DNA from: Symbiodinium sp. CCMP2592 | Lineage: Eukaryota > Sar > Dinophyceae > Suessiales > Symbiodiniaceae | Assembly: GCA_905221615.1 (NCBI GenBank) | Contig: CAJNDT010005323.1 | Coordinates: 507,183 to 571,182, forward strand | Direction of reading: 5' to 3' | DNA: 64,000 bases | In this document: piece by piece, positions 1 to 64,000 of the stretch | How the letters are laid out: each line of letters begins with the position of its first letter | Position numbering within the stretch: position 1 is the stretch's first letter | Position numbers and translations under genes: made by a program | The notes under the pieces: generated by a model | Database searches by the model: none | What the model was told of the DNA's origin: nothing | What the model saw: the letters and a program-made list of their open reading frames with translations, nothing else

Positions 1-886
1 TCATAGCTGCTGCTGAAGTTTGATGATCTCGCTGTCCATATGACTATTGCGATCGCTGGGACTGTGATTCTGAGTTGTTTTCACTCGGCGTTTCGGGCTT
101 GGGTTGTGGCTTTTCCATAATGTTTCGTGTTGTCAACATTTATAGATGACTGTTTTCTTGGCTTAGCGGCTTCCGGCTTTGAGGCAGGACCCTCTACAGT
201 GCTATCAAGATTGTCAGTTGCATTGGCGATGTTGCTGCCACTTCACATACTTACAGTTTCGGTGGCCCAAGCTGTATTTGGGTAGTGCAGGTCCCCTATA
301 CTATTGTTTCGGGTGGGCTTTATGAGTGTCCGTTGGTTTAAGTGCTATGCCCATGATTGCTTGGCTTGGTATTCATGTTTTAAGTATTCTTCGGGTTCCT
401 GCTGTTTTTATTGTGTTGGCTCTGAACTGAACCCGTCGTCGGCAGTACTACTAATTTAGCCCTGCCGTCCTCATTCGTGTTTGTTCTCACCTTCACCACC
501 ATTGCTGCGGCTCATGCAAATCATCATTGTTGGGACTATCATGTCTTTCCGGACTCCTCCGTCTCATGACGATAGGGTTGCCACAGCCGCCGTGAACATT
601 CACTTAGCTTGTGTCTACGACACTTATCCTTAACATTTGGTGGTCATGGTCCTTGGTATTGGTGTGTATGGTTGTCTTTTGTGTATACTGCTAAGACTGC
701 TAGCGAGTGCTATTCCTTTTCTGCTTCTTCAGTACCGCTCTTGCTAGAGCACAGCCTGAGGCTTCTGTTCGCTTGGTGCGTGTCCTTTCCTCATATCCCA
801 GGGACGCCCTGCCATTCTTGACTCTCAAACCCTGGCCTTTGCTGGGCTCAATTACCGCCCCCGAAGCTCCGAAAGCATGGGCGCAG
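1..886. other. No gene recognised
   Basis: I see no convincing exon here. The sequence is T-rich on the + strand, and the open frames are short and of odd composition. It is most likely intron or intergenic DNA upstream of the exon that starts near 887. Confidence 0.4.
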
Positions 887-961
887 GTTCGCTTCCGCAT
901 CGAGCTCGTGAACCCGGCCCAGCCTCCTTCCGAGACGAGGTGGAACGTTGCGACTTTCCAG
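887..961 (+). CDS. Exon, extracellular-type repeat protein (fragment)
   Basis: An open frame follows the acceptor GCGCAG and reads VRFRIELVNPAQPPSETRWN and on. The pattern F-x-I-x-L-V-x-NP followed by a Trp about 10 residues later recurs at 12.4 kb (YYFEFGVRHP then NVW) and 29.3 kb (YQLALRGFNPP), so I take these as the same beta-sandwich-like repeat. The family is not recognised. The 3' end is approximate (after TTTCCAG). Confidence 0.45.
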
Positions 962-1577
962 GGCTTCGCCAAGCAGCTGGGCATCTGAAAAGACTGGGCC
1001 GGGCTGTGGGGAGAGGTTTTGGGGTGCGCCGTTTGGGGATTAGCATTAAACTCCAACTCCAGTCCCTGTTTTCAGCTGAGGGACGGCGATGTGGAGCCTT
1101 ATAAGCCTTATTCAATGGCATGGGAAGTCCAGGCATAGATTTGCGTTGGAGCGTTTGGGTTTTAGTTCGGTTTTGCTTGGGGGCTGGAGACATGAAGCCT
1201 TACCTTATTTCTTACACGCTCCAACTCCCGCTCAACCCCTTCGAGGCGTTCGTTGTCTTCTTCTATGGTAGTACACAGAGGATCCGGAGAAGGACCCTTC
1301 TAGGTACTGTACCTGGTGTAGTCTGTATGAACATGAAGTAACGGCCTGCTTTTCAATTCAACTCGCCTTGTCGTCAGACGCAGGACATTGGATTTGGTGC
1401 TCAGCGGTGTTGGCACTTGCAATTCAACCTTGCCCCTAGGATTTCCAAAGATGGTGACCCCCCGAAACGGCGTGCTGCAACCCCGCCGCCAAAGCGCCGT
1501 TAAGCCGTGATCCCGTGCGCTGCATTCCGAGAGACGAGCCTGCCGCTAGAACCCAAGCCTTTAGCTAAGCAAGTTCC

Positions 1578-1674
1578 GGGAGTTTCCGATAATTGGGGTA
1601 CCTCGTTTTGGGGGTCCTTACAATCAGGATTCTACTATTTAGGGTACTATATCAGGGTCCCCTATTCTCGGAAG
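1578..1674. repeat. MITE-like element, diverged copy (family A)
   Basis: The left end GGAGTTTCCGATAAT and the right end CTATTCTCGGAA are imperfect inverted copies. The inside shares GGGTCCTTA and ATTTAGGGTACTATATCAGG with the better preserved copy at 50051-50154. Confidence 0.6.
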
Positions 1675-2696
1675 CAAGCCACAACATGGCCCTAAACCCT
1701 GGCCCCAAGCGTGAATCCCAAGCCCCTGCCGAGGCTGGAGGAGTGTGAGAACACAGTTCCCACCTTCCAGCTTCTGCAGCCCTTGAACCAGGACCTGCTC
1801 TTCCTCTTCTTTTTGGTTAGTAGGGAATGGAGGAATGGAGTACAATTTTGACAACTATTACTGCCATTCTCCCATTCTCTACTAACCAAAGGTAAGTCCT
1901 GAGTAGAACATGAAACCCTCAAGCACATTCTGGCCATGTGCACATTGTATATTGCAAGCATTGGCTAAGTCTTGTATGTGCATGTAGCGGAACGTAGCGA
2001 AGTAATTGTTTGCACATGCATATATGCCTGCGTGTTTATGTGTGTTCATACACACGCAGAGAGTGTGTGCATCTGCGTGTTACATTGATGTCGTATAGAC
2101 GCAGCACCGTGTACATGTACCTGTGCGCGTCAATGCCTTTCTCTAGAAGCTGTTCGTCCAACTTGGGGCTTAGACTCCTTTAGTTTAGGCCTGAAGGCGC
2201 ACACCCTGGAAGCTCCAACTCCGAAACCTCCCCGGAAGCTCCAGGCTCTACGTACTTTTTCGGTCCCCCACAACCTCGACACCCCAGTCCACAAGCATCC
2301 TCACACGTAGATACACAAACAAGCTACTTACAGAATCATCTGTTGTTGCATTGCTATTGCGTTTGGCTGTCGCTTGTCGTATCGTTGGGATGCTGGCAGT
2401 TGAGTGTTGGATGTTTTTGGTTGGAAGCTGCTTGTACTTGTGGGGATCCTTGCTGTGCTTCAGCCCAGTGCTGCTTCTGCTGCTGCTGTGCTATAATTCA
2501 ACGTCGCATGTTCAGTATTGCAACTGTTCCTGTCTCGTTGCCTGTTGCACTCCCCTTGCGCTGTTGGATGCTGTTGCTATGGATCTTTTCAGCCAGGCCC
2601 TGGTGGCTAGGAGTGCCACTGGGCAAGATCTCCGCCCTGGCTCCTTGGCTGCGATTCTCCGCTGTTTCGCCCTGACCACCGAAGGCATAAATTAGG

Positions 2697-2815
2697 GCTC
2701 AGGGAGTGTAATATAGGGGCCTTAATAATTACCTATGCTGTTTTGATTTTTTTTGTAGTTACAGTATAATGGGCCCAGAACCCTATTCTAATCATTAGGG
2801 CCCCCATAGTAGGTT
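2697..2815. repeat. MITE-like element (family B)
   Basis: It shares TATAGGGGC(C)TTAATAATTACC, TTATAGTATAA-type and GGGCCCA-AACCCTATTCTAA blocks, in the same order, with 61806-61913, and its right half with 55258-55366. It is a short AT-rich repeat with no coding capacity. Confidence 0.55.
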
Positions 2816-2988
2816 TTAGGGTAGCGTAGGCTGCAGGATGGTGCATGGGCCTTGGAGCGCACGCAGCACGGAGATGCTGCGGAATCAAGTTCTGTGTATG
2901 ACAGCAGAGAAAGAGCGATAATGGCAGCGGTATTGACTAGCGTTACATGCTCCAGCACTACATAGTAACGTAGTAGAAGAAGCAGCTG

Positions 2989-3040
2989 GTAGTAGTAGTA
3001 GTAGTAGTCGTCGTCGTGGTGGTGGTGGTGGTGGTGGTGG
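2989..3040 (+). repeat. Trinucleotide tract (TAG)n(TCG)n(TGG)n
   Basis: The repeat motif switches in steps from GTA to GTC to GTG, each one base apart. This suggests slippage with point change. On the - strand it gives poly-His/poly-Pro frames that are artefacts. Confidence 0.9.
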
Positions 3041-3177
3041 CAGAGTTTTTGCAGCACCCAGGGCCTGCGACGTCGACGGAACCAATCCCAGAAGTTGCGA
3101 CTGTGAGTCCAAAACTTTGAGCTTTAGAGTCCCCCATCTGAGCTCTTCTGCGCTTGGGCTACGCGAGGCTCGCTCAG

Positions 3178-3294
3178 CGTGTATGAGTTCTTCTTTGCGT
3201 ACCCGGAGCGCACTGCCGACGAGGCGGCCAATGTGGGCTCCGGCCTCGTGACGCGGAGCGAGGTGCGCACCCGTGCGGAGTTGCAGCAGATGAT
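3178..3294 (+). CDS. Exon, extracellular-type repeat protein (fragment)
   Basis: The frame opens at the acceptor GCTCAG and reads VYEFFFAYPERTADEAANVG, then a Thr/Arg/Glu-rich stretch. The start V-Y-E-F-x-F-x-Y fits the Y-x-F beta-strand signature of the neighbouring exons. The 3' end is approximate. A 139-codon frame on the other strand is a shadow running into poly-Pro. Confidence 0.5.
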
Positions 3295-3658
3295 CGTGAT
3301 TCACTCATCTCTTGCTATCGTTCTCTGTGCCAGTAACAAGTCTGGGTGCTCTGTTACTCCTCAAATATCAAATACCGCCTTCAAGACATGATGCTATCGT
3401 GCCGGGTCGCTCGACGTGCTGGGCATTGACCAGTTTACAGCATGGTTACAGCCGCAAATGAATAGCTTCAAAGACTCTCTATAGCAGGTTGCAAGTTCCG
3501 TGTGCTACGACATTCTGGTGACTTCACCTGGGTAGGCTGAAAACTGGCTGCAGCACCGGAACCGTTCAAGCATACCTCCTTACACAACCTTCATCACAGC
3601 CACCCCGACCGTGAAGGAAGTCAGGCCTCAGAAGCTTCTCGGGCAAGCTTCATTCCAG

Positions 3659-3740
3659 GTGCGGATCACTTTACCACATGGTTTCCGAGCGCCACCAGAC
3701 TGCCTGTCAGGCGGCTTCACTCAGCTGCAATGTGCTTCAG
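3659..3740 (+). CDS. Exon, extracellular-type repeat protein
   Basis: The frame follows CATTCCAG and reads VRITLPHGFRAPPDC, then two further Cys before the next CAG. The V-x-I-x-L-P-x-G-F...C pattern is the most repeated signature in this part of the window (compare 4236-4510 and 7056-7179). The family is unknown; the Cys and Pro content suggests a secreted fold. Confidence 0.55.
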
Positions 3741-3786
3741 GGTTTTGGGGCTCAGAGTTAAGTTCAGGGTATTCTTGGCTCCAGAG

Positions 3787-3966
3787 TCTGCGCCCTCTGT
3801 GGAGGCGTCAGCAGCAGCGCCAGCAGCTTGGGTGCCACAGGGAGCACGGCAGCCAAGCTGCCGGACTTCGTCGCTTGCATCGGCTCTGGCCGGGTTTTCA
3901 CTGCCACCTTGAAGAGCCTCATAAGCCCGCTGGTGACGTACCGGATGACGCTTGAAAGCTTTCGGC
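3787..3966 (+). CDS. Exon, extracellular-type repeat protein
   Basis: The frame has a Ser/Ala/Gly-rich start, then KLPDFVACIGSGRVFTATLK and SLISPLVTYRMTLESF. The F-x-A-x-L...Y-x-x-x-L-E alternation looks like beta strands. It lies between two other exons of the same type. Both boundaries are approximate. Confidence 0.45.
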
Positions 3967-4063
3967 AGGGATTTCCAGGGCCGTCTGGTTAAGATAGAGC
4001 AGCGGCAGTTTGATTCAGGTACGTTTTGTGCCAAACATCGCCCCAGGAGCATCACCGTTCAGA

Positions 4064-4165
4064 ATCCTCCAGCAGACTTCGAATACTCCTCGCAGAACTC
4101 GCGGTGGCAGCTGCAAGTGGAGTCGGCCGCCGTCGGTGGCCTGGAGGGGCCTGCGCTTCGGACCC
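4064..4165 (+). CDS. Exon, extracellular-type repeat protein
   Basis: After CTCCAG the frame reads through SSQNSRWQLQVESAAVGG. The N-x-x-W-x-L-x-V motif matches N-x-W motifs in the 887, 4712 and 12374 exons. The 3' end is approximate. Confidence 0.45.
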
Positions 4166-4235
4166 TGACAGAGGCAGGGATCCGGGATCCTTGTCCGTTG
4201 TTCGTGTTCAGTCGCTTTTCTACCGCTGGCCCCAG

Positions 4236-4510
4236 GTGCAGATCCTGCCGGGCAATGTGCACGAAAGCAGCACGGGATTCTGCATGATCCACTTCCGGAC
4301 GGCATCGCAGGTACCAGCTTCCGGCTCTGTTTATGTTGAAGTCCCCGCCGAATTCGATGCGGACTGTTCCGGTGGCCTCTACGACGCACAGACGAACGAG
4401 TTGGGGGGCAATGCTGTCGCACAGGGGACTCCCTGCGTGGTGCAACGGGCTGAGTTGCCGGGGCAGCCGCATGGCTTCATTCTAGGCTCGGCATGTCCAA
4501 AAATCGCAGG
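4236..4510 (+). CDS. Exon, extracellular-type repeat protein (best preserved repeat)
   Basis: This is a 90-codon open stretch between CCCCAG and CGCAG. It reads VQILPGNVHESSTGFCMIHF, a short linker, ASGSVYVEVPAEFDADCSGG, then a Gly/Thr-rich loop and a second Cys near TPCVVQR. The order strand / P-G-N / strand / A-S-G-x-V-x-V-x-V-P-x-x-F-x-x-x-C is the fullest example here of the repeat that recurs through 0.9-17 kb. No catalytic motif is visible. The role is inferred as extracellular or adhesive. The - strand frame over it is a shadow. Confidence 0.6.
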
Positions 4511-4711
4511 GACAGCGGTTTGAAAAAAGGGGCAGCAGCTCCGTTTCGCCACAGGTCCCTTGACGAGCCCTTTGTCCAGCAACGCAGCATACCTGCTCCT
4601 TGGACCTGAGATGTTCAGCGCTGGACTCCCTCCTTTCAGAACGCGCCTGAAGCTCCAAAGCCTAAGTCCCTGAAGCTCTTTGGGTAAGGCTGGCGTTGGG
4701 CCTCCACACAG

Positions 4712-4826
4712 GTGGCCCAAACTCCGACACCCTGGCCACCTGGACGGTGAAGACGCGGCTGCCGGATGGCGAGAGCATCGACACCTCACGGCCCATCCCC
4801 ACGTTGCGGGACCTTCTTGAGAAGGC
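4712..4826 (+). CDS. Exon, extracellular-type repeat protein
   Basis: After CCACACAG the frame reads LATWTVKTRLPDGESIDTSR and then PIPTLRD. T-W-T-V-x-T...D-G-x-x-x-D-x-S continues the W-x-V strand seen after the NP motif in other exons, so it is probably the C-terminal part of one repeat. The end is approximate. Confidence 0.55.
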
Positions 4827-4943
4827 TTGAGGGATGTTTGAGGATGTTTGAGGGATGGCCGAGGATTTCCGGTGTTCAAGGCCTTGGGTTGTTTGAGGGC
4901 ATTTGCAGCTTTAAGGTGAGGGCTTCGGAAGCCGAGGTTTCAG

Positions 4944-5290
4944 GTCCGCCGCCTCCTGGGTTCCATGGCCTTCACGCCCCCGCCGCTGACATCTCCAGCG
5001 GGCGAGGCCTATCCTGTGGACGTGGACTTCACCCTCGCAGTGGCGGTGACGTGGTAGAGATTTTAAACGCGCTTGTTTGGTCTTCGAGAGAAGGTAGTAG
5101 TGAACACCGAGCTTCTAAACGCACCCTGTTTTCAAAAGCACGCTCCGGAGCGACCAAGGTAAGGGCGGGTGCGCTGGTGCTGTACCCTCCGCCCTACGTG
5201 AGTGCGCTTTGCGAGAGCCCTCAGGCACTTGCCACCCACATGCTGCCTCAAGGCACCAGCTGCCAGACAGAGGGCGCTCCCACCGGGTGG
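4944..5290 (+). CDS. Two exons and a GT-AG intron, extracellular-type repeat protein
   Basis: Exon 4944-5045 (34 codons, phase 0) follows TTTCAG and ends FTLAVA before a GT donor. Exon 5159-5290 starts after CCAAG and reads VRAGALVLYPPPYVSALCES, with a second Cys in GTSCQTEG. Joining them gives an uninterrupted V-x-F-x-L-A-x-A-V-x-A-G-A-L-V-L-x-x-P strand pair, which matches the repeat at 4236-4510. The intron (5046-5158) starts GTGACG and the next exon starts GTAAGG, a partial direct repeat across the junction. Confidence 0.6.
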
Positions 5291-5394
5291 AGGAGCCTTG
5301 ACGGCAAACCATCTAAACCGTCGAAACCATCTAAATCTAAACCCTATGTAATCAGCTGTAATCCATAAACATCCACCCTCTTAGCTTGCCCCCG

Positions 5395-5537
5395 ACAGCC
5401 GGAGGAGCTTCCGGCTGGTGCTTTGGAGCCTCTCCTCGCCGTGGTCCGCCAGCCGCCCGTACCACCTCCGTGTGTTGGCTGATGCCCAGGCGTTTGGCCA
5501 TAAACAAAGAGTTGGCGAGAGAGACAACCAATCAGGT
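5395..5537 (+). CDS. Exon, extracellular-type repeat protein (frame chosen by pattern)
   Basis: Two + frames stay open. The one reading RRSFRLVLWSLSSPWSASRP and YHLRVLADAQ fits the Y/F-x-L...x-L-R-V strand pattern of the neighbours, so I prefer it. It follows a CAG acceptor at 5394. Confidence 0.4.
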
Positions 5538-5597
5538 ATGGTTTAGCATTCTTAGAAGCGCGTTTTTTCAAACAAGAACCGTGTCAAGGAGCTTCCG

Positions 5598-5880
5598 TTC
5601 TTCCGGCGGAGCTGGACGGTCCAGCTCTTCGCCGGCACCCAGACGCAAGCTTCGCAGGAGGGGGCTTCCGGGCTTGGACGCATCTGGATCTAGGGCCGTG
5701 GTTTGAAGAGAGCTGAGCCAGGAGACGCAGGCCAGCAGCTTCGGCGCTTTGGCCTCTCTCCCGGGCTTCGTGGTAGGCTCCCTCTCCGTGGCGCAGTGGC
5801 GCTGGCGCGGGTGGCTGGCGGAGCTGGCGGTGACCTGCCAGAACCCAGCGCAGGGTGCACGGAGCCAGGCTCGGGCTTAG
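5598..5880 (+). CDS. Possible exon(s), extracellular-type
   Basis: At 5598-5692 a frame reads RSWTVQLFAGTQTQASQEGA. At about 5725-5880 a GC-rich stretch stays open in two + frames (one has LASLPGFVVGSLSVAQW). The W-T-V-x-L motif fits the repeat type. Boundaries and frame are uncertain. Confidence 0.35.
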
Positions 5881-7055
5881 GGCTTCTCAAGGGGGGAAAG
5901 GGAAGAGCAAGAACCACAGCTGCAGCAAACTGACAACGGGCGACAATGATTGGAGTCTGCTACAACACTAAAAGCAAACCTTGTGATCGTGGGCATTGGC
6001 ATTGATGTCAATCGGAAGGAAGCAGGATGTTTATGCTAGGGTTCGTTGGAGGAGCGGTTTGCAACTTGGCTTCGGATGTTGCTCACAATCAGGTCGCAGT
6101 GGCCCTATGGCCTCTTGACTAAAGCCCGTGTTTGTTTCAGAGAAGCGTCACACCAGGCGTTTGTTTCAGAAACCCGGAACCTAATCCTTAAACCCGGAAC
6201 ACTACTACAAGTATGTTAAAAGTCCTGAACCCCAGCCGCCCTCGAAGTTATAGTATAGGGCTCCCTTTGAACGGGGTCTTTAGGGGCTACTATTAGGGAT
6301 ACTTTCAGGGTGCTACACTTAAGCCCGCCCGGAGGTGTCCGTGGAGTTCGTTGCCCCGGAGATTGCTCCTGGAGACGAGGCAGAAGGGTCCTTCCCTATT
6401 ATTACTATTATTACTATTATTACGATGATTACTATTATTGCTATTATTACTATTATTATATACGTACTATTATTACTATTATAACCCGGAAGCCTTGGGG
6501 GCCAAATCACCTCCTAAACGATCCCCTTTTGAAGTGTCGTACTATCGGGGTGTTGGGGTTGTGAGCTTCGTCATAGTATAGTCTACAGGCCTACAGGCAG
6601 TCTCGGGGGAAGTATTAGATACTGGAAGCTGCGAAGTCGAGTGAGAACTGCACTCTCTGAGTTCGGATGGATGGGCTATGATAGCAACTATGAGACAAAG
6701 TTTGCAAGGCCTGGATCTTCTTGAGAACGCCGGGGTGATGAACCCATCCCAACTTTCGGAGTATGGCCTAGTTCAGGGATTTTTGAAGTTTAGGCTTTGG
6801 GGGCTTGGAGAGTCTAAGGTGCGTGGGCTCGGGCGCCAGGCTGAAGGGAGTTCGGCTTCGGGGGTGGAGGCTCTAGTTGAGTCTTAGATCGGGCAAACAG
6901 ACCTAGGACAAATCTCGGTCATCTTCGTTTAGGGACAATGTGTGCGATGATCGAAGTAACGTCGTAGTAAGTAATATCTGGTAGTTACATGACGACACAC
7001 GACTACGAATACCCACACTTGGAGTTTGCAAAGCTTCCCCCGAACGGCAGTTCAG
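5881..7055. other. No assignable exon; contains (TTA)n tract
   Basis: It contains the TTA repeat at 6396-6483 and AT/GC-mixed sequence with loose TTTAGGG-like words. Nothing protein-like is visible apart from an ambiguous open frame at 6678-6887. Confidence 0.35.
6396..6483 (+). repeat. Trinucleotide tract (TTA/CTA)n
   Basis: An imperfect run of TTA/ACT/ATT triplets with a few interruptions. Confidence 0.9.
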
Positions 7056-7179
7056 GTCTGGATCCGCGCGCCTCCGGGAATTCTGCTGCATCCGTTCTCC
7101 TGCTACGTCCAGGGCGCCGGGGTGTCCTCCGGGGCGCCGATACCGGCTCCCTGCGACTCGCAAGAAGGGGACGTGCAGG
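7056..7179 (+). CDS. Exon, extracellular-type repeat protein
   Basis: After TTCAG the frame reads VWIRAPPGILLHPFSCYVQG and then a second Cys in IPAPCDSQEG before GTGCAG. V-x-I-x-A-P-P-G...C...C is again the P-x-G-F...C half of the repeat. The family is unknown. Confidence 0.55.
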
Positions 7180-8739
7180 GTGAAATGCGCTAATTTTGCG
7201 GTGGACAGGGCCCGCGCTGTATTACAATGCGTCCCCGTGAAGGTCCCGATCAGCGAAACGGAATATTGAAGTTTGTGCAGGATGCAGATTTACCGGGCAA
7301 CCCCAATTCAGAGCAGCGGGTGGTGGATGGTGGTGTGGAAGCCACTCTTTGTTGGGATGCTTTTCCCCGTCCGTACCATAATCATCATGACTGTGTTACG
7401 CATTAAGCAGTGCTGTGCTGAACTTCATCATCCTGCCGGCAATTATAACTAAAATTATTCTTAAGCCCAAGCTCAAAACTGCAAATCCAAAAGCCCTGCA
7501 CGACCCTGCAACCCTACACCCTACCCCCAAACTCTACGGCCCTAAGCCTTTCGCGACACGACTTAGACCCCCCGGGCCCAGGTGAGGTTCCCGAGCCCTC
7601 CACCGAGCCCTGCTTTCCGCACGTCTACGAGTCTTGCCTTATGACCAGGTTTTGAAGCTCAGGGCTGTGGCCGGCTTTTCTTATTCTAGGTGGTGCCGGC
7701 ATGGCGGTAGTGGAAGGTGGTGGTGGTGGTGGTGGTGGTGGTGGTGGTGGTGGTGGTGGCGGCGTTGGGAGCAGCAGTGCCGGCAGCAGTCGTGGCCGTT
7801 TGTCAGCATCCTACGTAATCAGAAAGTGATCCCTGAACAACTACATGCACGGCCACTTCGAGACTTTTCCACGGTTGGTGAGAACCCCAAACCTGGACAA
7901 GGAACCGTAAACTCAAAGTTATGGAGCCCCAAAGCACCCTCCCTGAAGCCACCGAGCACACAAAAGGCAACACGCCCTTGAACCAGTTTTCTCGAGCTCC
8001 GACGCTCCGAAGGAGACGCAGCCCTGCGCCGATGCGGCAGAGGGCCTCCTGCCCGAGGATAGAGGCTTCGCCCACCGGCAGGGGATGAAGCTCCTGGGCG
8101 ATTCATGGTTTGGGCTTCATGGGATAGGAGGTCGGGTTTGGGGGTACGGGTACATGTGCGTGGTGTTGCACGGTATTCCAACCACTGTGGTTGATGGGTC
8201 TGGAGTCTCGACTTTTCCTTGAATTTCAAACAACAATCAAAAATATTGTTATTATGGCTTTCTTAGGGTCGAGTTCTTTAAGGTTTCGGATTTTCGCTCT
8301 CCGATGGAAGGCCCAGGGCCTGGCGAGAGTCTGTCAGGGAACCTTGCATCTCAGTGAACCCTTGTAGAAACCCTTCTAAACCCCCTTTCTCTAGAGCTCT
8401 TCAAAGCCCGAAAAATCTCTGGAGTCCCTACTTGCGTCCTAGCCGAGGCTAAGCTTGGGAGGCATCGCGGCCGGGACGCCTCTGCGGATTCTGCTCGAGG
8501 CAACGCCGCTGATCGCCGCCCAGGCTCGGGGGGGCGGGGGGGTTGGGTTTGGGTTTCGGGGTCAAGGTTGACAGCTTTTCTGGACCCTGAAGGTCGTGTT
8601 GGTTTGCATGCCTTTACCTGGCTTTTGAAGGTTCGGTGCGTTGGAGTGGCGGGGTTTGGGATTTAGAAATTTGTTCCTGTGGGTAAGCTTTGTTTGTTGC
8701 CGCTTGGTGTTTAGAGGCTGGGGCTTAAGGGCACAGTCT
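7180..8739. other. No assignable exon; contains (GGT)n tract
   Basis: A GGT repeat lies at 7716-7759. Open frames at 7634-7981 and 7819-8229 overlap on opposite strands without family signatures. Degenerate CCCTAAA / TTTGGGG words are frequent (for example 7500-7560 and 8530-8570). It is probably intronic. Confidence 0.35.
7716..7759 (+). repeat. Trinucleotide tract (GGT)n
   Basis: A near-perfect GGT run of about 14 units. Confidence 0.9.
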
Positions 8740-9036
8740 GCAGCGTTGTGCGGGAGCTGGTGACTAATCATTGGCAATATGCCGATGGCTCGAAGTCAAA
8801 GACAGGCCGCACTGCCCTCTTGCCGTTCGGGCCATTAGGATCTCGACTAGCTGTTGCTTGTGTCGATGCTGGCGGTAAGCTTGCCGTTGGAAGACTGTTG
8901 TGTCACTTGCGCACCGTGCTTACGAAGACGCGAGCATGGGGAACTGTTGCTTACCCGATGTGAGCCCCTACAGTCCGACTGTTGCATTGCCACGGGTGCT
9001 TTCTACGATTTAGTGTGCTCCGGATGTGGTACGGAG

Positions 9037-9091
9037 TGTGCGAGAGTTACGCGCTCACGGCTCGAAGTCGTGAGCGCATAACTCTCGCACA
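9037..9091. repeat. 23-bp inverted repeat (hairpin)
   Basis: Arms 9037-9059 and 9069-9091 (TGTGCGAGAGTTACGCGCTC... and its complement) pair with a single mismatch around a 9-nt loop. It lies in sequence that the intact paralogues lack, so it was inserted or arose after the duplication. Confidence 0.85.
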
Positions 9092-9678
9092 CTGCACCGA
9101 CGGCCTCTGACAGCTGAACCCGTGCTGCCGGACCGGCTGGAGCGTCTGAGGCACCCGAGACTCGTGCGACAGCGTACCGGCTGGGCAGGCCCGACGTGCT
9201 GCGACTTCGGCTTCAGCAGTTCCCAGATGAACTCCGGGTACTCACAGTGCGTGACCAAGGGGTCCATTCCAGGTCCCACGCAGATAAGCATATCAGCATA
9301 TCCTTGCATTCTGTCGTAGCAGAGTGTTTTGAACAGTGTCTGCGCATGCAGACGTGAGCCAAGTCGAGTCCGACGTGAGGAGCAGGATTCGCTTCCGACT
9401 CCGCCGGAGTTCTGCTTTCACAGGGCCTTCTGAGTCTGAGGCGGAGGCCCAGCGGAGGAACGTTGACCCAAAAGGGGAAGCAAGCCGAGCGAACGGCAGA
9501 GGGCCAGAGATACTATGACTTGGCCCCGAGTGCTAGCATAGGCACTTTGCACTCGAGGCCAGGCGGTGGTGGAGAAGACGAAGGCGCGAGTGCCGTCGCG
9601 AGCTACCTGAGATTACACGAGTTGCCCGCCTCGGCCACAAGGTTTGGTCATGCGGATGCACGGCGCTGAATGTGATTA

Positions 9679-10548
9679 GTGACTAGTGCTGGTAGCACGA
9701 AGGCAGCAAACGAACGGAGAGAATCAGTGTCGCAGCTACTGTTGCTCCGACGAGAATTCTCTCCATGCACCGCTTGCTGCCTTCATTCCCATATTCCCCG
9801 CACGCACAGTGCATTCAACAAGGCCAAACCGTTTACAAGTGACTCGTGCGCTTTGGAAGCTGTGGCCGAGCTGGGCCCTTCGTGTAGGAGCTTCCTGCAA
9901 CTTCTCTGCTCGGACAGGCGCGCACCTCGAGCACGTCCCACCGCGGGAGGATTCCCGTGGCCGGACGTGATGGAGGCGCGCGCCTGCCCGAGCGGACAAG
10001 TTGCAAGCTCCCCAGCTAAACCCGGGCAGTCGGATTGCCGTGCCATGGACCTCCAGGATACGGATGTTCAGCTAAACGGCTGCAGATTTGGCAGCCGCCG
10101 ACTTCACTGTCAGGACTGCGGTGGAAAGGCTGGACCAGGGGATGGTAAGAATGGTGCAGGCCCTTTGGGGATCAATTTCTGCAGGGACAATGATTCTGGC
10201 AGCTTGTACAAGACGCGGTGTCTCCCAGTCGTACCCTTTTGCCCTTGTCGTGATTCTGGGTCTCCGTACCAAAGCCGAATAGAGGTACAAAGCACACTTT
10301 TCAGGGGGTTCGGCTTGGCCTTGCACACTACAAGAACCGTGTTGCCAATGACGGGCAACTTCGTTCATGGCGCGCAGAAGGCTGTTTTCACGTTGGGCTC
10401 CCGGCTGAAAGTCATTGCATCCAGTCCTTCAAGGTATCACCTCAACTTCCATTCCATTGCCAGCTGGACACACTGGCAGATCGAGGGCAAGGATCCCGGC
10501 CTCGCATTCTTCGTGCAGGTGCTGGAGCAGATGGAATGTCGTGAATAG
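9679..10548 (+). CDS. 289-codon open frame running through the copy 0 remnant
   Basis: This frame runs through the replaced middle, the remnant of CHRD exon 1, the former intron and exon 2 ([20 protein letters not shown]), and ends in a TAG at 10546-10548. In the intact copies the same intron carries stops in this frame. It is either a chance frame in a pseudogene or a new coding sequence that absorbed the intron. There is no signal peptide or CBM. I favour a relict. Confidence 0.3.
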   Translation: MTSAGSTKAANERRESVSQLLLLRREFSPCTACCLHSHIPRTHSAFNKAKPFTSDSCALEAVAELGPSCRSFLQLLCSDRRAPRARPTAGGFPWPDVMEARACPSGQVASSPAKPGQSDCRAMDLQDTDVQLNGCRFGSRRLHCQDCGGKAGPGDGKNGAGPLGINFCRDNDSGSLYKTRCLPVVPFCPCRDSGSPYQSRIEVQSTLFRGFGLALHTTRTVLPMTGNFVHGAQKAVFTLGSRLKVIASSPSRYHLNFHSIASWTHWQIEGKDPGLAFFVQVLEQMECRE

Positions 10549-11450
10549 TGGGCGTTCTGCGCATTGGCCCCCCGACGTGACCCCGCGAAGACGGGGCATG
10601 TTTGTACGTACAGTCGACTTCCTCGTTCGATGTGATGGTAAAGATCCACTCGACGCAAAAGATCGGAGCGCGGTAATTGAGGAATATCGAGCGTCATTCA
10701 TGGATCGGCTATGGCAAGTCCTGACATTCTAAACCAAACACCCGACAACCCGAAGCCAGGCTGGCAAATGGCTGGTGAGCACGTGGCGAGACGTTTTCGA
10801 GTCTTGGTTGTTGTTCTGAGTATTCTGGGTGTCGAGCTCATTCATATGTTCAGCCCAAACCCTGCGTAGAACCAAGCATCCGTGGCGAAAGAAGAAGGGG
10901 GGCGATCCCAACAGCGAGTATCTTCGACCTTGAAGACTCTGAAGTCCGAGATTGACGGGCGTTTGAACTGTGGCTTCGATGCGGTGTATAGCCCTAAATC
11001 CCTAAGCCGTAAACACCGAAATTCCCAGCATCTCTAGAATCCCCCAAAACTGTCGAGAAATTCAAGCCCGACACCCCAACCTAAAAGACCTCGAAGGAGA
11101 TCCGAAGTGCAACTTAGGAGATGGCTGTGGCTACGGCAGATGGCTATTCTGTCTGGCACTGGATGGAGGCCGGGCTCTCGTTGAAACGGTGTAGAGACTT
11201 AGGGTTTATCCAGGGTTGGGGTTGGAGTTTAGGGTTTGGGGTATCATAATGCATCACTTCCTCATTGTGACTCGAATCGAGTTCCGTAGCAACAGAACTA
11301 CGAGCAAAGGACGTGCACCCTTGGCCAGAGCGTTCGAGCCTTAGGCCGCATAAACCTACCCCTGCCGTACACCACTTTAACCCTGAACCCCCTGACATAA
11401 CCCTCTGAGCTCCGATTCAACCTGTAGCCTTGGACAAGTTAAACCTTCAG
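10549..11450. other. Former 3' flank of copy 0
   Basis: It aligns loosely with the 3' flanks of copies 1 and 2 (GTGAATAGTGGGCGTTCTG..., then CCGGCAGGC-like and GACGGCTGTGGCTACGGCAG blocks). It has no open exon of its own. Confidence 0.5.
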
Positions 11451-11750
11451 GTGAGCTCCTTCCGGCCTTCCACCCTTCAGCCGGACGAGCCGGCAACGCT
11501 GTCCATCGAGTGGTGGATGCTGTCTCCTTTGCAGGCATTGGACTTTCGAGTCTACTGTGGAGTTTTGGAGATGTTAATCGAGAGGTCGAGTCCCTCTTGG
11601 CAGGTGGGGAAAGGAGGTTTGCTTAACTGTAGCGCCATGCCTTTGGGAAACGCCTGGCACACCGTGCGGATGCTCAAGTACATCAATTCCTTGCGCATGG
11701 CTCTTCTGCAGTTTGATGAAGACGATGAGGATGGGTTGCTACGATGGTGA
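11451..11750 (+). CDS. Open 3' exon in copy 0, acidic C terminus
   Basis: After CCTTCAG a 99-codon frame opens with VSSFRPSTLQPDEPATLSIE and closes with ALLQFDEDDEDGLLRW and a stop. The start resembles the extracellular-type repeats (F-x-P-S...P-x-x-P-x-T-x-S-I-E). The same DNA exists in copies 1 (about 32000-32330) and 2 (about 34225-34560), but there an 8-nt loss near the start and a 2-nt loss before the acidic tail break the frame. So this piece is intact only in copy 0. Whether it belongs to the CBM gene or to the surrounding extracellular gene is unknown. Confidence 0.45.
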   Translation: MSSFRPSTLQPDEPATLSIEWWMLSPLQALDFRVYCGVLEMLIERSSPSWQVGKGGLLNCSAMPLGNAWHTVRMLKYINSLRMALLQFDEDDEDGLLRW

Positions 11751-11960
11751 TGTTCATTGGGAGGATGACCTCACGGTGATGATCATTGTCGCCCTCAGAG
11801 TAGCCGAGAATACGGTTGCGTCATCCTCGTCGTGATTTAGAATCAAAGCACTTCGGGTTTCGGCTTCACGGTTTCGTGTTCGAAATCCTCAGCCGAAGCC
11901 CTAACTCCGACACCCTTTAGACGCCAAGCCCCAAGCCCCAAGCCCCATCACTGGTCCCAG

Positions 11961-12103
11961 CTCCTGTGCCCAAGCTGCCGCTTTCGGAGGCCGGCGGTCG
12001 CCTTCGCCTGCGTCCTCCGGGTACCGAGCTGGGATCCTTCGACCTCTCCGGGGCCCTCGAGCGCTTTTCCTGGGGCAACCTCCCCCACGCCGGGGACGCG
12101 CAG
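11961..12103 (+). CDS. Exon, extracellular-type repeat protein
   Basis: Between GTCCCAG and CGCAG|GTCCGG, the frame reads PVPKLPLSEAGGRLRLRPPG and then FDLSGALERFSWGN. The A-G-G-x-L-x-L-x-P-P-G pattern matches the P-P-G-F half of the repeat. Confidence 0.5.
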
Positions 12104-12373
12104 GTCCGGGAGTCAAAACGGCTGTTCACCGCTTGTGATTGTTTCTGCTATCACCGTGAGTATGTCTGTTGCCTTGATCACTGTAGTATCCTTGTCAGCC
12201 TTGTCACTGCCTCTGGAGTCCTGTTCTTGTCCTTATCGCCAGCGGCTGTCCTTTGTGAGATTCAAGCGGCCGGGGTTCCTAAGCTGCGCAAGGCCTTTCA
12301 GTGAGTTATGGTGATTGCGGATGTTCTGCACCGGGTGGCGATCCCTCCGTCCCCGTCCCCCCTCCACGTGCAG

Positions 12374-12660
12374 GCTCTGCAGGCCGTGCAAGCCAGCACT
12401 CGGAGCCTTGAAGTGGCGCTGTGCTGTGAGTTGCTGAGCAGAAGAAGCTACTACTTCGAGTTCGGCGTCCGCCATCCAACAGCGGACAGGATGCCGGATC
12501 CCGCAGAACTCGAACTGAACGTGTGGATATTTGAGACGCTGACGGCGGAAGGGTCTGTGAAACACTATGGACAGATTCGCGGCTACAGGATGCTCGGCGG
12601 CAGATCGGACTATAGCTTTCAAATTCGTTTCTACAACCTGCATTGCAACCTTCTGAACTA
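12374..12660 (+). CDS. Exon, extracellular-type repeat protein (Y-x-F / HP / NVW)
   Basis: A long open frame starts after GTGCAG: LEVALCCELLSRRSYYFEFG, VRHPTADRMPDPAELELNVW, IFETLTAEG, then GQIRGYRMLGG. This is the clearest version of the Y-x-F-x-x-x-V-x-HP/NP...N-x-W-x-F-x-T-x-T-x-x-G half-repeat. A stop closes the frame at 12659-12661; the true donor may be earlier. The antisense 147-codon frame is a shadow. Confidence 0.55.
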
Positions 12661-14284
12661 AGGCCGGAACCACCAAAGTCCAGACTGAACCCTAAACTGC
12701 CTAAACTCTAAACAGTTGTGGCTTCTGAGCTCCGACGTTTGAGAAGAAAGCCATCCGCAGCCCGAGCCCAGGAACCCTATGCTCTAAACCCCTGCAAGCT
12801 CGGCCGATGGAAAAGGGCCCAACAAAAAACCAAAAACCTGCAAACCCTGAACCCTGAACCCTGAAAGGCCCCAAAAACCTGGCTCATCCTGGTAAGGAAT
12901 TTCAGCTGTTCGGCAGTCGGAAAAGAGCCCTCAAAAAAAAGGAAAGGTACCAAAAAAACCTCCAGAGCCTCCGAGCCTCCCACGAGGATCTTCCGAAGCT
13001 TCGCCCGGGCAAGCGTGGAGCTCGAGAGCGAGTTGTTGGTGGGTGGCGTGGGCGGCTCTTCCCCCAAAGCTCGGGGCGCTTCGGGGCTCTTCGGGCTTAG
13101 GGGTTCATGGGTGGGGTCTAGGATGGTTTGGAGGGTTGGGGTAGTTGAGGGTTCGGAGTTTGGGGGTGTAGCGCTGGGAGTTCAGAGCTGGTGAGCTTTT
13201 CCAGATTCAGGCTTAGCGGCGAGGGTTCAGGCTCGACGGGCTTCACATTCCGTGCTTCGAGGAGTAGGGCAGGGTCGGGGACAAAGGGCCTCCTTTTCTT
13301 GTCTGCTTTTGATGATCATGGTGGTGATGGTTACCTAAACAGCAAGCCTCAAACCCTAACCCTAAAGCCTACATCCCAACCCCTAAGCCCTATACCCTAT
13401 AAAGCCTAAACCCTGAGCCCGAATGGTGATGGTTGCTATCCCCTCGGCCGAGGTCAGGGACTGCAGGAGCGGACCGTGTCGGTCAGCTTCTCGCTGCCCT
13501 TCGCCGTTGCCCTGTGCCATCTCTGCATTTGGGGGCTCCTCATTCTACGAGGGGTGGCCTTGAACCTAACTTTCAAGCCTTGAAGCTTTGGTTTGAATGA
13601 AGATTTCTCCAGAGTTTTGTGGCCGACAGGAAGGTTCCGAGACCGCCTTCAGCTGCTTTCCTTTCGCGGAGTGAGCTTGATTAGTGTCTTTAGGTGGGGC
13701 TTGAACTTCTTCCCGGAACCCTCAGAAAGGAAGCAGCGGGGCAATGACAGTGGGAGGCACCTTTTCCTTAGGCCAGCCCCGGCTCAAGGCGAGAAGACTT
13801 CTACCCGAAACGAAGCGCAGATTCCGAGGCACAGCAGAAGCAGGCTGCGGCTCTTGGCTCCGCGTGGATGGCAGTTCCCGGATGCTTGCCTCGAGACCCC
13901 AAGGAAAAGCCCCTGGCAGCGGTTGAGGGTAGGGTTGAGCCTTCACTGTGTAGGGGGTAGGGCCGAACCCAAACCGTGAGCACTGTGAGCTTCATGTGGA
14001 GTTTGCAGGTGTAGTGCTAGGGGTTTGTAAAATGAAGGGCCTTCGTTTGGATTTCGCACGTTTCGGTTACGCAGCGTTTGCGAAGTGAAGGCTTGTTTCG
14101 GCTGAAGGTTCAAGGGTAGTTATATAAGTAGGGTCACAGGTCTCAGCTGGGGCTATAAACCGGCAAAGCCGTAGGTGCTGGAGTTGCAACATTTCAATGC
14201 ATATAGCTCTGAGTCATGAACCCTCGTACACGGTGCCTTGCAGAGGGCTTTTGCATCCGGCTTTCCAAGTCAGCAGTTCGGCAT
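12661..14284. other. Mostly intronic; one weak exon
   Basis: It is rich in CCCTAAA/CCTGAA words (12690-12870, 13340-13400). A possible short exon at about 13466-13530 reads RTVSVSFSLPFAVALCHL after CTGCAG, which fits the V-x-V-x-F strand type. Overlapping frames on both strands at 13593-13995 are unresolved. Confidence 0.35.
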
Positions 14285-14495
14285 AGATCCCGATCTCACA
14301 TGCGGAGATCAAGCAACTTACGCAGCAGTGTCGACACTTGGCAAAAGCCCGAGGACAACTGCGACTTGAGTGTGCAGCTGGGGCCTTTCACGACAGTGGC
14401 CAGTTGCACGGCTTCGCAGAACATGCTGAGCTTGCTTATCTCCGGCAGCATCAACCCGGGCATCGAGGGAAGGCGCTGCCCTCTCGAGAATCGGT
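14285..14495 (+). CDS. Exon, extracellular-type repeat protein
   Basis: The frame reads SVDTWQKPEDNCDLSVQLGP, FTTVASCTASQNMLSLLISG and SINPGIEG. Two Cys, a T-W and the S-C-T-A-S turn look like a secreted beta domain. Boundaries are approximate. Confidence 0.5.
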
Positions 14496-15132
14496 GTGAT
14501 GATTAGTATAAGGGTACAAAACTTCGGGATGTGAAGGTCTGAGAATCTGGCGCGATGTGGTCTCTCGTCTGATGCTTTTGGGACCTCTGGGTTCACTTCA
14601 AAATGGCCTTGAAAGCTCTTGCTCGGGTCCGGCCCTGAAGCCCAAGCCTCTGCCCTCAGCCAAATCCCAAAGCCAACCACCCAAGACCCGGAGGTTGCCA
14701 TGATAGAAACCCCATAAGCGGATCTTACTTGGTCAAGTTCAGAACACTGTTTACGGAAGCGTTCAAAAGATTCTCCTAGCCACCGCCATGCTTCGCCACG
14801 GCCAGGTCCTTTGGGATCCAGGTGGCAGTGAAGCCTCCAGCAGCTCGGGAGCAGATCATGAGGTCTGGGGACTTAAAAGTAGTGTTTCGGGGGTGCCTAG
14901 CCGTAGACCCGAAATCCTGAGACCTGAGACCATCCGTTCGAAAGCTTGGGTGGTTTCGGGATTGCAGTCGGACCTAGGGAGCGGAATTCAAGTCGAAGCC
15001 GCTACGCCCTCGTGGCTGCTTTCAGGGTCTACTCAGGGCTTTGAAGCTGAATGCTTACTGTGCCCTTGCCCCAATCCCTGAATAAACCTACTTCTTCAAA
15101 CCGAAGCCCGAAACGACGAAATCCGAAACCAG

Positions 15133-15225
15133 GTCAGCGTCGCGATCCACGACTTCTGGTTCTTGGAGGCTTACGGCGCGGTCGGCACGCCAGACACGCT
15201 GGTCGATCCGAACAGGCACCCGGGC
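15133..15225 (+). CDS. Exon, extracellular-type repeat protein
   Basis: After AACCAG the frame reads VSVAIHDFWFLEAYGAVGTP and then DTLVDPNRHPG before a stop. V-x-V-A-I-x-D-F is a beta-strand start of the same kind as 16575. Confidence 0.45.
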
Positions 15226-15531
15226 TAAGTGCGAGAGCAATAGTTGCCTGCTGTATAACAGGGTTCCGTTTTTAGTGCCTCTTAGGCTAGTCGCTTGCCT
15301 TGCTCGTATGACAGGGCCCTCAAACGAAAACCACGCGCGGGAGCTACCGTGGTTCCAATGCCGGTGTGTGGATTTGGGGTTCAACTAGACGTCGTCTTGA
15401 CTCTGGAGCAAGACATTGCTTTCTCCCTCAAATCCGAAATCGATTGAATTATAGTATCCCTGCAGCCAAGTATGTTCCCTTGACCCCTTGCGTCCCACTT
15501 TTCGAAGAAAGTAGCCTGCAGGTACGAGAGC

Positions 15532-15645
15532 CTGGACTTCAACTTGGAGCCTCGCTTGGCTTTGCCCGTCTTGGGCACTGCCCGGCGCCAGGGGGCAACG
15601 GGCGGCACCGCCATGGCCCAGGCTCGGGACCAGGTCTTGCAATGG
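15532..15645 (+). CDS. Exon ending at a telomere-repeat intron
   Basis: After CCTGCAG the frame reads YESLDFNLEPRLALPVLGTA, RRQGATGG and MAQARDQVLQ. It runs to a GT that is the first base pair of a (TTTAGGG)n run, so the intron would open directly with telomere-type repeats. Another + frame is also open, so the frame choice rests on composition. Confidence 0.4.
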
Positions 15646-15672
15646 TTTAGGGTTTAGGGTTTAGGGTTTAGG
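15646..15672 (+). repeat. Interstitial telomere-type repeat (TTTAGGG)n
   Basis: About four perfect TTTAGGG heptamers. A degenerate CCCTAAA region on the opposite polarity follows at 15785-15880, and another TTTAGGG patch at 16006-16025. Confidence 0.9.
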
Positions 15673-15912
15673 TGGTCCAACGGAGCAGACTGTTTACTAT
15701 TCTTCTCAGTGAAGCACGACGCAGCCCCCAAGGCTACAACCGAAAAAGGAAACGTTTGCATGTTGTTGAGGAGCCTTTCTGTATGAAGCCCTAATCCTAA
15801 ACCCTAAATCCCAAATCCTAAACCCTAAACCTCTAAACCCCCTAAACCCTTAAACCCCGAAACCCTAAACCCCTGAAACTTGGAGTCGTCAACTTCGGCG
15901 TATCCTGTGCAG

Positions 15913-15975
15913 GTGCTCCTTTCGGCCCAGCCTCCCGAGTCGCGGCGGACTTGGAGGTGCTTCGCGGGAGGGTCC
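15913..15975 (+). CDS. Short exon, extracellular-type
   Basis: After TGTGCAG the frame reads VLLSAQPPESRRTWRCFAGG. The P-P...R-T-W fits the NP...W half-repeat. The end is approximate. Confidence 0.4.
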
Positions 15976-16574
15976 ATATTTAAGAGTTTAGTTTTATACT
16001 GTAGGGGTTTAGGGTTTAGGGTTCAGGGGAGTTGAGGGTGTGTTTATGCTGCAAGGTTAACTCGCATCGAAAATGATCTAATTCGCAGGATGCATCATAA
16101 GATGCTACACGATGCCATGCCATGCCAGGCAAAACCATGCTATACTATCCTATGCTGAATGCCTAGACCAGACAAGACTAAGACCAGACCGGACTAGACT
16201 AGTCCATTAGCATGGTTGGCAAGAGTCAAGAAACTGTCACGTCCAAGCCTGTGGCTCCACGGCTTCGACTTCAAGCTCAAGACAAGATGGCTTGAAAAAG
16301 GCAGAGACAGATCTGGTACCTTTGAAAACAATTTTGAACTTGCAAGGCTCCCCACATCCATGGTGGCAGCGCTGAGCTTCTCTTTGCCGACAGTGCCCTC
16401 ACGGCTGGTAGCTCGCTTGCCGAAAGCGCTTCAGGGTCTGAAGAGTCGAGTTGCAGGCTTATCTCGTGAATGTTCGTTCGTCTGCTCTTCGCTGCTGTGT
16501 TTGGATTCGATGTTGTTTTTTGCAATGTATTAGAGTCCTCAGCGTGTCGTCTCAGTCTTGCAGTTGTCTGCCAG

Positions 16575-16797
16575 GTCAACGCCTCCCTGAGGGTCTCTGT
16601 GGAGATCGACTGGGTGGTGCTTCGATGCTCGCTGCCCCCGCGCCCATTTCTTACCGGGAGCCTTCCCCCTGGAGCTCGGAGACTGAGAGAGGGGAGTGAG
16701 GCAGAGGCCTGGCACCGTGCAGCATTTGCTTTGCCTTTGGGGGCAGGAGCCCAGTGCTTCGATTCTTCGAGCTCATCACGGCAGATGCGGCAGACGG
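16575..16797 (+). CDS. Exon, extracellular-type repeat protein
   Basis: Between TGCCAG and ACGGAG|GTGACG, an open 74-codon frame reads VNASLRVSVEIDWVVLRCSL, then PPRPFLTGSLPPGARR and a Ser-rich tail with one further Cys. It again has the strand / P-P-x-x-F / P-P-G layout. Confidence 0.5.
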
Positions 16798-16942
16798 AGG
16801 TGACGGCTTGTTGGGGGTTTAAGGGCCTAGGCTTCGGGACGACTGATTTCGAGTTGCCAACTGGGTGTGTGAGGCCGGAGGTTCCAACCGGGGTTCAAGC
16901 TCATTGAAGGTTTGGATTTTTGTCGAGGATTTCATGTTTCAG

Positions 16943-17328
16943 GCATACTGGGATCCACAGCATGCGCTTTCAACAACAGGTGCTGAGGCCTCAAGAAAAC
17001 CCCGGATGTGCACTAGGCTCCACCCCTCAGGTTGTGATCACTATCGACGACCTCATCCCGCTTCGGGCTGCTCGGTACCAAGAAGCAGTGATTCTGAGCC
17101 CGATTTATGGGTGAAGGTGCTTCCGGTTGCGCATAAGTCTCGGAGCACAGGCATCAGATTGCACGCGGTCCAATTTCATGTCTCTGAGTCTTGGCGAGGC
17201 TTTTCGGTGTGGTTTTGGTGGTCTAACTCCTGAGTGTCGCCTTGTGGCCTCAAGAACTGAGGCAGGCATCTACAACTTCTCTCTGGTGGTCGTTACACAG
17301 TCGGCCGTTCCGCGCATCGAGGCCTCTT
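16943..17328 (+). CDS. Two exons, extracellular-type repeat protein
   Basis: The first exon (16943 to about 17084), after TTTCAG, reads HTGIHSMRFQQQVLRPQENP, GCALGSTPQVVITIDDLIPL and RAARYQ. The second (about 17235-17328) reads ASRTEAGIYNFSLVVVTQSA and ends in a TGA. Y-x-F-x-L-V-V-V is the Y-x-F half-repeat. These are the last exons before the satellite block. Confidence 0.45.
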
Positions 17329-17570
17329 GAGAAGACAAGGGTTATTGGAGCGGCTGCACTTTCCTTAAGACTTGCGGAGTGGCATGTCCCTGAAGTCTAA
17401 TCCGCGAAGCCTAAACCGGAAAGTGCCTGGACCTTGGTTCCTAAACCCGCAACCCAACCCCCAGCCAACCTGGACAGGCCTTCGCCTGGCCGCGCGCTTC
17501 GTCCTGGGCTTTGAGCCTGGGCTCCGGCTCACTCGACTTCAGGACCCGAAGAATTTGGATTTTTGACCTG

Positions 17571-20500
17571 CCCTAGCTGATGCTCATGATGCCGATCTTG
17601 CGGTGACAAATGCTCTGGATGCCGGTCCTGCGGTGGCATTCAATGGCTGCCTTGGTGGAGCCGACCTCAGCTGATGCTCATGATGCCGGTCTTGCGGTGG
17701 CATTCAATGGCTGCCTTGGTGGAGCCGACCTCAGCTGATGCTCATGATGCCGGTCTTGCGGTGGCATTCAATGGCTGCCACGGTGGAGCCTTCCCCAGCT
17801 GATGCTCATGATGCGGGTCTTGCCGTGGCATTCAATGGCTGCCTTGGTGGAGCTTACCCCAGCTGATGCTCATGATGCCGGTCTTGCGGTAGCCTTCAAT
17901 GGCCGCCTGCCATGGTGGAGCCTACCCCAGCTGATGCTCATGATGCGGGACTTGCGGTGGCATTCAATGGCTGCCTTGGTGGAGCCTGCCCCAGCTGATG
18001 CTCATGATGCCGGTCTTGCGGTAGCCTTCAATGGCTGCTTTGGTGGAGCCTACCCCAGCTGATGCTCATGATGCGGGTCTTGGCGTGGCATTCAACGGCT
18101 GTCTAGGTGGAGCCTACCCCAGCTGATGCTCATGATGCAGGTCTTGCGGTGGCATTCAAAGGCTGGCTGCCTTGGTGGAGCTTACCCCAGCTGATGCTCA
18201 TGATGCCGGTCTTGCGGGTCTTGCGGTGGCATTCAAAGGCTGGCTGCCTTGGTGGAGCTGACCCCAGCTGATGCTCATGATGCCGGTCTTGCGGTGGCAT
18301 TCAATGGCTGCCATGGTGGAGCCTACCGCAGCTGATGCTCATGATGCCGGTCTTGCGGGTCTTGCGGGGGCATTCAAAGGCTGGCTGCCTTTGGTGGAGC
18401 TTACCCCAGCTGATGCTCGTGATGCCGGTCTTGCGGTAGCCTTCAATGGCCGCCTGCCATGGTGGAGCCTACCCCAGCTGATGCTCATGATGCCGGTCTT
18501 GCGGTGGCATTCAATGGCTGCCTTGGTGGAGCCTACCTCAGCTGATGCTCGTGATGCTGGTCTTGCGGCAGCCTTCAATGGCCGCCTGCCTGGGTGGGGC
18601 CAACCCCAGCTGATGCTCATGATGCCGGTCTTGCGGTAGCCTTCAATGGCCGCCTGCCATGGTGGAGCCTACCCCAGCTGATGCTCATGATGCGGGACTT
18701 GCGGTGGCATTCAATGGCTGCCTTGGTGGAGCCTACCCCAGCTGATGCTCATGATGCCGGTCTTGCGGTAGCCTTCAATGGCTGCCTTCGTGGAGCCTAC
18801 CCCAGCTGATGCTCATGATGCGGTCTTGCGGTGGCATTCAACGGCTGTCTAGGTGGAGCCTACCCCAGCTGATGCTCATGATGCAGGTCTTGCGGTGGCA
18901 TTCAATGGCTGCCACGGTGGAGCCTTCCCCAGCTGATGCTCATGATGCGGGTCTTGCCGTGGCATTCAATGGCTGCCTTGGTGGAGCCTACCCCAGCTGA
19001 TGCTCATGATGCCGATCTTGCGGTAGCCTTCAATGGCTGCCTTGGTGGAGCCTACCCCTGCTGATGCGTGGCATTCAATGGCTGTCTAGGTGGAGCCTAC
19101 CCCAGCTGATGCTCATGATGCCGGTCTTGCGGTAGCCTTCAATGGCTGCCTTGGTGTAGCCTACCCAAGCTGATGCTCATGATGGCATTCAATGGCTAGG
19201 TGGAGCCTACCCCAGCTGATGCTCATGATGCCGGTCTTGCGGTGGCATTCAATGGCTGCCATGGTGGAGCCTACCCCAGCTGATGCTCATGATGCAGGTC
19301 TTGCGGTGGCATTCAATGGCTGCCATGGTGGAGCCTACCCCAGCTGATGCTCATGATGCAGGTCTTGCGGTGGCATTCAATGGCTGCCTTGGTGGAGCCT
19401 ACCCCAGCTGATGCTCATGATGCCGGTCTTGCGGTAGCCTTCAATGGCTGCCTTGGTGGAGCCTTCCCCAGCTGATGCTCATGATGCGGTCTTGCGGTGG
19501 CATTCAACGGCTGTCTAGGTGGAGCCTACTCCTGCTGATGCTCATGATGCAGGTCTTGCGGTGGCATTCAATGGCTGCCTTGGTGGAGCCTACCCCAGCT
19601 GATGCTCATGATGCCGGTCTTGCGGTAGCCTTCAATGGCCGCCTGCCATGGTGCAGCGTACCCCAGCTGATGCTCATGATGCGGGTCTTGCGGTGGCATT
19701 CAATGGCTTGCTTGGTGGAGCCTACACCAGCTGATGCTCATGATGCGGGACTTGCGTTGGCATTCAATGGCTGCCTTGGTGGAGCCTACCCCAGCTGGTG
19801 CTCATGATGCGGTCTTGCGGTGGCATTCAACGGCTGTCTAGGTGGAGCCTACCTCAGCTGATGCTCATGATGCCGGTCTTGCGGTAGCCTTCAATGGCTG
19901 CCTTGGTGTAGCCTACCCCAGCTGATGCTCATGATGCGGGACTTGCGGTGGCATTCAATGGCTGCCTTCGTGGAGCCTACCCCAGCTGATGCTCATGATG
20001 CGGGACTTGCGGTGGCATTCAATGGCTGCCTTCGTGGAGCCTACCCCAGCTGATGCTCATGATGCGCTTGCGGTGGCATTCAATGGCTGTCTAGGTGGAG
20101 CCTACCCCAGCTGATGCTCGTGATGCCGGTCTTGTGGTGGCATTCAATGGCTGCCATGGTGGAGCCTACCCCAGCTGATGCTCATGATGCGGGTCTTGCG
20201 GTGCCATTCAATGGCTGTCTAGGTGGAGCCTACCCCAGCTGATGCTCATGATGCGGGTCTTGCGGTGGCATTCAATGGCTGCCTTGGTGGAGCCTACCCC
20301 AGCTGATGCTCATGATGCGGGTCTTGCGGTGGCATTCAATGGCTGCCTTGGTGGAGCCTACCCCAGCTGATGCTCATGATGCGGGTCTTGCGGTGGCATT
20401 CAATGGATGCCTTGGTGGAGCCTACCCCAGCTGATGCTCATGATGCCGGTCTTGCGGTAGCCTTCAATGGCTGCCTTGGTGGAGCCTACCCAAGCTGATG

Positions 20501-23500
20501 CTCATGATGCGGTCTTGCGGTGGCATTCAATGGCTGTCTAGGTGGAGCCTACCCCAGCTGATGCTCATGATGCCGCTCTTGCGGTGGCATTCAATGGCTG
20601 CCTTGGTGGAGTCTACCTCAGCTGATGCTCGTGATGCTGGTCTTGCGGCAGCCTTCAATGGCCGCCTGCCTGGGTGGGGCCAACCCCAGCTGATGCTCAT
20701 GATGCCGGTCTTGCGGTAGCCTTCAATGGCCGCCTGCCATGGTGGAGCCTACCCCAGCTGATGCTCATGATGCGGGACTTGCGGTGGCATTCAATGGCTG
20801 CCTTGGTGGAGCCTACCCCAGCTGATGCTCATGATGCCGGTCTTGCGGTAGCCTTCAATGGCTGCCTTCGTGGAGCCTACCCCAGCTGATGCTCATGATG
20901 CGGTCTTGCGGTGGCATTCAACGGCTGTCTAGGTGGAGCCTACCCCAGCTGATGCTCATGATGCAGGTCTTGCGGTGGCATTCAATGGCTGCCACGGTGG
21001 AGCCTTCCCCAGCTGATGCTCATGATGCGGATCTTGCCGTGGCATTCAATGGCTGCCTTGGTGGAGCCTACCCCAGCTGATGCTCATGATGCCGATCTTG
21101 CGGTAGCCTTCAATGGCTGCCTTGGTGGAGCCTACCCCTGCTGATGCGTGGCATTCAATGGCTGTCTAGGTGGAGCCTGCCCCAGCTGATGCTCATACTG
21201 CCGGTCTTGCGGTAGCCTTCAATGGCTGCCTTGGTGTAGCCTACACAAGCTGATGCTCATGATGGCATTCAATGGCTAGGTGGAGCCTACCCCAGCTGAT
21301 GCCGGTCTTGCGGTGGCATTCAATGGCTGCCATGGTGGAGCCTTCAATGGCTGCCTTGGTGGAGCCTACCCCAGCTGATGCTCATGATGCCGGTCTTGCG
21401 GTAGCCTTCAATGGCTGCCTTGGTGGAGCCTACCCCAGCTGATGCTCATGATGCGGTCTTGCGGTGGCATTCAACGGCTGTCTAGGTGGAGCCTACCCCT
21501 GCTGATGCTCATGATGCAGGTCTTGCGGTGGCATTCAATGGCTACCCCAGCTGATGCTCATGATGCCGGTCTTGCGGTAGCCTTCAATGGCCGCCTGCCA
21601 TGGTGCAGCCTACACCAGCTGATGCTCATGATGCGGGACTTGCGGTGGGATTCCATGGCTGCCTTGGTGGAGCCTACCCCAGCTGGTGCTCATGATGCGG
21701 TCTTGCGGTGGCATTCAATGGCTGTCTAGGTGGAGCCTACCCCAGCTGATGCTCATGATGCCGGTCTTGCGGTGGGATTCAACGGCTGTCTAGGTGGAGC
21801 CTACCCCAGCTGATGCTCATGATGCCGGTCTTGCGGTAGCCTTCAATGGCTGCCTTGGTGTAGCCTACCCCAGCTGATGCTCATGATGCGGGACTTGCGG
21901 TGGCATTCAATGGCTGCCTTGGTGGAGCCTACCCCAGCTGATGCTCATGATGCCGATCTTGCGGTAGCCTTCAATGGCTGCCACGGTGGAGCCTACCCCA
22001 GCTGATGCTCATGATGCGGGTCTTGCCGTGGCATTCAATGGCTGCCTTCGTGGAGCCTACCCCAGCTGATGCTCATGATGCCGGTCTTGCGGTAGCCTTC
22101 AATGGCTGTCTTGGTGGAGCCTACCCAAGCTGATGCTCATGATGCGGTCTTGCGGTGCCATTCAATGGCTGTCTAGGTGGAGCCTACCCCAGCTGATGCT
22201 CATGATGCCGCTCTTGCGGTGGCATTCAATGGCTGCCTTGGTGGAGTCTACCTCAGCTGATGCTCGTGATGGTGGTCTTGCGGCAGCCTTCAATGGCCGC
22301 CTGCCTGGGTGGGGCCAACCCCAGCTGATGCTCATGATGCCGGTCTTGCGGTAGCCTTCAATGGCCGCCTGCCATGGTGGAGCCTACCCCAGCTGATGCT
22401 CATGATGCGGGACTTGCGGTGGCATTCAATGGCTGCCTTGGTGGAGCCTACCCCAGCTGATGCTCATGATGCCGGTCTTGCGGTAGCCTTCAATGGCTGC
22501 CTTCGTGGAGCCTACCCCAGCTGATGCTCATGATGCGGTCTTGCGGTGGCATTCAACGGCTGTCTAGGTGGAGCCTACCCCAGCTGATGCTCATGATGCA
22601 GGTCTTGCGGTGGCATTCAATGGCTGCCACGGTGGAGCCTTCCCCAGCTGATGCTCATGATGCGGATCTTGCCGTGGCATTCAATGGCTGCCTTGGTGGA
22701 GCCTACCCCAGCTGATGCTCATGATGCCGATCTTGCGGTAGCCTTCAATGGCTGCCTTGGTGGAGCCTACCCCTGCTGATGCGTGGCATTCAATGGCTGT
22801 CTAGGTGGAGCCTGCCCCAGCTGATGCTCATACTGCCGTCTTGCGGTAGCCTTCAATGGCTGCCTTGGTGTAGCCTACACAAGCTGATGCTCATGATGGC
22901 ATTCAATGGCTAGGTGGAGCCTACCCCAGCTGATGCCGGTCTTGCGGTGGCATTCAATGGCTGCCATGGTGGAGCCTTCAATGGCTGCCTTGGTGGAGCC
23001 TACCCCAGCTGATGCTCATGATGCCGGTCTTGCGGTAGCCTTCAATGGCTGCCTTGGTGGAGCCTACCCCAGCTGATGCTCATGATGCGGTCTTGCGGTG
23101 GCATTCAACGGCTGTCTAGGTGGAGCCTACCCCTGCTGATGCTCATGATGCAGGTCTTGCGGTGGCATTCAATGGCTGCCTTGGTGGAGCCTACCCCAGC
23201 TGATGCTCATGATGCCGGTCTTGCGGTAGCCTTCAATGGCCGCCTGCCATGGTGCAGCCTACCCCAGCTGATGCTCATGATGCGGGTCTTGCGGTGGCAT
23301 TCAATGGCTTGTTTGGTGCAGCCTACACCAGCTGATGCTCATGATGCGGGACTTGCGGTGGGATTCCATGGCTGCCTTGGTGGAGCCTACCCCAGCTGGT
23401 GCTCATGATGCGGTCTTGCGGTGGCATTCAATGGCTGTCTAGGTGGAGCCTACCCCAGCTGATGCTCATGATGCCGGTCTTGCGGTGGGATTCAACGGCT

Positions 23501-26500
23501 GTCTAGGTGGAGCCTACCCCAGCTGATGCTCATGATGCCGGTCTTGCGGTAGCCTTCAATGGCTGCCTTGGTGTAGCCTACCCCTGCTGATGCTCATGAT
23601 GCGGGACTTGCGGTGGCATTCAATGGCTGCCTTGGTGGAGCCTACCCCAGCTGATGCTCATGATGCCGATCTTGCGGTAGCCTTCAATGGCTGCCACGGT
23701 GGAGCCTTCCCCAGCTGATGCTCATGATGCGGGTCTTGCCGTGGCATTCAATGGCTGCCTTCGTGGAGCCTACCCCAGCTGATGCTTGTGATGCCGGTCT
23801 TGTGCATTCAATGGCTGCCATGGTGGAGCCTACCCCAGCTGATGCTCATGATGCGGGTCTTGCGGTGGCATTCAATGGCTGTCTAGGTGGAGCCTACCCC
23901 AGCTGATGCTCATGATGCGGGTCTTGCGGTGGCATTCAATGGCTGCCTTGGTGGAGCCTACCCCAGCTGATGCGGTGGCATTCAATGGCTGCCTTGGTGG
24001 AGCCTACCCCAGCTGATGCTCATGATGCAGGTCTTGCGGTGGCATTCAATGGATGCCTTGGTGGAGCCTACCCCAGCTGATGCTCATGATGCCGATCTTG
24101 CGGTGGCCTTCAATGGCTGCCTTGGTGGAGCCTGCCCCAGCTGATGCTCATGATGCGGGTCTTGCGGTGCCATTCAATGGCTGTCTAGGAGCCTACCCCA
24201 GCTGATGCTCATGATGCGGGTCTTGCGGTGGCATTCAATGGCTGTCTAGGTGGAGCCTACCCCAGCTGATGCTCATGATGCCGATCTTGCGGTGGCATTC
24301 AGGTGGCATTCAATGGATGCCTTGGTGGAGCCTACCCCAGCTGATGCTCATGATGCCGGTCTTGCGGTGGCATTCAATGGCTGCCTTGGTGGAGCCTACC
24401 CAAGCTGATGCTCATGATGCGGTCTTGCGGTGGCATTCAATGGCTGCAATGGTGGAGCCTACCCCAGCTGATGCTCATGATGCCGCTCTTGCGGTGGCAT
24501 TCAATGGCTGCAATGGTGGAGCCTACCCCAGCTGATGCTCATGATGCGGGTCTTGCAGCCTACCCCAGCTGATGCTCATGATGCGGTCTTGCGGTGGCAT
24601 TCAATGGCTGTCTAGGTGGAGCCTACCCCAGCTGATGCTCATGATGCCGGTCTTGCGGTGGGATTCAATGGCTGCCATGGTGGAGCCTACCCCAGCTGAT
24701 GCTCATGATGCCGGTCTTGCGGTAGCCTTCAATGGCTGCCTTGGTGTAGCCTACCCCAGCTGATGCTCATGATGCGGGACTTGCGGTGGCATTCAATGGC
24801 TGCCTTGGTGGAGCCTACCCCAGCTGATGCTCATGATGCCGATCTTGCGGTAGCCTTCAATGGCTGCCTTCGTGGAGCCTACCCCAGCTGATGCTCATGA
24901 TGCGGTCTTGCGGTGGCATTCAATGGCTGTCTAGGTGGAGCCTACCCCAGCTGATGCTCATGATGCAGGTCTTGCGGTGGCATTCAATGGCTGCCATGGT
25001 GGAGCCTACCCCAGCTGATGCTCATGATGCCGGTCTTGCGGTGGCATTCAAAGGCTGGCTGCCTTGGTGCAGCTTACCCCAGCGGATGCTCATGATGCCG
25101 GTCTTGCGGTGGCATTCAATGGCTGCCATGGTGGAGCCTACCGCAGCTGATGCCTGTCTTGCGGGGGCATTCAAAGGCTGGCTGCCTTGGTGGAGCTTAC
25201 CCCAGCTGATGCTCATGATGCCGGTCTTGCGGTAGCCTTCAATGGCCGCCTGCCATGGTGGAGCCTACCCCAGCTGATGCTCATGATGCGGGTCTTGCGG
25301 TGCCATTCAATGGCTGTCTAGGTGGAGCCTACCCCAGCTGATGCTCATGATGCGGGACTTGCGGTGGGATTCCATGGCTGCCTTGGTGGAGCCTACCCCA
25401 GCTGATGCTCATGATGCTGGTCTTGCGGTGGCAAATGCTCATGATGCCGGTCCTGCAGTGGCATTCAATTGCTGCGCTGATGCTCATGATGCCCGTCTGG
25501 CGGTGGCATTAAATGGCTGCCATGGTGGAGCCTACCCCAGCTGATGCTCATGATGCGGGTCTTGCGGTGGTATTCAATGGCTGCCTTGGTGGAGCCTACC
25601 CCAGCCATGATGCGGGTCTTGCGGTGGCCTTCAATGGCTGCCTTGGTGGAGCCTACCCCAGCTGATGCTCATGATGCGGTCTTGCGGTGGCATTCAATGG
25701 CTGTCTAGGTGGAGCCTACCCCAGCTGATGCTCGTGATGCCGGTCTTGTGGTGGCATTCAATGGCTGCCATGGTGGAGCCTACCCCAGCTGATGCTCATG
25801 ATGCGGGTCTTGCGGTGGCATTCAATGGCTGTCTAGGTGGAGCCTACCCCAGCTGATGCTCATGATGCGGGTCTTGCGGTGGCATTCAATGGCTGCCTTG
25901 GTGGAGCCTACCCCAGCTGATGCTCATGATGCGGGTCTTGCGGTGGCATTCAATGGCTGCCTTGGTGGAGCCTACCCCAGCTGATGCTCATGATGCGGGT
26001 CTTGCGGTGGCATTCAATGGATGCCTTGGTGGAGCCTACCCCAGCTGATGCTCATGATGCCGATATTGCGGTGGCCTTCAATGGCTGCCTTGGTGGAGCC
26101 TGCTGATGCTCATGATGCGGGTCTTGCGGTGCCATTCAATGGCTGTCTAGGTGGAGCCTACCCCAGCTGATGCTCATGATGCCGATCTTGCGGTGGCATT
26201 CAATGGCTGTCTAGGTGGTGGAGCCTACCCCAGCTGATGCTCATGATGCGGGTCTTGCGGTGGCATTCAATGGCTGTCTAGGTGGAGCCTACCCCAGCTG
26301 ATGCTCATGATGCCGGTCTTGCGGTAGCCTTCAATGGCTGTCTTGGTGGAGCCTACCCAAGCTGATGCTCATGATGCGGTCTTGCGGTGGCATTCAATGG
26401 CTGTCTAGGTGGAGCCTACCCCAGCTGATGCTCATGATGCCGCTCTTGCGGTGGCATTCAATGGCTGCAATGGTGGAGCCTACCCCAGCTGATGCTCATG

Positions 26501-26925
26501 ATGCGGGTCTTGCAGCCTACCCCAGCTGATGCTCATGATGCGGTCTTGCGGTGGCATTCAATGGCTGTCTAGGTGATCCTACCCCAGCTGATGCTCATGA
26601 TGCGGGTCTTGCGGTGGCATTCAATGGCTGCCATGGTGGAGCCTACCCCAGCTGATGCTCATGATGCCGGTCTTGCGGTGGCATTCAATGGCTAGCTGCC
26701 TTGGTGGAGCCTACCCCAGCTGGTGCTCATGTTGCCGGCTCTGCAGTGGCTGCCTTGGTGGAGCCTACCCCCATCTGATGCTCAGGAATCCGGCCCTGGG
26801 CTGGCATTTGGCGGTTGCCTTGGTGGATGATTCCGGTGTCTTGTTTGATTGATTTGCGGTATTTGTGGAGCTGCTCCAGCTGACGCTCATGATGCAGGCC
26901 CTGCGGCCTCTTACGGTTGTTGCCT
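17571..26925 (+). repeat. 9.3-kb satellite of a ~64-bp unit
   Basis: About 140 direct copies of a unit around AGCTGATGCTCATGATGC, GGTCTTGCGGTGGCATTCAA and TGGCTGCCTTGGTGGAGCC. Common variants are GGTAGCCTTCAATGGC, GGCCGCCTGCCATGG, TGTCTAGGTGG and a one-base shorter form. Each unit has a CAGCTG (PvuII) site. Because 64 is not a multiple of 3, successive units read in different frames: LMLMMPVLRWHSMA, then ADAHDAGLAVAFNG, then a frame with stops. The many 60-120-codon frames are therefore artefacts. Units at both edges (17571-17650, 26700-26925) are the most diverged. The satellite lies between extracellular-type exons at 17.3 and 27.4 kb and may sit in an intron. Confidence 0.95.
20460..23730 (+). 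repeat. Higher-order repeat inside the satellite (period ~1635 bp)
   Basis: A marker string of variants (a GGTGGGGCC unit at about 20670, a short CTGCTGATGCGTGGC unit at about 21140, a GCTCATACTGCC unit at about 21190) recurs in the same order 1635 bp later, at about 22305, 22770 and 22825. A third, earlier partial copy lies about 2080 bp upstream of the first (GGTGGGGCC unit at about 18590). Multi-unit blocks have therefore been duplicated as wholes. Confidence 0.8.
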
Positions 26926-27435
26926 GGCTGTGAAGTTTTTCGATGCTCCTCTGATGCTTGCCTTTGATGCTTGCCTTTGAGCTGCCTTGGTCTAAGCCGT
27001 CAAGTGACTGAAGCCCAAAAGCCGTGCAGGACGACTATTGCGGCTGCTGCAGCGTTTGAGGGTAGGAACCTTCCGGCCATGCCTTTGCCGGTGATTCGGC
27101 TGGGAGCAGAGACGGGTGCGCTTCAAGGTCAATGGCTAGAGTTTGCAAGCTTCCAAACTTGGAGGACGCAGGTTTTCTGGGTTTGGGGCGGGCCTACACC
27201 CTTGCCCTGACTGATGAAACAAGGATCTCGCCGTGACCACGACGACCGCTCAGACCAACGTCCTGACGACGGTCTATCTCCTGGTGCGGCATTACAGAAC
27301 CGCACGAGGGTTTGCTTTTCGAAGAGTGGCCTCTGTTTGACTATGCTTTTCAGCAGGGTGTCATCGTGAACCCAGTCGTCAATCTTAATTTCGGTGATCT
27401 CGCTACAAGACGGATTGCGAGATTGCAGACAGACG
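26926..27435. other. No assignable exon
   Basis: Open frames on both strands (a 147-codon - strand frame over 27129-27572 overlaps the + strand exon below). The - strand reading has some natural composition but no family signature. Confidence 0.3.
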
Positions 27436-27600
27436 GACGGATATGTAGTAGGTGAGAAGAGCAGCCAGGTCGCCGTGCCGGTGAAAATCACCCTGCCCAT
27501 GTCCTTCGAGATCCAGCCACCACAGGCGCGATCAGTACATTCTACGTTCCTAGCGCCGTACCGTGCGGACACGCAGCCTTCGACAGAGCAAGCAAGGCCG
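27436..27600 (+). CDS. Exon, extracellular-type (probable)
   Basis: The frame reads SSQVAVPVKITLPMSFEIQP and then HSTFLAPYRADTQPS. V-x-V-K-I-T-L-P-x-x-F matches the V-R-I-T-L-P-x-G-F start of the 3659 exon. Boundaries are approximate, and the opposite strand is also open here. Confidence 0.4.
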
Positions 27601-29204
27601 TAGTTGAGGCGTTCAGAGCTTAAATCCTCAAAGCCCGAGAGTCTAAAACACCTGTGTGGGGCTCGCTCTCAGGGCTTCCGTTTCGACACGGCCCCGTCGC
27701 CCTTGCATCCAGCCCTTCTGGATTCTTCCCTCAGTGACCTGGAGAGGTTTGGTGCTGCTGAATATAGGAGCGTGAGAATGAGCCCGCAGCCTAGTTTAGC
27801 CCGTTAGGCTCCACATTACTGTTATTACTGTTGCCTCAGAGTCTCAAGGTTTTTTCTGGGAGGCACGGAGCAATCGGGATTCTGTGGGGGCACCCGCTCC
27901 CCCTGCGGCACAGGTGACTGTTGGTTATGTTGTTAGGCTTTGTAGGGTCGATGTGCGGGGGCTTGGGCGTTTTTGGGTTTGGGGCTGCTCCTTCTTTTTT
28001 TGGGTTTTGGGGAGTTGAATACTGTAAAAAGTCAGAGCCAATCTTCCCGAACTCTACCACGAAGCCTTCCCAGCCCCAAACGCAAACACTCCGAAGAAAG
28101 CCTTGGAAGCCCATGCAAAACTCCTTATGGAAGCCCTTTCAAAATCATGATCGAAGTCTGATACCCTTGCATAGCATCATAAAGCCTGTTGCAACCATCT
28201 GTAAGCAGAGAGTGTGAGCCCAGGCAATCCTTTCCGCTCGGAGAGGACTTGGGAGCCCGGCCGTCAGCGCGACGTCCAAGACCCGGCCCGGGTGCCCTGC
28301 CCGTTCTTCGAGCTGATGATCCCTGGCCGTTGAGAGTCGGATTTACGGGCTTTGTGGCCTTGGAGGGTTTCGAGGAAGACGGAAGGGGAGTTCATATGAG
28401 GGGCGCTCCACCCAAGTGCAAACCCACCAGAGCCAATCGGACCAATTTGTTTGACGGCCCCTCGATTAGAAGCGAACCTGGGAACAAGGATCGAGGACCC
28501 CCCTTATCGGGACATCTCCACCGACAGCGGCCGACGAAGCCTCTGCTCATCCTTGGAGGACACAGGGTCTCCGCTTGGGCCTTGGGGCTTAGGCTTCGGG
28601 GCCTGTACTACTTTGGGGGTTCCTTTTGATGAGTACAATAGTGTAATGTGGCCTATATTCGGGTTCAGCTCTGAGGTTTTTGTGGCCATGACTAGGACAC
28701 CCCGTAACATGGAACTCCCCCGGAGAACGCCCTGCGGCCCTCGCGTGAAATCGAAATCTCTCGAAGAGGAAGCATCATGGGGGAGGGGACCAAGCCCTCA
28801 GAATCTAAACCCAGAGCCCTGGAGGGTGATCTCAGTGCTTCGGTCTTCGCAGCCTGTGCGGCGGACCGCTACGTGTCGCTGCCCCGAACCCAGGTCGCGT
28901 GCTTCGTAGTGCAAGGCAGGGGGCAGGGCTTTGATTCCAAGATGCTCACGTCTTTCCAGCTTTTTGCCCGTGAGGCTTTGGAGGTTTGAGTTCCTGAGGG
29001 GCTTGAAGACCTTCGGCAGCTTGCTGGGTCCGAGTTCAGGAGTCCCAGTTGAGGATCACCCAAGTGGAGCCGGAGCACCAAGAAAAGAGAGGGTCTGGGG
29101 CGTCTGGGGCCTGGGGCCCCGATTCTAGATTATAGAGTGACTATAGTGGCCTATGGTCCTTCGTGAGCACTTTCTTTGGAGTTTGTTTGCTGGTTGCTTT
29201 CCAG
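27601..29204. other. Mostly intronic; weak exon fragments
   Basis: Possible short exons read PARVPCPFFELMIPG (about 28290-28335) and AADRYVSLPRTQVACFVVQG (about 28860-28920). Neither is secure. The rest is degenerate heptamer-rich sequence (for example 27960-28080). Confidence 0.3.
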
Positions 29205-29420
29205 TGGCGGTGAGTGTCGCGCTAAGGCAGACTCTCTTTGAAAAGACATCCAGCAATTTGGGAGGCAAAGTGGTGATGGACGTGGAGGCTCTCGCCAGCC
29301 ACTGCCAGAGCTGCGGCGAGAGAGCGGTGCTTGAGGCTGGGCAGTATCAGCTGGCGCTCAGGGGCTTCAACCCGCCGGTCGTCCCGATGCTGGGTCGCAA
29401 GCGAAAAGCAGGGGGATGTA
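29205..29420 (+). CDS. Exon, extracellular-type repeat protein
   Basis: After TTTCCAG the frame reads VSVALRQTLFEKTSSNLGGK, VVMDVEALASHCQSCGERAV and QYQLALRGFNPPVVP. It holds both halves of the repeat in order: strand / V-x-M-D-V-x-A...C, then Y-x-L-x-L-x-x-x-NP-x-x-P. This is a good internal control for the repeat model. The 3' end is approximate. Confidence 0.55.
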
Positions 29421-29421
29421 G

Positions 29422-30003
29422 ATGCAAAGTCGCACAACCCCAGAGGAATTTGAGCCGATAGAAACGGACGAGACACGGGTAGCTGTCGAAATCCATCTGA
29501 GTTCGTTTGCAAGATCCCGTCTGTGCATCGCACAAAAATCCGCCCAGAAGGCTGCAAGATGGGGGACTTCGATCCAGGCAGCACCTGGAAGCGACCCTGA
29601 CGTCCCAAGACCCCAACCCTCGAAGCGCGCAATCGTCAGCCGAGATGATCTCAGGATGGTCCACGAGGAGGAACTGCCGAAGCATTCTTGGAGAGTGACC
29701 CTTCTCCGGAGGGGCGCAAACCGAGTGCCCAACTTGAACGAAACCTTCTCGCCCGTGGCCTTCGGCAGTGTGCCCAACTTTCCACTGGATGACGCCGGGC
29801 TGCTCTGGTCGTGTTGTGGAGCTTTTTTCGTGGTTTTTGAGCGGCTTGAAGGGGAATCTGTCACATCCTCAGCCCAGGAGAGCAGCAGCACCACCGGCCT
29901 TTGGCGAGGAAGGACCTTCCCGCAAGAAGCTGATGGTGTTGCATCGACTGTGGTGTCAGCCGATGATCGATTGAGCCCGAGTAGGTACATCAGTCTGACT
30001 TGA
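29422..30003 (+). CDS. Long open frame, unknown
   Basis: A 193-codon + frame includes EEFEPIETDETRVAVEIHLS and VPNFPLDDAGLLWSCCGAFF. There is no recognised motif. A 217-codon - strand frame overlaps all of it, so coding strand and status are uncertain. The + strand is preferred because the exons on both sides are +. Confidence 0.35.
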   Translation: MQSRTTPEEFEPIETDETRVAVEIHLSSFARSRLCIAQKSAQKAARWGTSIQAAPGSDPDVPRPQPSKRAIVSRDDLRMVHEEELPKHSWRVTLLRRGANRVPNLNETFSPVAFGSVPNFPLDDAGLLWSCCGAFFVVFERLEGESVTSSAQESSSTTGLWRGRTFPQEADGVASTVVSADDRLSPSRYISLT

Positions 30004-30305
30004 GGCGGGCACCGTTGCAAATAAGGCTTGACCTCAAGGCATTTTTTGTTTGCAATAGATGCTTGCTACAATCAGGCATACCTTGAAGGAATATGGGTTG
30101 AGAATCCCCCCTGCGCCAGGTGATCCCTGGATGGTGAGAAGTTCTCGGCCTCATCTTCGAAGTGATGGAGGCTGTTTCTTTGCAGTGGGCGAGGTAGTGA
30201 CAAATCATCTTGGCAGGATGTTGGTGTTCGCATGTTGCATGGCTCCAAGTCAAAGGCCGCACTGCCGTCTTGTATTTAGGATCTCGGTTCTCAGACGCTC
30301 AGAAC

Positions 30306-31166
30306 ATGGCCCGGCTGTTGCTTCTGTCGATGCTGGCGGTCGCCTTGCCGGCTGAAGCGTCTGAGGCACCCGAGACTTGCGCGACAGCGTGGGTCCAATG
30401 CGGCGGCACCGGCTGGTCCGGCCCGACGTGCTGCGACTCCGGCTTCAGCTGTTCTCAGATGAACTCCTGGTACTCGCAGTGCGTGCCGAAGGGGTCCATG
30501 CCAGAGAAGCCCGAACCTGTAGATATGGCCTCGGCCGACGACGAGTGCTATCACATGTTCAGCGAGCTCAGCTTCAACACCCTGGTCCAGTCTTTCCCCA
30601 GCAATCCCGATAGTGAAGCTACGGCCTACGTGGATTGCAAGCTCTGCAGTCGTAGTGGCATGCAGTGTACGGCCAATGTCCTCGGTGGTCGCACTCAGCT
30701 CGTTGCATCACACATTCACCTGGCCTCCGACGGAGATGGTGAGAATGGTGCAGGCCCTCCAGTGATCAACTTCTGCGGGGACAACGGTCCTGGAATGATT
30801 GCTGATGGCAGCCCATACAAGACGCTAGGGTCTCCCAGTAGTACCCTTTTGTCATTTTGATTTTTGGGGTTTGCGAATTAGAATCTGCGTAGTAGGAGCC
30901 ATGGTACCAGGTCTCCTTGCGCGCACTACCAGAACCGTGCTGCTTTGATGTCCATGACGGGCAACTTCGTTGACGGCGCGCAGAATGCTGGTTTCACGTT
31001 GGGCTCCCGGCTGAAAGACATTGCATCCAATCCTTCGAAGTACTACTTCAACTTCCATTCCATCGCCAGCTGGACACACTGGCAGATCGAGGGCAAGGGT
31101 CCAGTGGGAATGTGCCGTGGCGTTATGCAGATGAGTCAGAGGAGGTTGGGCTCCGTGCTGGTGTAG
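30306..31166 (+). CDS. Secreted CBM1 + CHRD-like protein, copy 1 (two exons)
   Basis: Exon 1 is 30306-30829, exon 2 is 30911-31166 (259 codons plus stop), with a GT-AG intron between. The start [19 protein letters not shown] is a signal peptide. Residues about 22-60 form a fungal-type cellulose-binding module: [23 protein letters not shown] and N-S-W-Y-S-Q-C, with the aromatic W/W/Y positions that bind cellulose. A Pro/Glu linker follows. Then comes a domain with [24 protein letters not shown] and, in exon 2, [20 protein letters not shown]. This resembles the CHRD layout (A-H-I-H-x-G...G-P-V; Y-x-N-x-H-T...G-E-I-R-G), though the match is by eye. The protein is likely secreted to the cellulosic covering. 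No catalytic residues are visible. The intron ends are direct repeats (GTCTCC at the donor and again after the acceptor). Confidence 0.8.
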
Positions 31167-32424
31167 TTCGGGCAGTTGCTGGCAGCCGTTTGAATTTCGT
31201 GAATAGTGGGGCGTTCTGTACAGCGAGCCCAGACCCCCTGCGAAGACAGGGCATTCTTGTACAGTCGACTCCCTCGTTCGATGTGATGGTAAAGGTTCAC
31301 TCGACGAGAGGGATCGGAGCACAGTGGTCGAAGAACATGGAGTATCATTTATGGCCGGCCGATGCCAAATCCTGACGTTCCAAACCCTTACACCTTACAC
31401 CCGAGAACCTGAAGCCACTCCTTACTCAGGCCGGCGATTGGCTGGCGAGCACGCGGCGAGACATTTTCGAGTCTTGGTTGTTGATCCGGGTATTTTGGGT
31501 GTTAGGCTCATAGTTACACAGTGGACCCTCAAAACCTACGAAGGGAGGCGAACGAACCCGAGCAGAGCGACTATCTTCGAACCTAAAGGGCCCCACAGCT
31601 CTGAAGTTTTTCAACTTGAGATGATCTGGACCCTTGCCCTCAGCTGTATGTAACCCCGTAAACTTGCGGCTGGAAAGACCATGAAAGACCTCGACAAAAA
31701 ACCCGAAGTGCAACTCAGGAGACGGCTGTGGCTACGGCAGATGGCTACTCTGTCCGGCACTTCATGGAGGCCTGGCTCAAGTTGAAGCGCTGTAGGGGCG
31801 AAGGCTTTATCAAGGGGTTGAAGTTAGGGGGTCAAGGGTTTGGGGTAATGACATGTATACATCCTGTTCTGATTGTGATCACTTCGATCAAGTTTCGTGA
31901 CAACCTTGGCCAGCTCCTTCGAAAGCCAAGCGCCCGAAACCCACTAAACCCTAGTTCAATGCTGAAGACGGACATCACCCTTAAAGCCCTGATCTGCAGG
32001 TGTGCTCCTTCCACCCTTCAGCCAGACGAGCCGGCCACGCTGTCCATGGAGCGACGGATGCTGTCGCCTTTGCAGGCATGGCGGCGTCGAGTTTACGGTT
32101 GTGGTGGAGTTGTGGGATTAGGGTCTGGGGCCTAAACATGTAGGGTTTTGGGCATTCTGTTTGACCATGAGGGTCGTCTTGTTTGAAGATGGGGGAAGGT
32201 CCTGTACTTGCCTAGCGTCATGGATGCCATTATGTGGGAAATGCCTGAAGCACCGTGCACATGCTTACGGCAATTCCTTGTACGACTCTTCTGCATTTTG
32301 AAGAAGACGATGAGGATGAGTTGCTCCGATCGTCATGCTCATTGGGAGGATTCTAATTCTAATGGTCATGAGCAAGGTCGTCCGGTGGTGGCCGCGAAGC
32401 CATCCGGACAAAAATCAAAGCACG
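31167..32424 (+). pseudogene. 3' flank of copy 1 with broken downstream exon
   Basis: At about 32000-32330 lies the counterpart of the 11451-11750 exon of copy 0. It has lost 8 nt near its start and 2 nt before the acidic tail, so CAPSTLQPDEPATLSMERRM and FDEDDED no longer share a frame. A further + frame at 31112-31375 overlaps the end of exon 2 and is probably 3' UTR. Confidence 0.45.
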
Positions 32425-32559
32425 GCTGTTTCTCTACGGTGGGCGAGGTAGTGACTAATCATCTTGGCAGGATGTTGGTGTTCGCATGTTGCATGGCTCC
32501 AAGTCAAAGGCCGCACTGCCGTCTTGCATTTAGGATCTCGGTTCTCAGACACTCAGAAC

Positions 32560-33405
32560 ATGGCCCGGCTGTTGCTTCTGTCGATGCTGGCGGTCGCCTT
32601 GCCGGCTGAAGCGTCTGAGGCACCCGAGACTTGCGCGACAGCGTGGGTCCAATGCGGCGGCACCCGACGTGCTGCGACTCCGGCTTCAGCTGTTCTCAGA
32701 TGAACTCCTGGTACTCGCAGTGCGTGCCGAAGGGGTCCATGCCAGAGAAGCCCGAACCTGTAGATATGGCCTCGGCCGACGACGAGTGCTATCACATGTT
32801 CAGCGAGCTCAGCTTCAACACCCTGGTCCAGTCTTTCCCCAGCAATCCCGATAGTGAAGCTACGGCCTACGTGGATTGCAAGCTCTGCAGTCGTAGTGGC
32901 ATGCAGTGTACAGCCAATGTCCTCGGCGGTCGCACTCAGCTCGTTGCATCACACATTCACCTGGCCTCCGACGGAGATGGTGAGAATGGTGCGGGCCCTC
33001 CAGTGGTCAACTTCTGCGGAGACAACGGCCCTGGAATGATTGCTGATGGCAGCCCATACAAGACGCTAGGTCTCCCAGTAGTACCCTTTTGTCATTTTGA
33101 TTTTTGGTGTTTGCGAATTAGAATCTGCTAGTAGGAGCCATGATACCAGGTCTCCTTGCGCGCACTACCAGAACCGTGCTGCTTTGATGTCCATGACGGG
33201 CAACTTCGTCGACGGCGCGCAGAATGCTGGTTTCACGTTGGGCTCACGGCTGAAAGACATTGCTTCCAATCCTTCGAAGTACTACTTCAACTTCCATTCC
33301 ATCGCCAGCTGGACACACTGGCAGATCGAGGGCAAGGGTCCAGTGGGAATGTGCCGTGGCGTTATGCAGATGAGTCAGAGGAGGTTGGGCTCCGTGCTGG
33401 TGTAG
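32560..33405 (+). pseudogene. CBM1 + CHRD-like gene, copy 2 (frameshifted)
   Basis: Same layout as copy 1, but 13 nt are missing inside the CBM1 (CGGCACC joins directly to CGACGTGC, removing G-W-S-G). One G is also missing at the exon 1 end (GCTAG|GTCTCC instead of GCTAGG|GTCTCC). The total loss is 14 nt, so the CBM and the rest fall in different frames and exon 2 is again out of phase. Exon 2 (33150-33405) is otherwise intact. It is probably not functional unless recoded. Confidence 0.8.
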
Positions 33406-34652
33406 TTCGGGCAGTTGCTGGCAGCCGGTTGAATTTCGTGAATAGTGGGGCGTTCTGTACAGCGAGCCCAGACCCCCTGCGAAGACAGGGCATTCTTGTA
33501 CAGTCGACTCCCTCGTTCGATGTGATGGTAAAGGTTCACTCGACGAGAGGGATCGGAGCACAGTGGTCGAAGAACATGGAGTATCATTTATGGGCCGGCC
33601 GATGCCAAATTCTGACGTTCCAAACCCTTACACCCGAGAACCTGAAGCCACTCCTTACTCAGGCCGGCGAGTGGCTGGTGAGCACGCGGCGAGACATTTT
33701 CGAGTCTTGGTTGTTGATCCGGGTATTTTGGGTGTTAGGCTCATAGTTACACAGCGGACCCTCAAAACCTACGTAGAGCAGCCCAGATACAGCGACAGAG
33801 GAAGGGAGGCGAACCCCGGCAGCGATTATCTTCGACCCTAAAGCACCCCTGCCCTCAGCTGTATGCCAGAAACCGTAACCCCGTAAACTTGCGGCTGGAA
33901 AGACCATGAAAGACCTCGACAAAAAACCCGAAGTGCAACTCAGGAGACGGCTGTGGCTACGGCAGATGGCTACTCTGTCCGGCACTTCATGGAGGCCTGG
34001 CTCAAGTTGAAGCGCTGTAGGGGCGAAGGCTTTATCAAGGGGTTGAAGTTAGGGGGTCAAGGGTTTGGGGTAATGACATGTATACATCCTGTTCTGATTG
34101 TGATCACTTCGATCAAGTTTCGTGACAACCTTGGCCAGCTCCTTGGAAAGCCAAGCGCCCGAAACCCACTAAACCCTAGTTTAATGCTGAAGACGGACAT
34201 CACCCTTAAAGCCCTGATCTGCAGGTGTGCTCCTTCCACCCTTCAGCCAGACGAGCCGGCCACGCTGTCCATGGAGCGACGGATGCTGTCGCCTTTGCAG
34301 GCATGGCGGCGTCGAGTTTACGGTTGCAGTAGAGTCGTGGGCTTAGGGTCTGGGGCCTATACATGAAAGGTTCAAGGCATTCGGTTTGAACATGAGGGTC
34401 GTCTTGTTTGAAGATGGGGGAAGGTCCTGTTCTTGCTTAGCGTCATGGATGCCATTATGTGGGAAATGCCTGAAGCACCGTGCACATGCTTACGGCAATT
34501 CCTTGTCCGACTCTTCTGCATTTTGATGAAGACGATGAGGATGAGTTGCTCCGATCGTCATGCTCATCGGGAGGGTTGTCTGCTGGTCATGATCATGGTC
34601 GTCTCTCATACTAGCGGTAAAGCCATCCGGACAAAAATGAAAGCATGGCCTG
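33406..34652 (+). pseudogene. 3' flank of copy 2 with broken downstream exon
   Basis: It parallels 31167-32424 and has the same 8-nt loss at the downstream exon (about 34225), so copies 1 and 2 inherited that lesion from a shared parent. Near 34530 the acidic tail can be read HFDEDDEDELLR, but out of phase with the preceding part. Confidence 0.45.
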
Positions 34653-34787
34653 GCTGTTTCTCTACGGTGGGTGAGGTAGTGACTAATCATCTTGGCAGGA
34701 TGTTGGTGTTCGCATGTTGCATGGCTCCAAGTCAAAGGCCGCACTGCCGTCTTGCATTTAGGATCTCGGTTCTCAGACACTCAGAAC

Positions 34788-35648
34788 ATGGCCCGGCTGT
34801 TGCTTCTGTCGATGCTGGCGGTCGCCTTGCCGGCTGAAGCTTCTGAGGCACCCGAGACTTGCGCGACAGCGTGGGTCCAATGCGGCGGCACCGGCTGGTC
34901 CGGCCCGACGTGCTGCGACTCCGGCTTCAGCTGTTCTCAGATGAACTCCTGGTACTCGCAGTGCGTGCCGAAGGGGTCCATGCCAGAGAAGCCCGAACCT
35001 GTAGATATGGCCTCGGCCGACGACGAGTGCTATCACATGTTCAGCGAGCTCAGCTTCAACACCCTGGTCCAGTCTTTCCCCAGCAATCCCGATAGTGAAG
35101 CTACGGCCTACGTGGATTGCAAGCTCTGCAGTCGTAGTGGCATGCAGTGTACAGCCAATGTCCTCGGCGGTCGCACTCAGCTCGTTGCATCACACATTCA
35201 CCTGGCCTCCGACGGAGATGGTGAGAATGGTGCGGGCCCTCCAGTGATCAACTTCTGCGGGGACAACGGTCCTGGAATGATTGCTGATGGCAGCCCGTAC
35301 AAGACGCTAGGGTCTCCCAGTAGTACCCTTTTGTCATTTTGATTTTTGGGGTTTGCGAATTAGAATCTGCGTAGTAGGAGCCATGGTACCAGGTCTCCTT
35401 GCGCGCACTACCAGAACCGTGCTGCTTTGATGTCCATGACGGGCAACTTCGTTGACGGCGCGCAGAATGCTGGTTTCACGTTGGGCTCCCGGCTGAAAGA
35501 CATTGCTTCCAATCCTTCGAAGTACTACTTCAACTTCCATTCCATCGCCAGCTGGACGCACTGGCAGATCGAGGGCAAGGGTCCAGTGGGAATGTGCCGT
35601 GGCGTTATGCAGATGAGTCAGAGGAGGTTGGGCTCCGTGCTGGTGTAG
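34788..35648 (+). CDS. Secreted CBM1 + CHRD-like protein, copy 3 (two exons)
   Basis: Exon 1 is 34788-35311 and exon 2 is 35393-35648: the same lengths (524 and 256 nt) and phases as copy 1, giving 259 codons plus stop. The signal peptide, all Cys of the CBM1, the W-S-G-P and N-S-W-Y-S-Q-C motifs and the CHRD-like strands are conserved. Differences from copy 1 are few and scattered. It is the last unit of the array; its 3' flank is cut off about 380 bp after the stop, next to the microsatellite block. It is likely secreted to the cell wall or theca. Confidence 0.8.
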
Positions 35649-36101
35649 TTCGGGCAGTTGCTGGCAGCCGTTTGAATTTCGTGAATAGTCGGGCCTTCTG
35701 TACAGCGAGCCCAGACCCCCTGCGAAGACAGGGCATTCTTGTACAGTCGACTCCCTCGTTCGATGTGATGGTAAAGGTTCACTCGACGAGAGGGATCGGA
35801 GCACAGTGGTCGAAGAATATGGAGAGTATCATTTATAGACCGGCCGATGCCAAATCCTGACGTTCCAAACCCTTACACCCGAGAACCGGAAGCCACTCCT
35901 TACTCAGGCCGGCGAGTGGCTGGTGAGCACGTGGCGAGACGTTTTCGAGTCTTGGTTGTTGATCCGGGCATTTTGGGTGTTAGGCCAATAGTTACATAGT
36001 GGACCCCAAAACCTACGTAGAGCAAGGTGCCGTTTGTACCACTATTCTAGTGTCTGCTTTGTTCAGTATAGAGACGGTACACACTGATACTACAAGCTGC
36101 A

Positions 36102-36268
36102 ATGACGACGACTACTGCTGCTGCTCCTCCTCCTCCTCCTACTACTTCTGCTACTGCTGGTACTACTAGTACTAGTACTAGTACTATAGTACAAATACGA
36201 GTACTAGTAGTAGTACTAGTACTAGTACTAGTACTAGTACTAGTACTAGTACTAGTACTACTACTACA

Positions 36269-36306
<38 letters not shown>

Positions 36307-36341
36307 GACGACTACCACTACTACTACTACTACTACTACTC

Positions 36342-36385
<44 letters not shown>

Positions 36386-36466
36386 GCTACTATTGCTACT
36401 ATTGCTACTACTGCTACTGCTACTGCTACTGCTACTGCTACTGCTACTGCTACTGCTACTGCTACT

Positions 36467-36517
<51 letters not shown>

Positions 36518-36658
36518 GCTGCTACTGCTACTGCTACTGCTACTACTACTACTACTACTACTACTACGACTAGTTCCACCACCACCACCACCACCACCAC
36601 CACCACCACCACCACCACCACCACGACTACTACTTCCCACGACGACGACGACGACGGC
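36102..36658 (+). repeat. Compound short-tandem-repeat block
   Basis: The motifs change in sequence: CTC/ACT, (TACTAG)n, (ACT)n, (TACTGC)n, (CTGCCTA)n, (ACT)n, (CCA)n, (CGA)n. It gives a 354-codon frame of Leu and Pro runs on the + strand and poly-Val on the - strand; I treat neither as real. Confidence 0.9.
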
Positions 36659-38584
36659 GGTCGGATCACTGGGCTGCGAGCTCGAAGACTCAAGCAGTTC
36701 TTGTCAGAATCAGCATCAGTCTGTCCTATTGTCGGCAAGCCGGGAAAGTGCTTTGGTGCATCTCAGGTTTTACCTTGAAGACATGGGTACGGCAAGCACG
36801 CCTCTTCGCGATGGTGTAACACCTCGATCCGACGACGGACGGCTTTGCACTCGGTGGCATGCCGTTCTGGATAGAACATCCTTCTTACTGTTGAGCACTC
36901 CAGTTCCCGAACTGAGCTTTGGCTTATGCAGCACGCATAGCTCTCGCTGGTCAACAAGGATCCGCACATGTGCACATTTTATGCACGATTGTCCAATGAT
37001 GCCCCATCTCCATGCAGTCGCCTGCAGTCCTAGCAAAGCATCCCCTTCCAAAAAGATGTGCAAAGTGTCGCCGGGGACATGCCATCGCTCCAGCGTCCTA
37101 CAGCAGCTGGAGACCTGGGCGTGCCCTGGCGGCGCACGTCGTCAGCGATGCCTTGCAAAACCGTGATGCCGGGATCGTTCAGCTTGCGTCCGAGGCAGTT
37201 CCCACACCAGGCTCAGCTTCTTTTCGTGGAGCAGCTGGCGCTGGAGCTCTCTGAGCAGTTGGACGTGGCAGGCGATGCCTCGTCCAGGCAGTTTGCTTCA
37301 TTTGTCTGCTAGCATGGAGTTTGGCTTTGTCAAAGCCATTGCAGCAGAAGGCAAAAGCGCAAGAGCTTCGGCTCCGATTCCACCCAGTCGGGCTCATCGG
37401 AGGGTTCCTTGGAAGAGCGGCTGAGCTGCAAAGATATTTGTTCTGCGCCGTTTGTCGCCTCCTTTCGCTATCTGCGGCTTGCCGGAATGTGCGGCGAAGT
37501 TTCAGATGTTCGGGGCGAGCACCGATGCGAGCACCGTTCTCAAGGCTTACGCTGCGGTTCGATTCTTCTTGCTGATGATCCGTGGGCTAGGGCATGAGAC
37601 GTTTGACGTGAGATAGCTGCTGCGGATCGCGCCTGAGGTCAGAGAATCACCCAACCCTTCTGACGGCTTGGGAGGCCAAGGATCCGCAGGCTGGCCAAGG
37701 ACTCGACTCTCAGTTTGGGTTCTGGCTGCCAGGAGGAGAGTGAGAGCGAATCTCCGGAAGCCGGGCAGACGCTTGTCTAAGTCCAGGAGTCCAGATGATG
37801 CGAGCTGTCCCGTACCAGGTTGTCTTTTTCAGGTGAAGGGGGTGCCTGCTGTCCAGGTCGGCCAAAGACGAGCCCCTGACAGTGGCAGCCCCTGCACGGG
37901 ATTTCAGGGCACTGAAGCGACTTTCAGTTTGGGGTCTGTCCAGGTCTTGGACCCGTCCGAGCTTCCAGAGCACGTTTTGCAACTTGGCATCCGTAGACGT
38001 GAGGAAGCACCCGTGCAATGGACTCTTCGAGCGAGCAAGTCTTGAGGCTCAATCTCTTGCCGTACCTTTCAGCGCCTTGTCTCTCAGAGTAGCGGCTTGC
38101 GGACGTCCTCAACTGGGAGAACCCGAAAGATGGGGCGCCAGCACCTGCTCGAAGGTGGATGACCTCATGGAATGGCGGGTGACGTCCTGCGAGACGCGAA
38201 GTCCCAGGGCAGGGAGCTTTGTGCAGTGTTGCCTTTGAGAGAGCCGAGTGTAATCCATTGCATAGAAGCCGCAAGTGCGTTTTCATGCAACCTGAGGTCT
38301 TGATACAGCACGTGTCCGAAATGGGCAGATTGGACAGGCACGGGTTTGGTGGGCATCTCCTGTGCGACACACGAGGAGTCGTGCACATGAGTGACAATGC
38401 GCAGGTCCGAGTCAATCGTTAGATTTTCGGCACAATTGAAGCGCGCCGGTGAAGATCCCGACGCCTTGGAGGGTGAAATGGCAGAGGATGGCAGGCAACG
38501 GAAGTTCTTCGAGTGTGTCTTGGCCGTTGACAAGCCTGATGCACGGAAAGCAAGTTAAATCACAAAATGCACTTTTCTTCCCAG
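36659..38584. other. Unassigned; overlapping open frames
   Basis: Protein-like patches on the + strand include ALVHLRFYLEDMGTAST (about 36747), SVQVLDPSELPEHVLQLG (about 37935), SKVDDLMEWRVTSCETRS (about 38150) and EVLIQHVSEMGRLDRHGF (about 38290). The - strand is also open (37924-38415). None matches a family I recognise. The two stretches around 37832 and 39253 share (C)AGGYGAAGGGG-TGCCTGC then CAGGTC-GGC-AAAGAC, so a small exon-sized duplication is possible. Confidence 0.3.
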
Positions 38585-39126
38585 GCCGCTGGTGGTGCAT
38601 GAGGCTGGCGTCAGCGGACAAAACCCATTTCCCAGAAAGTGATGTCTGCGACATCGTCAGCGCGAACCTTGGGGCTCTCTTGGTGCACTGCCGCGACGTG
38701 GATGTTTCTGTGAGGACTCACGCCCACAATCTTGTTGGCAACTATGGGTTTGGTGGCCTGCCTTTCGTGAAGCAGTTGATTGCTGAAGCCATGCTTGAGC
38801 AGATGCAAGACCTGCTGCCAGAGTCCGCCGAAATCAGCAGAGAGGCCTTGGAGCAGGCGATGCAGTGCACAAAGCACCTTACTTACGTTCTGCGTGCACT
38901 GACGAAGCCTCAGCGTCAGAAGTGGGTGGCCCTGCTGGTCAGGGCCCTCCAAGTTGAGGAGTCATTCCAGGACCAGAAAACACTGATTTCTGATCTGAAG
39001 CTCCTGTGGCGAGCTGATGACGATCCTAGACGAAGCTATGCCGAAGCAGTGCAGCAACTGAAGGCTTTCTCGACGCATGCCAACAGGTATTTGCAACGTC
39101 AGATTTGGGAGCTCCGCAACTGCTGA
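38585..39126 (+). CDS. Terminal exon, unknown helical protein
   Basis: This is an open frame of about 180 codons from the acceptor CTTCCCAG to a TGA. Pieces include CDIVSANLGALLVHCRDVDV, LVGNYGFGGLPFVKQLIAEA, MLEQMQDLLPESAEISREAL and LKLLWRADDDPRRSYAEAVQ. It is rich in amphipathic Leu/Glu/Gln/Arg helices and has no signal peptide or membrane segment. The composition is clearly coding. No family is recognised. Earlier exons may lie at 38150-38420. Confidence 0.55.
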
Positions 39127-39479
39127 ATTCTGTTTCACACAGCCAAACGCTCAACGAACACTACGACTGCTTCAACAAAAGGAAGTTGGCCCGTTTGCCT
39201 CGATTGCCCTGCTGACTTTGCACGTTCTTGATCTGTGCAAGCTCTTTTTTCAGGCGAAGGGGTGCCTGCAGTGCCTGCAGCCCAGGTCTGGCAAAGACTT
39301 GCGCCCGGGACATCAAGGTCGCGGTGAGGTAGACAACTGCTCACGTATTGTAACCTTCCCACCTGATTGTTTGGCACGCCCCTAGCTCTACCTGAGGCAG
39401 ATTCCGTGCAACAGCAAGCCCCCCGAGCTTCCCCCTCAGCCACGGTAGTGCTTCGAGCGGGATCTTGGGACTGGGTTGT

Positions 39480-39640
39480 TAGATGCAGAGCTGTGGTGCT
39501 GGAAGAACGTTTATGGATGAGTTGCTCGATGGTGATTGCGAGCAAGGCTTGCGTCGGTTTCGTGATTTTGACGTGTTCATTGCAAGCAGCAAACTCAACA
39601 TGCAATTCGGCTTTATGATCCACACACTATCGCACACTAT
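39480..39640 (+). CDS. Possible exon, unknown
   Basis: The + frame reads MDELLDGDCEQGLRRFRDFD and VFIASSKLNMQFGFMIH. It is natural in composition but short; boundaries are not set. A 162-codon - strand frame overlaps. Confidence 0.3.
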
Positions 39641-39750
39641 TTCGACACCGAAGAGTGAGCAGACTGCACAAGTCCAACGAACTAACAGATATTGAAAGCA
39701 GGTGCTCTCTTTGTCGATCCCTGCATGACAAGGGGTTTGTGTGTTTGTTT

Positions 39751-39820
39751 CTCCCCTCTCTCTCTCTCTCTTTTCTCTCTCTCTCTCTCTCTCTCTCCCT
39801 CCCTCCCTCCCTCCCTCCTT
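39751..39820 (+). repeat. (TC)n / (CTCC)n tract
   Basis: A perfect CT run that changes to CCCT/CCTC units. Confidence 0.9.
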
Positions 39821-40082
39821 CTCACTTCCTCTCCATAGAATCAGAAGATAAGGTGGCAGTCACTCACACCAGGAGCAAAACTTCCAGCAACAAACTGATA
39901 GCTGGTACGAACATCAAGGGTACTCGTAATTCGGACTGGATGAAGTCTTGTGATGCTGCGCCGTGAGGTATCGTGCCACCAGCAAGTTCAAGAGTCGGCA
40001 CCCAAAGCAAAACTTGCTCCGAAGGTTTCCTGCCATCCCCAAACCACCCTTTCTTGCCAGGCGCCCCCGAAGGGGAAGCTGT

Positions 40083-40266
40083 TGGAGCGCCGTGGAGAGT
40101 CCGTTTCTCCCTGCCGGGTGAGTTCGTGGCAAGGCCCCGCACACATCTTACTCGACCCGTTCGCTTCCGGCTTGAGGTCGTGTGTGCTACCACAGTAGGG
40201 ATCCCGGCAGGTGAAAGCGTGATTGCCCAGCTCCGAGGGCTTGAAGGCGTGGCTGACACATGCGGC
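40083..40266 (+). CDS. Exon, extracellular-type repeat protein
   Basis: The frame reads VRFSLPGEFVARPRTHLTRP, VRFRLEVVCATTVGIPAGES and VIAQLRGLEGVADTCG. The V-x-F-x-L-P-x-x-F start and V-x-F-x-L-x-V...I-P-A-G...C end match the repeats at 4236-5290, which shows that this kind of gene continues beyond the CBM array. The 181-codon antisense frame is a shadow. Confidence 0.5.
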
Positions 40267-40868
40267 TGATGTTCACCTTGAGGCTTGCATTTGGGGGATG
40301 GTTTGGGCATCGAGTCTCTTGACTGTGGAACTGCAGCGGTAGAGTGCTCCCCCTCTCGGTAATCTTTGGCTTTGCTCTTGAGACAGTTCCTCACAGGTAC
40401 TTCTATCAATTGTACGGTAGGGCAATGTAGGACGCGAAGCTTTCAATGCCTGCGGCCGCCTCAAAAACCCTCTGGATCCACCGAAACTGTGCGAGACAGG
40501 CGCCTCCCAGTCCAGGCCCCAGCTTCGTGTGCACGACTCTGTCCCTCTGCCGTGTCCGACCCTTCCGCCGAGTTGAGTGTCGCGACATCGTGCTGATGCT
40601 CGCTCAACCCTGTTCTTTTCAAGCTTTGCGCTTCAGAGTGATACATCTAGCCAACGCATGCTGAACAGTGAAAATTCATCGAACGATTGCAGGGTAGTCG
40701 ACAGCACTGGGAAAGCAGAGTGAGCAACAGGTGGTAGACATAATCCTGCATGCTGAAACCCAAGACGGCAGGCTCACAATGCAGAGTCCAATAGATAAAT
40801 AGAACATCTGCCTGCTGCCTCCATTCCGGAGTTAACAGCTCCGTATTTTGGTTCGGGGATTTGTCGTC
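40267..40868. other. No assignable exon
   Basis: Three overlapping + frames and one - frame at 40366-40664 are of similar quality; one ends with QALRFRVIHLANAC. Nothing is secure. Confidence 0.3.
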
Positions 40869-41000
40869 ATGGAGCTTGCCCTGGCGGCCCTGATTACGGT
40901 GCCACCGGCAGTTTACTTCGCGGGCCAGAGATCGCAAGCTGCCGTGGCGGCGAAGTGGGCCCGCCTGGGCGAGTTCAAGGCGCGGCCCGAGGGGAAACGG
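40869..41000 (+). CDS. Candidate N-terminal exon with membrane anchor
   Basis: An ATG opens MELALAALITVPPAVYFAG, a hydrophobic anchor of about 17 residues, followed by a basic amphipathic stretch (QRSQAAVAAKWARLGEFKAR). It lies about 560 bp upstream of the first Rossmann exon of the sterol dehydrogenase on the same strand, so it may be that gene's start. Another possible exon between them reads MDVRGLEALNDHAAVVEKHF (from about 41116). The connections are not resolved. Confidence 0.4.
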
Positions 41001-41558
41001 ATGCCGAGATGAAGGCTTCGGCTATGAAGGCTCCGCAGATGGGCCTTTGGAGTCTGCACCTTCAGTCGCCCCAACCCTGAAATCGTGAGGGCTTTAGGCT
41101 CGGGAAGGCTGGAGTCGATGGATGTTCGTGGGCTTGAGGCCCTCAATGACCACGCCGCTGTCGTTGAGAAGCATTTTTCGAAGGAGAAAGGAACTGTTCC
41201 TTGGCGGTCCAATGGTCGGGTGCCGGGATTCCGGTGTCATGACCACAGAGGTGGCTGTTGCATGCTACCTTATGGTTTCCAGGGGCAAGAATGGCAAAGA
41301 CGCAATTTCGAGAAAGCAGGTGTCCAACCGAGCCGGGGTCTTGGAATTGTTAGAAGAGGGTCGAAGGTATACGGGTCTCTAGCAGCTAAGCAGCTGAGCT
41401 AGGCCCTGAGCCTGCCGTGGAGTTTAAACCTGGAGCCTGGAACCCTGCGCAAACTGTTACACCACAAGCCCTCAACTTGCAAGCCCCGAGTCCCATCACA
41501 CACCACAACACCTGAACCTCAGACCTTCCTTGAACCCCAAACTTTGTGATGCCACGAG

Positions 41559-42985
41559 GTTCTCCTGATCGGAAGCAGCGGCTTTGTCGGGGTCCGCATT
41601 CAGGAGCTCCTCGTTGAGGCAGCAGCAACTCACAAGGCGGCGGGCAGCTCAATCCCTACAACCCCAAAATCCTAAACCAAACCCAAAATCAAAACCCTAA
41701 ACCCCTCAGCCTCATCCCGAACCCCCCGAACAATGTGCACCCCCCCGACGAGGCAGCCTTGAATCTCGTCTGCGTGGACATCAACGCCCCGAAGCACTTG
41801 CGACACTTGGATCGGCATGGGGAGGCTTTGGGGTTTCGGGGTTTCGAATTTAGAGTTGGAGCTTATGGCCTTTTAGGGTTTGGTGCTGTGAACTTCGGAT
41901 TTGGGCCTAGGGCCCGGGTTTTTAGGGGATGTGGATGGATGTGGTCTCGGGTTTAGTTTAGGGAAGTGGGCTTGAGGGCGTTTGGGTTTAGGGTCTAAGC
42001 CTTGGACTTCAAGTGCCTCAGGGTATTGAGCTCATCCAGGACTCAGTTCAAAGTGTGCATACTCTGTTGTTTGAGGGCCCTTACTTCTTAGTGGGCTGCA
42101 GGTCTTCAGGATCGCAGGCTTTAGATTCAGGGCGTGGCATCCTGTGCCGGGCCTTGGCCCAAAATGGGGACTTCGAGCCCAAGGGGACCCGGACACGAGC
42201 CCCTAAAAGCCCGAAGCTTGCACGGCAGCCCCAGGAGAGGACATGGTGTACTTCACCGGTGACCTGCGTGAGCCGAAGCATATGGAAAGCATCTACGAGG
42301 CCAGGCCTTGGAAGCCCTTTAACAGCCTCATAGTAGCAACGATATAGCCATTATTACGGCCAAAGTAAACAGCCTCATAGTAACAACAACAACCATTATT
42401 ACGGCCAAAATAAACAGCCACAGATGTTTTGGACAATCCGCCCTCGTGCTCGACTGAAGTCCTCACGGCCTGACATGCTACCCTCGAAGTCGCAATCCAA
42501 GAGCCGAATGGCGTGCTCGCAGCCTTGCCTTAGAAAACGAGCATCGTGAGAGTTCTCAGTGGCTGTAGATTCTGCAGATATGGTCATAGATCTGAATCAT
42601 GTTACATGGTGACAATCAAGGCCATGTGCTGTTACCCGAAGGCCCAGCTCTCAGGGGCCTTTCCACCCCCATGTCTGCACTCAGAGCCCCGGAACCTTTC
42701 TTCCGAGCTTGCCGCCCCCTCTGCGTGCCTGTGGCCAACGGAAGGCCATGAAGAGCTGCGGCTATCCCATCAAGGGCACGATCCACCTGGCATCGATCAT
42801 TCCCTTCTTGGGCATCCCAGAGAGCTTCATCACCCGCGTAAACGTGGCCGGGAGATGAACAGGGAGTAGAGGGCCTGGGAGGTTCAGCCAAGGGCGGCTC
42901 GGGGTCCCTGCTGGGCTTTTTTGGTTTCCGGACCCTGAATCTTGACCCAGGTCCACGCATTCATCCAAGAGCACGCATGCGTTTG

Positions 42986-43016
<31 letters not shown>

Positions 43017-46000
43017 GCTCATTTTCTCTCTCATTTGCAACAAAGCACCAGGATCAGAGAATAGGCGCATGCAAGCTCAAAGTTCAGACAAGAGCAGCAG
43101 TACTACTAAAGCGTTGCTGCTGGTTCCCGACGCTTCTGATATCAATCATAGTGATGTTACTCCTACTCGTGCTCCTGCTCCTACTCCAAGCGGCTGCTGC
43201 TGCTGCTGCTGCACTACTACGACCACGACGACTGCTCCTCCTACTTTACTACTCATCCTACTTCTCCTACTCGTGCCACTCCTACTCCTACTTTTACTAC
43301 GACGACAACGGCTACTAATCATAACAATACTGATAATAGCGACAGTAGGAATAATAGTAGTCGCACCAATAGTAAGAACAACATCTAATAAGGACACTCA
43401 TGCATAAGAGTAGTAGCAAGATTAGACGAGTCATGCAAAAGAATAGCGATGATGCTGCGCAGTGCAGTACAGTCGTAAATTACGACCGGCATGAACATTG
43501 CAGACATGATGATGATGACGATGATGGCGATAACGATGCCGATCTCGAGACCGTTTTTGAGGCCACCAGGTGCGCATGTGTCCTGTCGATAGACCGAAGA
43601 CAACCTTAGTCTCCGAGCCTTAGGAATTCGCATTCCCGCTCCGAGCCCTCGAACCCCGAAATCCTAGAGCGCCGAAGCCTGAAACCCAGAGCCTTAAAGC
43701 CTGACAGGCTGTTTCGTCTCATCAAGCCCTAAAGCAACCCACAAAATAGCTCTGTAGATGGATGGCCTCCCCAAACCGAAACTCCCCAAATCCCCCAGTG
43801 CTGCTTAAACACCCTACATGTTACTCAGGTGGATGGCCTCCAAGATTCCGTGCAGATGGCTCGAAAGCACGGCGCCAAGGGCTTCCTGTACACTTCGTCG
43901 GCCACCTGCATCCTGGACGGGGCGAACCTCGGTTGCTTTACAGAAGTCTTCTTTGGCTTGTTCTTCGTTTTACAGGATTTGCTCGGCTTGGAAGGTTTTA
44001 TAAGAATTTCAGAAGGGTTTCAGGTTGTTCGGTTTAGCGCGTTTCTCTTGGGTGACTGGCCTATGATTTCTTGGAGGCTTAGGGGCCTAGAGGCTTTATT
44101 GTGGGTTTGCCTTCTCCGCTGTTGGAGCTCGTTTTCATGGCCTAGGAATGATGCGCCAGCTGACGGAGTCGACGAGGATGTGCCTTATCCGGCTGTGAAC
44201 ATGGACACTTACACAACCACCAAGGCCAAGTGGCTTCAAGAGCAAGAAGGTGTAGATAAGTTGTTTGCGGACGTATGTGTCAAACTGCTCTGGTCGAGTG
44301 TTTGTCGGGCTGTGAGACGTTGGACTTTTGACAGCTATCTCCATTCACATGGTTTCCTTTCCAAACAAGCTTGGCAGCAGGCCCAAGTCCAACAGGAACG
44401 AACTTGGGGGAAGCCTGAAACCCAACCTTAGGTCCCGAAGCCCGAAGCAAACCTCTGGAGCCCCGAATCCTTGAGCCCTTCCGGGCATGGCGCTTGTCGG
44501 GTTCCATTCTAAACCAAACACCAACGAAGCCTCAAACGCCCTAAAAACCCCTAGGCCTTGTAGCTCACAAGGCTAAGAGCCCTAAGCCCTCCAACCTGAA
44601 CTCTGTAGAAGGTCGCGGCGGAAAAGATCGTCAGTGCAGCCCACGCGCCGGGGTTCTTTACCGCGGTTGTGCGGCCGTCGGGAATCATCGGCCCTGGTGA
44701 CCCGGCTCGGGGCTTTCGTCTCAGGTTCAGGGTGTTTGCGGGAAAATTAGGCTGTTGGGCTTGCAGCGATACGGTATACTTTTCCACAACAAGGATCAGC
44801 TGTGGCGGCAGCACCATCAAAGCAGTAGCAGCAAAGATTGCATTGCATTGATGAACGACGACAGCACTGCAGCTGCAAGGACGGCAACTGCTGGCGCGGA
44901 CTGCTATTGCTGCCACCACTATGAGTGCGGCGCAAACTCTGCAGTAAATCCCTGGAAATCGTCTTTTTCCTCCTCCTCCTCCTCCTCCTCGTCCTCGTTC
45001 TTCTTCTTCTACTACTACTACTACCACCACTGCCACAACTGCAACTGCCGCTATTCCTACTCCTGCTCCTCCAATGCTCCTACCGCTCCGACGCCTACTC
45101 CTGTTACTGATGATGGGCTACCATCACCACCGCCAGTTCATAGGGCGAAGGCAAGTGCAGCAGGCATCAAGTCAACGTCTAGTCGCCTTCCGAAGAGCAG
45201 TCGTACTCGGCACTCAAGGTGACAAGGTGCTCTACGACAAGCTCTCCAAGGGTGAAGACAACAAATGGATTCAGGGGAAGGGCAATGGCGAATGTCTGCT
45301 AGACATGGTGGGTGTTGATGCCGTTGCTCTTGGTCACATCATGGCCGTGAATGAGCTAATCAAGGCAGATGGCACCCTTCAGAGGCCGCAAACAACGATC
45401 ATCAACTTGTCTGCTGGGAAGGGGATTCAATACAAACACATGATTGGCAGTGAAGTTGAGAAGGATGGTAAAAGCTACTGGGGACAAGCTCCTGCTGAGC
45501 CTGTGCCAGCAAAAATCGTGTCGTGTCTCGCTGGCATAAACGAGACCTGGTGCAGCATCTTCGGCAAAGCTCTGCTTAGCCCATACCTTGCACGTGTGAG
45601 CCTGAACTTCACACAACGTACATACGTCTTTTCCAACAAGATACCCGGCAAGAGCATTGGAATTCGATTTTGCCGCTTTCAGCTGCTCCTGCCTGTATAC
45701 CGAATTCCTTTTCAGGCGTCTCAGGGTGTGTCTTCGCAGGCTCTTCATTTGCAGTAGGTTATGTGGCTCATGTGGACGACGGGTAGTATTCCAGATTGTG
45801 GTGCCCGCAAACCTTAAATCCTGAGCGGCACTGAGGAGGGCTCGCGATCTTCTGGGATGGCAGCCCGAGGACGACGACATCAAGGATACCATGCGAAAAT
45901 ACCTCTGCCGGGATCCCTCCCGCCAGAAGAAGGTCTGATTCGAGGTTGGGTGTACAGCAAGTTTCGTTTTCCTCAGCTCAACTTGTTTTGTCGTACTGCC

Positions 46001-46783
46001 GGATTGGCGGCCCCAACCTTTCAGCGTGTCTTTTCAAATCTTGCAAGGCGACAGATGCCAGTTTTCGCTCGAGCCTTGTGCTCGACTGGCTGACAGAGTC
46101 GAAAAGGAGCCCGTTTGGGGTTTTGGGGTACCCTGGGCCCTAAACCGTTGTATTGATTTTTGGGTTTTAGTCTTGGCAAAAGTGTCAGTAAAAAGCTCAA
46201 CCTGAGTCCTTCTGTTTACGGGGCCCGTGGGCCTCTTCTCCGACCGTGAATGCCGGGGCTGTGCACTATAAAGTCCTCATTCCAGTGGCTTCAAGAATTT
46301 CCAGCTTCGTTCCTTGACTCATGGTCGAGTTGTGTACGCCACAGCCCTGCTGGTCTCATTCCAGAACTTCCATGAAGCCAGAAACCTCAGTAACTCAGTA
46401 TCCGAACCCTAAGACCTAAGACCTTAACACACCTCCTCTAAGGCTTAGGCTCTTCAGCTCCCAGCCTTGGCTTTAAGGTTCCGGACTCGCCTCGGGTGGC
46501 CCCGGCGACAGTCAAAGAAATCTACGGCCCGGCGCCGGGAGCTCAACAGGTAAGCCTTTTGGGAGCCAAGCTCCCAGCTCCGAACTTTCCATGATATATT
46601 ATACGCACCATCGCGAAGCCCCGAGCCACCGATCCTTGAACCCTGCAGCTCTGAAGTCCTGACGCAGGCCCAAGCCAACTCTGAGCCCTGACAGACTTCG
46701 AGACCCCCGACGCTTCGCTGATCCAACCCATCCCCAAGGCTGCGCAGCTGGGCGGCTTGAGTGAGGGCGACGAGTCCGACTAA
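41559..46783 (+). CDS. 3-beta-hydroxysteroid dehydrogenase / sterol-4-carboxylate dehydrogenase-like (extended SDR)
   Basis: Exons: 41559-41643, 41757-41821, 42240-42299, 42745-42843, 43829-43931, 44160-44224, 44612-44696, 45219-45639, 45839-45932, 46478-46549, 46739-46783. All phases agree (397 codons plus stop; N terminus missing). Motifs in order: VLLIGSSGFVG (NAD-binding G-x-x-G-x-x-G), VCVDINAP (beta-2 Asp), FTGDLREP, IHLAS, RVN+VDGLQDSV, GFLYTSSAT (catalytic Ser region), TYTTTK+VAAEKIV (catalytic Y-x-x-x-K), VVRPSGIIGPGD, VDAVALGHIMAVNELIKAD and NK+ARDLLGWQPEDDD. The C-terminal features place it in the 3-beta-HSD/NSDHL/ERG26 group, which oxidises the 3-hydroxyl of 4-carboxysterols with loss of CO2 during C4 demethylation. 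Donors are GT (5), GC (3) and GA (2). The last exon could instead start near 46712. Other extended SDRs are possible but less likely. Confidence 0.85.
42328..42418 (+). repeat. Two-copy ~46-bp direct repeat in an intron
   Basis: CAGCCTCATAGTA-CAAC and CCATTATTACGGCCAAA-TAAA occur twice in a row within intron 3 of the dehydrogenase gene. Confidence 0.8.
42985..43540 (+). repeat. Intron 4 low-complexity: (TC)n and mixed triplets
   Basis: (TC)n at about 42985-43035, then CTG/CTA/CTC triplets at 43150-43330 and GATGAT at about 43505-43535, all inside the 985-bp intron 4. The Cys/Thr- and Leu-run frames here are artefacts. Confidence 0.85.
44968..45075 (+). repeat. Intron 7 triplet tract (TCC/TTC/TAC)n
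   Basis: Stepwise changing triplets (TCC, TTC, TAC, CAC, TGC) inside intron 7 (44697-45218). Confidence 0.85.
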
Positions 46784-47512
46784 CCCTTGAGAAATAACAC
46801 AGAGAATTGATAACAGTTATTACGTATGAGAGGGTGGTAGGAAGATCTCGCAGTAAGCGGTGAGGGCATCGCAAGTAAAGAAGCCTCAGCCCCAAACCCT
46901 ACAAACCCCTGTTTGGGACACCCGCTGGCCTGGACCTCCTGCAGCGTCGAAAAAGGTCGGCGCCGTCGGCTTCGAGCATCGGAACTCGGCTTAGGACTTT
47001 AATTTCAAGGGATATAAGTGGGAGCACCTCCGCAGCCGGTTGGGGGACGCCCGGGGTCCATGAGCTCCGCCTCCCTCCACGATGCAGCCTCGGACGACCA
47101 CCTGCCCAAGCCTGAGCATGCCGCTTTCTGCGCTTCTTGTTGGAACCTAAACCTTCAACCCCAAGCCCAGACGCTAATCTTAGCTGGTTTGTCCTGCTGT
47201 TGCTCATGTTACTGCTACTAGTGTTGCTGTTCTGATTTTTCCTGAGCTCTTACTTCTTGCTGAAGGTTGGGTGCCATCGGAGACCAGCCTAAAGCGGGAA
47301 AGCTTCAATGACATTGCCGCGGCCTTTGCAGTATCATGTAGTGTTTCCAGGCTCCGTTGCCTAGTGGCTTGGGCAGCATACATGAGCAACTGCATACGCA
47401 CACATGTTCATATTCTCACACACCAGGATGGATGCGCAGGCAGTTGCATTCACGCCACATACATGCACACATAAACACATGACATACATGTACATGTGTG
47501 CACATAATACAA

Positions 47513-47567
<55 letters not shown>

Positions 47568-49249
47568 TCTGTGTGTGTGCATGTAGGTATGTACACAAAG
47601 CACACACCAGCACATATTGTCACATAAATACACGTATACATACACAAATGGGTGGTTGTAAACAATTAGGGTTCCTTTTTGGGTACCCTAAATATTAGGT
47701 GCCGCCCTATATTAGGGATCCAAGTATGTGCATATATATATATATACACCGAATGAACGTGCACACATGCTCCCCCATTTATTCCCTTAGTCTCCTTAGA
47801 GGCTGGTAAAAGTAGCCCGACGCGCGGTGAGCATAGATCTAGCGCTTTTATGAAAGCTGGGGCAACCGGCCATATAACAGGTATATTCATGCTTGAGCAG
47901 TTTGGTGGCACAGCTAGATAGGCCGATGGACAGGTTTGCCGGCGGCTAGGCATTCAATTCGATCGGCAGATGCTCGTTTCTTTCTTTTGTCGAATTTGGT
48001 GGAGCCGTAGATGAATCTAGCCGATAGGGTCCATCTACATCCGTGGGCTCCGGTTTTGCTTGACGAGCACTTCATTGCTGGCCCAGGTCTTGCACAAGAC
48101 GACGAATATTTCGTTGCGGCTCATGTCCGCCCGCCCGATGTTGTCATGGGCCGTTGTCACTTCACGGCGCATCTTGCGCTTCAGATGAGGTTGCTTGATG
48201 TTAACATTCGAAACACAATCCCACAAGACTCGATTCTTCAGCTCGTTTATCAGACCTACATTGATGTTTACGACAGTACTGACAGAGTTTGCGTCACGTG
48301 CCAGCAGCAACCAAACCCCGGCTGGAAATGCCACTCGCGGCAGGAGCGCCAACGTCATGGGCAGGCCTGCTATCACACATCTGCTGGGCACTAAATACCG
48401 CACACCCTCAACCCAAAGACTCAAACGTTAGGCCTGAGCCGGGCTTGTCGAGGGCCAGGAGTTCAGTTCGGACTTTGGGATGTTCCGGCACCATGTCGCG
48501 AGGTTTTGTTTTCGAGCTGATGCTCACAGTCAAACGCGGTCCAATGTAAGGATGCTACAAGTAACCATAGTTCTGGCAGCATCTGGCAGCGCTGCTCGTG
48601 GTCTTTCTTTTTCGAATGGATAGTGTCAAGCCGCACTTCGCCTGAAGTGCAAACTACCCACAGGAGTGCGATGAGCGACTTTCCGGCAGTCGGCGACCGC
48701 AGCTACCTCACAGCGATCCTCGGCATGAACGAAGCAAGCCGAAATCCCCAATAGAGAAGCTCCAGAAAAGCTGGATCTTCCAAGCTGGTGCCAAGCTAGG
48801 GCTTTGCTTGCAGTATCTATTCCGACGGGAGGGTCTCGTAGATTAGACCTTCACGGTAGCAAAATCTAGGATGGCCTGCCTCCCCATCAGAACCCAAGCT
48901 CCGGCTGGAAGATGCACGACCCCGTATTGATTGCCAGATATGTTCAAAATGTTGCGCATGTTTTCCGCAGGTTCACCATTGTAAACACTTGGCGGCCCGG
49001 GCTCCACGGCCACGGAGGTAGTATACATATTTCTTCATCTATCATTAAACATTCGCATGTTTGGAAATCGTCACCGTGCCATTCCCCCTTTCGTTTCCCA
49101 GCATGACTGCAGGGGCTTCGCCAAGTGAAACCCGATGCCACAACCCTCGCCCCCCCTTTAGTCTGAGCCCAAATCACTGCTCCGAAGACTTCGCATCGCC
49201 CAAGGGCTGGCCAGGGGAAGTTCTTTCACAGCTCAGGCCTGGAGGGGGA
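46784..49249. other. No secure gene; open frames at 48.0 kb
   Basis: At 48011-48424 both strands stay open for about 128 codons. The + strand reads DEYFVAAHVRPPDVVMGRCH and the - strand LLARDANSVSTVVNINVGLI; no family is recognised for either, so I do not choose. A short + patch at 47060-47120 reads SSASLHDAASDDHLPKPEHA. The rest is CA/TA-rich or heptamer-rich. Confidence 0.35.
47513..47566 (+). repeat. (GA)n tract followed by TG-rich DNA
   Basis: A near-perfect GA run within a region of CA/TG-rich words (47400-47650), with a (TA)n tract at about 47732-47746. Confidence 0.9.
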
Positions 49250-49287
49250 CCCTAAACCCTAAACCCCTAAACCCTCTACCCTAAACC
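49250..49287 (-). repeat. Interstitial telomere-type repeat (CCCTAAA)n
   Basis: Four to five CCCTAAA units with one-base changes. Confidence 0.85.
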
Positions 49288-50050
49288 AGAGGGGCGGATT
49301 TCAAGGTAAAAAGACTTCGTGGAAGTCTGCTGCTTGCAAGCTACGAAATGAGGTTTGGGGCTCACAAACCGCTGAAGAGAAATCTGGCACTGAACCTGCG
49401 AGGTTTGCGTCTTGGGTTTTGAATGTCGGTTTGGTGTCTACGCATCTTGAAGATCCTTTTCGAGCAAGATATCCTGTGTTTTTCTGCCGGAGGTAGCTTT
49501 CGGAAGCGATCGACAAGCGCGCAGGGAGACCCAGAGTGCAAGGTCGTGAGTTTAAGTTTAAAGACCTCAGTTACAGCCGGTTCTGCGGTCAGGCGATGTT
49601 AGCCGCTTCCTACACTTCGCGACGATACTGCAAAAGCGGAAGCCTAAAACCCAACCGCATATGGCCCATAACTCTTCCGAAGTACGCATGGATGTGGTGA
49701 CGTGGTGAGCTTGGAAGCCAGAGGCTCCAATATCCCTTGATCAAGTAATACATCGTAAATTATTGTAGGATCCCTAATATGATTTAAGGAATATTCCTTA
49801 ATTAATTAAGGCATATTGGAGTCTCTTCCCCATTATAAGGGCGCCACAATAAGGTACCCCCCTAATTTTTGGAAACTCCCATGTGGTGACGTGGTGTTTC
49901 CTTGAAAGTGAAAATCAAGGGCCAGCCTGAAGTCGCTGCGCTTCAACGGCAGCAGTCAGGACAGCTTTCTGGCTCTGGTCTTACGCAGGAATTTGCGTTT
50001 TGGGTTCTTTATAATAAGGATCCTAGTATTGAGGGCTCTGGTCTTATGTA
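49288..50050. other. No gene recognised; AT-rich element remnant
   Basis: 49740-49884 is unusually AT-rich (AATTAATTAAGG, ATAAGGTACC) and ends GGAAACTCC, the same end as the 50051-50154 element, so it is probably another, larger or broken member of that family. Confidence 0.4.
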
Positions 50051-50154
50051 GGAGTTTCCGAAAATACGGTACCTTATGTTGGGGTCCTTAGACTTGTAGT
50101 AAGGATCCTACCATTTAGGGTACTATATCAGGGCCCCCTATTTTCGGAAACTCC
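50051..50154. repeat. MITE-like element with perfect 16-bp inverted ends (family A)
   Basis: GGAGTTTCCGAAAATA at 50051-50066 is the exact reverse complement of 50139-50154. The 104-bp element has no coding capacity and shares its internal blocks with 1578-1674. Read antisense, its edge gives WEFPKIGGPDIV, which can contaminate predicted proteins. Confidence 0.8.
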
Positions 50155-50459
50155 CATGTGATGCTTCCGGTCTCCAACACCTTGGGCCTCTGCATCCCAA
50201 GCGCAGAACCGTACAGCCAAGGCACTGGATTCCTGAACTCTGAATCCAAAGCCAGAAGCACTGGACCGTTCATCAGGTGCCGCGTCGGATGTAATGTATC
50301 TGCCTGAAACCCCAATCCCTAAGGCCCTAAGGCGCTCATTCCTTGTCCTTAACCCCTTTAAACCCTCAGCTGGAGTCAGACACCGCCCGGTCAGTCCTTG
50401 CCTGCCGACACCAAGACACCCAAAATCTACACCCAACATCCCTTGTCGCACCCGACTAG

Positions 50460-50580
50460 TTGCTTTGCGATCCCTTCAAGGAGCCCTTTAACGTTCGCAT
50501 AACTCCTACAGCACCCGCAGGATGGCAATGGGTCTATCCGAATGGGAACACCGGCTTTCCCGGCTTGTTTTTCAGAGTTT
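50460..50580 (+). CDS. Possible exon, extracellular-type
   Basis: The frame reads CDPFKEPFNVRITPTAPAGW and then WVYPNGNTGFPGLFF before TTTTCAG. N-V-R-I-T-P resembles the V-R-I-T-L-P strand of the 3659 exon. Boundaries are approximate. Confidence 0.35.
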
Positions 50581-53115
50581 CAGGCGCGTTGACACATGCA
50601 GGGGGCACTGCTTTTTTTTATATGGAAACGGGGGATTCAGGTTTAGGTTGTCGGGATTTGAAGGGCCTGGGCTCGGAATCTGGTTTCGACTCGCATGGAA
50701 AGAGTGTGTATTTGCTGGTGGAGGACCTGCGTGCTAAATCTACATACAGGGACCAGTGACGGAGCTGACCACGCAAGGGCATTGGATTTGAGCCGTTAAG
50801 CTGCCGCACGAAAGATGAATCCCCGAGGCCCTACTGTAAGCCCCCTCGCACCCGAGGTTCGCCCTTCGGAGAAGATGCTGCATACACTGAAAGCCCCAAA
50901 GAACGAGAGCACCGAAGCAGCCTGCTAGAGTCCAGCCTATGCCAGGTCGCAGAGCTCTCAGATCAGCGTCGTGAGCCGCTTGCCCCAATGTGCGGCGTTC
51001 AGGGCTTAGGCTTAGGATTCTGTTGGCCCAGTTAAGGCTTAAGGCTGCTGAGCCTAGGTCGTGACTAAGTACGCGATTATGCAACAATACTCGTGATGCT
51101 GGTGGCGGCAGTTGGTTGGCATGTTGCCCATGGCCGTGATGATGACGATGACGATGATGGGGGGTGGTGGTGACTAGGACGGTGATGGTGATGATGCTAA
51201 CGATGATGATGTGGAGGGGGAGGAGAAGGAGCAATCGCCGTAGTAATTTTCGTCTCCATCATTACGGTCGTCACCGAGTCCTCATTTTCACCTCATCCTC
51301 CTCAACATCATCATCATCAGCAGCATCATCATGAGGACAACCATTACTGCAACGACAGTCATACAAGAAGTCATAAGCCGCTAAAAAGGCAGAAATAGTA
51401 GTAACCGCAATCTACGCTGTTTCTGGCTCGCACACCTGTGGGTCAAGTTTTTTCGGTGTTCCGAAACATGTGAAAACGAACGAGAGTTTCAGCTAATTGT
51501 CGTCTACTCGCAGAGCAGAGCAACGTCAGAGTGGATGCCCGAAACTCCACCAGCAAGACGATTGCTTATCTGATCAGTCGAACCCAACCCGCATGGATTC
51601 CGGATCATTATCGACTTGCCACCTCCACTCCGTTGGGGGGTTTAGCGGACGCCGGCAAGCATGCGGGATTGCGCCTACGCATAGCGCCAGGAGCTTGAGC
51701 GGGAATAGCCGCCACGGGTACATGCCGCTGGCCCCTCAGATTCGTGATTCTTTTGTATCTTCCAGGAAGGATGCAGGCAATATACAGTGACAGAGAGTGT
51801 GCCAGTGCCCACAATCGGAGCAACGTCGACGTCGTAACAGAGCCAACATTGCCAACAGCAGGAGGTAGAAAGCTCACTCACAAACCAGCCTTACCACTGT
51901 GCCTGTATGTCAGGAACCTGGCAACCACCTGAACATAACCTGCGGGGTGAGATGTCGCGGTCGTGGTTGTCGTCGAAACCGTCTCAGCGACTATAACAGC
52001 AGCCGCATCAAAAAACAGAAAAGGCTGCGTAAGGACATGTCAGCAAGTCGCTGCAATAGTCTAAGGTAACAGACAGAAGCCCCGAATGACAAAAGCCCAC
52101 AGCCCACAACTTCACCCCGATCCTTCACCCTAGCGTCCAATCTGAAACTCCGGACTCTAGACCTAGCAAGACCCCGGACAGAAGAGCCCACAACGGACCT
52201 GCAAGCCTTGAACCCGGAGCGCTGGATCCCGAGCCGTCTCAACCAGAGGCCTGAGGCGGGGCGAATCGAGCCTAAGGCTCGCAAGGGCTCTTCAAGGGTT
52301 CCTGTAATGGTTCCTGTACGTGAGTTTAAGGGATTCAGGGCTTAGGGTTTATCGAAGTTGAAAGCTTTGTGTTTTTGGGTGTCGAAGTGCGTTTACGTTG
52401 TGGCACTCGTGGTAAGAGTCCTAGAGCCTAATCTGTAGAATCCCGAAGCTCTGTGTGGTTTGGCATTGAGGGATTGGGAGCTTGAGGAGTTTCGGGGTTC
52501 CATGTTTTCGGACATGCCAGTGCCAGCTTCGGGGTGCAGGTTGGCATTCAGAAACTTCGAGAAGGGTTGAAAGAAGCAGTCAGGATTGAATATGTCGTCG
52601 GAGTTGTTGCAGCAGTCGTTGTAGTCGTCTTCTGTGTAATAGCAGTTGTGGTCGTAGTACTAGTAGCAGCAGCACCAGCAATGACAGCAGTGGCAGAAAA
52701 GCTAGTTCAGCGGCGGGGCTCGGCCTTTGTGATTCGTGGTGCCGGGTCTAGGGATTCGGGTTTCTTGTTCAGGGAACTCTTCAGGCATGTACGGTCTTCG
52801 CTCGTGATGTCTTGGGTTTTGCTGACTCGGATGTGCGCGGTGCTGAAGGGACATGGCAGTTCAGCTGCAGGTGTTCACCAAGTGCTTAAATGCTGCTGAT
52901 GGCTGACCAAGAAGACCGAAGCGGTGTAGCCTCCAGCCAAAATCCGACCATAGCCGATTTTGTCATTCAGGATGAGTGACATACTTCGAAGATTCCGTTT
53001 CGAATCAAGCCTGCGATCATTTAGTTATACGGGGCTGAACAATTAGTCTTAGCAGTATTAAGTATAACTTCTTCCTGCTTCCTGGCGGTATGACTTACTT
53101 CCCCCCTCCCCGCAG
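50581..53115. other. No secure gene
   Basis: It includes GATGAT triplets (51122-51210), ambiguous two-strand open frames at 51497-51880 and a short + patch VGIQKLREGLKEAVRIE (about 52540-52590, after GTGCAG) that may be an exon. Otherwise it is degenerate heptamer-rich DNA. Confidence 0.3.
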
Positions 53116-53280
53116 TTTCGGGGATGGAACGAGACGTGTGCCGCGGTCATTGCAAAGAAGAACCCTCAGTCCTCGACCCCTCCTTGCCCTGAAACCTATA
53201 AAGTCCTAGAGCTTTGCAAAGTTGCGTCTTGGGAGTTCAAGAACAGTTATGCTCTCCCCTTTGCCGCCCTTCAATTCATA
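53116..53280 (+). CDS. Exon, unknown protein
   Basis: After CCGCAG the frame reads FRGWNETCAAVIAKKNPQSS, TPPCPETYKVLELCKVASWE and FKNSYALPFAALQFI, up to a GT. It is of good coding composition, with three Cys. The family is unknown. Confidence 0.45.
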
Positions 53281-54026
53281 GTATAGTAAGCTCCGAAGCC
53301 TTATAACTTGTAAGCATGAAGCACTACACTAGATTCTTATTATAAACCCTAAAACCTATCAACATCTACCTAAGTAAATCAGGCCCATTTTTTACTTAAG
53401 CTACACTATCCCAGAAAGCCCCAAAGCCCCAAGTCCGATAATGCTTAAACCCGAAACCCTGAACCCTTTTCTACTTTCTAAGTCTTCAAGCCCTTCCTCT
53501 GCGTCAGGATTGCAACCTCTCCCCGTGGCCGGCGCCCCAGCAAGCGTGCTGAACAATTATGGGGTGGTGTAGGGTCTTTTTCAGGGTTCATTTGGGTTTT
53601 GTAGGGGTGTTAAAGGATGTGATAGGTGCTTGTAGTGTTTTGCTGATAGGGTTTTATGTGTGTTTTTGGGAATCTGATAGGGCCTCATGAACTGTAAGTA
53701 CAGGGTTTCGGCGTAAATGAAAGTGGGATTGTAAGGGATTCCATAAACCCGTTATTCAGAGCCCTGTTTTATCAGTAAACCTCGGACGCTCCTGAGCCAC
53801 TAAAGTACTTAGTTCGAGAGCCCAAGCCCTCTTCAGAGACCTGGCTATGTGCAATTGTGGGCAGCGCACACCTTGAATTTTCAACCTCAGCTCAGACTTC
53901 TCCGAGGATTCTCCGAAAAGTGGAGGCCCTCTACCAAAAGATGGACGAGAATGCGGATGGGCCACTGGCTCAGGGCATAGCATTGTGACCTTCCTTTCTG
54001 GTACAGACTGAGGGCAAGCAAGAGAA

Positions 54027-54308
54027 TTATTTTTGAGAATAATTTGAGAACCATTTGAGAATCAATGGTTGGGAGATTTGAGAAAATACTTGAGAGGATA
54101 TTTGAGAGGATATTTGAAAGGAGAGAAATTTGAGAGGATAGGGGGAGAGGGAATTTGAGAGGAAAGAAAATTGAGAGGATATGGTGAGAGGGAGTTTGAG
54201 AGGAGAGAAATTTGAGAGGATATGGGGAGATGGAATTTGAGAGGAGAGAAATTTGAGAGGTTGAGAGGAGAGAAATTTGAGAGGATAGGGGGAGAGGGAA
54301 TCTGGGAG
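54027..54308 (+). repeat. Minisatellite of TTTGAGAGGA-type units
   Basis: Irregular repeats of (A/T)TTTGAGAGGA(TAT/GAGAAA) over about 280 bp, purine-rich on the + strand. Long antisense Ser/Pro/Leu frames over it are artefacts. Confidence 0.85.
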
Positions 54309-54335
54309 GAGGATGTTGAGAGCGAGTTCGGACCT

Positions 54336-54437
54336 GTTGCTGGTGCTGGTGCTGGTGCTGGCGCTGCTGCTGCTGCTGTTGCTGTTGCTGTTGTTGCTGT
54401 TGCTGGTGGTGGCGGTGTTGGTGTTGTTGGGGTTGTG
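54336..54437 (+). repeat. Triplet tract (GCT/GGT/GTT)n
   Basis: A stepwise CTG/TTG/GTG run immediately after the minisatellite. Confidence 0.9.
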
Positions 54438-54479
54438 GTTCGGACACAGACAGCTACACAACACGTCTTATTCCATTGC

Positions 54480-54782
54480 ATCGCATTCTCGGCACACGAA
54501 CACAGACCTGCTTCCAATCAGGAAAAAGCAGAGTTGGACAGCTTCTCACAACAGATTTGTCCCCAACACAGAAAGCAATACGTGAAACAAAAGATTAAGG
54601 AAGACTGCATAAGCGAACGAGCGAGCGAACACGAACCCCACCACTCCAACGTCTTCTCCCAAGCATCCAACGCATCTTCCTGGAACCTCTACACGAGCAA
54701 ACTGACAGAACCCATGCGCGAGCTGCCGACAGCATCGGCACAATGGTGGCTATGGCGACTCAGTGCCGAACGCAACGCCTAA
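54480..54782 (+). CDS. Open frame, unknown (low confidence)
   Basis: The frame reads QEKAELDSFSQQICPQHRKQ, YVKQKIKEDCISERASEHEP and LTEPMRELPTASAQWWLWRL before a stop. It is hydrophilic and natural-looking, but its upstream part is repeat. Confidence 0.3.
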   Translation: MAFSAHEHRPASNQEKAELDSFSQQICPQHRKQYVKQKIKEDCISERASEHEPHHSNVFSQASNASSWNLYTSKLTEPMRELPTASAQWWLWRLSAERNA

Positions 54783-54950
54783 GCCGAGCCCTAAACGACA
54801 GCTTGAGGAAACCCTCGGAAACTCCTGATGCTATGGCCAGATTCCACTGTCAGCCCTCTCGAATGTTTTTCCAGGAGTTCCATGGTCCCAGCAGAGTTCG
54901 GCCCAAACGAAACTTGAGAATATGAAGTTCTGTCTTCACTGAGCTTCCCC

Positions 54951-55080
54951 CAAACCCTAAACCCCTAAACTCAACCCTAAACCCCTAAACTCAACCCTAA
55001 CCCCCTAATCCCTAAACCCCTAGACTCAACCCTAAACCCCTAAACCCCAAACCCCTAAACCCCCAAACCCCCCCCAAAAG
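54951..55080 (-). repeat. Degenerate telomere-type array (CCCTAAA-like)
   Basis: CCCTAAACCCCTAAACTCAA and close variants are repeated. A + polarity partner (TTTAGGG/CTTAGGG) follows at 55197-55262, leaving the short exon at 55111-55186 between two arrays of opposite polarity. Confidence 0.85.
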
Positions 55081-55110
55081 CCCCCCAAGTCGCTTCGAGC
55101 CCAACCCAAG

Positions 55111-55186
55111 TGCCGTCGTCGACTCTAAGGCGCCTCACCAAGGCGGAGGCCCAGAACTTCTTCAGCCGATTCGGTCGCCTGGCACG
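55111..55186 (+). CDS. Short exon, unknown
   Basis: After CCCAAG the frame reads PSSTLRRLTKAEAQNFFSRF and GRLAR. It is a basic amphipathic helix, flanked on both sides by telomere-type repeats. Confidence 0.4.
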
Positions 55187-55196
55187 GGGTTTTAAT

Positions 55197-55262
55197 GTGG
55201 GGGGTTTAGGGTTTAGGGCTTAGGGCTTAGGGTTTAGGGCTTAGGGTTTAGGGTTTAGGGAC
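55197..55262 (+). repeat. Telomere-type array (TTTAGGG/CTTAGGG)n
   Basis: About nine heptamers alternating TTTAGGG and CTTAGGG. Confidence 0.9.
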
Positions 55263-55366
55263 CTTAAGGATTGCCAACACTATGTTTGAGGGGTTCCTTA
55301 CTATAAGTATAGTATCACGGGCCCCAAAACCCTATTCTGGTGATTGAGGCCCCTACATATTCAGGT
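55258..55366. repeat. MITE-like element, diverged (family B)
   Basis: It shares GGTTCCTTA, TATAGTAT and GGGCCCCAAAACCCTATTCT with 2697-2815 and 61806-61913. A further half copy is at 55668-55716. Confidence 0.5.
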
Positions 55367-56580
55367 TTCTAGGGACTGCCGGGTTTGGGCTTTCGGGTTT
55401 TGGGGTTTAGGGCATCTGCAACGTTCAGGGTTTCGGGATCTAGGCCTTGAGGGTAAAAGTGTGAGATCGTGGCTTCTGTGTTCCTTTGTGAGGCGGACAA
55501 GCAGGGTTTTAAGGGTTCGGTGCGCAGAGGCCGCCGGCTTCCGCGAGTGTTTCACAGTCTCGGCAGCACAGAGGCCATGTACTATATGCGGGGGGTTCGG
55601 AGCAATTACCATCGTATGAACCCCCCCAATAGTTCGTCACTAAAACTACGGCATAAAGAAAACTGAGGCTCCATGCCCTATTCTAATAGCTATCGAGGCC
55701 CCATATTACGGTTGTTCCCCGTTGCTTGCGGACGTGTGATACTTGGTAGCCAGTCTCTGAGCCACCAAGGCAAAATCAGTGCGTCTGCCATGTTCTCGGA
55801 GGCTGCGCGGCCTTGTAAGGGGCGATTCAGGGAGGAAATGGGAGGAAGGATGGTCAGGGTTGAAGATTTTTCCGTTGAAGCCTTCAAAGCGCCCCCAGCC
55901 TGGAGGTGGATGAAAACAACGACGGGGAGATCCTGCCGTCGGAGTGGCGTTATTTCTGGCAGCAGGTTGGGGGAGATTGTCGGTTAGGATCTTGCCAGGT
56001 CGGTGGCTTCAAGAATGTAGAAACTGGACTCGGACTTTGTTCTCTTGAGTAGGCCGGTGTGTCGGCTCTGGATTGACAGATCTCACCACGAGTCAGATGC
56101 CTGCAACTGGCCAGAGGGTGAGTGTGCAAGATTTCAGCGTTCGGTCGGAAAAGCTTGAAGCTTAAGCTCTCGTAGTAGCGTGTCTCAACACCCTGTGCCT
56201 TTTGCCCAGACGTCGCTGACACCTGCTATGTCCAAATATCAAGCTGAGCACCAAAATGCCTGACACTGGCATGGGATGTTGAGGATTGCGTCGCTTCTTT
56301 CACAAATGCTCTTCAACATCCCTGCTTGCAAAGCCCTCACGCTCTCGGCCTTAGGCAACCTAGACGGCGTTCTGAACCCTAACCGGGCAGCCTGGAGGCG
56401 AAGCTCCGAACACCCCCAACTCCTGCCTAGGAAGGTGACTTCAAGACTTGAAGAGTTCAGGATTGCTATGAGGCTACCATGAAGGGTTCTAGAAGGGCTA
56501 CTATGAAGCAAGCCCTGTTATGAGGGTGTCATAAAGGGTTCTATAAGGGCTACTATGAATCAACCCCCAAAAGCCTTAAG
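55367..56580. other. No secure gene; short direct repeat
   Basis: Overlapping two-strand frames at 56239-56511 are not resolved. At about 56483-56560, TGAAGGGTTCTAGAAGGGCTACTATGAA-type sequence occurs twice (period about 62 bp). Confidence 0.35.
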
Positions 56581-56670
56581 CCTGACCCCGAATGGAGAAG
56601 AGAGGTGCGCGACAACGGCTACAGCGAAGGGGACATTGCTGAGGAACTCCAGGAGCTCATGTCTGGGGGC
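56581..56670 (+). CDS. Exon, unknown acidic helical protein
   Basis: A phase-0 exon of exactly 30 codons between TTAAG and GGC|GTATGG. It reads PDPEWRREVRDNGYSEGDIA and EELQELMSGG. Charged helices; the family is unknown. The intron that follows is packed with TTTAGGG-like words (56701-56795). Confidence 0.55.
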
Positions 56671-57350
56671 GTATGGGCACCTTGGCTTCGGCTTGCTTCA
56701 GCGGTTTAGGGTTTGGGGTTTAGGGTTTAGGGGTTTAGCGGTTTCGGGCTAGTGGTTTAGGGTTTTTGGGGTTTAGGGTTTTGGATTTGTTTGGGGTTTT
56801 GGCTTCAGCTTGTTTCGGCTGGCTCAGAGGCTTCAAGCCTCAGCAGCGGAAAGGTTTAAGGAAACTTGAGGTTTTGGGGATTACTGGTAGGGTTTGGCAT
56901 TTTGGGATCCTGAAGTCGAAGGTTTGTTTGTGTGCAGGATTCATAGGTTTTGGGGTTTAAGATCGAGGCATGCAGCTGGTTGTTCGAGGCTACAGGCGTT
57001 TGGGTTGTCGAATCCCTTTCCTGAGAAGTGTCAGGTTCGGGGCTCGTGTGGCCTTCTCTGCTTCGTTCATTTAGGAAGTGCTTGACCGGGGCGATTTTCC
57101 TTTGCAGGATTCAGAAAGCTTCAACCAAAGATTACTCGAGGGTCTTTGCTTGTGCAGTTACAGCACGGCTTGAGGGTTTGGAGTTCAGGCTACACTTTTA
57201 AGCCCTCAGCTTACACCTAACACTCGACCGAGCAACTCGAGGGGTGATGCCTTTAGGGTGACTGGTGAGTGAAACTTGCGGTGTCCAGCCCCTGCGCGGA
57301 GCTTAATAAGGACCCGAAGAAGCCCGCAATACCAACTCCAAACAAAGCAG
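56671..57350. other. Heptamer-rich intron
   Basis: TTTAGGG, TTTGGGG, TTCGGGC and TTTTGGGG words make up much of 56701-56960. No exon is seen. Confidence 0.4.
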
Positions 57351-57498
57351 CCAATTCTTCGAGGAGCTTCAACTCCAAACCCCGAACCAGCGCCACAAAG
57401 CGGTAAATCCCGGTGTGCCCGAGGTGGATTTCCTGGACGATCGCAATGTTTCCGTTGGCTCACGAAGCGCACCCAAAGTGGGTCGCTCAAAGGAGTGA
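57351..57498 (+). CDS. Exon, unknown, possibly C-terminal
   Basis: After AAGCAG the frame reads QFFEELQLQTPNQRHKAVNP, GVPEVDFLDDRNVSVGSRSA and PKVGRSKE, then TGA. It is one of three open + frames; I choose it because it is the most protein-like. Confidence 0.4.
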
Positions 57499-57526
57499 AC
57501 GATGTCCGAAACGGACTCTACGGGCT

Positions 57527-57591
57527 CCGTGGGCTTAGAGGGCTCTGAACCTTGAGGGGTTTAGGGAGCGACGAGCCCTCTAAGCCCGTGG
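57527..57591. repeat. 19-bp inverted repeat
   Basis: CCGTGGGCTTAGAGGGCTC (57527-57545) and GAGCCCTCTAAGCCCGTGG (57573-57591) are inverted copies with two mismatches and a 27-nt spacer. Confidence 0.75.
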
Positions 57592-57606
57592 ATCCCAAAT
57601 GCTTAG

Positions 57607-57681
57607 GTGCCTGGCATGGACAAAGATTCGTGCATTAAGTGCCCCCGTTTGTGGCACCACAAGGCAGATGAAGACTTGCAG
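57607..57681 (+). CDS. Exon with C-x2-C motif, unknown
   Basis: A phase-0 exon of 25 codons between CTTAG and CAG|GTACTA. It reads VPGMDKDSCIKCPRLWHHKA and DEDLQ. C-x-x-C followed by H-H might bind metal, but the second half of a zinc site is not visible. The family is unknown. Confidence 0.45.
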
Positions 57682-57799
57682 GTACTAGCATGCAAAACTT
57701 GTTGCCTCTGCTCGACGGTTTTCGGCCTTCGTCATTGTTGCTCCTTTCCAAGTTTGGGCATAGGAGCAGTGCTCAGTAGAATCGGAGGGGCCGCATGGA

Positions 57800-57960
57800 C
57801 CATGTCCCCACGGCCGATATCCCCAACGCAACATCACGCGCAAGCAGAAACCCAAGGGAAAAGAAACCAAGGAGGAGATGGTTTTCGGCCCTTTCGTAGC
57901 GGTTCTCACCACCGCTCGCAGGATGCTCGCGCTGCAAAGCAGCCTTGGGTCAGCGAAGTG
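57800..57960 (+). CDS. Possible exon, unknown
   Basis: Three + frames are open. The most natural reads NITRKQKPKGKETKEEMVFG and PFVAVLTTARRMLALQSSLG, basic then hydrophobic. Boundaries are not set. Confidence 0.35.
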
Positions 57961-58243
57961 GGCGGTTTTAGGACTTAGGATAAATTCCGGCGTTTCAAGG
58001 AAGGTGGTTCTATGCCTGCTGTTTGACGGCGCTTTGCTGGTTATTCATTCTTGCTACTGCTCTCCTACTTTTGACGTTCCTTAGAACTTAAAACTTCTAT
58101 TTGCCCTGAACCGAATCCCCAATTCCCAATCCAACCGCAGACGCCGTAGGCCCCAAACCTCTCAGCGCCTGAACGAGGCTTCAACCTTCGGGCGTGTAGG
58201 GGCAAAGACGAAGGCCATGCCCTGCTCTCCTCTTCGGCCCTAC

Positions 58244-58333
58244 CCTTAACCCTGAATAACCTACCTTTTTAGGGTTCCTTATTATGGTTTCCTTATATAG
58301 GTCCTTAAAAAGGTAGATTATTCCGGGTTAAGG
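58244..58333. repeat. MITE-like hairpin, ~30-bp inverted ends
   Basis: Arms 58244-58273 (CCTTAACCCTGAATAACCTA...) and 58303-58333 are inverted copies with a few mismatches around a 29-nt centre. It is non-coding and unlike families A and B, apart from a shared GGTTCCTTATTAT. Confidence 0.75.
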
Positions 58334-60479
58334 TAAGTCTTCAAGTTAGAGAGAGATTTGGTCCTAATGCGGCAGCCTGAAGAGTGACAAATGGTATTTC
58401 GGAGCGCATTGTTTTGGAGGGGTTGTAGGTCGCAGTGCGTGAGGAGTCAGCATTCTCACCCGCGGCAAGGATGGCGGCGATTGCGGGAGCAAAAGAGCAA
58501 ACTCGGAGACCAAAGCCACGAACCTTCCTTTCGAGACCCCGCAGCTTTCTCGAGCCCAAAGTCCTAGAAGCCCCAAATGCGGTTCGAGACCCAATCCAAA
58601 TCTGATGTTGCATATTTACAGCACTGCCAGAGCTTGTGCAGGGAACAAGGGCTCAGGGCCAGGATCTGATTGATTCTGTTTCGGGTTCCAGGTCTAGCGC
58701 CGAAACACTTCGACGCCCGAAGCCCCAAGACTTGTGCGTTTCCATTCGGGCTCAAGCTGTGCATGGGGTCCACGAGTTGTTCCGGCCGAAAATCACTGCG
58801 GCCAACCAAAGGTGGCTCGATGGCAGCTTCGTTGGGCTCGCAGTTCTCACGCACTTCTGTTGTTTCGACGCTTTGAGATTTAGACCTCGCGAGTTTCTCG
58901 TGACGCTCACAGTAACCTTTTGTTATGCTGCCTTGTAGTAACACCCAGTTTACCCCTTATCGTAGCCTCAATACTTCCCATAGGACCGGCACCTTAAGCC
59001 ACGGCCTCGGGGCCCTCTAGCCCTAAACTGCCGACTGGAGTAAGTGGGGTTCGGGTTTATGGTTTGGGGTTTATGCCTACGACGGTTGTTGATTGTTGCT
59101 TTCACAGTGTCTCCCGGCCGTAGCTTGTTCCAGGCACTCAGGATCCCAAGTATTATGCTCTATTACTATAAGTACTATGTTTACGCTTACTATAACTGCT
59201 AAATTTATGATTACTATAAACACGATAATTTAAATAGATACTACAATAAAATAATCATTATTGTTATTGTTATTATTGTAATTGAAAGCTCAGGAGCAGC
59301 ATGGTATTTAGTCGCTTCCGGGGACGCCCGTGCCGGACTCAGCACGGAATGCGTCAAGAAGTTTCACTGCGGCATCAGACTGAGAGGAGCGTGAAGGTTC
59401 TCTGTTCTTTTAGGGTTTCAGGGTTTAGGGTTTTGGTCTTCCTGTTGCTGATGCGTATTTGGTGCTGCTGCTGCTGTTGGCATTGATTCTGTTGTTGTGG
59501 TTGGTGGTTGTTGTCGTTGTTGGTGCTACCGAGTCGTGGTGGCTGTCGTCTTTGTGTTCTTCTTCGTTCCTGTCGCCGCCCGTTGTGTGCTATTCGTCTG
59601 TACCTCCATCTATTTTTGCGTCGCCCCCCTGAAGCGCTCAGTCCGATCATGCACCGCACTACCAACCTGAAAGCCACAACCCGAAGCCACGGCACTATGA
59701 AAGATTTCTTCTTTCTTGAATTATGACAGCACTCCTGCCATTTGGTCCCTATCGCGAATGTTTCAGCTGAGCATCGTTCTTGCTGCTGTTGCTGCTGCAG
59801 CTGCGGCAATTTCTACTCACGCCTCACTGGCCGCACCCGTTTGTCAGAGTGCTTTGAACGTTGTGTGCACGTGATCCCAACATTGAGAGAGGTTCGTTTC
59901 TGGGCTCGAAACTCGGACTCTGGAGCCGTCCAGAGAATGGCCCCGGTAGCGAGGATTGAACTGTCGTACGCATGGGGCCCTCAAGCGGAAAAGGAAATCG
60001 AAAGGCCTCCCCTGACTCGGCAACCCTCTGCAAGGCTACGGCACCGAATGCCCATAAGCTCCCCCAAAAAGCCCTCAAGCCAAGGTCCCCCGCGGCGGCC
60101 GCCACGCCAGAGGCCATGGTGATGGTCTCGAAGATCAAGCTCATGGACAATGAGGATCCTTTGCTTCGATTGCCAGCGTTATTCTGCAGCCTTCGGGGTG
60201 GTGCACAGCGCTGCTCTTAGTTCTTTAGCTCCGGCTCTCCATCGACATCCTAACCTGCATCCCAAACCCAGTCAGAACGACCCTTCAGAAGCTGCCAAGA
60301 GCCTGTCTTCCAGGATGGCTGGGCCCAGGCCGGCGGGGCTGCGCTTGGTTCAGGATTTTGCATCGTGAGGTCGGGTGTGTCGGGCTTGCAGCTTTAGGAC
60401 TTGCGGGCGCGCAGTATAGGGGTAACAGTTGCTCAAACCGTAAACTCCTACGTAAACCCTAAGATCCAAAACCCCAGAA
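58334..60479. other. No secure gene
   Basis: An AT-rich patch lies at 59150-59285 and TGC/TGT triplets at 59460-59525. One possible + exon at about 60113-60217 reads VMVSKIKLMDNEDPLLRLPA. Other frames overlap on both strands. Confidence 0.3.
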
Positions 60480-60591
60480 CTCGAGGCAGTCCAGCCACAG
60501 ATTTCATGCAAAGGTGCAAGATTTCAGACAGCACCGAGCTGGCACCGGAGCCACCACAGATGAAGATGAGGCGCGCATAGTGATCCCATAC
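60480..60591 (-). CDS. - strand exon, NAD(P)-binding reductase-like fragment
   Basis: After GGGCAG on the - strand the frame reads VWDHYARLIFICGGSGASSV and LSEILHLCMKSVAGLP. H-Y-x-x-L-I-F-I-x-G-G-S-G followed by an amphipathic helix resembles the nucleotide-binding start of ferric-reductase/NADPH-oxidase-type domains (Y-x-x-V-x-x-I-A-G-G-x-G). One short exon only, so the assignment is tentative. It is one of the few - strand exons in the window. Confidence 0.4.
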
Positions 60592-61329
60592 CTGCCCAGA
60601 TGCCTGGTTCAGTGTGTGTGTGTGTAAGTGTAAGTGTAGCCGCAGCCCCAATGCTTACACCACTACATTTTAACGGCAGGGCCTCGAAGCTACAGAAGAG
60701 GCGCGCGCGCATGCGGGCGCAGGGCTACCAGGAAGAAATGAAGGGAGTGGGCTCATCTTCAGATCAGGTCAGAGTTGAGGGTTTAGGAAGGCTTCCTGGA
60801 TCTTTTTCTGCCTGCTGATGTCAACTGTTTGAGGAGGGCAAGGTGAGATCGACTTTCGAAATTTGGCTTCGAGGGTGCCTGGACTGATCCCGCAGGTTTC
60901 ATCTCATGAGATAGCGGGGTGTTTGTGAGAGTTTGTGGCTTCGGAGGCAGGGCAGCTGCTGCGAGGATTCAATTGTGATTGTTAGAACTTGAACCATGCT
61001 TTTGATGGCGATGGATGGTGATGATGACAACCTTGATGATGACATGGTTGACGTTTTTGCTGTGGTTGTTGCTGTTACTCGTGCTCATGACATTGCGACG
61101 CTGCTGCTGATGCTGCTGCTCTCCACCGTTGCGGTCAGTGCGGGGCCCCTGCACCCTAAACCCAGAACTATAAATCTCAAAGTGGAAAGCCTGCTTCGCC
61201 AGGACCAAGCCTTCGGCCCCTAAGGTCTACTAGTCCTGACATCCTGAAGGCTGAAGCCTACGACCTAAGCCTTCCCCGAAACTACGTGCTTCGAGTATAG
61301 ACACGAAATCGTAGGATCAGCAGTTTGAA

Positions 61330-61510
61330 GAACTTACCCTGAAACCCGAAGTTTGGGAGGAACCCCATCACTTTTGCTGCGAGGTCTGGGATTGGGCCTT
61401 TGAGGGCGAGTCCTCGGAGGAGAGCAGCGGACATCAGCCGCTGGGATGTTTCAAAGGAGAGCAGAGTTGGACGCGTTTGGAGCGGAATTTTTTGGGTGGT
61501 GAGGAGCACG
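61330..61510 (-). CDS. - strand exon, unknown
   Basis: The - strand reads LTTQKIPLQTRPTLLSFETS, QRLMSAALLRGLALKGPIPD and LAAKVMGFLPNFGFQ, ending next to a good donor (CAG|G GTAAGT). It may belong to the same - strand gene as 60480-60591. The family is unknown. Confidence 0.4.
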
Positions 61511-61805
61511 GTAAGTTTCTTTTTTTGTTTTTGCGGGCTTCGAGGCTTTCTTGGGGGACCCAGGGGCTTAGGGCTACGGCGTTTCGCTTTGTTGGGCATA
61601 CTTTATTGTGTTCAGGGTCTCGAGTTTAGAGTTTGAGGGTCCTGACTTTTCTCAAGCCCATGCCCGGAAAGGTGGAAACGCTCTAGGGCCTCAGTGAAGG
61701 CCGTCATCGCGAGATTTCTCTTAGGATCAAAAGTACGAGAGAGTGTCTTTGGAAAGAGGGAGCCTAGCACCGGAGAGCCGAAAGCGCGAACAAAGGAGCC
61801 CACCA

Positions 61806-61913
61806 CGCTAATATAGGGGCTTAAATAATTACCAATATCATTGTTAGGGTTCCTTATTATGATTATAGTATAACTGGCCCAAAACCCTATTCTAAAGTCT
61901 GAGCCTCCAGCAG
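61806..61913. repeat. MITE-like element (family B)
   Basis: TAATATAGGGGCTTAAATAA, GTTAGGGTTCCTTATTATGA and GGCCCAAAACCCTATTCTAA blocks occur in the same order as at 2697-2815. Confidence 0.6.
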
Positions 61914-62355
61914 GTGGTTGGTTGATGACTTCCTGATCACTGGGGATGCCCGCGGCCCATGAAGTCAAAGTCGAGACATGTGGCCCTGTGGTGCTGTAGA
62001 GTCATGTTTGTCTGAAGGTCAGGCAGTTCAGGATTCATGATTCAGCGGATTTGGGAGTTTGGGCTTCGAACTTACGGATCAGGCTCCTGCAGGAGCTTAG
62101 GAATGCAGGTCTTAGGTCTAAGGCTTACCTTCAAGGTGCCAGCTTTTTCTGGCTCGGCTGGGCGGCTGCAGTAAGAACCCAAACCTACCTAGACCCCAAC
62201 CCCCGAAACCTTTCCCTCCAAACTCGATTCGCCTCGAGAGCAACAAGCGTAGAAAACCCCACTTCAAATTTGCAGCTGTCACCAAAACCAACAAGCCTCA
62301 GCCTTTACATCGACGGCCATGGGTCCTCCTCCCCATCATCATAACCACCAGCACC

Positions 62356-62387
<32 letters not shown>

Positions 62388-62597
62388 CCGTCGAGATCCC
62401 GACCCTCGTGATCGCAGCCGTCGTCACCTGATGCATCACCGTCAGCCTGGTAAGGACAAGCATTCGGTTTGCAGGACTGCACGTAATTAAGTCTTCGTAG
62501 AAAATGCTCCGTACCCAAGCCTCGGGATCAAACGTTATGCTACCGCACCCCCGAAGCCTCAAGTGCTAAGCCCTTACATCTGCTTCACATCCCTCAG
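61914..62597. other. No secure gene; (ATC)n tract
   Basis: An ATC triplet run lies at 62356-62387. Open frames on both strands are unresolved. Confidence 0.35.
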
Positions 62598-63440
62598 GAA
62601 CCGCCCGCTGCCCCTCCGGCCCCCGAGGAGGAAAAGGTTGTGCAACCCGCACAGGCAGGACCCTTAAGCCATGAGCTCTTTTGGCAGCTGGAAGAGGAGG
62701 CTCCAGTAAAGAAGTACAAGGACCCTCTACTATACTCCTGAACTCTCCAGTCCCGTCGCCGTGGCATGCACTCTGATCCCGAAGAAGCCCAAGTCAAAAT
62801 CACCTGAGAAAGCTGATGAAGTCCTGAATTAACCAAGGGCAACAGCTTAGTGACCTGTTTTTTCAGATTGATGTTGACAATCTCACAGCAGGGTCGGGTG
62901 CACTTTCCGCCGTCCAAACCAACAGACGTGCGCTGTCCCTGGTTACTGAGTTCAATCGTCACATGCATGCGTCAGAAGCTTCAGGTGGTTGAGAAACTGA
63001 GAAAATCGACGGCGCACTCTCCCCAAGCCGTGAGGTCTAGACCTGAGACCGGACCCCTGTTTCTCAGATCCCTAAACCCCCCGAGCCCCAGTTTTCTCAA
63101 AGCCTCAGCCCCGAGAAGTCCCACAGCGGGGGGAGGGCTCGGTTGAGGCGATGGCCGACAAGCTGAAGACTGCCTTGACGGCTGAGGTGCCTCAGGAGTT
63201 TGAGTTTGGGGTTTAGTAGTTAGGCTTTGGGCTTTCAAGCTTGGGGCTTAGGGGCCGGAGGTGTGGTGTGTTGAGTGGCTTGAGGGGGAGGATTGTCGAG
63301 GAAGCTTACCACAGATGGGGCTATTCGTGAATGCTCATACTGTCAGCCGCAGCAACCGTATTGTCGTCGCAGGTGGAGAGCCCACCGGCGAAGCAGCAGT
63401 GTGAGGAGGACACCTGCCATGCCAAGCTCAGGGATGAGCA
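62598..63440 (+). CDS. Gene with several short exons, unknown hydrophilic protein
   Basis: Exon a (62598 to about 62720), after CTCAG, reads EPPAAPPAPEEEKVVQPAQA and HELFWQLEEEAPVKKYK, then a possible GA donor. Exon b (62751 to about 62832) is Lys/Ser-rich in either of two frames (LIPKKPKSKSPEKADEVLN or RRRGMHSDPEEAQVKIT). Exon c (62867-62984), after TTTCAG, reads IDVDNLTAGSGALSAVQTNR and RALSLVTEFNRHMHASEAS. Exon d (63126-63195) reads GSVEAMADKLKTALTAEVPQ. Exon e (63373-63440) reads VESPPAKQQCEEDTCHAKLR. It has a Pro/Glu-rich disordered start, then helices. No family is recognised. The joins are tentative. Confidence 0.5.
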
Positions 63441-64000
63441 TTCAGGGTTTCTTCCGCGAGTAAGAGCCCACAGAGAAGCCAGCCAACACGTAAGCTTGCG
63501 TGAGATTGACTCCGGGACATCGATCGTGAGTTCGATGGTTTGGGCTGCTTTCTGGATCTTTTGTACCACATGTGCCAAGGCCTTCAGCCCTCGGCCCTAA
63601 GTCAAACGAGCCCTAAGCCCTGCAAATTTCCATGGCCTAGAAGAGGGGTCCCAAGAACTCAAGCCTGAAGGTCAGCACTCCGAAACCCCGAAGGAAAACA
63701 CTCAGCAAAATCGAAAGCTCCCGAAAAATTGAACCTTGGCCCGCCCCCTCTTGGCTTTTCTGGTGTCAGGAAGTTTAGGGCATTACTAGTAGCTGTCAAT
63801 CTTAGGGACCTTTTTTGGGTTTCCTAAGATGTTGAAAGAGAGCCCCTTTAACAAGATCCCGTTTTCTTCCGTTCTTGGGAGGGACTCGGCAAATGTTGTC
63901 AAAGCCTCAAGCCCTGAGGTCCCAGACAGCATACCATTTGTGTATATATATATATGAGGTAGACACACAGAGACATGTATGTGTATATATACATATGTAT
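63441..64000. other. No secure gene; (TA)n tract near the end
   Basis: 63780-63845 contains TTAGGGACC and GGGTTTCCTAAGA words like the MITE families. A (TA)n tract lies at about 63942-63955. Confidence 0.35.

Follow-up and report, generated by a model that had tools for sequence, protein, structure and literature searches.

In the window, meaning the whole 64-kb stretch of Symbiodinium sp. CCMP2592 DNA analyzed here, three tandem units lie on the + strand about 2.24 kb apart (30170..36020), with starts near 30170, 32424 and 34652. The third unit ends near 36020, and a CTA-type microsatellite lies beyond it. In blastn comparisons, unit 1 shared 93.3% identity with unit 2 across 2290 positions and 97.2% with unit 3 across 1377; when aligned by MAFFT under different limits, the two pairs were 94.6% and 95.1% identical, respectively. 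In copy 1, exon 1 (30306..30820) encodes a signal-peptide-like N-terminus, a CBM1 (30387..30485), a linker and the start of a CHRD-like domain, a 90-nt GA-AG intron follows (30821..30910), and exon 2 (30911..31166) completes the CHRD-like domain (Y-Y-F-N-F-H221-S; C-R241-G) and carries the stop. Copy 3 has the same layout, also on the + strand, with exon 1 at 34788..35302, a 90-nt GA-AG intron identical to that of copy 1 at 35303..35392, and exon 2 with the stop at 35393..35648. The starts at 30306 and 34788 and the stops ending at 31166 and 35648 are where the sequence-only reading had placed them. Copies 1 and 3 were indeed found to encode full proteins of equal length, as that reading proposed, but the length is 256 aa rather than 259. 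The two proteins are identical, and all seven nucleotide differences between the coding sequences are synonymous third positions.

Copy 2 (32560..33405, + strand) is a broken gene: a 13-nt deletion near 32663 falls within the CBM1, and the reading frame stops after 47 residues. Relative to copy 1, two single-base deletions were also observed, both of which lie within the copy 2 intron (33062-33149) when it is given GA-AG borders. The locus had been described as a fresh three-copy array, and the three units are present, but they are not alone: an old, decayed fourth copy lies on the + strand at approximately 8850..11766 as blastn pieces of 67-89% identity. Its coding remnants, at 9127-9271 (part of the CBM1) and 10129-10497 (part of the CHRD-like domain), were recovered by tblastn and blastn in the window and by the whole-genome search. 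Rfam gave no match in the window. A search for spliced-leader relics, with the pattern we take to be that of the leader, returned two 2-mismatch matches in the window (42153 and 58742) and none near the genes.

We searched the 1.098-Gb assembly, in which the window is C4917:507183-571182, with a database protein, P0001, as the query and read the loci recovered, the counts being lower bounds. The genome contains at least 10 copies, 7 of them intact: the three in the window and the decayed one, five on contig C5229 (738237-744245; one broken), and one on contig C5324, which is identical to P0002 (Symbiodinium sp. CCMP2592). Comparison of the window copies with the intact C5229 copies gave dN of 0.040-0.043 and dS of 0.40-0.42, a dN/dS of about 0.1. 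These copies are under strong purifying selection.

The length of the protein depends on the splice junction. The sequence-only reading had joined the exons at 30829/30911 and 35311/35393, using a GT donor that yields 259 aa with an extra Thr-Leu-Gly ahead of Ser-Pro-Cys; the introns at 30821-30910 and 35303-35392, which yield 256 aa, replace it. Only copies 1 and 3 keep the frame with the GT-AG intron; window copy 2, the C5324 copy and the four intact copies on C5229 have one G fewer before the GT, so that in them exon 2 would be shifted out of frame. The intron with an AG acceptor that produces Tyr-Lys-Ser-Pro-Cys is GA-AG; it is 90 nt long in copies 1 and 3, and its length in the C5324 copy is 137 nt. 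Removal of a 125-nt GA-AG intron in the same place yields full proteins from the four intact copies on C5229. The GA donor in the C5229 copies was set by our search pattern, the test being the outcome in every intact copy, and in every intact copy the GA-AG intron produced a full-length protein. GA and GC splice donors are used by dinoflagellates.

Database proteins could also be compared with this prediction. P0001 (256 aa; longest contig 1163 bases, from JGI) differs from copies 1 and 3 at 3 residues and agrees with the GA-AG prediction in length and in its junction, which reads Tyr-Lys-Ser-Pro-Cys without Thr-Leu-Gly. The uninterrupted P0001 frame probably derives from a spliced transcript, since all copies read in the CCMP2592 genome contain the intron. 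P0002, which matches the C5324 prediction exactly, and P0004-P0010 have Tyr-Lys-Ser/Thr-Pro-Cys at the junction. P0011 and P0012 read Tyr-Lys and then Thr-Leu-Gly, which counts against GA-AG, yet both continue into the intron, terminate within it and were therefore taken as unspliced readings. The family offers a plain example of a GA-AG intron overlooked by some automatic models (P0011, P0012) and by reading by eye.

The N-terminus is signal-peptide-like by sequence reading, as had been described, and the CBM1 motifs are likewise present as described. The CBM1 spans residues 28-60, of which residues 28-56 matched the Pfam model CBM_1 (PF00734) at E 3.2e-11, with 43.4 bits against a cut-off of 20.6, and Foldseek matched CBM1 structures in the PDB at probability 1.00. 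C32, C43, C49 and C59 are present along with W29, W55, Y56, Q31 and N53, at what we take, from T. reesei CBM1, to be the positions of the conserved cysteines and the flat aromatic face. In the same genome, CBM1 was found in one frame with GH7 (L007, L010), GH6 (L001) and LPMO_10 (L015), indicating that oxidative and hydrolytic cellulose enzymes share this anchor. The protein itself had no GH6, GH7 or PAN match in Pfam. A Toxin_7 match (E 0.0055) was below the cut-off, overlapped the CBM1 and was discarded.

The second domain had been called CHRD-like on the strength of motifs, S-H-I-H and Y-F-N-F-H-S, that are indeed in the sequence. An HMM search of the protein placed the CBM1 above its cut-off, as expected, but Pfam CHRD (PF07452) matched neither the protein nor P0001 at E up to 1. 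With an E limit of 1, the same model matched 35 of 48 relatives (best value 5.3e-9), and with a limit of 0.1 it matched 12/16 trimmed domains; precomputed PF07452 labels are found on P0013, P0014, P0018, P0025, P0063 and P0064. Moreover, the predicted model of the second domain is an eight-strand SOD-like barrel. The sequence-only reading would have given the domain up if both a CHRD hit and a beta-sandwich were missing; the hit is missing for the protein itself, but since relatives match CHRD and the barrel model is like the human chordin CHRD fold, the assignment survives for a divergent member. One-to-one hhalign comparison with bacterial CHRD was weak (E 0.002-0.003, probability 10-15%), with two different short stretches aligned, each in the expected register. 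At E up to 0.001, Foldseek matched neither the protein model nor the bacterial CHRD model to any PDB entry; for the latter the best PDB match was at E 0.15 and the list included unrelated folds.

The 48 relatives are the 62 search hits minus six CBM1-only matches (two named fungal cellulases and four unnamed proteins with CBM1 and PF03443) and eight others with shortened, unspliced or odd models (P0003, P0007, P0011, P0012, P0015, P0017, P0019, P0054). At E up to 1, CBM_1 was found in 10 of the 48 and PAN in 6 (best PAN 1.4e-10). A second search, with an alignment of trimmed domains (A2), gave 82 hits, and across both searches CBM1 was present in 12 of 98 family proteins by motif pattern and in 13 by precomputed Pfam labels. 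Named members come from Symbiodinium, other dinoflagellates (labels Gonyaul- and Scripp-) and diatoms (Skeletonema marinoi; label Detonu-). By name, the CBM1-bearing form is restricted to Symbiodinium (P0002, P0004) and two Skav gene models (P0008, P0009), presumably from Fugacium kawagutii; two unnamed proteins, P0016 and P0020, have the CBM1 form at 60% and 53% identity. The assembly's one canonical CHRD match (L055) looks like a bacterial gene and was therefore not counted as a paralogue; it served as the starting point for reaching microbial CHRD proteins. With respect to transfer from prokaryotes or viruses, no encoded relative was found in the genome and viral contigs scanned with A2, using a single short peptide pattern each, and a plasmid search with P0025 found no relative.

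A small set of residues is conserved within the barrel. H136-x-H138 (30711..30719 in copy 1) is present in 48/48 relatives in the alignment (A1) and lies on strand 4 of the predicted model (residues 132-139), while H221 lies on strand 7 and the invariant arginine, R241, on strand 8. H221 is replaced by R in one A1 relative, and P0074 reads H-I-R. No other histidine is conserved; H228 is His in 27/48. We take the copper ligands of Cu,Zn SOD to include an H-x-H on strand 4 and a His on strand 7, so that the model strand order, rather than distances, suggests that the three histidines meet as a predicted metal site. The earlier statement that the protein has no catalytic domain therefore holds for glycosidases (Pfam) but has to accommodate a barrel that holds the copper-side histidines of SOD.

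The resemblance to SOD does not extend to the remainder of the active site. The loop position searched for a counterpart of the bridging His was P in 75/85 matches and His in none, and the zinc-site ligands of SOD have no counterpart in the barrel; SOD activity is accordingly not predicted. Pfam found no Cu,Zn SOD (PF00080) match in the protein at E up to 1. A link to SOD by sequence was sought in two further ways and rejected: hhalign detected no similarity between A2 and six bacterial SodC proteins (E 0.7 and 0.23), and a profile search of PDB sequences returned no SOD, its best matches being glycosylasparaginases at E 0.057 and worse. The link is thus structural only. A PF00080 exon was absent from the assembly in an exon-by-exon search, which a split gene could escape.

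We propose, with about even confidence, that this is a secreted cell-wall or thecal protein in which the CBM1 holds cellulose and a divergent CHRD barrel places a metal ion on it. The signal-peptide-like N-terminus would direct the protein into the secretory route, the CBM1 would tie it to cellulose in the wall or in the thecal plates, and the short linker would display the barrel at the surface, where it may offer a metal site. The three-histidine set could then carry a bound metal, most plausibly copper, on wall cellulose, where the metal might serve in copper or superoxide buffering or be of service to the CBM1-bearing oxidative and hydrolytic enzymes of wall remodeling. The predicted fold gives the CHRD-like reading of the domain a structural basis; secretion, cellulose binding, wall location and metal binding remain predictions.

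A redox function is speculative, and its fullest form strikes us as rather unlikely: microbial CHRD domains would be a Zn-less, three-His copper branch of the SOD fold, and the dinoflagellate CBM1 version a wall redox protein that handles superoxide, peroxide or copper on behalf of the CBM1-bearing LPMO and cellulases involved in opening and rebuilding the theca. If true, the protein would represent a novel type of cell-wall redox protein and, within the limits of the literature searches, would supply a first biochemical function for microbial CHRD domains. A study on such domains, whose role in microbes it presents as little known, refers to an algal gene linked to stress, describes a gene for virulence in a fungus and reports a fungal CHRD deletion mutant that was unchanged under the wall, oxidative and salt stresses tested (PMC12825985).

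A structural or adhesive role deserves serious weight, although we would not put it first: as in CBEL, the CBM1 would sit on cellulose and the barrel on another wall glycan or glycoprotein, the histidines would be structural, and the theca would be cross-linked. CBEL combines CBM1 with a non-catalytic PAN, and its knock-downs altered wall polysaccharide deposition and adhesion (PMC3532174); CHRD-like domains pair with PAN in the present family as well, in the six relatives above. Human chordin CHRD domains form a SOD-like barrel in the crystal structure, lack the metal histidines and bind glycosaminoglycans (PMC13382577), so the fold can serve without metal. However, a structural role alone leaves unexplained why H-x-H...H...R is invariant from bacteria to dinoflagellates and sits on the copper strands. 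We think it improbable that the protein is instead released to act on outside cellulose, such as shed thecae, prey or host-derived material, rather than on the living wall, as it contains no glycosidase domain. That the tandem copies are simply decaying without function is very improbable: breakage is seen in copy 2 and in one of the C5229 copies, and an older copy is degraded, but copies 1 and 3 differ at synonymous sites only, dN/dS against the second array is about 0.1, and the JGI contig carries a near-identical uninterrupted frame (P0001). The database names cbhC (P0002) and cel6A (P0004) would make the protein a truncated cellulase, which is scarcely credible given a second domain that forms its own family with a SOD-like fold and the lack of any GH6 or GH7 match; the names most likely come from the CBM1 alone, and the family speaks against them.

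To our knowledge, few dinoflagellate theca proteins have a known function. The wall protein proposed here, which would present a metal on cellulose, is short and strongly conserved and combines its anchor for cellulose with a predicted metal site, making it directly expressible and testable for binding of cellulose and copper. Both of its domains are known, and their pairing was not found in print by these searches: by title, none of the papers listed for CHRD domains dealt with a CBM1 pairing, and none of those listed for dinoflagellate CBMs and CAZymes dealt with such a protein. A search for the pairing itself showed no CHRD among the papers listed, though it was a poor test in that papers could enter by cellulose terms alone. 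In searches that left most subscription journals outside, no literature on CHRD in dinoflagellates or Symbiodinium was found, and for CHRD with SOD and copper only the chordin paper was relevant by title.

Several known systems share parts of this architecture. GH7 with CBM1 has been described in dinoflagellates (PMC10438907). The Symbiodinium cbhC and cel6A proteins (P0002, P0004) belong to the same family and differ in bearing cellulase names though they have no annotated glycosidase domain. ScLPMO10C offers a precedent for a copper site on a cellulose-binding module beside an oxidative cellulose enzyme; in contrast to our protein, it uses a Met-Met-His site on a CBM2 inside the LPMO itself, and no homology is claimed (PMC12703677). 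Cu,Zn SOD (PF00080) shares the fold, the H-x-H on strand 4 and the His on strand 7, but differs in its bridging His and zinc ligands and in sequence profile. Oomycete CBEL, from organisms whose wall is likewise cellulosic, also joins CBM1 to a domain other than a glycosidase (PMC3532174), but its partner is PAN/Apple and it has two CBM1, whereas the Symbiodinium protein has a CHRD-like partner and one CBM1. Finally, the CHRD proteins (PF07452), which include chordin and secreted bacterial and fungal proteins, have the same SOD-like eight-strand barrel, and in the microbial members the H-x-H, Y-x-N-x-H[ST] and R-G motifs follow one another as they do here; unlike them, the Symbiodinium protein is not detected by the Pfam model, and its domain is longer, contains 7 Cys and is preceded by a CBM1.

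The sequence around the three-unit array carries other repeats. We observed a fourth copy of the unit, old and decayed, at 8850-11766 of the window, about 20 kb upstream of the array, and between the two sits a 9-kb satellite (17610-26827) built of a 64-bp unit, whose copies match one another at about 80%. Directly past the end of the array is a long microsatellite of CTA/CCA type (36139-36624). At a finer scale, the heptamer GGTCTCC occurs twice at the copy 1 intron, once near the donor side (30829-30835) and once spanning the acceptor (30910-30916), and this pair could be a trace of the intron's insertion or movement.

An exon-wise search of the whole assembly holding the window (G000) found no Cu,Zn-SOD (PF00080) exon. 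The same assembly contains a bacterial-looking CHRD gene, L055 (G000:C5051:1957163-1957510), which is neighboured by bacterial-looking ORFs, shows a weak PEP-CTERM match and has Phycisphaerales among its named relatives. Contig C5051 is probably that of a bacterial associate within the dinoflagellate assembly.

CBM1 was also found in other settings in this genome. Matches occurred in series at two loci, with three in L012 and two in L013, and a single reading frame on contig C5122 (L015:508-1806) combined an LPMO_10 domain with CBM1. GH7-CBM1 reading frames formed two pairs on different contigs, L007/L008 and L010/L011, the members of each pair being nearly identical. Within these pairs the Pfam scan was confined to L007 and L010, and in L010 a PAN-like stretch, scoring below the Pfam cut-off, precedes CBM1.
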